A DNA stretch of 43,038 nt. Source: Synergistaceae bacterium (lineage in GTDB: Bacteria; Synergistota; Synergistia; Synergistales; Aminobacteriaceae). This document shows positions 1-43,038 of this stretch, in pieces. The stretch spans positions 1 to 43,038 of the forward strand of contig JAFSJJ010000028.1 in the NCBI GenBank assembly GCA_017439345.1, given 5' to 3'. The notes beneath the pieces are model-generated. The model ran no database searches and was not told where the DNA came from. It saw only the letters and a list, made by a program, of their open reading frames with translations. The translations under genes and the position numbers were made by a program. The number at the start of each line of letters is the position of its first letter. Positions within the stretch are counted from its first letter, which is position 1.

Positions 1-21
1 CAGCACAGCACAGCACAGCAC
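1..21. repeat. Pentanucleotide tandem repeat (CAGCA)4 at the window edge
   Basis: The first 21 bases are four copies of CAGCA plus one C. The repeat lies in frame with the glycosyltransferase coding sequence that follows. Because the unit is five bases, gain or loss of a copy would shift the frame, as in phase-variable surface-glycan genes. It sits exactly at the end of the sequence, so an assembly-end artefact is an equally good explanation. Confidence 0.6.
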
Positions 22-745
22 GCCTTTATTATATCTAATTGCTCCAGCCTATAATGAATCTCTAAATATATCACAATTTGTTTCAGAATGGTATCCTGTT
101 ATTGAGAGCCTTGACTCTAATGGAGCATCATCGCGGCTTGTTGTCATAGATGACGGCAGCAAAGACAACACATATTCTATTCTTCAGGAACTCGCAAAGA
201 CACACCCCCTGCTTGAGCCGTTGACGAAGCCCAACAGCGGACACGGAGGCACACTAATTTTCGGATATAAATACGCGATTGAACACGGAGCAGAATATAT
301 CTTTCAGACTGACACGGACGGGCAGACTTTACCTGAAGAGTTCGGAGGCTTCTGGGAGCTCAGAGAGAAATATGATGCAGTACTTGCTTCAAGACCTGAC
401 AGGGGAGACGGACTCTTGCGTAAATTCGTAGAAAAAGTTTTGTGCGTTATACTGCGTGTAATTTTTGGAGTCAAAGTTCCGGATTCAAATGCTCCGTTCA
501 GATTGATGAAGGCTTCACTGCTGAGAAAATATATTGACAAGCTGCCTCATGATTTCAATATTCCTAATGTAATGCTTACGACATATTTTGCATATTTTCA
601 CGAGAATATTGCATTCAAGAATATAACATTCAGGCCAAGACAGGGCGGGAAAAATTCTATTAACATCAAGAAAATCATCACAATAGGACTTAAAGCAGTA
701 AGAGATTTCATGAAGCTCAGAAGGGAACTCGCAAATGAGAAATAA
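2..745 (+). CDS. Family 2 glycosyltransferase, 5'-truncated
   Basis: Transfers a sugar from an activated donor, probably to a lipid or cell-surface glycan. The open frame runs from base 2 with no start codon in the window, and the family motifs begin at once: LIAPAYNE (bases about 38-60), VVIDDGSKD for nucleotide binding (about 140-165), KPNSGHGGT, and the metal-binding TDTDGQT near base 310. An internal ATG at 221 would lose the nucleotide-binding motifs, so it is not the start. The C-terminus is basic and helical. The stop overlaps the next gene, an integral membrane glycosyltransferase, by 11 bases, so the two are translationally coupled. Donor and acceptor cannot be told from sequence. 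Confidence 0.88.
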   Translation, partial: STAQHSTPLLYLIAPAYNESLNISQFVSEWYPVIESLDSNGASSRLVVIDDGSKDNTYSILQELAKTHPLLEPLTKPNSGHGGTLIFGYKYAIEHGAEYIFQTDTDGQTLPEEFGGFWELREKYDAVLASRPDRGDGLLRKFVEKVLCVILRVIFGVKVPDSNAPFRLMKASLLRKYIDKLPHDFNIPNVMLTTYFAYFHENIAFKNITFRPRQGGKNSINIKKIITIGLKAVRDFMKLRRELANEK

Positions 746-2279
746 CACAGACTCAAAATATTTATATTTATCAGGGATATTGCTTGCTGCATTAATATTA
801 TATTTATCAAGGCTTACTTACTCTTCTTTATGGTTTGACGAGACTATAGAGTATTTTTTCTCTAAGTTCATGACCGGCAGTGTCCCAGGAAGCATTGTAG
901 GCAGAAACACTTCAAATATGTATGAGCGTATCTGTTCGACATGGCAGCCACCTTTGTATAATGTGTTAATGTATGTGTGGCTGAAATTTTTTGACAGCGA
1001 GGCACTCTTCAGGCTTGCAGGAGTTCTCGTTACACTGCTGGGAGCATCGGGGCTTTATCTGGCTGTATATAATCTTTCGGGACTCAAATGGGCATGTGCA
1101 GGGACGCTGATATATTTACTAGTTCCAAGAGTTGCTTATTATGCGCTGGAGGCTGCTGAATATAATCTTATGCTTTGTTGTGAATGCTGGGTGTTATATT
1201 TCTTTATCAAGTGTGTAACTCGTAAAGCTGATAATATTTCGCTCGCAGGATTCTTTATATCTTCAGGTCTTGCGGTATACAGCCAGTACGGAGCAGCGTT
1301 TTTTGCATTAGGTCTGTATATAGTCTTGTTGTGTTATTCGCTGAGTGATAAAGCATTAGTCAAGAAAATTATTATTATGACGGTTATAACAGGAATTGCA
1401 GCGGTCTTGCCTCTTGTATATTTTTTCCTCCGGCCTCAGATGATAAATCAGGGTATTGCAGCAACATCACACGTGCCGGTTTTTGAGAAGGGAAATATTT
1501 TATACGGCATAATCAAGCAAATTCGGTGGATGCTTAATACAGGAGTCAAACTTGTTGATAATTTGAGTGTTACAGGCATAGTGTACAACATCATGAAATT
1601 TATTCCTGTCATATGTGCATGTCTTGCTGTATTGATTACGGCTTTCAAGCGTGAAAGAGTTTACAGGCTTATTCTTGCGGTGTGTGCTGTATCATGGGTG
1701 ATTTATTATGTGAGTGTGATAACTTCATTTTATGCGAATACCCCATATCTTAAAGGCTTCGGGAATAGATACGGATTATTTTTCGTTCCGTTATGGGTTC
1801 TTGTGATGATATATGCTTCATCGCTGTTATGCAGGACTCTTAGATGCAAAAAGTTATGTCTTGCCATGATAATATGCTTTGCCTTTGTTGGAGTATGCAA
1901 TATATATGCCGGCTGGGAAAAAGAAAATGTCAGGGAAGCTGTTAATATCTGGTACGATAGAGAAGGTTTCCGTGAAAAAATTCTAGTTAATATAGCAGCG
2001 GAATCAAATTTTTATTTTTACATGCTTCATGATGAGAGATATAACGAGTCATATAAAGATAATATTATTTCTACTGAATACTGGATAAATGCAAAATATG
2101 AGGAACTGCGCAGGAATCTTGAAGCGATAAAAATATTTGAACTCGATAAATTTTATTATATAGTCTCGCATAATCTGAGAGGTCTTGAGACTCTAAGGCA
2201 GGTTATGAAAGATGCAGGCTATGATGGCGAAGATATTTTAACCGGCAGATCTGTTTTGATTCACTTCACCAGAAAATAA
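735..2279 (+). CDS. GT-C type membrane glycosyltransferase (PMT/ArnT-like)
   Basis: 514-residue polytopic membrane protein with roughly ten hydrophobic helices spread over residues 10-400 and a soluble C-terminal part of about 100 residues. A short LWFDE motif follows the first transmembrane helix, where lipid-phosphate-sugar-dependent GT-C enzymes carry their catalytic acidic residue. It probably moves a sugar from a polyprenyl-phosphate donor to a glycan or protein outside the membrane. The upstream GT2 protein is of the kind that charges such polyprenyl donors, and the 11-base overlap supports a joint pathway. A hairpin with an A/T-rich flank lies ten bases after the stop. Exact family assignment is uncertain because these proteins diverge strongly. 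Confidence 0.72.
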   Translation: MRNNTDSKYLYLSGILLAALILYLSRLTYSSLWFDETIEYFFSKFMTGSVPGSIVGRNTSNMYERICSTWQPPLYNVLMYVWLKFFDSEALFRLAGVLVTLLGASGLYLAVYNLSGLKWACAGTLIYLLVPRVAYYALEAAEYNLMLCCECWVLYFFIKCVTRKADNISLAGFFISSGLAVYSQYGAAFFALGLYIVLLCYSLSDKALVKKIIIMTVITGIAAVLPLVYFFLRPQMINQGIAATSHVPVFEKGNILYGIIKQIRWMLNTGVKLVDNLSVTGIVYNIMKFIPVICACLAVLITAFKRERVYRLILAVCAVSWVIYYVSVITSFYANTPYLKGFGNRYGLFFVPLWVLVMIYASSLLCRTLRCKKLCLAMIICFAFVGVCNIYAGWEKENVREAVNIWYDREGFREKILVNIAAESNFYFYMLHDERYNESYKDNIISTEYWINAKYEELRRNLEAIKIFELDKFYYIVSHNLRGLETLRQVMKDAGYDGEDILTGRSVLIHFTRK

Positions 2280-2288
2280 TATAGTAAC

Positions 2289-2321
2289 TCCCCCGCAAAA
2301 TGACTCACACGGGGGAAAAAA
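2289..2321 (+). terminator. Intrinsic terminator between converging genes
   Basis: A seven-base stem TCCCCCG (2289-2295) pairs with CGGGGGA (2310-2316), followed by A6T5. It separates the converging glycosyltransferase (+) and DUF1667 (-) genes and may serve the plus strand mainly. Confidence 0.55.
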
Positions 2322-2324
2322 TTT

Positions 2325-2702
2325 TTATCTTGCTGCTAAGTCTCTGCAAGTTACTATATCTACATCAGTTCCGCACACGTTGTGAATTAATACCTGTCCT
2401 ATCTCTAACGGTGCATTGACTTCAAGTTTTGCGACTTCTTGAGCAATCTCGAATAATTTATCCTTAGGAGCAGGAGTCTTGCTTCTGATTGGGCAGACTG
2501 GTAATTTGCCGCCTTTGACTCTAACTGTTGACGCAAAGACCCTTCGAGGATCCTTCACTTCTGAGCGTGCATAGCTCTCACCTCTGGGACAAGTATTGCC
2601 TTCTACTTTGATTACTTCGCCTGATGAATCAAGCCTCACAGTCAGACCGCAGCCAAGAGGACATGATACACATATAAATTTTCTCTCTGTTAATTCGCTC
2701 AT
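2325..2702 (-). CDS. DUF1667 protein, partner of the FAD dehydrogenases
   Basis: 125 residues with four cysteines near the N-terminus (C11, C14, C18 in CVSCPLGCG, and C38 in NTCPRG). This spacing suits an iron-sulfur or zinc site. Proteins of this family regularly follow GlpA-like and FAD/NAD oxidoreductase genes in anaerobes and are thought to complete a three-subunit complex; the precise role is unknown. Here it is the last gene of the glycerol cluster, 15 bases after the FAD/NAD subunit, with a GAGGTGATA ribosome site before ATG. The terminator at 2289-2321 lies directly beyond its stop. Confidence 0.8.
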   Translation of the reverse strand: MSELTERKFICVSCPLGCGLTVRLDSSGEVIKVEGNTCPRGESYARSEVKDPRRVFASTVRVKGGKLPVCPIRSKTPAPKDKLFEIAQEVAKLEVNAPLEIGQVLIHNVCGTDVDIVTCRDLAAR

Positions 2703-2717
2703 GATATATCACCTCGA

Positions 2718-3971
2718 TTATACCGGCTGAATGTCTATAACAATTTCGTTGAGATCCTGAAGATTACGAATCTGTTCAGCTTTAATCTTGACCTCGTTCA
2801 TTTCTCCCGGCCTGGCATAACGCAATCTCTGTGAGTAAAGTCCCGGTTCAGCGAAAACTCTGCAAGCCTGCTCTATGGGATGAGTCACGCGCATGAAAAT
2901 TGTAGTGTCTGATTCACCTGTAACGAATTGAGGAGAAAAGAGTCTCACATTTTCGCCGCCTTTAACGGGGATTCTCTTAGCGTTGTTATTGAGTCTTCCC
3001 AGTGCGAACTTGGCCGCGTTTGAACCTGCTATTAAACCCTCATCGCTGACGTTATCAACAAGGTCATATACTATAACGACATTACCGGCTGCGAACACTG
3101 CGGGATTCGTTGTCTGCAATAAATCATTAACTACAGGACCGCCTGTTACTTTGTGAATCTCAAGTCCTGCCATTCTTGACAGCTCATTTTCAGGAATTAA
3201 GCCAATCGCAAGCAGTAACGTATCACACTCTATGAATCTCTCAGTGCCCTTAATCGGTGTCATATGGTCGTCAACTTCTGCAACTGTAACACCTTCGAGT
3301 CTGTCCTGACCGTGAATTTTCGTGACTGTAGTCTTAAGGTGAAAAGGAATTCCGTAATCGTCGAGACACTGAGCAATATTACGTCTTAAACCTCCTGGCC
3401 AGCTCATGACTTCATAAACGCCTTCGACTTCTGCACCTTCCCAAATCATACGCCTTGCCATGATCAAGCCTATATCTCCTGAACCGAGAATGACCGCGCG
3501 CTTTCCCGGCATGTAGCCTTCCATGTTGACGAATCTTTGAGCCGTCCCAGCTGTGTAAATTCCTGAAGGACGAGTACCGGGAATTCTGATAGCTCCTAGC
3601 GGACGTTCACGGCAGCCCATAGTCAGAACTATAGCTTTAGGGTTAAGAGCTTCGATGCCCCGTTCTTTATTCATTGTCCAGACCGTATTAGAGTCTTTGT
3701 CAATCTGGAAGACCATTGTGTTTGTCCTGAATTCTACGCCGATTTCGTGAGCCTGCTTTATGAATCTATGCATGTATTCAGGGCCGGTTAATTCTTCTTT
3801 GAACGTCCTGAGTCCGAATCCAGGGTGAATGCATTGCTGCAAGATTCCTCCTAAGTCCCAGTCACGTTCAAGGACAACGACATTATTTGCGCCTTCCTTC
3901 TTAGCTCCGATTCCAGCCGCGACTCCTGCAGGGCCTGCTCCGATAATGAGGACATCAATATTATTATTCAT
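2718..3971 (-). CDS. FAD/NAD(P)-dependent oxidoreductase (GlpA-partner subunit)
   Basis: 417-residue flavoprotein. An N-terminal dinucleotide-binding site reads LIIGAGPAGVAAG, and a second, NAD-type site, VILGSGDIGL, lies in the middle (about residue 160). ATG-x-V-type GD boxes such as FAAGNV occur near residue 295. It resembles the small FAD subunit that pairs with GlpA-like dehydrogenases and passes electrons on to NAD or quinone. The start is one base after the stop of the GlpA-like gene, showing tight coupling. It is likely cytoplasmic or peripherally membrane bound. Substrate is inferred from context (glycerol-3-phosphate), but related proteins act on other hydroxy acids or amino acids. 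Confidence 0.82.
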   Translation of the reverse strand: MNNNIDVLIIGAGPAGVAAGIGAKKEGANNVVVLERDWDLGGILQQCIHPGFGLRTFKEELTGPEYMHRFIKQAHEIGVEFRTNTMVFQIDKDSNTVWTMNKERGIEALNPKAIVLTMGCRERPLGAIRIPGTRPSGIYTAGTAQRFVNMEGYMPGKRAVILGSGDIGLIMARRMIWEGAEVEGVYEVMSWPGGLRRNIAQCLDDYGIPFHLKTTVTKIHGQDRLEGVTVAEVDDHMTPIKGTERFIECDTLLLAIGLIPENELSRMAGLEIHKVTGGPVVNDLLQTTNPAVFAAGNVVIVYDLVDNVSDEGLIAGSNAAKFALGRLNNNAKRIPVKGGENVRLFSPQFVTGESDTTIFMRVTHPIEQACRVFAEPGLYSQRLRYARPGEMNEVKIKAEQIRNLQDLNEIVIDIQPV

Positions 3972-3972
3972 G

Positions 3973-5442
3973 TTACTTTGCCTCCTTCTTGAGCAGAAAT
4001 TCTTTTGTCTTGCCTACGAGTAATTTTGACTCTCCGCCGTGCCTTGTGATCTCGTCTAACGGGATATTTAATTCACGTGATAGAATCTCCGCGACTCTTG
4101 GACAACAGAAACCGCCCTGACAACGCCCTGTGCCTGCCCTAGTCATCATCTTGACTGCTGAGATGGTGCGCGCGCCTCTTCTTATTGCTTCTATCACTTG
4201 GCCTTCTGTAACTGTCTCGCACCTGCAAACGATTTGAGCATATGATGAGTCTTTTTCTGCTAACTTCTTTCGTTCGTCCATGTCGAGATATAAGAATCTG
4301 GGAATGTTTCGGCGTTCTGGAATAAATTTCTCGTCAGGAATTAATTTAACACGGTCAGCAAACTCTTCTTTTATCATGTCGGCTATGTATTTCGCTATAG
4401 CAGGTGATGAAGTGAACCCCGGCGATTTGATTCCGGCAGCATTGATAAAGCCCCGCGGTTTTGATAACGCTTTAATCTCGAAATCTCCGGACTCAGTGTT
4501 AGCTCTGACTCCTGCAAAAGTTGTGATGTTCATGTTGACGGGGAAATTCGGGACGAGTTTACGCGCTCCCTTGAGGACTTCGGCCAAGCCTTCCGGTGTC
4601 GTAGCTCTGTCTTCGGGGTCTTCCTGCTCTGTAGCTGTAGGTCCTGACATGAGATTCCCTTCTGCTGTCCTCAAAACTGTAATGCCCTTGCCTGCCTTTG
4701 ACGGACACGAAAATAAAAAGCTGGTTATGAAAGTACCTGCGACTCTGTCAAGTAAAAAGTATTCGCCTTTAGTAGGAATAATCTTAAAACTTGAATCGCC
4801 TGCCCATGAAGCTATTTCGCCTGAGTGAGTCCCCCCTGCATTTATCACTATGGGTGCAGTGAAGTCGCCCTTGTTAGTAGCAACTCCTCTTATATTGCCC
4901 TTGTCATCGAGTAATAAGCCTGTAACTTGAGTCTCAAGAAATAATTTAGCTCCGTTAATCTGCGCGCTTTCGATCATTGCGTTGACGGCCTCGAAGTTAT
5001 TAATTATCGCAGCTTCAGGAGACCACAGAGCAGCAACGATTTCAGGAGATACGTTAGGTTCACGCTTGCGTAATTCATCGCCTGAAATTATCTCAAGCCC
5101 CGGAGCTCCGTTAGTAATTCCCTGATTGAGTAATAACTCTAAGTGCTTGATTTCGTCATCACTGAATGCACACACGAACGAACCGCATTCATCTACATGT
5201 ACGTCAAGTTCATCTTTGAGCGAGTGCCATAACTTATTGCCCGGTACACAGAATTTTGCCTTCATAGTCCCCGGTTTGTCATCGAAGCCCCCGTGAATCA
5301 TTGACGAGTTTGCACGGCTTGCACCTGCCGGGAGTTCGCTGGCTTTGTCGAGTACTGCAATATTTAATTTGTATCGTGAAAGTTCCCTTGCGATTGAAGC
5401 TCCTGTGATGCCTGAACCGATTATCACAATGTCATAGTTCAT
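3973..5442 (-). CDS. GlpA-like glycerol-3-phosphate dehydrogenase with C-terminal BFD [2Fe-2S] domain
   Basis: 489 residues. Residues 1-30 form the FAD-binding site (IIGSGITGASIARE), the middle is a DAO-type oxidoreductase domain, and the C-terminus is a bacterioferritin-associated-ferredoxin-like domain with cysteines C406, C408, C441 and C446 (CRCETVTEG...CQGGFCC). This architecture is that of anaerobic GlpA-type dehydrogenases, which oxidise glycerol-3-phosphate to dihydroxyacetone phosphate. L-2-hydroxyglutarate-type oxidases share the core fold, so the glycerol role rests on the adjacent glpK and glpF. It forms the first gene of a three-gene run with the FAD/NAD subunit and DUF1667 protein. 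The start ATG at 5442 has a GGGGGAA ribosome site nearby. Confidence 0.82.
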   Translation of the reverse strand: MNYDIVIIGSGITGASIARELSRYKLNIAVLDKASELPAGASRANSSMIHGGFDDKPGTMKAKFCVPGNKLWHSLKDELDVHVDECGSFVCAFSDDEIKHLELLLNQGITNGAPGLEIISGDELRKREPNVSPEIVAALWSPEAAIINNFEAVNAMIESAQINGAKLFLETQVTGLLLDDKGNIRGVATNKGDFTAPIVINAGGTHSGEIASWAGDSSFKIIPTKGEYFLLDRVAGTFITSFLFSCPSKAGKGITVLRTAEGNLMSGPTATEQEDPEDRATTPEGLAEVLKGARKLVPNFPVNMNITTFAGVRANTESGDFEIKALSKPRGFINAAGIKSPGFTSSPAIAKYIADMIKEEFADRVKLIPDEKFIPERRNIPRFLYLDMDERKKLAEKDSSYAQIVCRCETVTEGQVIEAIRRGARTISAVKMMTRAGTGRCQGGFCCPRVAEILSRELNIPLDEITRHGGESKLLVGKTKEFLLKKEAK

Positions 5443-5474
5443 GAAAATTTATTCCCCCTCTAAACATAAAATAA

Positions 5475-5494
5475 CAGCCCCATTGCTGAGGCTG
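5475..5494 (-). terminator. Weak hairpin between glpK and the GlpA-like gene
   Basis: CAGCC (5475-5479) pairs with GGCTG (5490-5494), and the minus strand continues TTATTTTATG. The stem is only five base pairs, so partial termination or an mRNA processing site between glpK and the dehydrogenase genes is as likely as a true terminator. Confidence 0.35.
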
Positions 5495-5514
5495 CCGTAA
5501 TGATAAAATTCTGC

Positions 5515-7182
5515 TTAGTCAGTCCAAGCCCTTGATTTCTCAATTGCCTTCTTCCAGCCTGCATAAGCCTTCTCGCGTTCGTCAGCGTCAAGTTCAGGAG
5601 TAAATTTTCGATCCTGAGCCCAGTTTGCCCTAATGTCGCTCTCGTCTTTCCAGAAACCCGTTGCTAATCCTGCTGCGTAGGCTGCTCCAAGTGCTGTAGT
5701 CTCGTTTACTACTGGTCTGACAACTTCAGCTCCGAGAATGTCTGCCTGTAACTGCATGAGAAGATTATTCACAACTGCTCCGCCGTCGACTTTGAGGGCT
5801 GTTAACTTCTTGCCTGAATCTTTCTCCATTGCCTCGATAACGTCTCTTGTCTGGTAGCAAAGGCTCTCAAGGGTAGCTCTGATAAAATGTTCTTTGCGAA
5901 TGTAGCGCGTGAGTCCTACTATTGCGCCTCTTGCCGTCATGTCCCAGTAGGGAGCAAAGAGTCCGGAGAATGCAGGAACGAAATAAATTCCGCCTGAGTC
6001 CTTCACTTTACCTGCAAAATATTCACTGACAGGAGCGTCATCGATCATTCTCAAATTATCGCGTAACCACTGAATCGCAGCACCTGCAATCGCTATCGAG
6101 CCTTCAAGGGCATAGAAGCATTTACCCGGCTCGCGTGAATAGAATGCTGTTGTTAAGAGTCCATTCTTTGAGGGTATAGGCTTATCACCGATATTCATTA
6201 ACATGAAGCAGCCTGTACCGTAAGTGTTCTTTGCCTCTCCTTCACTTAAGCAAGCCTGACCGAATAACGCTGCCTGCTGGTCGCCTAAGTCTCCTGCAAC
6301 GGGAATCTCGCCTCCGAAAGGTCCTGAAGCTGCCGTTTTGCCGTATACTGCACTTGAGGGCATAATCTTAGGAAGCATTGACGCAGGAACCTGAAGCTCC
6401 TTCATCATTTCCTCGTCCCACTGAAGAGTCGCGATATTCATTAAGAGGGTACGTGAAGCGTTCGATACGTCAGTTACGTGAACACCGCCGTTGACTCCGC
6501 CAGTTAAGTTCCAGATTAACCAAGTATCAGTGTTGCCGAAAAGTAACTCGCCCTTCTCTGCCTTCTCTCTGGCTCCTGGTACATTGTCGAGTATCCATCT
6601 AATTTTAGTACCTGAGAAATACGGGTTAATCAAGAGTCCTGTAATATCTTTGACCTTGCCTTCACCCTTCTCGTTCTGGCCCCAGCCCGGTTTCTTGAGC
6701 CACTCTGCGCAGAAATCCTGAGTCCTCGTACACTGCCAGACTATTGCGTTATAAATGGGTTTGCCTGTAGCTTTCTCCCATACAACTGTAGTCTCGCGCT
6801 GATTCGTGATTCCTACTGCTGCGATGTCTTCTGCTGTAGCGTTGACTTGACCGAGTGCGCCTCTGATAACGTCCTGAGTCCTGCTCCAGATTTCCATTGC
6901 GTTATGTTCGACCCAGCCGGGATGAGGGAAAATCTGCTCATGTTCCATCTGATAAGAAGCTGCGGGGCGGCCGTCCTTAGTGAATAACATACAGCGGGTG
7001 CTTGTAGTTCCCTGATCTATTGCGGCTACGTATTTCTTTTCTGACATAGAAATTTTTACCTCCTGTTTGACTTCCTGCTTTACTTCTTGAACTTCTTTTA
7101 CTTCCTGTTTAATTTCTTGAGTTTGATTCGCTGTTATTGATGAGTCTTCGTTTTTCTTAGAACCAAATAACTTGAATAACAT
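5515..7182 (-). CDS. glpK: Glycerol kinase with an unusual N-terminal extension
   Basis: Phosphorylates glycerol to sn-glycerol-3-phosphate with ATP in the cytoplasm. The FGGY-type kinase begins at internal residue 46 ([18 protein letters not shown]) and shows the phosphate-1 loop DQGTTSTR, a [13 protein letters not shown] motif and the ligand segment [14 protein letters not shown]. From that methionine (base 7047) the length, 510 residues, fits the family. An alternative upstream ATG at 7182 has a good AAGGAG site and adds 45 residues made of a short hydrophobic start and repeated EVKQ units. Both starts have plausible ribosome sites: AAGGAG seven bases before 7182, AGGAGG about eleven before 7047. 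It follows glpF and precedes the dehydrogenase genes. Confidence 0.93.
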
Positions 7183-7238
7183 TGTCTGACTCCTTGAATA
7201 AATAAAGTGTGGGGGCTTAGAGAAAATTTTTACTTAAC

Positions 7239-8000
7239 TTACATAATTCCTACTGCGTGGCAGAAGTAGTAAGCGCATACAGCTCCGACCAATGGGCCAA
7301 GTACAGGAACCCATGAATAAGCCCAGTCAGAGTCTCTCTTGCCGGGGATAGGAAGTACAAAGTGAGCGATTCTAGGTGATAAATCTCTTGCAGGGTTAAG
7401 GGCATAACCTGTAGGTCCGCCGAGTGCTGCGCCGAGTCCGTAAATAATGCCTACAACAAAGAACGTGCCTAGTCCGGGAGTGAATCCGCTTTCACCTGCT
7501 ACACCTTTGGAGAACACGCACATAATCAACGTAACAAGGAAGAATGTAGCGATTGCCTCAGTTAAGAAGCAGCAAGGAAGACTGCGTTCAGCTTCAGACT
7601 TGTTAGGAGCAGTGCAGAAGACTCCGAGCATTGAGTTAGGATCTGAACCCTTCCAGTGGCTGAGATACGCAAGCCATACGATAACGCCTCCGCAGAAGCC
7701 GCCGATCATCTGAGCAACTATGACGTTGAAAGCATCGCCCCATGAAGCGTAAGTGCCTGCTAAAGTCTTTGCTACTGTTACAACGGGATTTAAGTCGCCC
7801 TGAGGTGAACCGAGAGCATTAGCTGCGAACGCTCCGAGACCTACTGCCCATGCCCAGCCCCAGCAGATATGAACCCAGTTAGAGCCGTTAGCCTTTGAAT
7901 CTTTAAGCACTAAGTTAGCTACGTTGCCGTCTCCGAATACTACAAGTACAAGCGTCCCGAAAAATTCGCCTAATACGGGACCAGGTGTTAAGAATGACAT
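7239..8000 (-). CDS. glpF: Glycerol uptake facilitator (aquaglyceroporin)
   Basis: 253-residue MIP-family channel with six hydrophobic helices for passive glycerol entry across the inner membrane. The second pore motif is NPARD, whose aspartate marks glycerol facilitators. The first is NPV instead of the usual NPA, a conservative change at the half-helix end. ATG at 8000 is chosen because AGGAGG lies eight bases upstream and the protein then begins MSFLTPGPVLGEFFGT like its relatives. A longer in-frame extension to 8069 has no ribosome site. It leads the glycerol operon, and a promoter candidate lies 87 bases upstream. Confidence 0.93.
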   Translation of the reverse strand: MSFLTPGPVLGEFFGTLVLVVFGDGNVANLVLKDSKANGSNWVHICWGWAWAVGLGAFAANALGSPQGDLNPVVTVAKTLAGTYASWGDAFNVIVAQMIGGFCGGVIVWLAYLSHWKGSDPNSMLGVFCTAPNKSEAERSLPCCFLTEAIATFFLVTLIMCVFSKGVAGESGFTPGLGTFFVVGIIYGLGAALGGPTGYALNPARDLSPRIAHFVLPIPGKRDSDWAYSWVPVLGPLVGAVCAYYFCHAVGIM

Positions 8001-8086
8001 TATAAATGATCCTCCTTGTTTGATATTAATATCTTGCTCAGGAAAATTTTTATCACGAACCGCCCCCACTTTAGAGCCGTGAAAAA

Positions 8087-8115
8087 ATTATGTCCTGAAT
8101 ATAAAAAAATTACAA
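8087..8115 (-). promoter_or_regulatory. Candidate sigma-70 promoter for glpF operon
   Basis: On the minus strand TTGTAA (8115-8110) and CATAAT (8092-8087) are 17 bases apart. They lie 87 bases before the glpF start. The leader of about 80 bases carries no obvious riboswitch fold. Confidence 0.5.
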
Positions 8116-8194
8116 TAAAGAAAAATTTGGTGATGTTGCGCATTATTTTATAAGCAATTTTTCATAATGTTATCAGAAATTTTGCGGTTTAGTT

Positions 8195-8225
8195 TTTACA
8201 TGAAAATTATAATTGCCTGTATAAT
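8195..8225 (+). promoter_or_regulatory. Candidate promoter for the phosphofructokinase gene
   Basis: TTTACA (8195-8200) and a perfect TATAAT (8220-8225) lie 19 bases apart, 67 bases before the TTG start. The spacing is long. The 290-base gap between glpF and this gene thus holds two divergent promoters, and I see no other element in it. Confidence 0.45.
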
Positions 8226-8291
8226 TAATCTCGCACTTAATAAAATTATTACATGACTATATACACAAATACAAAGGAGATGCTTTAAACC

Positions 8292-9521
8292 TTGAGCAGT
8301 AACGGTAAAGTTAAGAACATCGGCATCATCACATCAGGAGGAGACTGCGGGGGACTCAATGCAGTAATCAGGGGTGCAGCACGTACAGCACTCATGAGGG
8401 GTATGAGGACCTTTACGATTCCTAACGGTTATGCAGGACTCTATAATCTCGTGAACTTCGATCATCTTGTTGAACTCGATGAAGAACGCACAGATCATAT
8501 TACTTCACAGTTTGCAGGAAGCGATGCAGGACACAGCAGAGTCAAAATTTCCAAGATCAACGACCCTGACAAATACGACAGAATCATGATGGGACTCCGC
8601 AAGCACAATATTGACGGTCTCGTTATCTCCGGCGGCGATGACACAGGCAGCGTTGTTGTTGACCTCTCAGAACACGGAATCCCCTGCGTTCATGCTCCCA
8701 AAACAATGGACTTGGATTTAATGACTTACTCAGTCGGCGGAGACTCAGCGATTAACAAAATTGCAAACATCGTTGACGACCTCAAGACGACCGGAACGAC
8801 TCATAATCGAATCATGGTCATTGAAGTATTCGGACGTTACGCAGGACATACGGCCTTCAGGGGAGGAATTGCAGCAGATGCAGATTGTATATTGATTCCT
8901 GAAGTTCCCGTTGACTTCAACGCAGTATACGCACACTTGAAGCATTATTACATTCGCAGGATTCTGAATTCAGACGTTCACGCAGGCACTTATACAATCG
9001 TAGTAGCTGAAGGTGTCAAAGGCGAAGACGGAAATCTCTTCTCAGACGGCGGCGGAGTTAATACTGACTCATTCGGACATCCCAAACTCGCAGGAGCAGG
9101 GAGATTCGTAAAAGAGACTCTTGAGAACATGATGAAGGAAGACCCTGAAATAAAGCAGTTCATGAAGACTTCAGAAATGTACGTACCCGGAGTATTCGAG
9201 ATTCCTGAGATCCGCGAAGTTATTCCGAGCCACATAGTGAGAAGCGGTTCAACTTCAGCATATGATGTAAACTTCGGCAAGCAGATAGGAGCAGCAGCAG
9301 TAATTTTACTTGAGCAGGGAGTCAGCGGTGTTACAGTCGTTAAGATGTATGACGGCAAGATTCGCTACATGCCTACGAGTGAAGCAATAGTTCAAAGATT
9401 TGTCGGACTTGAGAGCGTTGCATTCTATGAGCAGATGGACGTTTGCTTCGGAAGATTCAGACAGAATTACGAGCCTAAACTTGAAGAAGTTCACGGAGCA
9501 GTCGAGAGGCTGTACAGTTAA
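8292..9521 (+). CDS. 6-phosphofructokinase, probably diphosphate-dependent
   Basis: 409-residue PfkA-superfamily enzyme that phosphorylates fructose-6-phosphate in glycolysis. The N-terminal phosphoryl-donor loop is GGDCGGLN (residues 16-23). The discriminating positions read GGDD (114-117), and PKT replaces PGT (136-138). In characterised members, Asp and Lys at these two sites favour pyrophosphate over ATP as donor, so a reversible PPi-PFK is likely. The catalytic segment is PKTMDLD rather than the usual TIDND/TMDND, a substitution worth checking. Translation starts at TTG 8292, 11 bases after AAAGGAGA, and no ATG is close. It is divergent from the glycerol operon and ends at a strong hairpin terminator. 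Confidence 0.87.
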   Translation: MSSNGKVKNIGIITSGGDCGGLNAVIRGAARTALMRGMRTFTIPNGYAGLYNLVNFDHLVELDEERTDHITSQFAGSDAGHSRVKISKINDPDKYDRIMMGLRKHNIDGLVISGGDDTGSVVVDLSEHGIPCVHAPKTMDLDLMTYSVGGDSAINKIANIVDDLKTTGTTHNRIMVIEVFGRYAGHTAFRGGIAADADCILIPEVPVDFNAVYAHLKHYYIRRILNSDVHAGTYTIVVAEGVKGEDGNLFSDGGGVNTDSFGHPKLAGAGRFVKETLENMMKEDPEIKQFMKTSEMYVPGVFEIPEIREVIPSHIVRSGSTSAYDVNFGKQIGAAAVILLEQGVSGVTVVKMYDGKIRYMPTSEAIVQRFVGLESVAFYEQMDVCFGRFRQNYEPKLEEVHGAVERLYS

Positions 9522-9536
9522 AAATTAAAAACTTTT

Positions 9537-9578
9537 CTCCGGCCAAGTGTAATTATCTTTGACCGGGGAATTTTATTT
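9537..9578 (+). terminator. Intrinsic terminator after phosphofructokinase
   Basis: CTCCGGCCAA (9537-9546) pairs with TTGACCGGGG (9559-9568) with one mismatch and one G-U pair, followed by TTTTATTT. Confidence 0.7.
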
Positions 9579-9581
9579 GCG

Positions 9582-9610
9582 TTGACAAGAAGATTTATCA
9601 GGCATAAAAT
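9582..9610 (+). promoter_or_regulatory. tRNA promoter
   Basis: A consensus TTGACA (9582-9587), a 17-base spacer and TAAAAT (9605-9610) sit about 76 bases before the tRNA-Ala gene. It is the best sigma-70 match in the window. Confidence 0.8.
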
Positions 9611-9686
9611 ATCTTGCGTTTTCGTAGCGTGTTAGCGTGTCATTCATATTGAGAGGCTGCCCGCACGTAATATCTTAAGCAGTATT

Positions 9687-9762
9687 GGGGCTGTAGCGCA
9701 GTTGGGAGCGCGCGACATTCGCATTGTCGAGGCCGGGAGTTCGACTCTCCTCAGCTCCACCA
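9687..9762 (+). tRNA. tRNA-Ala(CGC)
   Basis: A complete 76-base cloverleaf. Acceptor GGGGCTG pairs with CAGCTCC; the D-arm is GCGC/GCGC; anticodon stem CGACA/TGTCG encloses loop TTCGCAT with anticodon CGC (alanine, GCG codons). The T-arm is GGGAG/CTCCT with TTCGACT, and the gene encodes its own CCA end. The integrase gene starts 188 bases downstream and points away from it, the usual arrangement for a prophage that has integrated at the 3' end of a tRNA gene. Confidence 0.93.
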
Positions 9763-9885
9763 TAAAATAAATTTTTTATCTATCACTAATTACATTAAAC
9801 CATTCATAAAGCTATTTTATACAATATTTTTATTTCACGGATTATCACAAAAAGTTATAAAATCTTAATCATGACCGTATAAAAA

Positions 9886-9924
9886 ACCGTGTAAAGATTT
9901 TCCCCTCAAGAATTTTTACACGGT
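9886..9924 (-). terminator. Long hairpin upstream of the integrase, terminator-like on the minus strand
   Basis: ACCGTGTAAA (9886-9895) pairs perfectly with TTTACACGGT (9915-9924), extendable by four more pairs including one G-U. On the minus strand the stem is followed by TTTTTTAT, so it could stop leftward transcription from reaching the tRNA. It may also be a binding site for integrase or a regulator, since it lies 27 bases before the integrase start. The 430 bases between 9521 and 9951 otherwise hold only the tRNA, its promoter and the terminator above. Confidence 0.5.
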
Positions 9925-9950
9925 CAATATAAAGAAAATAGGTGAACACT

Positions 9951-11090
9951 ATGATAACAGAAATTCAAGCAAGAAAAGCACTCCCCAAAGAGAAGCCTTA
10001 CATGCTCCGCGATGATCGGGGGCTGTATTTACGCGTTGACCCTGCCGGTAGAAAATATTGGATATTACGCTACTGGGAAAATAAAAAGGAACATCAGCTA
10101 TCACTGGGGGCATACCCTGAAATTTCCCTGAAAGACGCAAGAATAAAGCGCGATGAGATTCAGACTGCCAGAGCAAAAGGCGAAAACCCCACACTGAAAT
10201 CTGTACGTAAACTGCAAATTTTCTCGGAGGTCGCTAACGAATGGCTTAATGTCCGAATGAAAGATAAATCACAAGGCTATATTAAGACCGTAATTTACAG
10301 GCTCAATAAATACATACTCCCTGCAATCGGTAATCTTGCCTTAAAAGATATTACTTCAGGGCATATTCTGTATATATGCAGGAATATTGAAGATTTAGGG
10401 CATGACGAAACAGCTAGACGGGTAAAAGTCATAATCGGTCAGGTATTCAGATTTTCAATCGCAGCAGGTTATACTGACTCAGACCCTACAGGCGCGCTGC
10501 TCGGAGCATTAAAGCCTCGTCAAAATATTCACTTCCCGACTTTCACGAATCCTTCAGAAATTGCCTTCCTGATGAAAGCCGTCAAAGCATACCCATATAC
10601 GATTTTACGGTCTGCAATGTTATTCTCGATTTATACAGCCGCGAGACCCGGCGAAATACGCAAAGCTGAATGGTCGGAAATTAAGGGCGATACTTGGGAA
10701 ATCCCCCCGGAAAAAATGAAAATGAGGCGCAAGCACGTTATACCCCTATCTTCTCAGGTAAAAGCAATTCTCGCAGAATTAAGGCCATTAACAGGCAAAA
10801 GCAAATGGATATTCCCCTCGCCTAGAGATAATACTCATTGTCTATCAGATAACGGGGTCAGAATAGCACTCCGATCAATCGGCTTTACAAAGGAGCAAAT
10901 AGTGCCTCATGGATTCAGAGCAATGTTCTCGACTATAGCCAACGAACACGGATTTAACAGAGACGTAATCGAGCGGCAATTATCACACGTAGAAATTAAC
11001 TCAGTCAGGGGAGCATACAATCACGCGGAATATATGCCCGAAAGAATTAAATTAATGCAATGGTGGGCAGATTATCTTGACAATCTTTAA
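9951..11090 (+). CDS. Prophage tyrosine integrase (P4/DUF4102 type)
   Basis: 379-residue site-specific recombinase. It has an N-terminal DUF4102-like domain (LRDDRGLYLRVDP, GAYPEISLKDAR), a SAM-like core-binding domain and a C-terminal catalytic domain. Catalytic residues are visible as the first Arg in AARPGEIR, His/Arg in HGFRAMFST, His in RQLSHVE and the nucleophilic Tyr in YNHAEY. ATG at 9951 is chosen because AGGTG lies just upstream; a GTG nine bases earlier is less likely. It is adjacent to tRNA-Ala, which is the expected target of this integrase type. It probably drives integration and, with the HTH gene at 14552, excision. Confidence 0.93.
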   Translation: MITEIQARKALPKEKPYMLRDDRGLYLRVDPAGRKYWILRYWENKKEHQLSLGAYPEISLKDARIKRDEIQTARAKGENPTLKSVRKLQIFSEVANEWLNVRMKDKSQGYIKTVIYRLNKYILPAIGNLALKDITSGHILYICRNIEDLGHDETARRVKVIIGQVFRFSIAAGYTDSDPTGALLGALKPRQNIHFPTFTNPSEIAFLMKAVKAYPYTILRSAMLFSIYTAARPGEIRKAEWSEIKGDTWEIPPEKMKMRRKHVIPLSSQVKAILAELRPLTGKSKWIFPSPRDNTHCLSDNGVRIALRSIGFTKEQIVPHGFRAMFSTIANEHGFNRDVIERQLSHVEINSVRGAYNHAEYMPERIKLMQWWADYLDNL

Positions 11091-11099
11091 GAATCGAAA

Positions 11100-11162
11100 C
11101 GGCCTCCGGAGCTAATGGAGACCGCTTCAATGTCAAGTCCATAAACTTAACAACACAAAGGA
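11100..11162. other. Hairpin plus inverted remnant of the accessory-gene leader
   Basis: CGGCCTCC (11100-11107) pairs with GGAGACCG (11117-11124) with one mismatch between the converging integrase and cyclotransferase genes. It is a weak bidirectional terminator candidate because it lacks a long T-run. Next, plus-strand bases 11131-11162 contain TGTCAAG, ATAAAC and AACAACACAAAGGA in the same order as the minus-strand leader of the amidoligase gene at the far end of the operon. It looks like a degenerate inverted copy. Confidence 0.5.
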
Positions 11163-11164
11163 TT

Positions 11165-11665
11165 TTAATTATACCTCAATTTTTTATCTAATTGATTCAG
11201 AATTTCGCACCATCTTGTTGAAGCCTCTTTTCTGGCAATCTTAAGAATGCTTCTGTCAAATTCGAATGCCTGATAGCCCATATCAATTATGGAATAATAC
11301 AAGTCAGAAGGTATAGGAATTTTGCTATGTTCACATTCAGCTTCAGAAGTCATGATATACGCCATAGCTGTTAAGTTGCCTAAATCTTGACCGTATAAAT
11401 CTTTTACAGGCAGGTTAAAATCTCTCTTATAATAAACAGTCGGGAAGCCCTCATAAATATCTAAACTTTTCTCGTCCTGTTCAGAGATCTCCCAGATAAC
11501 AACCGGAGTATTAAATTCTTTATTCTCATGGATCGTAGCATAAGAATTAAATACTAACTGCCAGCCTTCAAGCATTCCAGTTCCTACCATTTCAGCATTA
11601 GGACACCTGAAACCCATATTAGAGATTGATAAATTACTTCCGTAGGCAAGATAATATTTGCTCAC
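11165..11665 (-). CDS. Gamma-glutamylcyclotransferase-like protein
   Basis: 166-residue GGCT/AIG2-fold enzyme. It carries the N-terminal substrate loop YLAYGSNL and the characteristic DIYEGFPTVYY segment (about residues 75-86) whose glutamate is the general acid/base in the family. Members release 5-oxoproline from gamma-glutamyl amines or peptides. Start is GTG 11665, overlapping the previous stop by one base (TAGTG), with AGGAGG nine bases upstream. It is the last gene of a three-gene operon with a DpnD/PcfM-like protein and an amidoligase. Amidoligase plus cyclotransferase pairs are predicted to make and unmake gamma-glutamyl amide links, so a linked role is likely. The true substrate is unknown. 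Confidence 0.82.
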   Translation of the reverse strand: MSKYYLAYGSNLSISNMGFRCPNAEMVGTGMLEGWQLVFNSYATIHENKEFNTPVVIWEISEQDEKSLDIYEGFPTVYYKRDFNLPVKDLYGQDLGNLTAMAYIMTSEAECEHSKIPIPSDLYYSIIDMGYQAFEFDRSILKIARKEASTRWCEILNQLDKKLRYN

Positions 11666-11904
11666 TATTTATAGCCTCCTGCCACTGTGTCAGCCTCAAA
11701 CTCGCAAGTAATTGAGCCGTCATCATCAATGCCTTCATTCAGAGCTTCAGTTTCGACACCATAAAAATCATTGGAATCATCAAGAGTAATCTCGCCGTTT
11801 TTCCATGCGTCCATTGCTCTCTGCTCGGCATCTTCTTTATTATCTGCTTTGATGGAGACCGCCCGAAGGCGAATCTCCTTTATTTCTACTTTGAATATTT
11901 TCAT
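11665..11904 (-). CDS. DpnD/PcfM-like small protein
   Basis: 79-residue acidic protein that starts MKIFKVEIKE and carries a segment SIKADNKEDAEQRAMDAWKNG, typical of the DpnD/PcfM C-terminal family found in plasmids, conjugative elements and phages. Function is not known. It begins one base after the amidoligase stop and overlaps the cyclotransferase start by one base, so the three are co-translated from one messenger. The alternation of beta-strand and helix suggests a small compact domain that could bind the amidoligase, but this is inference only. Confidence 0.65.
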   Translation of the reverse strand: MKIFKVEIKEIRLRAVSIKADNKEDAEQRAMDAWKNGEITLDDSNDFYGVETEALNEGIDDDGSITCEFEADTVAGGYK

Positions 11905-11905
11905 T

Positions 11906-12853
11906 TTATCTCCTCCATGCTCCGTCTCCGTCCATATTCTTTAATAGAACTTCACGGGCTGTTTTGAACTCTTCACCGATAAATCCTAATCTTAACATCC
12001 AGCACCTGAAAGCGTATTTCTCGTTCTCTGTCTGCTGAGGCTTAGGACTGGCATATTTTAATTCTTTTGCTAACTCGCTCATTGCAAGGCATAACTGAAT
12101 GTAGCTCTTTAACTGATCGCAGTTGATTCCGCCTTCATGATTAATGCTCTCCTCGTCAAACTGAAAAAGTCTGAATTCTACTGTGCCCTTCGTAAAGCTG
12201 GCGTGGAGGTTGAGCATGTGATAACGGCTGTCATTATAATGGGTGTTCCTGGCGTAATTAGCATCGTTGCCTTTATACCAAATATCCGCAAGTTCTTTCA
12301 TTGTCTGAGGCTTTGACTTATTCAGGGCTTCAAGGAACTTGGGATTAACTATCTTGCAGTAACTCTCCGTTCTTGATGCTGCAATTTTTATTGCCCGCCC
12401 GATCTGCTGTTCATGAGCTGCCATGATATTCGCTAAATTCGTGAGGCTCTGCGCTGTGTGATCTCCGGCTTCGCTCTTAAGTCCTACGTGAATATGGACT
12501 CCGCATCCTCTTGAAGCACTGCTCTTAGCTCCGGCATGGCGTAACACTCTTAATAATCCCAAGAGAGTTTCTATATCTTCATAGTGAAGGATCGGAGTAA
12601 CAAGCTCGCACCTTTCGATATATTCGCCTCTGATACTTGGGTCATATGAGAATTTCCACTCTCTGCCCTGCCTGTCCCATGCGCTCCAAGTCTCGTAGTC
12701 GTTTTCTACTGCGGTATATGCATAGCGTCCTGTTCCGAAAAACTTACCTGCTAACTTTGAGGCTTTTTCTCTGCTGATTTTGTTCATTTCGACTTCAACG
12801 CCGAATGTCTGTTTTTTCATGTTTGCGATTTGATTCGCTGTTATTGCTTTCAT
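11906..12853 (-). CDS. Phage-borne amidoligase (COOH-NH2 ligase, glutamine-synthetase fold)
   Basis: 315 residues with the family's conserved pieces: FGVEVEMNKI near residue 17, CELVTPIL near residue 86, CGVHIHVG near residue 117 and GTVEFRLFQFD near residue 225. These provide the Glu, His and Arg residues that bind Mg-ATP and substrate in the glutamine-synthetase-like fold. Such enzymes join a carboxylate to an amine and are predicted to modify peptides, proteins or the cell surface. ATG at 12853 has AAAGGAG eleven bases upstream. The gene heads an operon with the DpnD/PcfM-like and cyclotransferase genes and is preceded by the 43-bp element shared with three other prophage genes. Confidence 0.85.
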   Translation of the reverse strand: MKAITANQIANMKKQTFGVEVEMNKISREKASKLAGKFFGTGRYAYTAVENDYETWSAWDRQGREWKFSYDPSIRGEYIERCELVTPILHYEDIETLLGLLRVLRHAGAKSSASRGCGVHIHVGLKSEAGDHTAQSLTNLANIMAAHEQQIGRAIKIAASRTESYCKIVNPKFLEALNKSKPQTMKELADIWYKGNDANYARNTHYNDSRYHMLNLHASFTKGTVEFRLFQFDEESINHEGGINCDQLKSYIQLCLAMSELAKELKYASPKPQQTENEKYAFRCWMLRLGFIGEEFKTAREVLLKNMDGDGAWRR

Positions 12854-12895
12854 AATTTTTTAGCTCCTTTGTGTTGTTTACTGGGTTTATTTCCC

Positions 12896-12938
12896 CTTGA
12901 CACTATATATTTTCACTCTGATTTAATTTAATGTCAAG
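12896..12938 (-). promoter_or_regulatory. 43-bp shared promoter/operator element, copy 1
   Basis: Read on the minus strand it begins with CTTGACA and ends TGTCAAG, a perfect seven-base dyad at both ends of a 43-base block. The centre contains CAGAGTGAAAATATA. TTGACA is a consensus -35; the -10 is not obvious (GAAAAT or AAAATA at 17-18 bases). The element precedes the amidoligase operon. Copies 2-4 are also exactly 43 bases long and almost identical. Confidence 0.75.
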
Positions 12939-12961
12939 TATTATTTTATAATTTTCGCGAT

Positions 12962-12998
12962 AAAATAAATAAAATAAAATTCAGGGGATCAGCTCCCC
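12962..12998 (-). terminator. Terminator of the 112-residue paralog gene
   Basis: GGGGA (12984-12988) pairs with TCCCC (12994-12998), and the minus strand continues through AATTTTATTTTATTTATTTTA. It ends the 13034-13372 transcript just before the amidoligase promoter. Confidence 0.6.
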
Positions 12999-13033
12999 CG
13001 AATAATCGAATAGTAAACAACACGTTTTCAAAG

Positions 13034-13372
13034 CTAAATGATTTTCATTAAGAATGCAGGGGAATCCAAATGTCTATTGCCTGTCCTTGTTAAGCCTAAT
13101 AAAATTACTCCGTTACGTTCAAAACCTGCAAGAGTTTCAAGAATACCGCTGCTCTGATTTGAAATCGTGAATTCCAAAATCCCGAATTTCTTTAATGAGG
13201 CTACGACTTTGCTAATGTCCTTATCCCAGATAATGTCTCTGAAATTAAGCCTGTCAAGTCCTGCGTCCTTGCTGTCTTCATATGCGCTGAATGTCTGAAA
13301 GCTGAAATCTTCACCGCTGGGGTTCTTGCCTGCTGCAATAGCGTCTTCGTACTCTTCGATAAATAACTTCAT
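13034..13372 (-). CDS. Paralogous small phage accessory protein, copy 1
   Basis: 112 residues, starting MKLFIEEYEDAI and ending PAFLMKII. It shares with the two neighbours (13514 and 14035) an N-terminal FI.E(F/Y)E helix, a Y..SK...G segment, the core D...(I/V)..L...GI.EFT.S, LAGF and a C-terminal (F/I)LMKI strand. I recall similar proteins in gut Clostridia prophages listed as a domain of unknown function (possibly DUF7698) but cannot confirm this. AAAGGAG precedes the ATG. It is a single-gene unit with its own 43-bp element and terminator. No catalytic motif is visible. Confidence 0.8.
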   Translation of the reverse strand: MKLFIEEYEDAIAAGKNPSGEDFSFQTFSAYEDSKDAGLDRLNFRDIIWDKDISKVVASLKKFGILEFTISNQSSGILETLAGFERNGVILLGLTRTGNRHLDSPAFLMKII

Positions 13373-13414
13373 AAAAATTAGTCTCCTTTGTTGTTATTAG
13401 TAGGTTTATGTTCC

Positions 13415-13457
13415 CTTGATGTTTTATATTTTCACTCTGATTTAATTTAATGTCAAG
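13415..13457 (-). promoter_or_regulatory. 43-bp shared promoter/operator element, copy 2
   Basis: Minus strand begins CTTGACA and ends CATCAAG, with the invariant centre CAGAGTGAAAATATA. It lies 42 bases before the 112-residue gene start and is followed by a conserved leader containing AACAACAAAGGAG. Confidence 0.75.
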
Positions 13458-13489
13458 TCCTATTTTATAAATTTTTACAAGAAAATATA

Positions 13490-13513
13490 ATAAAAAAGGG
13501 GAGCGCGTCCCCC
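13490..13513 (-). terminator. Terminator of paralog copy 2
   Basis: GGGGA (13498-13502) pairs with TCCCC (13508-13512), and the minus strand continues TTTTTTATTAT. The hairpin overlaps the end of the 13514-13873 gene closely. Confidence 0.7.
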
Positions 13514-13873
13514 TTAATTAACTTTCATAATTAAAACTGTTATTTGAGACTTTTTATTATCTCCTTCGTAGAGCAAGGGGTTGTTATACTCAAAAACTGC
13601 TGTCCTGCTTGGGAAAATTCCGGCTTCTTGGAAAGCAGCAAGTGTCTTGAAAAAAGTTTCGCGGCAACATGAGATCGCAAATTCTTTGATTCCGTATGCT
13701 CTGCATGTCTCGGCTATACGGGTAGCTTCATCGGGACATACACTCCCAAAAGTGAGCATTTCAAATTCGTCCAGCTTCGACAATTCATAACAGCGAAGCG
13801 TACCGTAACTTACTTTTTCGAGGGGGCGGACTTTGTTGATCATGTCTTCAAATTCTTGGATAAATACCTTCAT
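13514..13873 (-). CDS. Paralogous small phage accessory protein, copy 2
   Basis: 119 residues beginning MKVFIQEFEDMI and ending VLIMKVN. It is the most diverged of the three paralogs: it keeps the N-terminal FI.EFE helix, the YE.SK segment, the GIKEFAIS core and the C-terminal LIMK strand, but has two adjacent cysteines (ISCCRE) and lacks the WD..D motif present in the other two. AAAGGAG lies ten bases before the ATG. The gene is monocistronic with its own shared element and terminator. Divergence of coding sequence alongside near-identical promoters suggests diversifying selection or recent promoter homogenisation. Function unknown. Confidence 0.78.
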   Translation of the reverse strand: MKVFIQEFEDMINKVRPLEKVSYGTLRCYELSKLDEFEMLTFGSVCPDEATRIAETCRAYGIKEFAISCCRETFFKTLAAFQEAGIFPSRTAVFEYNNPLLYEGDNKKSQITVLIMKVN

Positions 13874-13915
13874 AAAATCTCTTCTCCTTTGTTGTTATTA
13901 CTGGGTTTATGTTCC

Positions 13916-13958
13916 CTTGATGTTTTATATTTTCACTCTGATTTAATTTTATGTCAAG
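13916..13958 (-). promoter_or_regulatory. 43-bp shared promoter/operator element, copy 3
   Basis: Minus strand begins CTTGACA and ends CATCAAG. It differs from copy 2 at a single base and lies 42 bases before the 119-residue gene start. Confidence 0.75.
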
Positions 13959-13992
13959 TCTTATTTTATAAAATTTTGCAAGAATATATAAT

Positions 13993-14016
13993 AAAAAAAA
14001 GGGGATTTTACTCCCC
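13993..14016 (-). terminator. Terminator of paralog copy 3
   Basis: GGGGA (14001-14005) pairs with TCCCC (14012-14016); the minus strand then reads eight T residues. Confidence 0.75.
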
Positions 14017-14034
14017 CGCAAAAGAGATTTTCAG

Positions 14035-14397
14035 CTAATTAATTTTCATGAGAATCGCAGGTATCTTTTCTTTTTTGTAGTTATTAACGTAAACTACGTC
14101 CTGAATTACGGCATCAAGTTTTTTGAAGCCTGCAAGAATATCAATACCGCTGGCCATTGTACTTGAAAACGTGAACTCTTTAACACCCAGACTGCGCAAC
14201 GTTGACACAATAGGTTCTACGTCATAATCCCAGACAACCTCGTTGAAATCGATTAACTGATTCCCGCGTTCTTTGCTCTGGCCGTAAGCATAAATCAGCG
14301 TCCGGTTATATTCTTTCGGAATAACTGCCCAGTAGGGTTTATTTTGACTGGCTGCTTTTTCGAGTATTGCCTCAAACTCTTTGATAAATAGATTCAT
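14035..14397 (-). CDS. Paralogous small phage accessory protein, copy 3
   Basis: 120 residues starting MNLFIKEFEAIL and ending AILMKIN. It shares YGQSKERG, DFNEVVWDYD, LGVKEFTFS and ILAGF with copy 1 (YEDSKDAG, NFRDIIWDKD, FGILEFTIS, TLAGF), giving the clearest family signature. AAGGAG precedes the ATG. It is transcribed away from the HTH gene at 14552, and its promoter element (copy 4) lies in the 154-base gap between them. Function unknown. Possible roles include anti-defence or superinfection functions, judged only from location. Confidence 0.8.
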   Translation of the reverse strand: MNLFIKEFEAILEKAASQNKPYWAVIPKEYNRTLIYAYGQSKERGNQLIDFNEVVWDYDVEPIVSTLRSLGVKEFTFSSTMASGIDILAGFKKLDAVIQDVVYVNNYKKEKIPAILMKIN

Positions 14398-14439
14398 TAA
14401 AAATTCTCTCCTTAGTTGTAATTGCTGTGTTTATATTCC

Positions 14440-14482
14440 CTTGACGTTGTATATTTTCACTCTGATTAATTTTTATGTCAAG
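14440..14482 (-). promoter_or_regulatory. 43-bp shared promoter/operator element, copy 4
   Basis: Minus strand begins CTTGACA and ends CGTCAAG with the same CAGAGTGAAAATATA centre. It lies 42 bases before the 120-residue gene and 21 bases before the -10 box of the divergent HTH gene, so one bound regulator could affect both. Confidence 0.75.
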
Positions 14483-14502
14483 TATTATTATGCAAAGTTA
14501 TA

Positions 14503-14511
14503 TGATATAAT
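14503..14511 (+). promoter_or_regulatory. Extended -10 promoter for the HTH gene
   Basis: TGATATAAT at 14503-14511 is a perfect extended -10 (TGnTATAAT). No good -35 is seen, which extended -10 promoters tolerate. It lies 41 bases before the ATG at 14552. Confidence 0.6.
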
Positions 14512-14551
14512 GCACTCAAGCAAAAAAATACAAGGAGGCCAAGTCCTTAAA

Positions 14552-14965
14552 ATGGATATTAACGAATTCGTATCACTTGAAGAGGCCGCGAAAATTTCAG
14601 GCTATCAGAAATGGCATGTCGGCTATTTATGCCGAGAAGGAAAACTCGCAGGAGTTCTTAAGGTCGGAAACAGCTGGCTAATTCCCCGCGCATCAATCGA
14701 AAATTACAAGCCCGGACCTCAAGGCTTCGCAGCAATTTGGAAACGAAAACGCGAGGCTCAAGAACAGCAGGATTTACAGGAATTGCAGGAAGCTGAATCA
14801 GAAAATTTTGACGAGATTGACATGACCGACAAAAACGCTGTCGAGGCTGAAAAAGAGAGATTATGCAAAGAATTAATGCTCATGGAGGAGAAAAATTTAG
14901 AGATACTCCGAAAAATTGATTTAATACGCAAGAAATTATTACGTCTTCATAAAGCAAGTCACTAG
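14552..14965 (+). CDS. HTH (excisionase/MerR-like) DNA-binding protein with coiled-coil tail
   Basis: 137 residues. The N-terminal 55 residues match the HTH_17/excisionase fold: a helix-turn-helix in SLEEAAKISGYQKWHVGYLC and a wing reading GKLAGVLKVGNSWLIPRA. The rest is a highly charged helix, probably a coiled coil for oligomerisation. ATG 14552 is chosen because an AAGGAGG site is nearby (though 13 bases away) and an extended -10 promoter lies at 14503. It is the only plus-strand gene besides the integrase and is divergent from the paralog units, so it is a candidate excisionase or regulator of the 43-bp elements. Either role is inference. Confidence 0.75.
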   Translation: MDINEFVSLEEAAKISGYQKWHVGYLCREGKLAGVLKVGNSWLIPRASIENYKPGPQGFAAIWKRKREAQEQQDLQELQEAESENFDEIDMTDKNAVEAEKERLCKELMLMEEKNLEILRKIDLIRKKLLRLHKASH

Positions 14966-15010
14966 ATAAAAACAGCACAGGCCAAGACTAATAATAATCC
15001 CGGTCTGTGC
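14966..15010 (-). terminator. Terminator at the end of the late operon
   Basis: GCACAGGCC (14975-14983) pairs with GGTCTGTGC (15002-15010), nine pairs with one G-U. The minus strand continues TGTTTTTATC. It marks the end of the long structural and lysis operon and also faces the HTH gene from the other side. Confidence 0.7.
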
Positions 15011-15044
15011 ATTCTTCGAGAGAAAAATTTTATTGACAGAGGCG

Positions 15045-15308
15045 TTACTTATAGGCCTTGAGATAATACGTGTTCTCAAAGCAGTCCGTTGTCTTGAGTC
15101 TCACATATTCAGGTGTCTCACGGTCGAGCGTAAATCTGCTGAATAATTTTAGCTTGTTCAATTTCGCTGTCAGCTCCGAACCTGATTCGCTGTCTTCGAT
15201 AACGTCCTGAATTTCCATCACACTGCAGTTATAGCGCAAGAATAATATCGTTAAATCTTCCTTGCTGCCGTTCTCTGAAAATAGCTCCGGATTCTTCATG
15301 ATTAACAC
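15045..15308 (-). CDS. Small protein at the end of the lysis region, unknown
   Basis: About 84-87 residues, mixed alpha/beta with no signal peptide, membrane segment or known motif. GTG 15308 and ATG 15299 are both possible starts; GGGGAG is very close to GTG and eleven bases from ATG, so ATG is preferred for spacing. It lies 30 bases downstream of the holin and is the last gene before the late-operon terminator. Position suggests a late or lysis-associated product, but no function can be assigned. Confidence 0.6.
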   Translation of the reverse strand: MLIMKNPELFSENGSKEDLTILFLRYNCSVMEIQDVIEDSESGSELTAKLNKLKLFSRFTLDRETPEYVRLKTTDCFENTYYLKAYK

Positions 15309-15337
15309 ACTCCCCTAATTTTAGTCAGTGTGTATGT

Positions 15338-15799
15338 TCACTCTGAATCGCCCTGATTTGATGAGCTGTTCTCCTGATTTTCACTCTCTGAATTCGTATC
15401 ATGATCCAGAGTCTTTTTTGCAAACGCTAAGAATTTTCCCCGCAGAAATTTCGGAATAGGAACACCTAGAACGTCAGAATTCTCGATTATGGAAATGCCC
15501 TCGTTGCCGATGTAGAACAGACAAACAGCCGTCCTCATAGCGTCCGAGTTGCCTAGAATATGCTGGTCTATTATATGCGCAATTCCTACAAGCAGAAACA
15601 TTACAACTTTGCGCTTAATCCCTTCAAAGCCTGCGTTACTCGAAATTTTGCCTAATTTCCCGGCTGCACAGACTCCTGTAATCTGATCAACAACAGCAAA
15701 CGCGATCAAGACTTTTATAAATCCGTCCAAGCCTCCGAAAAACCAGCCCATAAGACCGACTGACCCCGCTATAATGAATTCGTGAATCTGGTCATTCAT
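15338..15799 (-). CDS. Phage holin (holin_4 / toxin-secretion type)
   Basis: 153-residue membrane protein with hydrophobic segments at about residues 8-25, 30-48 and 68-82 and a charged, Ser/Asn/Glu-rich C-terminus. The DQITGVCAAGKLGKISSNAGFEGIKRK segment (cut here: DQITGV, SNAGFEGIKRK) is the family hallmark. It forms membrane lesions that release the endolysin at the end of the lytic cycle. ATG 15799 has GAGGTGA seven bases upstream; a TTG six bases earlier is less likely. It lies 17 bases after the endolysin gene, so both belong to one lysis cassette. Confidence 0.85.
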   Translation of the reverse strand: MNDQIHEFIIAGSVGLMGWFFGGLDGFIKVLIAFAVVDQITGVCAAGKLGKISSNAGFEGIKRKVVMFLLVGIAHIIDQHILGNSDAMRTAVCLFYIGNEGISIIENSDVLGVPIPKFLRGKFLAFAKKTLDHDTNSESENQENSSSNQGDSE

Positions 15800-15815
15800 G
15801 TACAAATCACCTCAC

Positions 15816-16199
15816 TCATGGACGCACCTCAAAGAAAATATTTCGAGTCTTCCCGCAATCGATGTGAACAAAATCTTTCTTGATGTAATAAATTATGTAT
15901 TGAAGCTCCGGAAGTTTCCCGCGCGCTTTTAAATCTGCAATGACAGAAAACAGCCTGCCTCCTCCGATTGAACTCGACAAATCAGCCGCAAGCCCCTTAG
16001 TGTGATAACTGCCCTTAGTGCCTCCGACTGCAAGATTATATTTCTCGCACCTGCAGCCCGAATTAACGTGAACAGGAACTCCGACAGCCTTGCGAATAAT
16101 CTGCGCAATGTTCATAACTCTTTGATCAATAATATTAGTTCCGCACCCGCAATGACATGTAAATTCACTCACTTTGAAATTTTGTGTATCCTGAGCCAT
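15816..16199 (-). CDS. Endolysin, M15-family peptidase
   Basis: 127-residue zinc peptidase that cleaves peptidoglycan stem peptides. Zinc ligands are visible as H66 and D73 in GSYHTKGLAADL and H112 in VHID, and the family start FTCHCGCG and HVNSGCRC are present. There is no signal peptide, so it depends on the downstream holin for release. ATG 16199 has GGGGAGA ten bases upstream. It follows a terminator after the XkdX gene, so part of its transcription may be read-through or from a local promoter that I do not see. Confidence 0.9.
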   Translation of the reverse strand: MAQDTQNFKVSEFTCHCGCGTNIIDQRVMNIAQIIRKAVGVPVHVNSGCRCEKYNLAVGGTKGSYHTKGLAADLSSSIGGGRLFSVIADLKARGKLPELQYIIYYIKKDFVHIDCGKTRNIFFEVRP

Positions 16200-16220
16200 T
16201 TTTGAATCAATCTCCCCTCA

Positions 16221-16252
16221 TAAAATAAAACAGGGAATCTTGCGACTCCCTG
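16221..16252 (-). terminator. Hairpin terminator between XkdX and endolysin
   Basis: CAGGGA (16231-16236) pairs with TCCCTG (16247-16252); the minus strand then reads TTTTATTTTA. It separates the tail/DGR genes from the lysis genes. Confidence 0.65.
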
Positions 16253-16284
16253 CGAAAAAAATTTATTTGCTGCTGATGTGTTTA

Positions 16285-16419
16285 TTAATAATTCTTGCCG
16301 GTTATCTGCCTGAATTCGTCCGCCGTAATCCAAGCCTTAGCTACTGCGTTGCGCAATTTCGTCTCGCTCCAAACTCCGAGATTGTAAAAATTTTTTACCT
16401 GCTCAAATTTCGCGCTCAT
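16285..16419 (-). CDS. XkdX-family small phage protein
   Basis: 44 residues in a frame too short for most gene finders. It reads MSAKFEQVKNFYNLGVWS, then an AWITADEFRQITGKNY ending. This is the XkdX pattern (a WIT.EE/DE(Y/F)..ITG ending) seen in many phages and PBSX-like elements just before the lysis genes and after the tail fibres. AGGAGTGA lies eight bases before the ATG. The function of XkdX proteins is not established; a late tail or virion-associated role is presumed from position. Confidence 0.8.
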   Translation of the reverse strand: MSAKFEQVKNFYNLGVWSETKLRNAVAKAWITADEFRQITGKNY

Positions 16420-16431
16420 GAAAAATCACTC

Positions 16432-16758
16432 CTATTCTAAATCAATGCCCGTCATCATGGATAAATACGCGATGTCCGACTGAGTCTTTGCCTCTTTAAG
16501 CTCAGAGTCAGGAATATCACGCAAGACAAACCAGTACTCCGAACCTTCCCGCGTAATCTGCACAAGTTCCATGTGTTCGTGCCTGCCCGTTAATCCTGCA
16601 TCGTCCGCGCCTGTTCCTGTGATTGTTACTCCCGACAATTTACCTGCAAACATTTCAGGTCTTATCTCACTGCCCGAAATGAAATTATTTCCATTTAATC
16701 CGAGTCCGCTGATTTGTGTTCCATCAGCCAGCGTAATCGTGAATGTCCCTTTCGCCAT
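16432..16758 (-). CDS. Small beta-rich tail-associated protein
   Basis: 108 residues opening with TFTITLADGTQISGLGLNG, a beta-strand-rich stretch resembling small proteins that accompany phage tail fibres near XkdX. The C-terminal third is more charged. Its ATG lies inside the reverse transcriptase gene: the two frames overlap by 64 bases, unusually long for this compact genome. The XkdX start lies 13 bases past the stop. No catalytic residues are visible. It may be a fibre-associated protein placed at the end of the tail module, with the DGR inserted upstream. Confidence 0.7.
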   Translation of the reverse strand: MAKGTFTITLADGTQISGLGLNGNNFISGSEIRPEMFAGKLSGVTITGTGADDAGLTGRHEHMELVQITREGSEYWFVLRDIPDSELKEAKTQSDIAYLSMMTGIDLE

Positions 16759-18002
16759 TCAGGTATCCTCCCAAATAAATTTTTATATAATTCGGTCATG
16801 TTGTAAATCTGCTGTCTCGACATGCGCTTAAAATTTCCGCCGATCCAGCTCTTAAAAATATTCTCTATCTCGCCGTATGTTATTTTGCCTGCGTCAAGAA
16901 GCCGCTTGTATGCCTTCAATTTCCTGCGTTCACGGGTTACGCTCTTGGGATTTATTTTGCAAATTACACGCCCCGTTTCAGTCAAACTGTAACCGTTCTG
17001 CAAATGTCGATAGAAGCCCGAAAGTTTTACAATTCGTGTCTTGCGTTCGTTGATTATCAGCCCGAATTCTTTAGCTATGACTCTCAGACCGTCAAGCAGT
17101 TCCCGCAAAGTTTCTTTGTCTCCGGCTATGGCGTAAAAGTCGTCAGTGTATCTGCCGTAACCTTTTATGCTTTTTACGATTTTCGCAAAATTATCAAGCC
17201 TGTACGGATAAATTAACCCTATGCTCTGTGAGTTCTGGTTGCCGATGTCCACGCCCTTATCTAGGAATTTCTCCCCTGTCAGAGTCACGGGATCAGCATT
17301 CATGTTCAGCATTTGGTCAACTTTACCGGTTCGGAATGCCTGTATTTCTTCGTCACTGAATCTGCTCACATCGACTCTAAAAGTCTTGAACATTTCAGCA
17401 AGCAGCCAGAGTGTATATTTAAGTTCTTCGGGGTTATCAAGTGAACGAGTCAAGAATTGCTCCAAAACTCCGTAGCATTTATCGTGGGGGATATTCGCAT
17501 AATAACCTGAGAAATCACCTAGCAAAATATAACCTTCGTTGTTGCCGTGTTCCATGAAATATTTATGCAGGTGAGCTTCAAATCGTTTTCTGTGAAATGA
17601 TACGCCCTTCCCCTTCTGTGAGGCTCCGTTGTCGTAAATAAGATATTTGCTCAATGACGGAGTCAATATTTCATCGCTGATTATGTGATTTATAGTTTTG
17701 TCGGCCATTGTATTGCTCGTGATATATCGAGGCTTCCCGCGTTCACGAATAAGAAATTTACTTCCAGCTTCAGGCGTGTACGTGCCTTCCCGCAGGTTTT
17801 TCTGAATCATTGCCGTATAAAGCAGGTGATTCATCTCAAAAAGGTGTGTCGAATACTTGAACGAACTGCCCTTCATTGCTTTAGTTCCGGCATCATAAAT
17901 TACATTGGCATCAAGAAAAATATTATCTTCCATAGTGTTTAGTGCGTTAAAAAACCGCTCTGCAGGTGTAGCAGTCGTAACTGACACCGTAGCGGTTCGC
18001 AT
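16695..18002 (-). CDS. DGR-type reverse transcriptase
   Basis: 435 residues. It copies template-repeat RNA into adenine-mutated cDNA that replaces part of the target gene. RT motifs are visible: LLGDFSGYYANIPH with the first catalytic Asp (D163), the DGR hallmark GxxxSQ as GNQNSQ (254-259) where group II intron enzymes carry a different motif, and the YTDD box (285-288) with the paired aspartates. There is no maturase or endonuclease domain, as expected for a DGR enzyme. The first ATG is 18002 with a poor ribosome site; ATG 17933 is also possible. The template repeat ends 78 bases upstream, and the 3' end overlaps the next gene by 64 bases. Confidence 0.93.
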   Translation of the reverse strand: MRTATVSVTTATPAERFFNALNTMEDNIFLDANVIYDAGTKAMKGSSFKYSTHLFEMNHLLYTAMIQKNLREGTYTPEAGSKFLIRERGKPRYITSNTMADKTINHIISDEILTPSLSKYLIYDNGASQKGKGVSFHRKRFEAHLHKYFMEHGNNEGYILLGDFSGYYANIPHDKCYGVLEQFLTRSLDNPEELKYTLWLLAEMFKTFRVDVSRFSDEEIQAFRTGKVDQMLNMNADPVTLTGEKFLDKGVDIGNQNSQSIGLIYPYRLDNFAKIVKSIKGYGRYTDDFYAIAGDKETLRELLDGLRVIAKEFGLIINERKTRIVKLSGFYRHLQNGYSLTETGRVICKINPKSVTRERRKLKAYKRLLDAGKITYGEIENIFKSWIGGNFKRMSRQQIYNMTELYKNLFGRIPEWRKGHSRLRWLMEHKSADSD

Positions 18003-18079
18003 TTATCAGGTTTGACCCTGAAAGGACAGCCCTTCCTTTCCCATTTACACGCGCGGGAACTTGCCCAATTTTGCGTGTC

Positions 18080-18170
18080 TGTGAAATCGGGGCGAACGCC
18101 AATCGCAGAATTAGAAGCATTATTGTAGTTCGCATTACCATTATTGTTGACATTGGCGAAACACGCACCT
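18080..18170 (-). repeat. DGR template repeat (TR)
   Basis: A 91-base invariant donor copy between the Avd-like and reverse transcriptase genes. It is 784 bases from the variable repeat and aligns to it without gaps. By hand count only four of 91 positions differ, at 18087, 18123, 18141 and 18145, and all four are adenines on the minus strand of TR. Read in the frame of the target it contains nine AAT/AAC codons. These can mutate to many residues without making stop codons, as is typical for TRs. The 24 minus-strand adenines are the substrate positions. Confidence 0.95.
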
Positions 18171-18194
18171 CCAAGAACTGCCCTTAATTTTGCA

Positions 18195-18656
18195 TTACTT
18201 CTTTATGTTCTTAAGGAAACGGTTATCAGACTGTCTAAGAGATTTTATCATATCAAAGACTTCTTGTGCTTCAAGTACTATATTCATGAATTTATTCTTA
18301 TCAGCGGGCAATGTCTCGGCTATGTACTGCAATTCGTCCTGTAACTTATTGCAAGATACGAGGGCGCGATCCATTTCAAGCCTGCGTTCCTCAAATTCAT
18401 TCATGTATGTCGGCCAGATTGTATTTGCTGCTCTTAGATGTTCCGTTATCCCCTGACAAAAATCTGCTACTCTGTCCCGTTCACGCATAATAAACCATGA
18501 GGAAAAATTATCTTCCACCTCACGAATTATTTTGCCCCTCTCTTCGCTCTCGTCTGCATCCTTGATGTAAGCTGTCATTTTCTTAATGTGCGCATCAAGT
18601 TTTTTCTGACTGTAGCCAAATGTCGCCATAAGTTCAGCCATAATTTTTCTGCGCAA
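18195..18656 (-). CDS. Avd-like DGR accessory protein
   Basis: 153 residues, predicted almost fully helical, ending in a basic stretch SLRQSDNRFLKNIKK. It lies between the target gene and the template repeat, exactly where avd sits in BPP-1. Avd is a pentameric four-helix-bundle protein that binds the reverse transcriptase and TR RNA. It is longer than usual Avd proteins (about 125 residues), and I recognise it mainly by position, helical character and charge. The listed start is TTG 18656. The frame stays open upstream to a CTG at 18722-18720 nine bases after a strong GGGGAGG, which would give 175 residues, so the true start is uncertain. Confidence 0.65.
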   Translation of the reverse strand: MRRKIMAELMATFGYSQKKLDAHIKKMTAYIKDADESEERGKIIREVEDNFSSWFIMRERDRVADFCQGITEHLRAANTIWPTYMNEFEERRLEMDRALVSCNKLQDELQYIAETLPADKNKFMNIVLEAQEVFDMIKSLRQSDNRFLKNIKK

Positions 18657-18760
18657 GGCATAAGCACGATGCAGGGCTTCAAGTTTTGATTCAGAGCGTT
18701 TACTTTTCGGTATGTTCGACAGAGTAAATAACCTCCCCTAAATTTGCGATTCAAAATCGA

Positions 18761-18776
18761 CTGCCGCAAGCGGCAG
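18761..18776. other. Perfect short hairpin between target and Avd-like gene
   Basis: CTGCCGC (18761-18767) pairs with GCGGCAG (18770-18776). It lacks a T-run and lies 45 bases from the larger hairpin at 18821. It may shape the RNA upstream of the Avd-like ribosome site. Confidence 0.5.
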
Positions 18777-18820
18777 GTATGCGAAAAACATAAAACCCTT
18801 TTTCTTGCCTGTCAACCGTC

Positions 18821-18847
18821 ATCTAACAGGGACAAGCCCTGTTAGAT
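18821..18847 (-). promoter_or_regulatory. Hairpin downstream of VR, candidate DGR target-recognition element
   Basis: ATCTAACAGGG (18821-18831) and CCCTGTTAGAT (18837-18847) form a perfect 11-base-pair stem with a five-base loop. It starts seven bases after the stop of the target gene and 16 bases beyond the end of VR. In BPP-1, a hairpin just downstream of VR is required for efficient retrohoming. The minus strand has no T-run after the stem, so it is a poor terminator and a good candidate for that role. Confidence 0.7.
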
Positions 18848-18854
18848 TTACTGA

Positions 18855-19820
18855 TTAGTAGATTGTGAAAGCGGGGCGAACGCCAATCGCAGAATTAGAA
18901 GCATTACTGTAGTTCGCATTACCAATATAGTTGACATTGGCGAAACACGCACCTGATACTACGTCCCGCAGCCAATACGGTACTCGGCAGCAAATAATGT
19001 CCGGTCTCAATCTGAATAACGCAAGCTGACTCTTCGCTACCGTGTATAAATTCGGAATTGTGCTACCATTACATGCCGTTCCGAGCACTTTACCTCCATA
19101 GACCATTTGCTCCGTCATTAATTCTACTGTGCTGTCATACCACGCTCCTGCACTCGGATAGCCGCTTGTAACTGCATTCTGTAAATATTCCCTGTGCTTC
19201 AAGATATGATCTGAGCCGAAAGCATTATTGATTATTGTCTTCGCATTGTTCAAGCCCGATTTGTACATGACGCTTCCGACATAGCCGCCTGTCGTTATAT
19301 CTGTCGCATTCATAACCTGAAGATAGAACGTTGTATCAGGAACTACGACTACATGATGTGTTACGCACTCCGTATCACCGGAACGATAGAAATAATCAAA
19401 ATCTGCGATCCTGAAAATATACGTATTGCTGTTTATCGTTATCTCCCAGTAATCGCCAACCCATAAATCATCGAACGTACCGGCTCGAATTGCTGCACTC
19501 TGTTCGGCTGTAAGTGCTGTGCCTAACTTCTTGCCCCTGTACAGCGAATTATGAAGTCCTGCCCCGCTGGCCTCACGCAACGGCTTTGTGAAATCTAATA
19601 TTTCATTCAGAGCTGCAACGAGATTCGCTTTATTCGTTGTGTCAAGATTACCAAGCGTCCCGATATTGCCTGCAAGTTCGTTGATTGCCGAGACAAGATT
19701 TAATTTATTCGTTGTGTCAAGATTCGCAAGGCTGCCCTGTATGTTTTCTACGTTATTGTTGTGTCTGAGAAGTTCTGTTAATATCGACTGCCCTGTCGAA
19801 TCCATTAATAATTTACCCAT
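18855..19820 (-). CDS. DGR target: tail fibre/adhesin with C-terminal variable lectin-like domain
   Basis: 321 residues. The N-terminal part has two copies of a fibre repeat (NLDTTNK.NLV.A.NE) near residues 33 and 58, and the C-terminal 230 residues look like a C-type-lectin/formylglycine-enzyme-type domain ending GVRPAFTIY. The last 32 residues are encoded by the variable repeat. Compared with the template, residues 298 (N to Y), 299 (N to I), 305 (N to S) and 317 (D to A) are changed. It is presumably displayed at the tail tip for receptor binding. It starts with ATG 19820 after GGAGGAAG, overlapping the previous gene by eight bases. Confidence 0.9.
   Translation of the reverse strand: MGKLLMDSTGQSILTELLRHNNNVENIQGSLANLDTTNKLNLVSAINELAGNIGTLGNLDTTNKANLVAALNEILDFTKPLREASGAGLHNSLYRGKKLGTALTAEQSAAIRAGTFDDLWVGDYWEITINSNTYIFRIADFDYFYRSGDTECVTHHVVVVPDTTFYLQVMNATDITTGGYVGSVMYKSGLNNAKTIINNAFGSDHILKHREYLQNAVTSGYPSAGAWYDSTVELMTEQMVYGGKVLGTACNGSTIPNLYTVAKSQLALFRLRPDIICCRVPYWLRDVVSGACFANVNYIGNANYSNASNSAIGVRPAFTIY
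18864..18954 (-). repeat. DGR variable repeat (VR)
   Basis: The 3' end of the target coding sequence, 91 bases, matching the template repeat at 18080-18170 apart from four substitutions. Changes fall at codon positions 1 or 2 only: AAT to TAT, AAT to ATT, AAT to AGT and GAT to GCT. The 3' end of the pair contains the GC-rich GGCGTTCGCCCCG, which fits the position of the initiation of mutagenic homology. The 317 codon change could be mutational or could be the VR/TR polarity mismatch. Confidence 0.95.
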
Positions 19821-20058
19821 TTTCTACTTCCTCCTCCTCCGCTTCTGAGTCTTCATGCTGGGCTATGTCTCCGTCCTCATCGATGTAAAGACCTGAGGCC
19901 GCAAAGAAATCCACTAATTCCGACGCTGTAACCGCTGCTGTGAGTTCTTGAAAGGCTTCAATTGTCGCGTTGGCAAGTTCTAATATTTTCTCGTTCGTGA
20001 ATGTTTTGCTCCGTTGACTAGCTGCTTGAAGATTGTCCTTTGAGATTAAATTGCTCAA
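19813..20058 (-). CDS. Small fibre-associated protein with acidic tail
   Basis: 81 residues, starting at TTG 20058 with GAGGTGA eight bases upstream. The N-terminal half is helical; the end carries FAASGLYIDEDGDIAQ followed by a run of Glu. A closely similar segment, GIYIDDDGDLAQ, ends the separate fibre protein encoded at 20866-21399, which implies a shared short module. It overlaps the DGR target gene by eight bases and follows a strong terminator, so the target and this gene may form their own expression unit. Role unknown; a chaperone or connector for the fibre is possible. Confidence 0.7.
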   Translation of the reverse strand: MSNLISKDNLQAASQRSKTFTNEKILELANATIEAFQELTAAVTASELVDFFAASGLYIDEDGDIAQHEDSEAEEEEVENG

Positions 20059-20075
20059 TTGCAGTTCACCTCACA

Positions 20076-20104
20076 TAAAAAAAGCGAGGAGCCGCCTCCC
20101 CGCT
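20076..20104 (-). terminator. Strong terminator upstream of the DGR target operon
   Basis: AGCGAGGAG (20083-20091) pairs with CTCCCCGCT (20096-20104), nine pairs with one G-U and a four-base loop. The minus strand continues with seven T residues. It lies between the fibre gene at 20119 and the small gene at 20058. Confidence 0.8.
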
Positions 20105-20118
20105 CGTAAAACTTTAAA

Positions 20119-20790
20119 CTAGTTGCCTGATGGTGTCCCGAAGACTCCGTTCAGCATTTCCGTAACTTCTGCTGCTGTTGCAATCCCTGAGCCTGAATCC
20201 GTCAGATTTCCGTTAGCGTCAAGTCCTGCGAGATTTCCTGCCGTTGCGTTCGCGACTTTGTCCGTCTTGTCTGAAATATTAACGTGAAGTCCGTCAGCCT
20301 GTACAGTGATTGCGTTGTTGGCTATTGCTGAAACGTGGAACTCTATCTCATTGCCTGAAATTGAGAGAACCTTTGCGCTGTCCCCTGTCTTGATTGTGTA
20401 AACGTCAATGAGGGTTTCAAGATTCAGGAACGAGAAATTAAGAGTCTCTGCTCCGGCTGCTGTAGTTGTCTTGACTGCGAGGACTAATACGGGCTTGCCT
20501 TCAAGTGAAGGATTCGTTGCACCGGGATATGTCGTAGGATTAAACGCAAAATTAGGAACAAACGTTGTGCGGGCAGCGTCTAAGACCATTTCATTCGGGA
20601 AATCAACGGTGAATGCTGCTGTTCCTGTTCCGTCTGCACTCGTAAAGAAGCTGACAGTATTTCCGGCTGTTGATACGTACTTGATCGCACTTGCCGCAAC
20701 TAGGGACACTGCATCGAGCTCTGATTTTGTACGTTCGGCCAAAGACTTGAGCGCACCTAACTTGACTAAACTTGATTCGTTATAAGGCAT
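20119..20790 (-). CDS. Tail fibre-like protein
   Basis: 223 residues rich in Ala, Thr, Ser, Asn and Gly, with beta-strand patterning (VSFFTSADGTGTAAFTVDF) and a C-terminal repeat-like DANGNLTDSGSGIATAAEV segment typical of phage fibres and head fibres. No enzyme motif. AGGAGG-like GGAGG lies eight bases before the ATG. It sits between a tail-collar/fibre gene and the terminator before the DGR target. Probably a structural fibre or its baseplate adaptor; receptor specificity cannot be read from the sequence. Confidence 0.7.
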   Translation of the reverse strand: MPYNESSLVKLGALKSLAERTKSELDAVSLVAASAIKYVSTAGNTVSFFTSADGTGTAAFTVDFPNEMVLDAARTTFVPNFAFNPTTYPGATNPSLEGKPVLVLAVKTTTAAGAETLNFSFLNLETLIDVYTIKTGDSAKVLSISGNEIEFHVSAIANNAITVQADGLHVNISDKTDKVANATAGNLAGLDANGNLTDSGSGIATAAEVTEMLNGVFGTPSGN

Positions 20791-20865
20791 GATAAAACCT
20801 CCGTAAAATAAAATATTTATCTTAAAGCCTGAGAATTACTCCCCTGCATTAAGACCTGAAATTAA

Positions 20866-21399
20866 TTAATTGAAAACGTCATCGAGCATTTCCTCAACGT
20901 CATCTTCTGTAGCAATATCCTTTTCTGATTCTGAGTCCGGGTCATCGGGATTGATTATGTGTTCATCGTCCTGAGCTAAATCACCGTCATCATCGATGTA
21001 AATTCCAAGTCTCCCGAAAATTCCCTGTGTACTTGCTGATTTCTCTAAATCCTTGATTTTCTCTTCAAAGAGTTTGTCCCGATTGTTCCAGTAAGTAACT
21101 GCCTTCTTAATATCTACTGCTAACTCGGCAAGTAATACCGCTCTAGCACGGGGGATTATTGCGTATTCGAGACTTGCTGCTGTCTCGCCTGTGTATTCTT
21201 TAACCAGCGTCAAAACTCCACTGCCGGTTACTTTGTCTATTTCGTTAAACTGGCCGTTAATTATCAGAGCATCGCCCTGCTTAATTCCGCCTGTCAGCCA
21301 TTCCGTATTAGTCCCTGTTACTTTTTTAGAACCCTGAATAACTGAGATTAAGCCGGTTCTGTACCATGAATAATTCTCTGTAAAATCCATTTTTCTCAC
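20866..21399 (-). CDS. Tail fibre/spike-associated protein with GIYIDDDGD module
   Basis: About 174-177 residues. The N-terminal 70 residues are beta-rich (GLISVIQGSKKVTGTNTEW), typical of tailspike or fibre N-termini that dock on the baseplate; a charged helix follows, then an acidic tail with GIYIDDDGDLAQ. GTG 21399 and ATG 21390 are both possible starts; AGGAG is three bases from GTG and eleven from ATG, so ATG is favoured. The gene overlaps or abuts the previous stop. The shared acidic end with the 20058 protein suggests a common partner. Confidence 0.65.
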   Translation of the reverse strand: MRKMDFTENYSWYRTGLISVIQGSKKVTGTNTEWLTGGIKQGDALIINGQFNEIDKVTGSGVLTLVKEYTGETAASLEYAIIPRARAVLLAELAVDIKKAVTYWNNRDKLFEEKIKDLEKSASTQGIFGRLGIYIDDDGDLAQDDEHIINPDDPDSESEKDIATEDDVEEMLDDVFN

Positions 21400-22001
21400 G
21401 TCTCCTGATACTCTATGTGTTCAAGCGAATTCATTATGCTTGCTTGAGCGAGCTGGTCTATTTGATACTGCAAGAATTCATTCTTAGCGTTGATTGCCTT
21501 TATTACCGCGTCAAATCTTGCTTCCATCTGGTTATGGGTTACTGCTAGGGGATTGTCCGAAATTATTGCAGTTACGTTCTTTGCCTGATCTACAATTACT
21601 GCCAGATTTAACCTGTAATACATAGGATCAGGTCCGTCACTTGCTGGCATGAAGTCCGCTAAATTTCCTGAATAACAATACCCGTACAAAATTTCCTGTC
21701 CTGTGTCAGGGTCTTCTGCAAAGAGTCCGACTTCACGTATGAAAAAGCCCGTCTGCATTTCTTTATTCGACAGCCTAACTGCAACCTTTGCTGTTCCTGT
21801 GTGTCCGGTCATTTCGATCTCGACAATTTCCATTTCACGGACTGGCGCAATCAGATTTTCGAGAGTGTTTATGTCCGTCTCCTCCGGCAAAAATCCTGAA
21901 CCTGCAACGCCTCTTGTGAATTTGAGAATCTTCCCTGTAATTGCCTTTGCTATGAGATCACGACCGGCATTAGTGATAGTCATTCCGTTAAATTGAGCCA
22001 T
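21396..22001 (-). CDS. Tail-collar fibre protein (DUF3751/gpH N-terminal type)
   Basis: 201 residues. The start AQFNGMTITNAGRDLIAKA and the segments KFTRGVAGSG and GFFIREVGLFAEDPDTG are typical of P2 gpH-like fibre N-termini that attach fibres to the baseplate. The usual long fibre shaft is absent: the protein ends soon after a helical segment. The fibre is therefore probably completed by the separately encoded proteins downstream (20866, 20119 and the DGR target). ATG 22001 has AGGAGGTGAG upstream. It follows gpI, the standard position. Confidence 0.85.
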   Translation of the reverse strand: MAQFNGMTITNAGRDLIAKAITGKILKFTRGVAGSGFLPEETDINTLENLIAPVREMEIVEIEMTGHTGTAKVAVRLSNKEMQTGFFIREVGLFAEDPDTGQEILYGYCYSGNLADFMPASDGPDPMYYRLNLAVIVDQAKNVTAIISDNPLAVTHNQMEARFDAVIKAINAKNEFLQYQIDQLAQASIMNSLEHIEYQET

Positions 22002-22017
22002 TCTCTCACCTCCTGAA

Positions 22018-22860
22018 TTAAGCTGCTAAATTAATATTTATCTCGATACCGCATGAGACTGCACAAGCTGCACAAAAACTTGCTGTAGATTCTGAGTCTT
22101 TCGGTGAAGCTATATTTATCGTGTGTGAAATTCCCTGAACAACTGCACCTGCTGAGACAAGATTTAATTTTTCATCGCGTTCTGCGGGGACAATCAAATT
22201 AATATAGTGCTGAATTCCTATGTTTGCCAAAGCTCCGACAGATAGATTCATTTCATCAGAGCTTGAATGATTGAGGACTAAGCTAATATCATGAACTGCG
22301 CTTTGTTCGACAATAGCTCCGACCTGTAAATTCTGTTCTGTATCGTCTTCAAAATAGACATAGAGCCTTGACATCCACGAACGCTCGGCCTTTGATTCCT
22401 GAATAGCGCGCCTGATTGTCTGAGTGGGTTTAGTCCAGTCGACACGCTCCCAGAAATCACGGGTTAATTTTGCGTCAATTGCGAATGTGTAAGGGTCTGT
22501 GCCCTCCTCGTACCATGCTGTAAATTTTGCCTCGACTCCCAGCATTTCAAGAGCCTTGATGATTGCCCATCGAGTGCCCTTCTTCCTGTGCCACGCTATA
22601 GAGCCTAAGACCATTTCACGCTTTGCATCGATATTCTTTGCGAGTTCGTAAAAATCAACGTGCCACTGCCACGCAAGCAGATCTAATACAGGCTCAGGGA
22701 GAGTCTTAATTCTTGAAATAATAAAAGCCTCCGAGACTGACTCAGAGACTTGTCTTAAATTCGGATCAATCGACTTGAATAAATCCTGTACGTTCTTATC
22801 GCCTGCTATTGACGGCGGGGCTATGTCTTCAAGATTTAAATATTCGAGTTCCTTAGCCAT
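22018..22860 (-). CDS. Tail protein I with C-terminal repeat extension
   Basis: 280 residues, longer than usual gpI (about 180). Residues 1-180 match the phage tail protein I family (DLLAWQWHVDFY, KKGTRWAI, LEMLGVEAKF). The last 100 residues are four imperfect repeats of about 28 residues, each with a (V/C)(G/A)A segment and a final (D/H/Y)(I/T)(S/N)L(V/I)-type beta-strand, ending EININLAA. The extension may anchor fibres. The gene overlaps gpJ by eight bases (ATGGCTAA) with GGAGG upstream. Baseplate component. Confidence 0.85.
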   Translation of the reverse strand: MAKELEYLNLEDIAPPSIAGDKNVQDLFKSIDPNLRQVSESVSEAFIISRIKTLPEPVLDLLAWQWHVDFYELAKNIDAKREMVLGSIAWHRKKGTRWAIIKALEMLGVEAKFTAWYEEGTDPYTFAIDAKLTRDFWERVDWTKPTQTIRRAIQESKAERSWMSRLYVYFEDDTEQNLQVGAIVEQSAVHDISLVLNHSSSDEMNLSVGALANIGIQHYINLIVPAERDEKLNLVSAGAVVQGISHTINIASPKDSESTASFCAACAVSCGIEININLAA

Positions 22861-23992
22861 CTTCGAGACCTCCGAGTGTTAGAGTTATCCCGCTCATGAT
22901 CGCAACCTGAGAGGCCGTTAATACTCTAAATTCAGGCGAGATTATTTCTGTACGTTTTGCTCCGGCTGCTATCATTCTGTGATTTAACTCACTGGGATTT
23001 ATATCGCGTCCGAGTTTTACCCTCTGCCATGTTACCCAGTTATTAACAGCGTTCTCTACAGCCTTCTGAATAAATGCCGCCTGAGTCGCCCGTTTGCGGT
23101 CTATCCAATACGTAACGTTTAATTCATATTCGACAGGTTCAGGACTTAACACGTGCAATAAATCTGTGTCCGGTCTAACGTCTTCGGCATTGCAGACTTC
23201 ATAAACTGCGTCAAGAATTTCCTGTGTCGGCAAATCTCCGCCGGTCATTAAGGGGTAAATATTCACATGGCCGGGACTTGTAACAGGAGGTCCGACAACT
23301 GCAACGTCAATAATATCCTGATGAGCTGACCTTGCGTAAAATTCGTATGCACCTCTCGGCCCGGCAACACTGAAACTTTCAGGGGCAATCTGAATCCTCT
23401 CGCGAAAATTCTCGTCTGATTCAACATCACTGCCCCCGTAAGATTCAGTTATATTCACTACGGACATCTCGAACGGGAAGGGGTCAACGAGCTTGCGTAT
23501 CTGACCTGCGACAAACCCGTTGCCTTGAGTTCCGGTGAGTGTGCATTGCGCTGTAACTTCTATTTGAGTCTCGCCTGCCGGAATTTCAACGCTCTCAGTC
23601 GTAGCAAAAAGAATTACTCCCCCGCCCGGTGAAGCACGGGTATTAACAGGAATAATCACGGCTGAGGGCTGGGCTTCCGACAATGTAAATTTCAGAGTCG
23701 TAAGTGCATGAGACGCTTCAAGCCTCGTAACCTGTAACAAAGCTCCGATGTGATCCAGAAAAGCACCTTCAGCATAGGCAAGTAAATTTTGTTTAGCCGC
23801 ATGGTCAATCAAGCTCCTTTGCTGAACGATTATTAATACTATGCATTCAAGAAATAATCTCACTGGGTCTCCTCTGGCAAGGGTACGCTCTGACATTGAT
23901 TCATAAAGATTTATTATCTCGCTTTGAATTTCGTTTGCGTCCTTCTGAGCAAAAAATATTTCTTCAAGATTAGCGAATAATTCAGATTTCAT
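22853..23992 (-). CDS. Baseplate assembly protein J
   Basis: 379 residues of the P2 gpJ/Mu gp47 family that forms the baseplate wedge. The family sequence is clear in the middle (DPVRLFLECIVLIIVQQ, GAFLDHIGAL, GGSDVESDENFRERI, FYARSAHQDIIDVAVVGP). ATG at 23992 is chosen over the TTG six bases earlier because AGGA lies 9 bases upstream. It overlaps the gpW stop by eleven bases and gpI by eight, consistent with an ordered W-J-I baseplate block. Confidence 0.92.
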   Translation of the reverse strand: MKSELFANLEEIFFAQKDANEIQSEIINLYESMSERTLARGDPVRLFLECIVLIIVQQRSLIDHAAKQNLLAYAEGAFLDHIGALLQVTRLEASHALTTLKFTLSEAQPSAVIIPVNTRASPGGGVILFATTESVEIPAGETQIEVTAQCTLTGTQGNGFVAGQIRKLVDPFPFEMSVVNITESYGGSDVESDENFRERIQIAPESFSVAGPRGAYEFYARSAHQDIIDVAVVGPPVTSPGHVNIYPLMTGGDLPTQEILDAVYEVCNAEDVRPDTDLLHVLSPEPVEYELNVTYWIDRKRATQAAFIQKAVENAVNNWVTWQRVKLGRDINPSELNHRMIAAGAKRTEIISPEFRVLTASQVAIMSGITLTLGGLEDG

Positions 23993-24293
23993 TAACAATA
24001 ATCCTCACTTTAAAATTTAGTCTGCCGTCTTTATTTCCTTCAAAGAATATTCTTTTGACTTTGCAGCGGGGCTCGTATTTCCTGATTGCCTGAGTCAATT
24101 CTGCCTGTAGTGCTGCCATTGCCTTCGGTGTCGGACGGTCAAGCATTTTTATATCAACGCCGAATGCCCTGTCCATAGGCACTGAATATTTCGGAGTCGT
24201 GCAGATCGTACGGACATTTTGAATGATTTCTTTGACTTCATTGTCAGGGGCAAAATCAATTTCTTTAGGGACTGCTAAAATGTCAATTTCCAT
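23982..24293 (-). CDS. Baseplate protein W (gp25-like)
   Basis: 103 residues of the GPW/gp25 lysozyme-like baseplate family: NVRTICTTPKYSVPMDRAFG near residue 27 is the family signature and the C-terminus forms the final beta-strand (FKVRIIVNEI). It links the sheath and baseplate wedge in contractile tails. The start overlaps gpU by eleven bases, and the stop overlaps gpJ. It is in the usual order before J. Confidence 0.9.
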   Translation of the reverse strand: MEIDILAVPKEIDFAPDNEVKEIIQNVRTICTTPKYSVPMDRAFGVDIKMLDRPTPKAMAALQAELTQAIRKYEPRCKVKRIFFEGNKDGRLNFKVRIIVNEI

Positions 24294-24693
24294 CAGAGTC
24301 CACCTCGATATATTCTCTTAGCTTCAACGTTACATCTATTGAAATGAACGTCCCGTGATTGTCGATAATCTCAAATTTTTCATCAAGACTTTCAATTACC
24401 CAGCGTCCGTCTCCTTGAGGTTCGCCGTCAAAGATAAGGGGCATTGCAATATGTCTTTCAAGAACTTCACGGAGGAGATATAACTCTTCTTTAGGATTCA
24501 CTCCCAGCCATGCTTTAAGCGATATTGCCAGACTTGCACTTGCAGCAGTGAGTCCCGTGAATTCGAGCAGACTTTTTCGGCCGTGAATTGAGTGTTCTGC
24601 ATACTGCGCGCTTCTTTGAATCTGAAAATCTCTGAATGTCTTTACTTTTTCATCGCTGACTTCAAAGACAATATCACCGAATGAGCCTACCAT
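24283..24693 (-). CDS. Tail protein U (P2 gpU type)
   Basis: 136 residues with the gpU pattern: GSFGDIVFEVSDEKV at the start, an RSAQYAEHSIHGRKSLLEFTG core and a beta-rich end (GTFISIDVTLKLREYIEV). In P2, U is a tail completion protein. It begins three bases after the PAAR stop and overlaps gpW by eleven bases. Placement beside the PAAR and W genes agrees with the baseplate module. No catalytic role expected. Confidence 0.85.
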   Translation of the reverse strand: MVGSFGDIVFEVSDEKVKTFRDFQIQRSAQYAEHSIHGRKSLLEFTGLTAASASLAISLKAWLGVNPKEELYLLREVLERHIAMPLIFDGEPQGDGRWVIESLDEKFEIIDNHGTFISIDVTLKLREYIEVDSDGN

Positions 24694-24696
24694 GAT

Positions 24697-24987
24697 TTAG
24701 TCCCCGATAAAAACATTTGGACTTCCTGTCGCGTCAACTCCTCCGCAAGCTACAGGGTCGCCGATCCTGCCTGCCTGTCTGCCGTTCACATAGACCGTTG
24801 ACGATCCAGACGCAAGAACGCTCCCATGACATTCAGGGTCTTTGTTGCAGTGAACTGCCCAAGCGTCCCCCTGCCTGTGTAAAGGTCTTCCGTTGACAAA
24901 GACATTCGGACTTCCCTCAATATTCGGTCTGGGCGGCCAGTCTGCGTGGCCTGTGCAAATATCTCCTAATCTTGCTGCTTCGGGCAT
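24697..24987 (-). CDS. PAAR-domain spike-tip protein
   Basis: 96 residues almost entirely made of PAAR repeats: RLGDICTGH at the start, GSPNVFVNG, GSSTVYVNG, AGRIGDPVACGG and GSPNVFIGD at the end. His and Cys residues (H in CTGH, C in VACGG, two Cys flanked by ECHGS) can bind a metal at the tip. The protein caps the gpV spike for membrane piercing. ATG 24987 is chosen because AGGAGG lies seven bases before it; the longer frame extending to 25272 would run through the upstream membrane-protein gene and is not needed. Confidence 0.92.
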   Translation of the reverse strand: MPEAARLGDICTGHADWPPRPNIEGSPNVFVNGRPLHRQGDAWAVHCNKDPECHGSVLASGSSTVYVNGRQAGRIGDPVACGGVDATGSPNVFIGD

Positions 24988-25187
24988 GGTAAAACCTCCT
25001 CGATTTTGCTTACTATTGAATTTCCGGTCTCGAATATCATTTTGACTGTAGAAATTTTTGCTTCCGTGATCAGCTTTATATATTCCTTGCTGATTCTTAT
25101 AGTCTGATATAGGACGCATATATTTACGAGAGTCAGAAACAGTGATAGTCCAAGTGTTAAGCCGCCTAATATATTTATATATTCCAT
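24966..25187 (-). CDS. Small single-pass membrane protein overlapping PAAR
   Basis: 73 residues: a hydrophobic helix at about residues 7-28 (ILGGLTLGLSLFLTLVNI) followed by a charged amphipathic part ending in CPKQQD. AAGGAG lies ten bases before the ATG. Its stop overlaps the PAAR gene by 22 bases, and the PAAR ribosome site lies inside it. It lies downstream of a terminator-like hairpin, between gpV and PAAR. I know no family match; a membrane-associated late protein such as a spanin- or i-spanin-like protein is only speculation. Confidence 0.6.
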   Translation of the reverse strand: MEYINILGGLTLGLSLFLTLVNICVLYQTIRISKEYIKLITEAKISTVKMIFETGNSIVSKIEEVLPCPKQQD

Positions 25188-25213
25188 CGTGAAAAATTGC
25201 TCCTTGTCTGAAT

Positions 25214-25249
25214 AAAAAATTGCCCCCGATTCCTGAATAAACCGGGAGC
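25214..25249 (-). terminator. Attenuator-like hairpin after gpV
   Basis: GCCCCCG (25222-25228) pairs with CGGGAGC (25243-25249), with one G-U, and the minus strand continues AATTTTTTATT. It stands between gpV and the membrane protein/PAAR genes inside the late operon, so partial termination is likely. Confidence 0.55.
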
Positions 25250-25290
25250 TTGGGAGATACTCTATTTAACATGAAAAAATTTTGTAGCCG

Positions 25291-25719
25291 TTAATTTAAA
25301 TCTATTCTTGCACCTGTAATTTTTATGTTTCCTGTCGCATTAATATTTATATCTCCTACACAATTTATAGTCATTGTCTTTGAATTCCTGTCATAAATCA
25401 CTTCTGAGCCGTCCTCGTAAGTCGTTTTTCTAATATCCTGATTACCTGCGGGGGGCTTGTTAGTATCATCGAATAACGAACATAACACAATGCCTGACTC
25501 TAAGCCGTTGCCCATCATGCTGCAATAAACGTGTTCGCCTACGTCCAAATGGCACTCGTCCTTGTTCTTGCCTGAATTTCTCACAGCAACAGGAAGCCAG
25601 TCCGACACGAGATTATTTTTATCTGGGAATTGAATCCTTGCCATGTGTCTTGCCGGGTCATACGCCGAAACATAGCCGAATCTACCGAGTGAACCTGATT
25701 CCGAGTTTCTATCTGACAT
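25291..25719 (-). CDS. Baseplate spike protein V
   Basis: 142 residues of the P2 gpV/Mu gp45 family: LGRFGYVSAYDPARHMARI start, a VSDWLPVAV OB-fold segment, DVGEHVYCSMMGNG and a C-terminal triple-beta-helix-like stretch (ININATGNIKITGARIDL) with repeated residues. It forms the central puncturing device, tipped by the PAAR protein encoded two genes later. The gene starts six bases after gpD's stop. Length is shorter than P2 gpV (about 211), so the spike is short. Confidence 0.9.
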   Translation of the reverse strand: MSDRNSESGSLGRFGYVSAYDPARHMARIQFPDKNNLVSDWLPVAVRNSGKNKDECHLDVGEHVYCSMMGNGLESGIVLCSLFDDTNKPPAGNQDIRKTTYEDGSEVIYDRNSKTMTINCVGDININATGNIKITGARIDLN

Positions 25720-25725
25720 GTTAAT

Positions 25726-26850
25726 TTACGCTCCGTATACGTCAAAATTCATGTTAGGTTTTGGATAATTTTTCTTACCCTTCTTGGACTTCTTGCGCTT
25801 GGACTTGGATTTCTTATTATTGTGAGTTTCCTTCTTTGACTCCTTGCCCATGCTTATATCAAGTTTCGTGGTGTAGGAATCTCCGACACTGTGAGTCGCC
25901 TTCTCAATAACGTATTTGCCGTCAAAAACTCCGAAACCTGTAATCGTAATATTTTCTGCTCCGACAAACCGCAAATCACCCATTAGAGTCAAATTGCCCG
26001 TGATTTCCTTCTTGTTGGCTTCCTCTAATTTCTGTTTCGCAATTTTCTTAGCGTCATTGATGTTGTCGGCTTTCTGGTTAATTTCAAGAACCCGCCCCGT
26101 TCCTTCCGAGTCGCCCTCTTCCGTAACGTCAATCGTCTGATTCTTGACAGGGTCATGATACTGCAAATGAGCCGCTTTATACGTCCCTGCTGCCTTGCTT
26201 GAGAAACTGTAACGCAATAATTTTCTGTCTCCGAATGAAAGTTCGCCGACTGATTCTTTTGCCTGATAAGTATCTTCGTCATAGCATACAAGCTGAGTAT
26301 CAGTAACTTTTACGTTGATTCCGTAATCTTTGGCTAAGTTCGTGAGAAATTCCAAGTCCGAAATTTCTACCTGATCGCGCCTCTCAAAAAATGGATCATC
26401 AGGACAGTCCCAGAAAAGCTGTAAACTGTTCTTAGAAGCTGCGTCCCCTGCAATTGTCGAGAGTTTAACGTTCTCCCATGCCTTAGTGTGTTTTTCCTGC
26501 CTCATGGGCTTTGAAACCAGAGTCGACACTGCTTTAATCGTAATCTGATTCGGAGGCCCTGAACATTCGACTTGGTCAACCTCAAACGTTCCGCACGGCA
26601 AAGACTCCGTTTTATCTTCCGAGTCCCAGTTATGAATTATTATGCTTGCCCGAATCTTGTCGCCCTTCATCGGATACCAGTCTTCAGTCCATAATCTTTC
26701 GCGGTCTTCGAGAGTTAATGAAATATCATCGGCCTTGTCGCTTGAATTATCTGTGTACGTGAAATTTATCAGATACGGCGCAATATCCTGTGAAATATTC
26801 GTGCCTTCATAATAAATATCTACTTCAGCATATCTTGCTTCATTCGCCAT
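25726..26850 (-). CDS. Tail protein D (late control gene D type; gp27-like hub)
   Basis: 374 residues of the phage late control D family, the gp27-like baseplate hub. Visible segments: APYLINFTYTDNSSDKADDISL near the start (cut: TYTDNSSDKADD), the FEVDQVECSGPP domain and a FLTNLAKDYGINVKV motif near residue 185. The C-terminal 40 residues are a Lys/Ser-rich disordered tail (KKSKSKRKKSKKGKK), unusual for the family. ATG 26850 has AGAGGTGA seven bases upstream; a TTG at 26868 overlapping gpX is less likely. Confidence 0.9.
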   Translation of the reverse strand: MANEARYAEVDIYYEGTNISQDIAPYLINFTYTDNSSDKADDISLTLEDRERLWTEDWYPMKGDKIRASIIIHNWDSEDKTESLPCGTFEVDQVECSGPPNQITIKAVSTLVSKPMRQEKHTKAWENVKLSTIAGDAASKNSLQLFWDCPDDPFFERRDQVEISDLEFLTNLAKDYGINVKVTDTQLVCYDEDTYQAKESVGELSFGDRKLLRYSFSSKAAGTYKAAHLQYHDPVKNQTIDVTEEGDSEGTGRVLEINQKADNINDAKKIAKQKLEEANKKEITGNLTLMGDLRFVGAENITITGFGVFDGKYVIEKATHSVGDSYTTKLDISMGKESKKETHNNKKSKSKRKKSKKGKKNYPKPNMNFDVYGA

Positions 26851-26855
26851 GAAAA

Positions 26856-27065
26856 TCACCTCTTCCAAGCCGGGAGATTTACTACAACGGGAACGTCTGA
26901 ATCAGGAATATTGAGCATGACGTTAGCAGGAAATATTACAATGTGAATGTATTCGGGGTTAGCTTCAAGTAAAATGTCTGTGAGCTTTTCTCCTCCGATG
27001 TCAGGGTACATTCTATAAGCGATTAAATCCCATGTATCGCCCTGAACTGTCCTGTATGTTCTCAT
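26856..27065 (-). CDS. Tail protein X (LysM-like)
   Basis: 69 residues of the gpX family: a LysM-like repeat with RTVQGDTWDLIAYRMYPD at the start and a GGEKLTDILLEANPEY middle, ending with VNLPAW. In P2 it is a tail completion protein, here presumably at the tube-baseplate junction. It overlaps the tape-measure stop by four bases (ATGA). Confidence 0.9.
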   Translation of the reverse strand: MRTYRTVQGDTWDLIAYRMYPDIGGEKLTDILLEANPEYIHIVIFPANVMLNIPDSDVPVVVNLPAWKR

Positions 27066-30000
27066 GCAAAACTTAATCTCCTTTCCTGATCCTGTAAATC
27101 TGATAAAACGTCTTCGACAATCTGCCTGAATTTCTGCGCTGTGTTTCCATCTCCGCCGTTGACTGTGATATTAATATTCGGGGACATCGTAACGTTTCTA
27201 TTATTATTCGTTGTCGTAGAATTCCCAAACGAAAAGCCTAACTCTTCACCCGCAGCCCTCCATAACGGAATGCCCCTAGCTCGATTTTCAAGGGGGACTA
27301 CGACTTCACGGCCTGCTTCACCGATTAATGATAATTCAGGCCGATTGATGAAGCCTCCTAATGCTCGCTTATTTATATTAGGAATTCCCCAGCTGTTTAC
27401 CGCAGCCTCCGCGTTCTTGACCTGTTGATCTCCTGCCTTGCCTCCTCCAAGCCATGCAGGCATTTGCCAGTTAAACGGGTTGAGTTTAGCAAATAAATCT
27501 TTCAGCCACTGACAGAAATTCATAAATACTCCTCTAAGCTGTTCAACTTTTTCAACCGCAAACTGAACTATAGGTGCAAAGAGATCACTTAACGTTATAC
27601 TCTCCCACCATGATTTAAATTCCTCCCATTTACTAGACACGTAACCTTGTGCAATTTCTGCATATCCTGAAACAATTTCAAAAACGTCTTTTAAATTCAG
27701 CGAGTCCCACCATGTTAAAAACTCTTCCCATTTACTTAACGTAAAATCTTTCGCTGACCCTGCATAGTCTTTAGCTATAGCAAAAACGTCTTCTAACGTC
27801 CATGACTGCCACCAGTTAGAAAAATCCTGCCATTTATTTTGTACATGAACCTCTGCTAAGTCTGCATATTTCTTAACACCCGGAAATATATCCGCAAGCG
27901 TCCACGAATTCCACCAGCTAGAGAAGTCCTGCCACTTAGATAACACAAAATCTTTTGCCATCCCTGCATAGTCTTTAGCTATAGCAAAAACGTCTTCAAG
28001 CGTCCATGAGTTCCACCAGTCATTAAATTCCTGCCATTTCTCAGATACATAATCTTTTGCAATACCCGTATAACTTTTTGTTCCTGAGAAAACGTCATCA
28101 AGTGTCCATGAATTCCACCAATCAGAGAAACTCTGCCATGTACTTAACGCAAATTCTTTCGCTGTAGATGCATAGCCCCCGATAGCTGAGAATATATCAT
28201 CTATATCCCATGAGAACCACCAGTCTTTAAAGTCCTGCCATGTACTCAGCACAAAATCTTTTGCTGACGCTGCATAAGTCCTTGCCTCCGTGAAAATATC
28301 TGCAAGCGTAAAAGAGTTCCACCAGTTAGAGAAATCCTGCCATTTAGACAGCACATAATCTTTTGCTGATCCTGCATACTCTTTCACTGACGGGAATATA
28401 TCGGCTAACGTCCAAGAGTCCCACCAAGATTTAAAGCTCTCCCATTTAGACAACACAAAATCTTTTGCCGAAGCTGCATATTCTTTTAAAGACGGGAATA
28501 TATCTTCAAGCGTCCATGAATTCCACCAAGATTTAAACTCTTCCCATTTAGCTTTGACCCAGTCATACGCACCCGAAGCAAACTCTTTCACAGGCGAGAA
28601 CAAATCACCTAATTCAAGTGAATCCCACCATGCCCAGAAATCGTTCCATTTTTCTTTTGCATAATTCCATGCTTTGGAGGCATAATCTTTTATTACGGCG
28701 AAAATATCTTTAACTTTCCATGAGTTCCACCATGCTTTTATCTTGTCCCAGTTCTTGTACATGGCGTAACCGATTGCAATAGCTCCTGCAATAGCCGTAA
28801 TTAATAAGCCTATGGGATTCGCATTTAATGCAGCGTTCCAAAGCCACTGAGCCGCCGTCCATGCCTTAGTTGCTGTAGTGATTAATATCTGCTTGCCGTA
28901 ATAAAGAGCAAGTTTTCCGACATCAAGAAGTTTCCTCCCTGTCTTCATTACAATGCCCCATGCCTTTTGAGCTGTTGTGAGTACTTTAGTCTTAGCCGCT
29001 GCCCAAATCGAACTATGACCGCTCATTAACATTTTTGCGTTCAGCCAGTCAAGAGCGACCCGGACATGCTGAAACGGTAATTTAGTCAAGTTCCATGCAA
29101 TTTTTAACCCTGTAACTGCGACTTTATAACCGGAAATAGCTGCGACTCCTCCGACAAGAACTTTTGTAACAATCGGGTACTCCTGAGCTAATGCAGACAG
29201 TCCCGCCGTCCAATTCGCAAATTGATCCACAGCACTTTGAACAGTGGGTAATAAAACATTTCCGATGTCAATCATCAGGCTTTCAGTTGCAGAACCTAAA
29301 CGGGTAAAAGCTCCTGTCAATGTGTTATTCATAGTGTCGGCCATTTGTTTTGCTACACCCTCAGAGCCTTTATTCAGTTTTTCTAGTTCAGCAAGAGAAC
29401 CATCAACCGATGCACGCATAATAGCTAACATTCCTGCTGCTGCTTCAGACCCGAATATGTTAGACAAATACTTCATCTGCTCGCCTTCGCCCATGCCCTT
29501 CATCTTTTGTGATAATTCCTTCATGAGACTTGGCATTGTCCGTAATTTGCCTTGTGAATCTTTAGCTGCGATGCCTAATTGTGCAAGTGCTTTTGATACT
29601 GCTTTAGGTTCTTTCGAGAGCCTGAGAAACGCTGCCCTTAACGCTGTACCTGCCTGAGAGCCTTTGATACCGGCATTGCCCATAATTCCCAGCATAGCCG
29701 CTGTCTCTTCGACAGAAACTCCCAAACCTGACATGACCGGCGCAACATATTTCATTGACTCGCCTAAACCTGTAATACTTGTATTACTCGCTGCACTTGT
29801 CTGAGCAAGAACATCTGCGACTCTGTTTGACTGATCCGCACTGAGATTAAAGCCCCGCAACGTACTAGCTGCTATATCTGCTGCCTGAGCTAAGTCCATT
29901 CCTTCAGCCGCTGCCATAGATAATAAACCGGGCATTGCTGCAATAATTTCCTGTGATTTAAAGCCTGCCCTTGCAAGATTTTCTTGTGATTGAGCCGCCT

Positions 30001-30727
30001 GTGTTGCCGTGTATTGAGTGTCACGCCCTAATTGACGAGCCTGTTTTTGTAACGCTTCAAATGCTGCCTGATCCGCTGCCTGCTGTTCAGGAGTCTTATT
30101 TTTACCGGTGAAAGCTACTGCATTGACTCTTGCCATTGCCTGCTGAAAGTCTGCCGCTTGTTGTACAGGTTTAGCCATTGACAGACCTAACGCCGCCGAT
30201 GTCATTAACTCGCCCTTGATATTATCCCATGACAATTTTGACTGCGTTTCTTTCAGGGCAGCCTGAGACCTCGCTAATTTCTCCTGAGCTTGGGTTACTT
30301 TTTGTGAATGTTCGGCAAGTCTTAACTGTTCGCTTGCAAGTTTTCTTGTATCAATGCCTGCACCTGATAATTCGCTTCTCAATTCTCCGAGCTTCTTGCG
30401 CTGATTGCCCAATGATTCTTGGAGTTTATGAGCCTCAATATTCGCCTGCGTAAACTGCTTTTTCATGGCCTCCGTAGGTTGAGCCGTTGCCTTCATCTGC
30501 AAGCCTAACTCTTTAACCCTTGCACGTGCAGCATTTAATTTCTCTGATGTCTGAGCTATACTTCCCTGCATTTTTTGATACTGGGATATTTGCCCCGTCT
30601 GCTTCTGCATTGATGATGCCTGTTTTTGAAGCTGACTCAATGCCTGCCCTGCTTTGCCGAATGCCCCTGTAAAACCGCCGGTTAATGCTGCTCCGATCGC
30701 AAAAGATATTTCGACTGCCTTAGCCAT
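27062..30727 (-). CDS. Tail tape measure protein with 12 tryptophan-rich repeats
   Basis: 1221 residues. The N-terminus is a coiled coil rich in Gln/Ala/Lys, then a TP901/Mu-type domain (residues about 185-480; AADIAASTLRGFNLS, GIKGSQAGTALRAAF) and hydrophobic helices near 640-660. Residues 666-1073 hold 12 repeats of exactly 34 residues, each starting WWxSWTLxDIF and ending AKDFVLSKWQDF. The C-terminus has a GRxVVVPLENR segment. The protein sets tail length; at about 1.5 A per residue the helical tail would be near 180 nm, if wholly helical. Start ATG 30727 lies nine bases after the frameshifted chaperone's stop. No peptidase domain is visible. Confidence 0.93.
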   Translation of the reverse strand: MAKAVEISFAIGAALTGGFTGAFGKAGQALSQLQKQASSMQKQTGQISQYQKMQGSIAQTSEKLNAARARVKELGLQMKATAQPTEAMKKQFTQANIEAHKLQESLGNQRKKLGELRSELSGAGIDTRKLASEQLRLAEHSQKVTQAQEKLARSQAALKETQSKLSWDNIKGELMTSAALGLSMAKPVQQAADFQQAMARVNAVAFTGKNKTPEQQAADQAAFEALQKQARQLGRDTQYTATQAAQSQENLARAGFKSQEIIAAMPGLLSMAAAEGMDLAQAADIAASTLRGFNLSADQSNRVADVLAQTSAASNTSITGLGESMKYVAPVMSGLGVSVEETAAMLGIMGNAGIKGSQAGTALRAAFLRLSKEPKAVSKALAQLGIAAKDSQGKLRTMPSLMKELSQKMKGMGEGEQMKYLSNIFGSEAAAGMLAIMRASVDGSLAELEKLNKGSEGVAKQMADTMNNTLTGAFTRLGSATESLMIDIGNVLLPTVQSAVDQFANWTAGLSALAQEYPIVTKVLVGGVAAISGYKVAVTGLKIAWNLTKLPFQHVRVALDWLNAKMLMSGHSSIWAAAKTKVLTTAQKAWGIVMKTGRKLLDVGKLALYYGKQILITTATKAWTAAQWLWNAALNANPIGLLITAIAGAIAIGYAMYKNWDKIKAWWNSWKVKDIFAVIKDYASKAWNYAKEKWNDFWAWWDSLELGDLFSPVKEFASGAYDWVKAKWEEFKSWWNSWTLEDIFPSLKEYAASAKDFVLSKWESFKSWWDSWTLADIFPSVKEYAGSAKDYVLSKWQDFSNWWNSFTLADIFTEARTYAASAKDFVLSTWQDFKDWWFSWDIDDIFSAIGGYASTAKEFALSTWQSFSDWWNSWTLDDVFSGTKSYTGIAKDYVSEKWQEFNDWWNSWTLEDVFAIAKDYAGMAKDFVLSKWQDFSSWWNSWTLADIFPGVKKYADLAEVHVQNKWQDFSNWWQSWTLEDVFAIAKDYAGSAKDFTLSKWEEFLTWWDSLNLKDVFEIVSGYAEIAQGYVSSKWEEFKSWWESITLSDLFAPIVQFAVEKVEQLRGVFMNFCQWLKDLFAKLNPFNWQMPAWLGGGKAGDQQVKNAEAAVNSWGIPNINKRALGGFINRPELSLIGEAGREVVVPLENRARGIPLWRAAGEELGFSFGNSTTTNNNRNVTMSPNINITVNGGDGNTAQKFRQIVEDVLSDLQDQERRLSFA
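27509..28732 (-). repeat. 12 x 102-bp repeat in the tape measure gene
   Basis: The WW codon pairs occur at 28727-28732 and 27605-27610, exactly 1122 bases (11 x 102) apart, and ten others fall between at the same step. There are no insertions or deletions. Units are diverged at the nucleotide level, so the tandem is old, but the length is strictly conserved. Confidence 0.9.
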
Positions 30728-30736
30728 TCACAAATT

Positions 30737-31239
30737 TCACCTGCCTTTTTTACTTTGACGTTCTATTTCCTGCTGAATTAATTTTGACTCATCGCTTACG
30801 ATATTAACCCACTCGGACAACTCAGGAATCCGCATTCTGAGCCATTCCGTAATGGGTGTATATGTCTCTGCACGTGATAATCTTACTGCTATGCGCCTGA
30901 TTATACTGCGGGGAGATTTTCCGGGATTGTTGAATCTCCGCTTGTCGTTTCTGTCTCGGAATCCGTAGCTATCAAAAAATTTCGCACCTCTGTTACTATC
31001 CGTGAGAAATCTCTTGCGTTCGTCATCTTCAATGCTTCCGGAGGCAAATGCGCGGCTTTGGCTGCAACAGCTATGCAGTATACCCTTGAGAAATCCGTAG
31101 CTGAAAACGGAGTCCCTGACCTCATAATTTCTTCTTCAACTTCGATTAAGTCATTGCCCGTTAAATCTTCCAACGGAATATCAAGCATGAAAACGTCCTG
31201 ACCTTTATATTTTATTGCTTTCTTGAGCTGAATCTGCAT
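30737..31239 (-). CDS. Frameshifted tail assembly chaperone (E+E'-like fusion)
   Basis: A -1 frameshift at TTTTTTG (30979-30973) inside the 112-residue gene would join it to an extension with no stop codon until 30737. The first 89 codons are in frame 0 and 78 codons follow in frame -1, giving 167 residues. The extension starts DSYGFRDRNDKRRF, contains ITEWLRMRIPELSEW and ends QSKKGR. This is the P2 E/E' and lambda G/GT scheme, in which the minor fusion binds the tape measure. The fused stop lies nine bases before the tape measure gene. Confidence 0.8.
30901..31239 (-). CDS. Tail assembly chaperone, short form (gpE-like)
   Basis: 112 residues: MQIQLKKAIKYKGQDVF start, then the acidic helical segment (TGNDLIEVEEEIM), and FSRVYCIAVAAKAA. 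It corresponds to P2 gpE, between the tube and the tape measure, and is the frame-0 product. Ribosome site AGGA lies upstream in the two-base gap after the tube gene. The slippery heptamer sits at codon 88-89; most ribosomes would finish this form and a minority would make the 167-residue product. Confidence 0.88.
   Translation of the reverse strand: MQIQLKKAIKYKGQDVFMLDIPLEDLTGNDLIEVEEEIMRSGTPFSATDFSRVYCIAVAAKAAHLPPEALKMTNARDFSRIVTEVRNFLIATDSETETTSGDSTIPENLPAV
30973..30979 (-). promoter_or_regulatory. Programmed -1 frameshift slippery site
   Basis: On the minus strand the sequence is TTTTTTG, read T TTT TTG in the zero frame, the same heptamer used by P2 E/E'. After slipping, the next codon is GAT and the new frame is open for 78 codons. 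Confidence 0.82.
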
Positions 31240-31241
31240 GT

Positions 31242-31766
31242 TTATTGTCCTCCTAAGTCTTGGCGAACCTGCGCTGTGTAATCAACGCCGTCAACCTTGT
31301 AAATCATGTTCAATTTATCCATTTCGATGCGCTCTCTGCCGTCAAGTTCGACCTTCATATAACGCACCTCAAATTCTGTCTGAGTTTCCATATTGTCGCC
31401 GACTACGAGATTACCTGGTGTAAACGTCTTTGTATCAGCCTTCAGGAACACATAAAGCTGTCTAGTCGTGTAAATGCCTAAACCCGCATCGTACATCTGA
31501 ATAGAACTGTATAACTCGATTTCATGAGTCCTATGTTCAGACAGTGTCATAAATAAATCTGTAACTGCACGCCATGTTAAGCTGAATGTCGTAGAGTTAA
31601 AGTGTCCGAGTACGATACTTTCAATAGCTCCCGAAATTCCCGCGCCTTTGACTTCGCTCGTCATTGCTTCAAGAGCCGGGATAGTTCCTTCTGCAAGTCC
31701 GAGCATTTCTCCGCCTTCGAGATAAACTTTAAAATTTATGCCTTTCTCTGGTACGATATTAGCCAT
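31242..31766 (-). CDS. Tail tube protein
   Basis: 174 residues of the phage tail tube (FII-like) family: ANIVPEKGINFKVYLEGGEMLG start, a STTFSLTWRAVT segment and DNMETQTEFEVRYMKVEL end. It forms the inner channel of the contractile tail. ATG 31766 has AGAGGTGA upstream with seven-base spacing; an in-frame GTG nine bases earlier is probably not used. It lies after the sheath gene, the normal order for P2/Mu tails. Confidence 0.9.
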   Translation of the reverse strand: MANIVPEKGINFKVYLEGGEMLGLAEGTIPALEAMTSEVKGAGISGAIESIVLGHFNSTTFSLTWRAVTDLFMTLSEHRTHEIELYSSIQMYDAGLGIYTTRQLYVFLKADTKTFTPGNLVVGDNMETQTEFEVRYMKVELDGRERIEMDKLNMIYKVDGVDYTAQVRQDLGGQ

Positions 31767-31777
31767 TGAAATCACCT

Positions 31778-33286
31778 CTACTTTACAGCGTCAAACAACA
31801 CTTCAAAATATGCCGGGTCAAATTCGAATATTCCCCAGATCTGCTCGGCCGGTGGAGGCGGTGTAATGTAAATATGAAATCTCAGAATACCGTTGAGCAA
31901 GTCTGTAACTGCATTCTCTGTCCTCTGAAATTCAACACGTCCGCCAAGAATAAATTCACGTGCTGCAAGTCCGTTTAACCTGATGTTATAGCTGTTGACT
32001 ATAGTCTTGATTAATCGGGGTGTTATGGGCTTGTCGACCTTCTGCCAGAAAGTTAATATGAATTCATTACGAATCCAGTCAAACATTCGCCTAATCGGAA
32101 TAAATGCGTCCTTAGCGTCAGTATTCGAGGGATAAACACCGGTTCTGTTGCCCCAAGCCTTCCAGCCTCCGATCCAGTTTAACGCCGTAACTATGCCCTC
32201 GCCATTGAGATAATTTGCCTGGTCAAGTCCCAAATCTACCTCACGTCCCAGAGCATTAATGCAAGCATTCATCTGAAGCGATTTATTACTCGGCGACTCG
32301 TAGGGTATATCTTCGTTATTTCCGTCAGTCTTGTTCATGAGTCCTATTAACTGTGTCGACATGTGAAATACATCATCACCGAGCTTGACTTGAGGCCAGC
32401 ATACGATTTGACGTTCAGCCATGTAATTATTTCTATTTTTCCATTCCGGAGCTTCTGAATATCTGTCCGCGCCGTCTGAATCACTGGGAATATCAACGAC
32501 TGCTTCACACGTAAAGACACCGTTGATGCTGTCAGCCTTTGCCCTCATGACTGCTGCGACTTCGGGTTTCTCACTCCAGCCGGGAGCTCCTAATAATCCG
32601 GGTACTAATCTAAATTTCGGGAAGACTCTATTAACAAGCTCAAAGCCTGTATATTCCTCTGTCCGAGCGTCAACGCCTCCGATTATGTCATATGCATCAA
32701 CCTGCGAAGGGTCTAACTTCGTGTAGCTCAGAAAAACTTTTGCCTTGTTTGCCAAAGCTCCGCCCTCAATAACAGTGAAAATTGCGTTGCCGTCAGAATC
32801 ATAACCGAGCGAGTAATCTTCATTTTCTGTGTAAGCCGTTCGTTCAGGGTCTGACTCTTCAGACTCTTCATCAGAGGTTTCAATAATGTCTGCGGCCTCG
32901 AAACCTGTTGAAATTATTATGTCTGTTCCGAGATTAATCTCACTGCCGGTAATATCATATTCGCGATCCGTGATTTTCTGTTTGTGCTGTGCCGGGTCAA
33001 GAACATTAATCAACACGCACGGAGCAACCCCGAACAACGCAAACTGTGAGTAAATAAATTCGCAGAGAGTATATTTTTTCCAATCCCGCAAGAATCCAAA
33101 CAGACTCACTGCTTCGTTATAGCTGTAAATTAACTGGGGCTTATTCACATTCTGCATTGCCTCATCGCTCGAAGCCAAATGAATCGGAGCTGTTCCGACT
33201 ATAACCGGTAAACCTGCCGCTGTCTCAACAGGAGGGATTATCGATGTCGGGACTTCATTTGTGTAAACACCGTGTCTGTATGCCAT
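31778..33286 (-). CDS. Contractile tail sheath protein
   Basis: 502 residues of the phage sheath family. The start AYRHGVYTNEVPTSIIPP and the LPVIVGTAPIHLA segment are characteristic, and the C-terminal domain shows FDWIRNEFILTFWQKVDKP near residue 405 and ITPPPPAEQIWG near 475. Its presence shows that the phage is a myovirus. Start ATG 33286 directly follows the previous stop at 33287. Highly expressed late structural gene. No unusual features apart from an acidic insertion around residue 140 (SDEESEES). Confidence 0.95.
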   Translation of the reverse strand: MAYRHGVYTNEVPTSIIPPVETAAGLPVIVGTAPIHLASSDEAMQNVNKPQLIYSYNEAVSLFGFLRDWKKYTLCEFIYSQFALFGVAPCVLINVLDPAQHKQKITDREYDITGSEINLGTDIIISTGFEAADIIETSDEESEESDPERTAYTENEDYSLGYDSDGNAIFTVIEGGALANKAKVFLSYTKLDPSQVDAYDIIGGVDARTEEYTGFELVNRVFPKFRLVPGLLGAPGWSEKPEVAAVMRAKADSINGVFTCEAVVDIPSDSDGADRYSEAPEWKNRNNYMAERQIVCWPQVKLGDDVFHMSTQLIGLMNKTDGNNEDIPYESPSNKSLQMNACINALGREVDLGLDQANYLNGEGIVTALNWIGGWKAWGNRTGVYPSNTDAKDAFIPIRRMFDWIRNEFILTFWQKVDKPITPRLIKTIVNSYNIRLNGLAAREFILGGRVEFQRTENAVTDLLNGILRFHIYITPPPPAEQIWGIFEFDPAYFEVLFDAVK

Positions 33287-33544
33287 TTACTTTTTCACCG
33301 TCCTTAATGCATTCGCTGCCTTCTGGATTGCACTAAAAAGCCGAGCTTCGTTACTGCCCGGCCTGTCAATTTTGCTTCTCATATTTTCAAGTTCACTCAC
33401 GGGAACTATCAGCTTCTCAATTTCAGGGATTTTCTCTATTGCCCTCCTGACAAAGAAGGGAAGTCCGCCCCTGAATAATTTAAATCTCTCCAGAGCTAAC
33501 GGGTAAACTGTCGGCCCTGTGTAAATCAAAGTCTCTTCGGACAT
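33287..33544 (-). CDS. Small phage protein upstream of sheath
   Basis: 85 residues, mostly helical, basic at the end (ANALRTVKK). It begins one base before the 33545 gene and ends one base before the sheath start, so it is in the packed late operon. The position matches small, poorly conserved proteins preceding the sheath in Mu-like phages, which may be tail-assembly factors. I recognise no motif. Confidence 0.7.
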   Translation of the reverse strand: MSEETLIYTGPTVYPLALERFKLFRGGLPFFVRRAIEKIPEIEKLIVPVSELENMRSKIDRPGSNEARLFSAIQKAANALRTVKK

Positions 33545-34123
33545 CTATAACTCTCTCCTCTCGGACTTAATAGAAACTCGCATTAACGGCCTGCCTGTCT
33601 CCCAAGCTGACTCAATCACTCCGAAATAAACGGGAAAAGCCTGCTCGTCAAATAAATAGCTCTTTAACGGCATTTCGAGCCTGTATCTCTGCGCAAGAAC
33701 ACGTCCGGGCATTGATAACAGCTCCTGCCTCATGGTCTCGATGATGTTCAGAACGTCCCTGTAACCCTGACAATCCGGCGACTCGTCATAGATTCCTATG
33801 AGAAAATTTACTTTAATCCGAGTCTGATCGAGTGCGCCTTCTTCCTTGTCTGTAGCTTCATCAAGTTTTACGATTACGCAGGGGAATAAACTCTCTATGT
33901 CTTCAGGTGCGTAACCTTCGGGCGTGATTGTCTCTGTGGATTCTGTATCTGAATCTGTGTTCTCTTCATCATCAACTGTAACTTCTGCCGGTTTAGGTTG
34001 AGGCAAGTACTGTGCAAAGACCTTTACAGTCTGTAAAAGTCCGCTTTTAGCCGTTAATTCGTAATTCCTGAATAATTCTGTTAATTTATCTACAAGTGCA
34101 TCAAGTAAATTTAATTCTGTCAT
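33545..34123 (-). CDS. Tail terminator/completion-like protein
   Basis: 192 residues beginning MTELNLLDALVDKLTELF with an AGGAG site six bases before ATG 34123; the frame is open to a GTG at 34189, which lacks such a site. Two domains are visible: an N-terminal helix and a beta-rich core (FPCVIVKLDEATDKEEGAL, KVNFLIGIYDESPD) with an acidic Glu/Asp/Ser/Thr linker. This pattern is like gp37-like/tail terminator proteins preceding the sheath. The assignment is from position and pattern, not a strong motif. Confidence 0.7.
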   Translation of the reverse strand: MTELNLLDALVDKLTELFRNYELTAKSGLLQTVKVFAQYLPQPKPAEVTVDDEENTDSDTESTETITPEGYAPEDIESLFPCVIVKLDEATDKEEGALDQTRIKVNFLIGIYDESPDCQGYRDVLNIIETMRQELLSMPGRVLAQRYRLEMPLKSYLFDEQAFPVYFGVIESAWETGRPLMRVSIKSERREL

Positions 34124-34185
34124 GCCGTCTCCTCTGTCTAATGCCCATAAGCCGATGCCTACGTGCATGTAAGATTTATAGTTAC

Positions 34186-34782
34186 TCACGGTAAAGCACC
34201 CACGCGCTTTAATTCATGTTCAAGTCTCCTTACGAAAACTTCACGTGAACTCTTTTCAGCTTCTGCAACTGTTTCTTTATTCTTCATCATCTGGGGAACT
34301 GAAGGACTCATTAGCATTCTCCATCTTCCGCCGTCATTAATAAACGCTCTCACATCACCTCTAAATGGTGCTAGAAATGCAGGCGGAATAGGTTTTAACC
34401 CTCCAGCTCTCTTGACTGCGCCTCGAAAACTGCCTTGTTTTACAGGGTTTTTCTTTGGACTGACCGCAAATTTCGTTATGGGTTGCCTATGTCCCCTTGC
34501 AACAAGAGTAGCGTCCATTAATCCGCCTGAAGACCATTTGAGAAAAATGCTTCCCTTAAAATCTTTTTGCTTGACGTAGTATTTTTTAGCAGTCTCGCGC
34601 AGTTCTATTGTCTTGAAATGTTCGAGTGCCCTGTTTATCGCAGGTGAAATAGCTTTTTGTATTTTATCCGGAGCTTGCTGTAAAAAACCGCTGGCCTTGA
34701 TAATAGAGCTGTAATCCAAATTTATATCTATTACTCCGCTTCGGATAGTGTCTATTGTCGTTGATAATGAACCGCCTGCCAT
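34186..34782 (-). CDS. Minor tail protein Z-like
   Basis: 198 residues of the prophage minor tail protein Z/HK97 gp10-like type: a helical start (AISPAINRALEHFKTIELRETAKKYYV; cut form: INRALEHFKTIELRETAKKYY), a basic middle (KKNPVKQGSFRGAVKRAGG) and a helical end. Start ATG 34782 shares a base with the previous stop (TAATG). It likely acts in joining head and tail. Family call is of moderate certainty. Confidence 0.72.
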   Translation of the reverse strand: MAGGSLSTTIDTIRSGVIDINLDYSSIIKASGFLQQAPDKIQKAISPAINRALEHFKTIELRETAKKYYVKQKDFKGSIFLKWSSGGLMDATLVARGHRQPITKFAVSPKKNPVKQGSFRGAVKRAGGLKPIPPAFLAPFRGDVRAFINDGGRWRMLMSPSVPQMMKNKETVAEAEKSSREVFVRRLEHELKRVGALP

Positions 34783-35156
34783 TATGAATTATTCGCCTCC
34801 AGTGTAATACGCCAGATTTGCTCTTGAATCAAAGTAGCTTCACCGACAAGATATAATCTCCCGTCAAGTTTTATTTTGCTCCCTGATTTAATGCTCTTCA
34901 CGTCATGAACTCTGCAATACAGAACCGCTTGACCCTTCGTTAAGCCTTCAGGGTTCTCGTTGCTTCCGAGTCTGATTTTTATTCCCTGAGTCCGCAAGTC
35001 CGTTGTCAGGACAGATAATATTTTCTTGCCGTTCACGTCATGAAATCTTGCGAATTCGGAATTATTGAACCAGTTAGCCCCGTCATCGAGGTCATGAGCT
35101 ACGAAATCTAAGAACGTCTCATCTCTTGAATAAATATCATGAATTGCCTTGATCAT
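34782..35156 (-). CDS. Head-tail joining protein (FII-like)
   Basis: 124 residues starting MIKAIHDIYSRDETFLDF at ATG 35156. The segment HDVNGKKILSVLTTD resembles lambda FII/head-tail attachment proteins, and the end is a beta-rich SGSKIKLDGRLYLVGEA. A longer frame to 35363 runs antisense-like through the 35137 gene and is not credible. It overlaps the end of the 35137 gene by 20 bases. Probably a connector between portal/capsid and tail. Confidence 0.72.
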   Translation of the reverse strand: MIKAIHDIYSRDETFLDFVAHDLDDGANWFNNSEFARFHDVNGKKILSVLTTDLRTQGIKIRLGSNENPEGLTKGQAVLYCRVHDVKSIKSGSKIKLDGRLYLVGEATLIQEQIWRITLEANNS

Positions 35157-35379
35157 TTTGCTGTGAATTCTGCATAACCTGCACAGGGTTCGGAGGTTGT
35201 ATTGCTTGAGCCTGCACAGATTCTTTTTTCTTAGCAGCCCGTGAATTCTTCTCCGTGTTGATAACTTCCGCAAATCCTCGCGTAACAAGTTCGCGAGTTC
35301 CTGCAGTGTCTGGCAAAACCTCACCCATCTTATAAATCCTCGAACCTGATAAAAATTTAGCATGTCGTAAAATTATCAT
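35137..35379 (-). CDS. Small head-associated protein
   Basis: 80 residues: a beta-strand start (MIILRHAKFLSGSRIYKMGEV) with a KL..G..Y..Ge-like pattern, a helix (TRELVTRGFAEVI) and a Gln/Asn-rich disordered end. It overlaps the capsid stop by four bases (ATGA) and the next gene by 20 bases. The fold pattern resembles small phage proteins after the capsid. No confirmed function. Confidence 0.65.
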   Translation of the reverse strand: MIILRHAKFLSGSRIYKMGEVLPDTAGTRELVTRGFAEVINTEKNSRAAKKKESVQAQAIQPPNPVQVMQNSQQNDQGNS

Positions 35380-36440
35380 GCTGCCCCCGTGATTACGCCC
35401 TTCAACACATACCAGCTTTTCAAGTCATGAGGCATGGGCAAGGGTCTTGACGACATACCGACAAATTTTTGCGATGGATTTTTCGTGAACCATTTGCGCG
35501 GAACATATTGCTGCATGTGAGTCACGTATTCTCCGCCGTCATCAATTTCTGTTATTGCTCCGTAAAGCATGGAATTCTGCTCGCGGCTTGACTGAATTAT
35601 TACTGTCTCAGGGTCAATTATCGGCTTTAATTTCGGCTGTCCGTCTGCGTCAAGGTCTGCTGTGTCTGGGATCCACTCTTCATAAGTGTATAAATCGAAC
35701 AATGCACCCGGAACTATCATGCGTCCAAGATAGCCGACTCCGTCTTCAAGCTCTGAGGGGTTAATTTCTCCGATCTCGACTCTTCGATTATCAAGTAATT
35801 TCAAGAACGGCTCATTCTTTAATATCATTTCAGCAGCTTTAGACCCAAGAATCAGCATATCGGGATTAACTCCGTCCTTGCGCATTTCCGTTGCAATAGT
35901 CTTCAGCTGACCCATAATATCAAACGTAGGAGTCCACCTGTCCGAAGCGTCAAGAGTAACTATATTTTCAAAGCCGTAGTTCACAACTTCATTAACGCCC
36001 TTGCCTTTGATAACAAGCCTGCCGTCCTGTTTAGCGCGGGCGCACATATACTCTTCTCGCCTCCAGATTGTGTCTTGAAGTTCGATAATATCCTGAGCTG
36101 CAATCTGAGCTGCCCTGTCTTCTGGTGTAAGTCCTGAATTCCATTCTGATTCACTAAGTAATTTTTGTGCAAGAGTGTCATCCGTAATTACACGGCACGG
36201 AGCTATTAACGGAGCTGTATAACTTTTCACAGAGTATTCATCGCGTTCAATTGCCTCTGAGCCTATTCTGGGACTCACATACGGAGCTAACCTGCGCTTG
36301 CCTTCCTGAATCTCAAAATGTACTTTTTTAGTAGGGAATGTGATTACGTTGTTGAAAAATCTTGTCTTGAAAAACATTCTAAGGGGCTTAGTCTTCCTGA
36401 TTACCCCTAATAACATTTTGGGTTCGTAATAATCTATCAT
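35376..36440 (-). CDS. Major capsid protein E (lambda type)
   Basis: 354 residues of the phage capsid E family. The start YYEPKMLLGVIRKTKPLRMFF, the TFPTKKVHFEIQEGKRRLAPYVSPR region (cut: KRRLAPYVSPR) and the segment MLYGAITEIDDGG are typical of gpE. It forms the icosahedral shell with the decoration protein encoded just upstream (36456). Gene order portal-protease-D-E is the lambda arrangement. Start ATG 36440 with AGGAGG upstream. Confidence 0.93.
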   Translation of the reverse strand: MIDYYEPKMLLGVIRKTKPLRMFFKTRFFNNVITFPTKKVHFEIQEGKRRLAPYVSPRIGSEAIERDEYSVKSYTAPLIAPCRVITDDTLAQKLLSESEWNSGLTPEDRAAQIAAQDIIELQDTIWRREEYMCARAKQDGRLVIKGKGVNEVVNYGFENIVTLDASDRWTPTFDIMGQLKTIATEMRKDGVNPDMLILGSKAAEMILKNEPFLKLLDNRRVEIGEINPSELEDGVGYLGRMIVPGALFDLYTYEEWIPDTADLDADGQPKLKPIIDPETVIIQSSREQNSMLYGAITEIDDGGEYVTHMQQYVPRKWFTKNPSQKFVGMSSRPLPMPHDLKSWYVLKGVITGAA

Positions 36441-36455
36441 GATTTAACCTCCTGA

Positions 36456-36863
36456 TTAGTCGTGCAAATGTCTCAAGAAAATTTTTGACCTGCGCAAATT
36501 GTCTCTTGCTAACTCGATTAATTCATCGTGGTCATCTTCCGCAGTCTCGAACGGGAATATAACTTTTGAGTCGTTAAATTCTCCTTGAAAATACGCTGCT
36601 GTCTCTGCGTATTGATTTTCACCGATCGTAACGTCATCGCAAAGAATGCAGAAAGTATTTGCACTTGTGAGACCTGCTTTAGTGCTTGCGATAAAATTTC
36701 CTGCTACGTCTCCCATTAAGAGCGTACCTCTCTTAAATTCTCCTTGACTGGCAACCTTCACAACATCGGGATAGACGCTCCCCCAGTTTACGGCTATCAA
36801 GTTATCGGGCGGAGGTACTGTGCATTCGTCTTTTACTAGTTCCAAACTTACCTGATCTGCCAT
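36456..36863 (-). CDS. Head decoration protein D
   Basis: 135 residues of the lambda gpD family: a core with KRGTLLMGDVAGNF (gpD: RRGLLLA) and FCILCDDVTIGEN, and a beta-strand end. It stabilises the expanded capsid. It starts three bases after the protease stop and precedes capsid E, as in lambda. The C-terminus ends FLRHLHD. Confidence is high from both context and sequence pattern. Confidence 0.88.
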   Translation of the reverse strand: MADQVSLELVKDECTVPPPDNLIAVNWGSVYPDVVKVASQGEFKRGTLLMGDVAGNFIASTKAGLTSANTFCILCDDVTIGENQYAETAAYFQGEFNDSKVIFPFETAEDDHDELIELARDNLRRSKIFLRHLHD

Positions 36864-36865
36864 GA

Positions 36866-37894
36866 TTAATTAAACCCCCTCATAGCGTTAATATGTTTTG
36901 CGATTAAATCTGCTGTGCGTTCTGATTCTGCCTGAGCGTTCGGTGTCGTAACTTGAGGCGTTAAGGCTTGATTTACTGCTTGAGCGTCCTGTTTCATAGC
37001 GTTCAAGACTGAGTTATTCTTGTCGGCCTGTAAAATCTCGATTGCAATATCGCGCGCGTCCTTTGGCTCTTCGTATTTTGCCTTGTTGATAATTGCTTCT
37101 CTTCCCGGAGCATTCAGACTGTCGAGAACTCTTAATCTTTCGCGTTCGTTCTTGACTGCTGAGTCAATAATTCCCTTGACTAAATCAGGATATTCCCTCA
37201 TTAAGTCTTCTGTGTTTGTGATTCTTGCTTGTGTAACTTGAGTTGATTCGGGCATTTGTTTAGCCTCCTCCTTTGAATTTGCCGTGTCATTATCTAAATA
37301 GTGAAGCAGTAATTCCCGTCTGATTGATTCTGAATCTGCTTTTGCTGCAATCTGTATCGGTTCTGAAATCTCATCGCAGAAATTCATGTCCTTTGCTTCC
37401 TGAGCCGATAACCACGTTTCAGCGTCCATCATGGAGTTAATTTTTTCGCGTTCTAAGCCTGTTCTTGTGATATAAACATTTGCGATTGAGTCTCTTATCT
37501 TGTCAAGAATTTCCGCCGTGTCCCTCATATCTTCAGCATTTCCGTAGACTCCGCCGGAGGGATTATGAATCATCATCATTGCGTTGCTGGGCATGGTGAT
37601 TTTCTTTCCTGACATTGCAACAACACTCGCTGCCGAAGCTGCCAGACCGTCAATATAAACGTGAATTTTTGCCTTGTGGGACTTCAAATAGTTATAAATC
37701 GCAAGAGCCTCGAACACGTCCCCGCCGACACTGTTAATCCTGAGATTGATTTTCTTTACGTCTCCGAGAGCTTTTATCTTGTCAATAAAACTCTTTGCGC
37801 TTGTGATATGCCATTTTTCATTGTCAAAATCTGCGATCATGTCATATAACAAAATTTCTGCTTCGTTATCAGCTTGAGCCGTTACTTTGAACAT
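36866..37894 (-). CDS. ClpP-like head maturation protease
   Basis: 342 residues. Residues 1-200 are a ClpP-fold serine protease: strand RINSVGGDVFEALAIYNYL, nucleophile Ser in GLAASAASVVAMSG, and His in MMIHNPSGG. The catalytic Asp is likely in the following helix (EDMRDTAEILDKI). The C-terminal 130 residues are helical and may act as scaffold, as lambda C/Nu3. It matures the prohead. ATG 37894 is preferred; a GTG twelve bases earlier is possible. It overlaps the portal gene by 26 bases in another frame. Confidence 0.9.
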   Translation of the reverse strand: MFKVTAQADNEAEILLYDMIADFDNEKWHITSAKSFIDKIKALGDVKKINLRINSVGGDVFEALAIYNYLKSHKAKIHVYIDGLAASAASVVAMSGKKITMPSNAMMMIHNPSGGVYGNAEDMRDTAEILDKIRDSIANVYITRTGLEREKINSMMDAETWLSAQEAKDMNFCDEISEPIQIAAKADSESIRRELLLHYLDNDTANSKEEAKQMPESTQVTQARITNTEDLMREYPDLVKGIIDSAVKNERERLRVLDSLNAPGREAIINKAKYEEPKDARDIAIEILQADKNNSVLNAMKQDAQAVNQALTPQVTTPNAQAESERTADLIAKHINAMRGFN

Positions 37895-39440
37895 CTGACG
37901 TTGCACCGTCGCTTTCTTGAATATTTTCAGCAGGTGTTGCCGTAAATCCTGCTTCAGTCCTTAATTTCTCTTCTTTGACTCTCTGCCTGTGATTTAATTC
38001 CCAGTCTCCGCCGGTTAATTCTGCTGTCTCGCGCTGTCGTGTGCTAAAACCGTTTTCAACTCTGAGAACTGCTGCTTTAACTTCTTTCACAGGGTCTAAC
38101 TGTCCTTGACTCGGTCCGTTCCATTCCGACCATGAATAAGAATACGCAATTAACGGATCGTCAAAGAATTTCGGAGCGTGAATCCTGCCTTTGAGTACAG
38201 CTTCACAGAGCCACTCGTAATAAATAGGCTGACAGAAATTAACTGCCCACCAGTTGCGCCAGTAGTGAAATAATTTCCATGCTTCGAGCAATGCCCCTCT
38301 TGATGCTGAGTAAGAACTCTCGAAATTGAGAAATAACACTTCTGCGGGAATTCCGAGCGCGCTGCCTATTTGACGTACCAGAGACATAACAAACGCGTCA
38401 AAAGCTGTGTTAGGTCTTGCCGGTGCGATTGACGTTGCCTTAGTCCTGAGCGGTAAATCTGCAATCATTCCGTACATGTCTTTAATTCCCATTGAATTAA
38501 CTGTGTTGCGCCATTCCGCAAGAGTGTCTGACTCTGATTCGCCTTCACCGATAGTGCTTGCGTAATCATCGCTTCCGAGCTGGTCATCGTTAGAGTCTGC
38601 CGGGTCATGCTCAAAGAACAGCGCGAAAATGCCTCCGATCACAGCCGCCATTAATTCAGCGTCCGAATACCGCCCTAACTGTTTAAGCGTCTCTATAACC
38701 GGAGCTAAGAACGGGACTCCTCTATGCTGGCCTATTCGTTCAAATGGTAATAAGTGCAAGACGTTGCGCCGTCCTGACATTCCACCGAAAGCAGGAATTC
38801 TCACGTATTCAAGCCGTTTCTGATAAGTTAATTCGCTCTCAGGGTGTCTATTCGCAATGTAATACGCAACCGGTGAGCCTTCTGAATCGAGTTCAACGCC
38901 TCCGTCAATCACAGCTCCTGCAGGTCTGAAAAACGGGTCATGCAACCTGTCGCCCTCGATTAGGGAAATTTTCAGGTCATACGGGGAATTTCTAACCTTC
39001 TTCATAGGGAGCAGTACAACCGCATCACCGTTTAATAATACTGACTTGAAGCACAGGCTTTGAAGCTCATAGAAATTCATAGTCCTGTCGACACTGCAAT
39101 TTTTGCTTTCAGCCCAAAAGCCGAATTCGCGCTCAGTGTCTGCCTCCCATTGTGAAGCCTCATCTTCGGAAAGTCCTAAATATTCAGCGTTGATTCTGCA
39201 ATTGAGTGTTAATCCCGGTCCGACAGAATTTAATACAAGCCTGTCAACAGCTCCCCGACCCAGCGGCCCGCCTCCAGAGTACAAATCCCTTGAACGTTCG
39301 CGTAATAATTCGAGGTTGTCAGAAATATCTTCAGCCGGTGATTTAGATTTTGACTGCCAGCCCGATACGCTGGGCTTAATCCTGCTTGCTCCGTAGTGCG
39401 AGTAACCGGAATTCTTGACCCGTAATTTTTTATTTTTCAT
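37869..39440 (-). CDS. Portal protein (lambda gpB family)
   Basis: 523 residues of the lambda-type portal family: the ELLRERSRDLYSGGGPLGRGAVDRLV start, LNGDAVVLLPM, ERIGQHRGVPFLAPVIETL and SALGIPAEVLFLNFESSYSASRGA are all family hallmarks (cut to SSYSASRGALLEAW). It forms the dodecameric ring through which DNA enters. Start ATG 39440 lies four bases after the gpW-like stop. The C-terminus is disordered (Ser/Thr/Asn). It overlaps the protease gene. Confidence 0.95.
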   Translation of the reverse strand: MKNKKLRVKNSGYSHYGASRIKPSVSGWQSKSKSPAEDISDNLELLRERSRDLYSGGGPLGRGAVDRLVLNSVGPGLTLNCRINAEYLGLSEDEASQWEADTEREFGFWAESKNCSVDRTMNFYELQSLCFKSVLLNGDAVVLLPMKKVRNSPYDLKISLIEGDRLHDPFFRPAGAVIDGGVELDSEGSPVAYYIANRHPESELTYQKRLEYVRIPAFGGMSGRRNVLHLLPFERIGQHRGVPFLAPVIETLKQLGRYSDAELMAAVIGGIFALFFEHDPADSNDDQLGSDDYASTIGEGESESDTLAEWRNTVNSMGIKDMYGMIADLPLRTKATSIAPARPNTAFDAFVMSLVRQIGSALGIPAEVLFLNFESSYSASRGALLEAWKLFHYWRNWWAVNFCQPIYYEWLCEAVLKGRIHAPKFFDDPLIAYSYSWSEWNGPSQGQLDPVKEVKAAVLRVENGFSTRQRETAELTGGDWELNHRQRVKEEKLRTEAGFTATPAENIQESDGATSDVQSNGSS

Positions 39441-39444
39441 GTCA

Positions 39445-39675
39445 TCACCAACCCGGTCTTACGATTCTGAATCTTGCTTTGCCTTTAATTTTTGCGTTGA
39501 GTGTGTCTATCTCAGCGTTTAAAGTCTTTATCATGCTTTGGACGGCCTTTAGATCTGCGCGGGTTAATTTCACATCGCCCATTTCGTAGCTTTGACCTGA
39601 AAGAATAGCTTTCTCGGCTTTGAGATACAGCATTAATCTTGCTTGAGCCAGTTCTAATTTTTCTTTCGCAGTCAT
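39445..39675 (-). CDS. Small head-joining protein (gpW-like/DUF6148)
   Basis: 76 residues, mostly two helices: TAKEKLELAQARLMLYLKAE, then LTRADLKAVQSMIKTLNAEI, ending RIVRPGW. This is the gpW/DUF6148 pattern of proteins between terminase and portal in lambda-type phages, a head-completion factor. It overlaps the 39672 gene by four bases (ATGA). The usual immediate neighbour would be the terminase; here the inserted cassette and one unknown gene separate them. Confidence 0.82.
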   Translation of the reverse strand: MTAKEKLELAQARLMLYLKAEKAILSGQSYEMGDVKLTRADLKAVQSMIKTLNAEIDTLNAKIKGKARFRIVRPGW

Positions 39676-39998
39676 GATTCATCCGGCCTGTCATTAATAA
39701 TTTTGTTGACATTTTCCTCAATCATTTCGATACGGTACTCCACATATTCCAAAATTCTGCCCTTAGCTTTAGGATATGACCTGTACATAGTTTCAAGCGC
39801 GCTCTTGATAAAGATTAACAGCGAATACATCTCGGCTGATTGAGTCATTACTGCTGCGTTAGATATGCATTTTTCTCTATTTTCATTTAATGATGACGGC
39901 ACAGGCACTTTAGCTATTGTGTATGGCTCGTCTGTAGAAAATATTTCGCCTGTTTTAGAGTCAAAATTCCAATATCCTGCACTGCATTTTACTGACAT
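39672..39998 (-). CDS. Hypothetical protein downstream of the inserted cassette
   Basis: 108 residues, starting MSVKCSAGYWNFD, with a largely helical, mildly acidic C-terminal half (FIKSALETMYRSYPKAKGRI). AGAGGAG lies nine bases before the ATG. It has no recognised motif. It overlaps the gpW-like gene by four bases, so it is transcribed with the head genes. Whether it belongs to the phage late module or to the inserted cassette is unclear; the overlap favours the former. Confidence 0.65.
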   Translation of the reverse strand: MSVKCSAGYWNFDSKTGEIFSTDEPYTIAKVPVPSSLNENREKCISNAAVMTQSAEMYSLLIFIKSALETMYRSYPKAKGRILEYVEYRIEMIEENVNKIINDRPDES

Positions 39999-40020
39999 GA
40001 AGATTGCTCCTCTCTGAATT

Positions 40021-40057
40021 TTTGCAATAAAAATAGCTCCCCCGTGAAGGAGAAGCT
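40021..40057 (-). terminator. Terminator after the toxin-antitoxin-chaperone-like cassette
   Basis: On the minus strand AGCTTCTCC pairs with GGGGGAGCT (nine pairs, two G-U; 40057-40035) and is followed by ATTTTTATTG. It lies in the 161-base gap after the SecB-like gene. The rest of the gap has a short GC-rich patch near 40092-40133 with no assignable role. Confidence 0.6.
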
Positions 40058-40159
40058 GTGAATGTATATATACTAAAAATAATGCTCCAGATCTGCCTAC
40101 ATCAGTCGCCTGCGTGGAACGCGAGCCTTCGGCAGCAACAGAGCTTGTTGTATTCTTAA

Positions 40160-40567
40160 TTAATTATCTTGAAACATTGCCGCTATATTTAGCGGTGGCA
40201 ATACAATAGGAGACATACCTGGCTGAACTGTAATATTTGAAATGTAGCTCCTAACATAAGGGAACATAATAGCAAGCCCATTCTTTTGAATAAAAGAGTT
40301 ATCTTCATTCAACGTTTCAAAATATGCAACACATTTTACGCTAAGTTCTAGTTTTTTAGCTTTATCGCTCATCGAAACTTCTAAAGATACTTTGCGTTCA
40401 TTTGTTCCTGTATCATCGTTTTCAGGTAATATTTCTATTTCATGCTTAAAAAGTAATTTAACTTTTACATCTTTCAATGAGTCCTCAGAACGCCTAAAAC
40501 GACAATCGGAAATTAGTAATCTTTTTAAAATCAATGGACTTTTGTATTCTGTTTCAAATTCAATCAT
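40160..40567 (-). CDS. SecB-like chaperone of a TAC-type cassette
   Basis: 135 residues, near the usual SecB length. The C-terminal half shows the SecB signature: FPYVRSYISNIT (102-113) and PIVLPPLNIAAMF (120-132), equivalent to the FPYAR and LxPVNF motifs of SecB. SecB-like proteins in toxin-antitoxin-chaperone systems hold a labile antitoxin in a folded, active state. A role in general protein export is unlikely in a phage. It lies 13 bases after the 91-residue gene with AGAGGT upstream and is the last gene of the cassette. Confidence 0.85.
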   Translation of the reverse strand: MIEFETEYKSPLILKRLLISDCRFRRSEDSLKDVKVKLLFKHEIEILPENDDTGTNERKVSLEVSMSDKAKKLELSVKCVAYFETLNEDNSFIQKNGLAIMFPYVRSYISNITVQPGMSPIVLPPLNIAAMFQDN

Positions 40568-40580
40568 AATACACTACCTC

Positions 40581-40856
40581 TTAAGCTGCATATAAAAAAC
40601 TATCTGCGAAATTCGACACAGAAAAATTCTCCTGTGGAAGTTTCACTTCAAAATCAGTATTTATAAATTCATTATCGCTATAATTGTAAGGAATACTTTC
40701 TGATTCAGACGGTAATATAATATGTTCCACATCTTCCTCACAAAGTCTCCTGATACTACCATCATCATCACATAGCATCGCAGTTTCATAATCACTTGAA
40801 AACTGAACGCCATATTCCTCACAAAGTTCGAAAAATAAATCCTTGTTCAAAGTCAT
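40581..40856 (-). CDS. Small acidic protein, likely antitoxin of the cassette
   Basis: 91 residues, strongly acidic (EEDVEHIILPSESESIP), ending in a hydrophobic segment FSVSNFADSFLYAA. Such a C-terminal hydrophobic chaperone-addiction patch is what SecB-like chaperones bind in known TAC systems. It sits between the ADP-ribosyltransferase-like and SecB-like genes, one base after the toxin stop (TAATATG), so translation of toxin and antitoxin is coupled. AGGAG lies in the toxin's last codons. No sequence family is recognised; the antitoxin call rests on gene order and composition. Confidence 0.7.
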   Translation of the reverse strand: MTLNKDLFFELCEEYGVQFSSDYETAMLCDDDGSIRRLCEEDVEHIILPSESESIPYNYSDNEFINTDFEVKLPQENFSVSNFADSFLYAA

Positions 40857-40857
40857 A

Positions 40858-41466
40858 TTACTTCAGTCTCCTCTCCCTCATAAACCACTTTGCAATCTGT
40901 GATGCACTTTTTGTCTGATACACAAATCTGCTTTCTTTAAAACCCAGTGCAAGAGCTTGAAATAATTCGCGTTGTCTCTTTCTGTCAGCTTTATTAACAG
41001 GATGGTTAGGCACATATTTAACAAAATCTTTTTGAAATGTGTGAATTATTACCTTAATGCCAAACTCTCTTTTGTAATAGTCAAAAAACACACTTCTAAA
41101 TTGTTGCTTATCAAAGACAGGTGATCCTTTATTCTCCGCTCTACATAGAACATTAATTGTCTCGATATTTTCTTTAATGAACTGATAAAAAGCGGCAAGT
41201 TCATCATTGTTATCAAGATTTAAAACATATTTTGCCTCAGCAACAATAGTTGCGCTGTATATTACGGGGAATGAGCCGTGATTTTTGCTAGATATATCTT
41301 CTGCCCACCATTGAGCCTGAATTTTATCTATAAAAAAATATACACCTTTCCCTAACCAGTGATTGCTTCGTGGTTTTGTTGCATCAGGATCAAGTCCCCT
41401 CTGCTCAATACTTTCTTTTGAAAAAGAACAAGTTCCATGATACCCTTTCAACGATATATCTCCCAT
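40858..41466 (-). CDS. ADP-ribosyltransferase-fold protein, likely toxin
   Basis: 202 residues. The start LKGYHGTCSFSKESI, GKGVYFF (41-45) and the late segment ESRFVYQTKSASQI match the H-Y-E NAD-binding and catalytic pattern of PARP/diphtheria-type ADP-ribosyltransferases: H10, Y43 and candidate E178. It should transfer ADP-ribose to a protein or nucleic acid. CmdT-type toxins of TAC systems ADP-ribosylate mRNA; DUF3990-like proteins have the same YHGT start. Start ATG 41466 has AGGAGAGG eight bases upstream. The gene is markedly A/T-richer than flanking head genes. The target and toxicity are untested. Confidence 0.78.
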   Translation of the reverse strand: MGDISLKGYHGTCSFSKESIEQRGLDPDATKPRSNHWLGKGVYFFIDKIQAQWWAEDISSKNHGSFPVIYSATIVAEAKYVLNLDNNDELAAFYQFIKENIETINVLCRAENKGSPVFDKQQFRSVFFDYYKREFGIKVIIHTFQKDFVKYVPNHPVNKADRKRQRELFQALALGFKESRFVYQTKSASQIAKWFMRERRLK

Positions 41467-41493
41467 TTAGGGATACCTCTCCTGAATAAATTT

Positions 41494-41521
41494 ATTATAT
41501 TTTAGCAAAAAATATTGAAAA
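41494..41521 (-). promoter_or_regulatory. Own promoter of the inserted cassette
   Basis: On the minus strand TTTTCA (41521-41516), 16 bases, then a perfect TATAAT (41499-41494), lie 28 bases before the toxin start in the 77-base gap after terminase. An independent promoter fits a moron that is expressed in the lysogen. Confidence 0.6.
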
Positions 41522-41543
41522 TACTATCATAATCATTATCATT

Positions 41544-43038
41544 TTAAAATCTCAAACCCCGCCTGATTATCCCTGCCCCTGTAGTAGACACCCGCTTTTT
41601 CACAACAGGCTGCTTTATTTCCTGATTCTGTTCGGGAACTTCCGCTTTAACTTCAGGTTCTTTGAACTCAGGCTGCTTTAACTTCGGCATTGTGTTTTTA
41701 CCAGTCCTCTTAATTCTCCTGCGCTGATGCATTTCAAGATTAGGGTTAAACAGTTCCAACGCTCCTGTCGCATAGACTCTCGTATCTAAAGGCTCATTAC
41801 GCAACCCCGGACTGCGGGTCTCCCACGTGATTGTGTCTCTGCCTTTAACTCGTTTTACTACCATGCGTTCGGACAATAAGCCCTTGAAGTAAACAGCATC
41901 ATAGCCCCTGTGATTGTGCTTAGGGTCTAACGGAAAATGACAATAACCTGCTCCTCTGCGTTCGAGCTTCAATCTTGAGAATAACGTACCCTTGATAGTA
42001 TTTACTCCCAGAGTGAATAACGCTACATGTCTTCTATTACTCCTACTAGGCTTGCTTACGCTTGGCATTCCTTCTCGGCCTCGACCTACGATAGCGAAAA
42101 TATTGCGTCTGGCTCTGGGCTTGCAGAATTTATAAACTTCATCCGTGAAATGTCCTGCACTGTCTATACATGCGCAAGATATGCCGATTTTCTCTCCGTT
42201 CTGGTAGCTCCATAACTTTAACAGGAAATCATCGAGTGCCTGCCACACTTCATTTAATCCCGGATCGCCATAGAATACTCGATACTCAATGCCCCATGAT
42301 TCCTTGCCTACTCCCCAGCCGACAACCTCACATTCGAGTCTGTCATCCTGAGTGTCAACTCCGCAGGTTAGGACTAATACGCCGTCAGGAAGTTCCGCAT
42401 TATATTCTTCTCTGTGAGATTCTAGTGCCTCAACTTCAATAGTTCCGATAGCGTTTTCATATGGAAGTCCGAGAGCTGTATTCCACCAGCCTTTTAATGA
42501 CTCCTCGCCGTTGTGCAAGGCTTCTTCATAATCTTTGATTAATCCCGTCCATGATGCCCACGGCGATGCAAATGCGTTCATGTGAAAGCCCCGAATCTTC
42601 GTCTCAGCAGGATTCTTTGCTATCCATTTTCCGCGCTCCTGATTAGATTTCCATTCGACTTCGTTATGAACCGCCCCGCATTTAGCACACGTCATAACAG
42701 GTTCGGGCTTGTCTTTGTAAGATATTTGCTCCCATGTGAAAGCCTGATATTCCCCGCAGCTCGGACAAGGAACGCACCACTCTTCCTGACTGCTTAACTG
42801 AAAGCCGGGATAAATTCTCGAAGTCTCCAAAAGTCCCGGTGTCGATACCCAAACGATTCGCCTGTTCCAGAAATTTTGAGTTCTCTTCATAGCAAGCGTC
42901 AAAGGATCGCCCTCCTTGCCTGCCGATTCAGGGTAACGGTCAACCTCATCACAAAGCAAAACTCTAATAGGACGTGAAGCTAACGATACAGGGGAATTTG
43001 TCGCAGAAATTGTTATGTGGCCTCCGACAAATTTTTTA
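41544..43038 (-). CDS. Terminase large subunit (lambda gpA family), 5'-truncated
   Basis: The reading frame enters at the right edge with no start in the window, and 497 codons are present. The segment RVLLCDEVDRYP next to the edge is the Walker B end of the packaging ATPase; the Walker A is off-window. A zinc-finger-like CPSCGEYQAF...CAKCGAVH follows. The C-terminal nuclease half shows CGVDTQDDRLECEVVGWG, a metal-binding Asp region, and ACIDSAGH. It cuts and packages phage DNA. The last 60 residues are basic and Glu/Pro-rich. A TTG at 42959 is not a credible start. Confidence 0.93.
   Translation of the reverse strand, partial: KKFVGGHITISATNSPVSLASRPIRVLLCDEVDRYPESAGKEGDPLTLAMKRTQNFWNRRIVWVSTPGLLETSRIYPGFQLSSQEEWCVPCPSCGEYQAFTWEQISYKDKPEPVMTCAKCGAVHNEVEWKSNQERGKWIAKNPAETKIRGFHMNAFASPWASWTGLIKDYEEALHNGEESLKGWWNTALGLPYENAIGTIEVEALESHREEYNAELPDGVLVLTCGVDTQDDRLECEVVGWGVGKESWGIEYRVFYGDPGLNEVWQALDDFLLKLWSYQNGEKIGISCACIDSAGHFTDEVYKFCKPRARRNIFAIVGRGREGMPSVSKPSRSNRRHVALFTLGVNTIKGTLFSRLKLERRGAGYCHFPLDPKHNHRGYDAVYFKGLLSERMVVKRVKGRDTITWETRSPGLRNEPLDTRVYATGALELFNPNLEMHQRRRIKRTGKNTMPKLKQPEFKEPEVKAEVPEQNQEIKQPVVKKRVSTTGAGIIRRGLRF

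Follow-up and report, generated by a model that had tools for sequence, protein, structure and literature searches.

An amidoligase and gamma-glutamylcyclotransferase pair, with an optional DpnD/PcfM gene, in a promoter-array cargo unit of a rumen Synergistaceae prophage

The pairing of an Amidoligase_2 enzyme with a gamma-glutamylcyclotransferase (GGCT) in phages, and the idea that it acts against superinfection, are both published predictions (Iyer et al. 2009, as cited by others; PMC5498523). Joint action of amidoligases with AIG2/GGCT enzymes, which the initial annotation of the present locus cited as predicted, is a prediction already in print. The literature also treats a 'peptidoglycan modification cassette' of podoviruses, an idea of Iyer and Hardies in which a predicted change of the envelope excludes superinfecting phages. 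Amidoligase_2 and GGCT pairs also occur in Terrisporobacter TPDSL_ph1, the C. clostridioforme LM41 prophages, C. difficile Tn6164 and Arthrobacter cluster AL. The pair itself has already been predicted and is annotated widely; among open full texts we found no experimental function or target for any member of it. As far as the papers searched show (open full texts), a version that contains DpnD, lacks the pseudo-amidoligase partner discussed below and lies in a DUF7698 promoter array is undescribed.

The window analysed here is the whole 43,038-nt contig JAFSJJ010000028.1 (assembly GCA_017439345.1). Its element is a contractile-tailed prophage with tail sheath, tube, tape measure, portal and terminase genes; position 43038 is the contig end and still lies within the prophage, the early region of which is off the contig. 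The host is a rumen Synergistaceae bacterium, and the close relatives of the ligase with a named host come from goat and deer rumen Synergistaceae MAGs. The amidoligase operon is placed between the lysis genes and the attachment site, a usual place for cargo genes of prophages. The operon and its att-side neighbours are:

9687-9762, tRNA-Ala(CGC), adjoining the integrase gene
9942-11090, plus strand, tyrosine integrase, convergent with the amidoligase operon, att side at tRNA-Ala
11165-11665, minus strand, gamma-glutamylcyclotransferase (AIG2/GGCT), 166 aa, GTG start (PF06094, phrog_2520)
11665-11904, minus strand, DpnD/PcfM-family small protein, 79 aa, optional member (PF14207)
11906-12853, minus strand, predicted GS/GCL-fold amidoligase (type B, catalytic), 315 aa (PF12224, phrog_2443)

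Several other features of the prophage were recorded. A diversity-generating retroelement occupies 16695-18954 of the window, with a reverse transcriptase gene (16695-18002, minus strand), a template repeat (18080-18170) and a variable repeat (18864-18954) inside a tail-fibre gene (18855-19820); all four mismatches between the repeats (4/4) coincide with adenines of the template, read on the coding strand. In the head gene region, 40160-40567 encodes a SecB-like protein (PF02556, E=1e-6), and in the baseplate region 24697-25272 encodes a PAAR-motif protein. Two sister copies of the locus (L107 and L111) are decaying, their amidoligase genes truncated or broken and their integrase frames split.

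The operon spans 11165-12853 on the minus strand in the order amidoligase, DpnD/PcfM, GGCT. ORF coordinates and Pfam matches bear out the three closely packed genes of the initial annotation, with one-base spacing or overlap: 1 bp lies between the amidoligase stop and the DpnD start, and the stop codon of DpnD shares one base with the start codon of the GGCT (TAGTG). Codon-level estimates gave median dN/dS values of about 0.09 for the amidoligase, 0.15 for DpnD and 0.13 for the GGCT, rough figures in that dS was often saturated. With that caveat, purifying selection keeps all three genes. Neither a signal peptide nor a membrane segment was apparent when the three protein sequences were read by eye, which would place the target in the cytoplasm. 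PADLOC (2023 library) returned no matches for the operon proteins, nor for the DUF7698 and HTH proteins described below.

The amidoligase matches PF12224 (E=1.1e-47, 163 bits against a cut-off of 22) and phrog_2443 (E=1e-97). Catalytic motifs had been claimed for both enzymes, and both carry them. In the amidoligase these are E20-x-E22, H120-x-H122 and E226-F-R228 (ExE/HxH/ExR), each with at least 98% conservation across 47 non-redundant homologues. The protein models (AF2, pLDDT 92) with a glutamate-cysteine-ligase/glutamine-synthetase fold. By structure it lies closest to YbdK and to glutamate-cysteine ligases from plants and E. coli, with Z 13-14 across 237-255 residues (VIA Z of 14.2 to 1tt4, 13.8 to YbdK 1r8g and 13.0 to E. 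coli GshA 1v4g), while glutamine synthetases rank lower at Z 11-12 and Dop and PafA reach about Z 11, the whole range being Z 14.2-10.8. The GGCT matches PF06094 (E=3e-8, 34.9 bits against a cut-off of 22.8) and phrog_2520 (E=6e-32), and its YGSNL and LD-x-YEG motifs are conserved among full-length homologues. The Glu of LD-x-YEG aligns with the QEG Glu of human GGCT (2pn7) in a weak sequence match (E=0.016); the latter residue we take to be the catalytic Glu of the family. Two different tandem GGCT genes follow DpnD in five cassettes (L008, L009, L019, L022 and L075).

Linkage was examined in a neighbourhood survey of 335 loci (2.6 Mb), in which ligases were made non-redundant at 90% identity and had enough downstream sequence. 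A GGCT lies directly downstream of the ligase in 95 of 102 cassettes (42/44 in an earlier set), with a median gap of 89 bp. Conversely, 250 of the 252 GGCTs found stand downstream of a ligase, a figure biased by the loci having mostly been gathered via the ligase family; a less biased reverse search that started from the GGCT in phage records found a ligase as well in 41 of 44. Seven of the 102 cassettes are without a GGCT, four of them with DUF7698 nearby. In eight Acidaminococcus-type cassettes (L031, L035, L043, L046, L055, L064, L083 and L137) a pseudo-amidoligase, a ligase and DUF7698 were found and no GGCT was detected; here DUF7698 is in or near the GGCT position. That cargo slots gather genes with no relation to one another, and that DpnD and DUF7698 are variably present, would suit three genes brought together by chance in a cargo hotspot without working jointly. 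However, ligase and GGCT are linked far more often than chance would allow, across different phage backbones and two bacterial phyla. Chance is thus refuted for the enzyme pair and could still account for DpnD; as an explanation of the locus we hold it to be very improbable. The two enzymes are supported as a real functional pair.

The position of DpnD differs. The protein matches its family profile (PF14207, E=7e-11, 42.3 bits against a cut-off of 25), yet it is present in only 18 of the 102 non-redundant ligase cassettes, and some Synergistaceae genomes encode it where neither an amidoligase nor a GGCT or DUF7698 gene is nearby. A tblastn search with DpnD against 50,697 phage records gave no matches. 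In the ligase tree a single clade, which holds Synergistaceae copies and rumen Firmicutes phages, takes in most of the cassettes with DpnD, and one such cassette falls outside; the support for this clade is 87/96 and its fork is drawn open. The C-termini of DpnD proteins vary (AGGYK, GKGTAKNGR and GGDGVE among them). A Pup-like tag, after PafA/Pup, was considered for DpnD and rejected, as a C-terminal Gly-Gly-Glu/Gln is not conserved. Given its frequency, its solitary occurrences and its variable C-terminus, the proposal that DpnD is a substrate or an obligatory adaptor is unsupported. The association drawn by the initial annotation among three genes thus holds for the two enzymes and does not extend to the middle gene. 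Ligase and GGCT are the system, and DpnD is an optional member.

Among 96 loci whose upstream sequence was long enough, 76 have a second, usually shorter ligase homologue before the ligase, and most Firmicutes ligase-GGCT copies come after such a protein. This pseudo-amidoligase aligns full-length with the ligase (hhalign profile comparison, probability 100) and has in common with it a C-terminal NEKYAFR-x-W-LLRLG...AFR module, while most of 45 non-redundant pseudo-amidoligases have other residues at the catalytic positions. Since these proteins are annotated only as 'amidoligase' or 'hypothetical' although they are without catalytic residues, current annotation misleads. Among 66 scorable phage occurrences the pseudo-amidoligase stands alone in 33, with DUF7698 in 17 and with the ligase-GGCT pair in 16. 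It is found in several Synergistaceae genomes too, and one of these, without an Amidoligase_2 match, encodes two tandem proteins of this type (L246, 5014-8205; 376 and 676 aa), of which the 676-aa protein carries a long acidic insert. In the genome of the window no pseudo-amidoligase was found, the sole match being the amidoligase itself. Because the Synergistaceae ligases are nested among ligases that have the partner, its loss in this lineage would be the simpler reading.

Upstream of the operon lies an array of DUF7698 genes with the following features:

12855-12952, minus strand, promoter/leader module of the amidoligase operon (TTGACA-17-GAAAAT, AGAGT, AAGGAG)
12979-13003, minus strand, terminator-like hairpin between DUF7698 copy 1 and the amidoligase operon
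13034-13372, minus strand, DUF7698 copy 1 (PF24753, 3.5e-25)
13371-13473, minus strand, promoter/leader module of DUF7698 copy 1
13495-13515, minus strand, terminator-like hairpin between DUF7698 copies 2 and 1
13514-13873, minus strand, DUF7698 copy 2 (PF24753, 3.6e-8)
13872-13974, minus strand, promoter/leader module of DUF7698 copy 2
14000-14017, minus strand, terminator-like hairpin between DUF7698 copies 3 and 2
14035-14397, minus strand, DUF7698 copy 3 (PF24753, 3.4e-25; small alpha/beta AF2 model, pLDDT 95)
14397-14498, minus strand, promoter/leader module of DUF7698 copy 3
14381-14965, plus strand, divergent HTH_17/excisionase-type protein (PF12728, 9.5e-6, just below the cut-off; a sister copy is above it)

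A promoter scan placed a TTGACA-17-GAAAAT site ahead of the amidoligase operon and of each of the three DUF7698 genes, and the alignment of the four upstream regions extends for about 100 bp. The 32-bp core of this module matches four times in the window, nowhere else in the genome and not at all in shuffled sequences. In sister prophages, amidoligase and DUF7698 genes are preceded by a diverged module (ACTTGca-...-AGAGTtA-...-AAAcgcAGTAA-...-AAgGAG). Across 43 genomes a strict leader pattern gave 10 sites, all at amidoligase or DUF7698 genes, and 0 control sites. A profile found 30 strong copies in the window and its sister prophages, 10 before amidoligase genes, 16 before DUF7698 genes and 4 before other small genes; these last include Nmad4 (L112) and DUF5049 (L101), single cases each. 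Neither Nmad4 nor DUF5049 has a match in the genome of the window. A conserved hairpin in the 5' leader RNA (GCG-GAAA-CGC) was also considered and was dropped, without a formal test, as several leaders cannot pair. Translation of the HTH_17 protein probably begins at the ATG near 14552. Of the sister loci long enough to include this edge of the array, nearly all have the HTH_17 gene there, and by its position the protein is a candidate regulator of the array.

DUF7698 recurs with the pair outside this lineage. A DUF7698 query run independently led to three viral contigs, all with ligase and GGCT, and in Firmicutes phages DUF7698, DUF5049 and Nmad4 flank the ligase-GGCT pair as well, in a different gene order and backbone. 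The Firmicutes slot before the terminase genes also holds these three families without the pair. The same families share one promoter in a second phylum, which suggests that they and the pair have moved or been kept as a set. The DUF7698 fold gave no PDB match below E 0.05 and, in a viral library, nothing below E 0.001 other than DUF7698 itself; its derivation as a remnant of the pseudo-amidoligase was rejected for want of profile similarity (hhalign probability <1%). The promoter array offers an independent, regulation-based list of partner genes, DUF7698 above all. The initial annotation had included neither the three DUF7698 genes and their common promoter nor the pseudo-amidoligase of related loci.

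How might the operon work? We favour, with about equal parts of belief and doubt, a unit of phage cargo that forms a glutamyl-type amide on an intracellular amine and also undoes it. The amidoligase, being glutamate-cysteine-ligase-like, would spend ATP to join a carboxylate to an amine; the donor would most likely be the gamma-carboxylate of glutamate, and another carboxylate could serve. The GGCT, to judge from its motifs, would cyclise the gamma-glutamyl group off as 5-oxoproline and free the amine, and the tag would then be reversible or a protecting group. In butirosin biosynthesis gamma-glutamyl acts as such a protecting group. DpnD/PcfM, translated between ligase and GGCT, would be an optional accessory, and the co-regulated DUF7698 genes would form part of the same cargo set. 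Transcription would start from the operon's own sigma-70-like promoter, a copy of the one before each DUF7698 gene. This promoter and the cargo position suggest that expression is probably separate from that of the late genes; the consensus promoters would allow it perhaps in the lysogen, under the HTH protein. Fold and motifs fit the predicted make-and-remove chemistry on a glutamyl amide that the initial annotation had put forward.

Three other targets or roles have to be weighed against this cargo unit acting on an intracellular amine. For podoviruses with related enzymes, the ligase is predicted to add unusual amide-linked residues to peptidoglycan peptide precursors, which the GGCT trims, so that receptors are altered and superinfecting phages excluded; the prediction has been repeated for Firmicutes prophages, and the cargo position by the attachment site and the separate promoter suit expression in the lysogen. 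However, the ATP-grasp, glutamine amidotransferase and second amidoligase of the podovirus cassette were not found among the neighbouring and most other prophage proteins on the contig, the ligase-GGCT cassette spans monoderm and diderm hosts, and Firmicutes phages have it with DNA methylases upstream of the terminase, which is not a conversion position. No supporting experiment was found in the literature, and we regard an envelope target as possible but rather doubtful.

The Firmicutes neighbourhood bears in turn on a role in nucleotide or DNA modification, in which a modified base or nucleotide would be the substrate of the pair, methylases and Nmad4 would be its partners, and phage DNA would be protected. 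In those phages the pair follows DNA methylases in 53 of 59 cases and C5 methylases in 38 of 59, Nmad4 (nucleotide-modification-associated domain 4) and DUF5049 are often near it, and the Synergistaceae Nmad4 and DUF5049 units share the promoter module of the amidoligase operon. Methylases are, however, similarly common beside the pseudo-amidoligase without the pair (20/26 for DNA methylases, 11/26 for C5), so that they mark the slot and were rejected as specific partners of the pair. The genome of the window also lacks Nmad4 and DUF5049 matches, with the prophage early region lying off the contig, and on this evidence DNA modification seems unlikely. A gamma-glutamyl-ligase-like fold next to a GGCT would equally fit gamma-glutamylamine chemistry, the pair buffering polyamines or gamma-glutamyl amines, or recycling glutamate, as auxiliary metabolic genes. 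For genes of this kind, a study of a Planctomycetes phage puts forward a part in nitrogen metabolism, but the growth effects it describes belong to the whole phage, and the linkage to DUF7698, DpnD and the pseudo-amidoligase is left unexplained. This role, too, we think improbable.

Family-pattern scans returned hundreds of relatives of the ligase-GGCT pair on viral contigs, and the pair is common in gut phages. A wider proposal, which we offer tentatively and with more doubt than confidence, is that gut phages share an undescribed modification system of ligase and GGCT, often behind a dead paralogue and with optional DUF7698, Nmad4, DUF5049 and DpnD. The Synergistaceae lineage would have received this set and put each gene under copies of one promoter, so that the genes pass on and are controlled together as a single function, in which nucleotides, a defence target or an envelope target might be tagged. 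By separating the obligatory pair from the optional DpnD, the survey defines gene sets with which the old prediction can be tested.

Compared with the pairs of TPDSL_ph1, LM41, Tn6164 and cluster AL, the present locus has the same two enzyme families in the same neighbourhood, and with the LM41 prophages it shares phrog_2443 and phrog_2520. Unlike those pairs, it has DpnD between the enzymes, no pseudo-amidoligase, and a promoter-array unit with DUF7698 by the attachment site. The podovirus cassette (phiEco32, LUZ24, PSA-HP1) likewise joins an amidoligase to a gamma-glutamylcyclotransferase, and differs in its ATP-grasp, glutamine amidotransferase and second amidoligase, none of which appeared among the proteins scanned here. 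With the glutamate-cysteine ligase/YbdK family the amidoligase shares the modelled fold (Z 13-14) and the ExE...HxH...ExR pattern, but it is only 10-14% identical, phage-borne and coupled to a GGCT.

In butirosin biosynthesis the ligase BtrJ adds a gamma-glutamyl group and the GGCT-fold enzyme BtrG removes it. The proposed pair would follow the same add-then-remove logic, although BtrJ is an ATP-grasp enzyme, not GS-fold, and belongs to another pathway. In the SAS of cluster K mycobacteriophages and the PeSL of T4-type phages, short repeats precede separately transcribed cargo genes. The module described here resembles them in placing repeats before cargo genes; unlike them, it includes a full sigma-70-like promoter with a near-invariant AGAGT ahead of the -10.

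Follow-up and report, generated by a model that had tools for sequence, protein, structure and literature searches.

The stretch of DNA analysed here (the window) is an entire contig of 43 kb from a Synergistaceae-type gut bacterium with a genome of 2.54 Mb in 46 contigs. It carries a diversity-generating retroelement (DGR) located at the tail-fibre end of a prophage with a P2-like baseplate. The parts lie on the minus strand in the order target gene with variable repeat (VR), hairpin, avd, template repeat (TR), structured spacer and reverse transcriptase (RT). The features are as follows.

19813..24293, minus strand: flanking tail genes, a tail region including small open reading frames of the fibre region
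22853-23998, minus strand: Baseplate_J, upstream of the target
22018-22860, minus strand: Tail_P2_I, upstream of the target
21396-22001, minus strand: tail-collar fibre, upstream of the target
18855..19820, minus strand: DGR target gene, tail-fibre protein of 321 aa
18864..18954, minus strand: VR, within the 3' end of the target gene, codons ~290-319 of 321
18821..18847, minus strand: target-site hairpin, 16 nt 3' of VR
18195..18722, minus strand: avd, 175 aa, with GGGGAGG ahead of a probable CTG start
18080..18170, minus strand: TR, rich in AAT/AAC
17953..18080, minus strand: structured spacer RNA that separates TR from RT (covariance model R1)
16695..17933, minus strand: DGR RT, probably 412 aa from M24; the open reading frame opens at 18002
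15338..16758, minus strand: downstream genes, namely a small open reading frame overlapping the RT end, XkdX, a Peptidase_M15 endolysin and a holin
9942-11090, plus strand: tyrosine integrase, beside tRNA-Ala
9687-9762, plus strand: tRNA-Ala, adjoining the integrase

The tRNA-Ala together with the integrase (9687..11090) probably marks the border between host and prophage. Genes for portal, terminase gpA, tape measure and PAAR proteins are found at a greater distance in the window. A preliminary description had recognised a complete DGR forming one minus-strand unit in the gene order of BPP-1. Every part was recovered at the place given there, with the starts of avd (18722) and RT (17933) revised.

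TR (18080-18170) and VR (18864-18954) constitute the top repeat pair of the region, with 4 mismatches in 91 nt (96% identity). All four are located opposite adenines of TR, where A occupies 24 of the 91 positions (Fisher p = 0.004). One of them lies at the 3' end of the repeat, where TR reads GAT and VR reads GCT, and it recurs unchanged in all five near relatives that have a TR/VR pair (L035, L041, L042, L045 and L012). Hence it represents a fixed IMH*/IMH difference and not diversification, and mutagenesis as the source of all four mismatches was rejected. The three that remain are all at A (p ~0.017 by the same count) and lead to exchanges of asparagine for tyrosine, isoleucine and serine in the present VR. 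This is the smallest number of diversified positions in the set, so that recent activity is not evident and the window's own repeats are modest evidence; the relatives are decisive. No remote VRs were found elsewhere in the same genome. The placement of VR fits the earlier proposal that the last 32 residues of the target are the rewritten region.

The near kin show adenine-sited TR/VR mismatches as well (9/10 in L042, 14/16 in L035, 10/12 in L045 and 9/12 in L012), as does phage Fontainebleau (L082, 16/19). In IMG/VR, dozens of loci whose RTs go down to 26% identity have all or nearly all of their mismatches at adenines. As a positive control, the same script finds the BPP-1 repeats with 18 of 22 mismatches at A. 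The preliminary description had suggested checking for a variable VR next to a constant TR. This was done on sister pairs of the same clade with near-identical RT, none of which is the window's own phage. TR shows 0 differences in L094/L099, L131/L133, L124/L125, L165/L166 and L175/L178, with 19, 16, 16, 18 and 23 differences in VR, respectively. In L190/L192 TR again shows 0 and VR 18 differences, with no difference either in RT or in the 400 nt that precede VR. The expected pattern is thus present in sister phages of the clade (VR 16-23 differences, TR 0). In further pairs the VRs are identical, some of them probably representing one phage sampled twice. TR is not always constant: 4 of its positions differ in L095/L107 and 5 in L139/L143. 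Close sisters of the window phage were found neither by RT in IMG/VR nor by the exact TR/VR pattern, and no plasmid match was found.

The low number of changes could also mean that the DGR looks intact but is silent, VR being no longer diversified in this lysogen and decay being under way. We regard this as unlikely. The window has 3 diversified adenines compared to 7-20 in relatives. Moreover, prophages of the same genus have suffered deletions removing avd and/or TR (L039, L040, L044, L046 and L047) and some have broken RTs, indicating that decay is common in this lineage. On the other hand, the reading frames and cis-elements of the window are all intact, and RT and Avd show purifying selection when compared with kin (dN 0.14 and dS 2.7 for RT versus L035, the closest relative whose cassette is complete). 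A small number of changes may reflect a recent or single homing event.

The hairpin following VR consists of an 11-bp stem (ATCTAACAGGG/CCCTGTTAGAT) and a 5-nt loop, CTTGT. Its predicted DNA fold has an energy of -10.7 kcal/mol (z -6.1). Of 69 distinct loci, 50 have a hairpin of at least 7 bp after VR and 4 have one after TR, while controls on the same 69 loci gave 3 before VR, 2 further downstream and an expectation of 1.4 from mononucleotide shuffles. Within the clade the loop is 5 nt in length with the sequence YTTRT, CTTGT being commonest, followed by TTTAT. Loop positions 1 and 4 are C-G (30) or T-A (8) in 38 of 41 pentaloops, some of which belong to close relatives, so that not all are independent events.

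One may ask whether the hairpin is a transcription terminator only, with no role as homing signal. It is located directly past the target stop codon, and T-rich sequence follows 5 of 37 pentaloop hairpins. The remaining 32, including that of the window, lack such sequence; moreover the loop sequence is conserved while the stems change completely, and loop positions 1 and 4 covary. We therefore consider a mere terminator very improbable and treat the hairpin as a putative homing signal. Published target-site hairpins carry a GRNA tetraloop on a GC-rich stem of 7-10 bp (PMC3240598), and archaeal elements GRA triloops (PMC4372165). In our comparison distant RT lineages (including BPP-1, VP58.5, phiARM81mr and Taranis) show 4-nt G..A loops. 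The window hairpin falls outside the BPP-1 type (GRNA tetraloop, stem of 7-10 bp), and no earlier description of the pentaloop was found in a literature search that covered mostly openly accessible papers. The BPP-1 loop is reportedly strict in size and sequence (PMC3240598); the different loop conserved in this clade thus raises the question whether it is recognised by RT, by Avd or by a factor of the host.

The region between TR and RT was evaluated by comparing 14 spacers. They share a common structure, partly read from the window sequence, in which 93.5% of the cells are paired and 16 of 28 pairs are changed on both sides. The outermost 5' helix was left out owing to misalignment by MAFFT. 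None of 500 shuffles reached covariation as high, and sliding columns by 1-3 positions cut pairing to 31-51%. The window spacer scores 118 bits against model R1, being one of the model's own sequences. Folded alone it is modestly better than shuffles (z -1.6), hence the evidence for structure is the covariation. Model R1 matches in further loci of the clade, between TR and RT wherever coordinates were compared; within the genus, 11 out of 43 genomes contain the element. There is no Rfam match, and an earlier description of the clade's spacer RNA was not found in searchable papers. The BPP-1 spacer is reported to fold and to recruit RT-Avd (PMC12875486). By analogy of position, the spacer RNA may recruit RT and Avd here as well. 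Pentaloop hairpin and spacer RNA look like two lineage-specific cis-elements.

The N-terminal NLDTTNK repeats noted before are present in the target protein in two copies, and residues 20-76 match tail-fibre PHROGs. Residues 280-320 match DUF6273 with an E-value of 5e-4, which is under the Pfam cut-off; 16 of 24 aligned relatives match this domain at E-values up to 0.01. In the literature (PMC10743442; PMC11792537) DUF6273 is reported as a domain targeted by DGRs that has a C-type-lectin fold and in which a beta-hairpin is hypermutated. On the target model VR comprises strands 292-296, 302-306 and most of 316-320, all well predicted, and forms a terminal beta-hairpin in the model, which agrees with published DUF6273 targets. 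Foldseek gave IgA peptidase 9qa6 as top match and no confident match to a solved C-type lectin, lectin-like matches being weak. The lectin-like character put forward in the preliminary description is thus partly supported, by the DUF6273 match under the cut-off and the terminal hairpin, and a C-type-lectin fold of this protein rests on the DUF6273 literature. Searches in Pfam, PHROGs, NCBIfam and PDB gave no match to Mtd, in agreement with the former view that the target is not a classic Mtd. By sequence it is of the DUF6273 type, an already known class of DGR targets.

The avd gene is probably longer than its ATG/GTG/TTG open reading frame. Relatives are alignable from CTG 18722 on; L035 has TTG at the position of this CTG, and GGAGG precedes both. 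The probable start is CTG 18722, resulting in a predicted protein of 175 aa. This protein alone has no family match. The PHROG 'Avd protein of DGR' is matched by 11 of 20 aligned homologues, the nearest members being missed. The model is a helical bundle (pLDDT 86.7). Foldseek places the S23 family on top (2rld, prob 1.00, E 0.034) and BPP-1 Avd (4dwl, prob 0.94, E 0.93) further down, all E-values being weak. Profiles of BPP-1-type Avd gave no signal (hhalign probability 0.4%), so that the fold is the sole link, and PDB sequence searches with target and Avd profiles gave nothing useful. The gene formerly described as Avd-like and helical is therefore assigned to accessory Avd proteins of predicted S23 four-helix fold on the basis of aligned relatives and modelled fold.

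The RT contains YTDD and GNQNSQ (within IGNQNSQ), the latter corresponding to the GxxxSQ motif already reported. Its solved-structure matches are a group II maturase and 8ub7, an RT of 328 residues. This length equals that of BPP-1 brt, and we take 8ub7 to be the BPP-1 RT. In an RT tree, built by a quick method with no bootstrap, a side of 73 rows is split from 7 group II-like RTs with SH-aLRT 100; besides the 72 DGR RTs, all of which it contains, this side includes a single non-DGR row on a very long branch (L063). The window RT is nested in DGR-only sets (SH-aLRT 99, 97 and 100), the one at 99 comprising 7 rows in which it adjoins L035 and L039. An RT outside the DGR clade, the finding that was to speak against a DGR, was consequently not observed. 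Although Pfam, NCBIfam and PADLOC give a generic RT call only, an ordinary duplication beside a non-DGR RT (group II intron-like, retron or defence) is ruled out, with hardly any doubt left, by this tree, the adenine-only mismatches across the RT clade and the TR-constant/VR-variable sister pairs. The first 23 codons of the RT open reading frame (18002-17934) fall inside the spacer RNA or directly past it, and in relatives such as L039 the RT begins at the position corresponding to M24. Because of this overlap, RT probably starts at M24 (17933) with a predicted length of 412 aa.

Compared with known systems, the cassette resembles BPP-1 (mtd-avd-TR-brt) in gene order, one-strand organisation, IMH/IMH*, a hairpin after VR, adenine-directed TR/VR mismatches and a phage receptor-binding target. 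It differs in the target (Mtd in BPP-1, DUF6273-type here), in the loop (GAAA versus the 5-nt CTTGT) and in Avd, which at 175 aa has no profile similarity to BPP-1-type Avd and a weak fold match only. Acutalibacter phage Fontainebleau (ON453893) has the closest RT among phage records (56%), a related target (46%), a pentaloop hairpin (CTTGC) and the same spacer RNA (120 bits, also one of R1's own sequences). Its host is a different one, and the record names RT but leaves avd, TR and VR unannotated. Faecalibacterium phages and nd4/nd12 share the target domain class DUF6273 (PMC11792537, PMC10743442), VR being placed in a surface beta-hairpin in nd4/nd12 and at the domain C-terminus in the Faecalibacterium phages. 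In contrast, their RTs are ~25-31% identical to the window's and their fibre N-termini are others; nd4/nd12 have two targets and FP_Taranis has a GGAA tetraloop. Roseburia phage Shimadzu (LR596903) shares the P2-like baseplate J/I neighbourhood and the order tail fibre-Avd-TR-RT, with 17 of 18 mismatches at A and a pentaloop CTCGT, but its RT is 32% identical and model R1 does not detect the spacer RNA.

Taken together, the cassette is very probably an Avd-bearing phage DGR that is complete and would rewrite the fibre tip by adenine-directed homing. TR and the downstream structured spacer would be transcribed together. RT and Avd would bind the spacer and copy TR to cDNA, misreading template adenines as shown for BPP-1. 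The mutated cDNA would then replace the 3'-terminal VR of the tail-fibre gene, the one-way transfer presumably being set, as in BPP-1, by the IMH/IMH* difference and the hairpin after VR. The rewritten sites would be asparagine-rich positions in the beta-hairpin at the C-terminal end of a receptor-binding domain of DUF6273 type. The altered domain may change what the phage adheres to and so allow it to keep hold of hosts that change.

A broader picture is more tentative, and we give it somewhat less than even confidence. The element could be a member of a large clade of phage DGRs that has a YTTRT target-site code of its own (loop positions 1 and 4 covarying, stem free) and a conserved spacer RNA recruiting RT and Avd. 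The parts would be split in at least one sister genome (G042), where a prophage fibre that has no RT, avd or TR nearby seems to be diversified in trans, with avd-TR supplied from the chromosome and RT from a further site.

While the kind of cassette and the target class are already known, hairpin loop and spacer RNA are features for which no description was found in the papers searched. The locus adds a complete, apparently intact DGR from a bacterial lineage that has received little study. The clade to which it belongs is well defined, and its pentaloop hairpin and covarying spacer provide concrete cis-elements open to testing.

Relatives of the target, the tail-fibre protein of the window, are encoded in 23 of the 43 same-genus genomes versus only 8 of the 43 for relatives of the accessory gene avd, indicating that numerous related fibres lack an adjacent diversity-generating retroelement (DGR). 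ORF23 of Lactobacillus phage JCL1032 (L084) shares 54% identity with the C-terminal part of the target. Neither an adenine-biased repeat pair nor an annotated reverse transcriptase (RT) was found in the stretch examined of this phage.

At three related loci the target runs straight into the 3' flank of the template repeat (TR) and the spacer RNA:

L039, 7600-7870
L040, 820-1130
L044, 8780-9070

All three are without avd and without one of the two repeat copies. The arrangement looks as if it were the product of recombination between the variable repeat (VR) and the TR; alternatively, the repeats may have been collapsed in assembly. Other cassette deletions are listed below (positions in RT-strand coordinates):

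L046, 8120-9281, start of avd fused to the middle of the RT
L047, 9230-9380, avd and TR gone between hairpin and RT
L048, 9655-10893, RT fused behind a PAAR-like ORF

The window itself contains a second short inverted repeat, CTGCCGCTTGCGGCAG (18762-18777, minus strand), located between the VR hairpin and avd.

In genome G042, DGR components reside on three separate contigs:

C23 (L227), 1421-1508, prophage fibre gene with VR, no adjacent avd, TR or RT
C83 (L211), 7636-8421, intact avd, TR and spacer RNA, adjoining ispE
C113 (L043), about 8904-10283, RT intact, TR incomplete and spacer truncated, adjoining chromosomal genes

The avd beside ispE also occurs in G008 (L212; dN 0.021, dS 0.163). 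Among the TRs compared, the one on C83 fits the C23 VR best: the two differ from each other at 12 of 88 sites, all 12 of them adenines. The dispersal may reflect a DGR acting in trans, decay, or a binning error in this metagenome-assembled genome (MAG).
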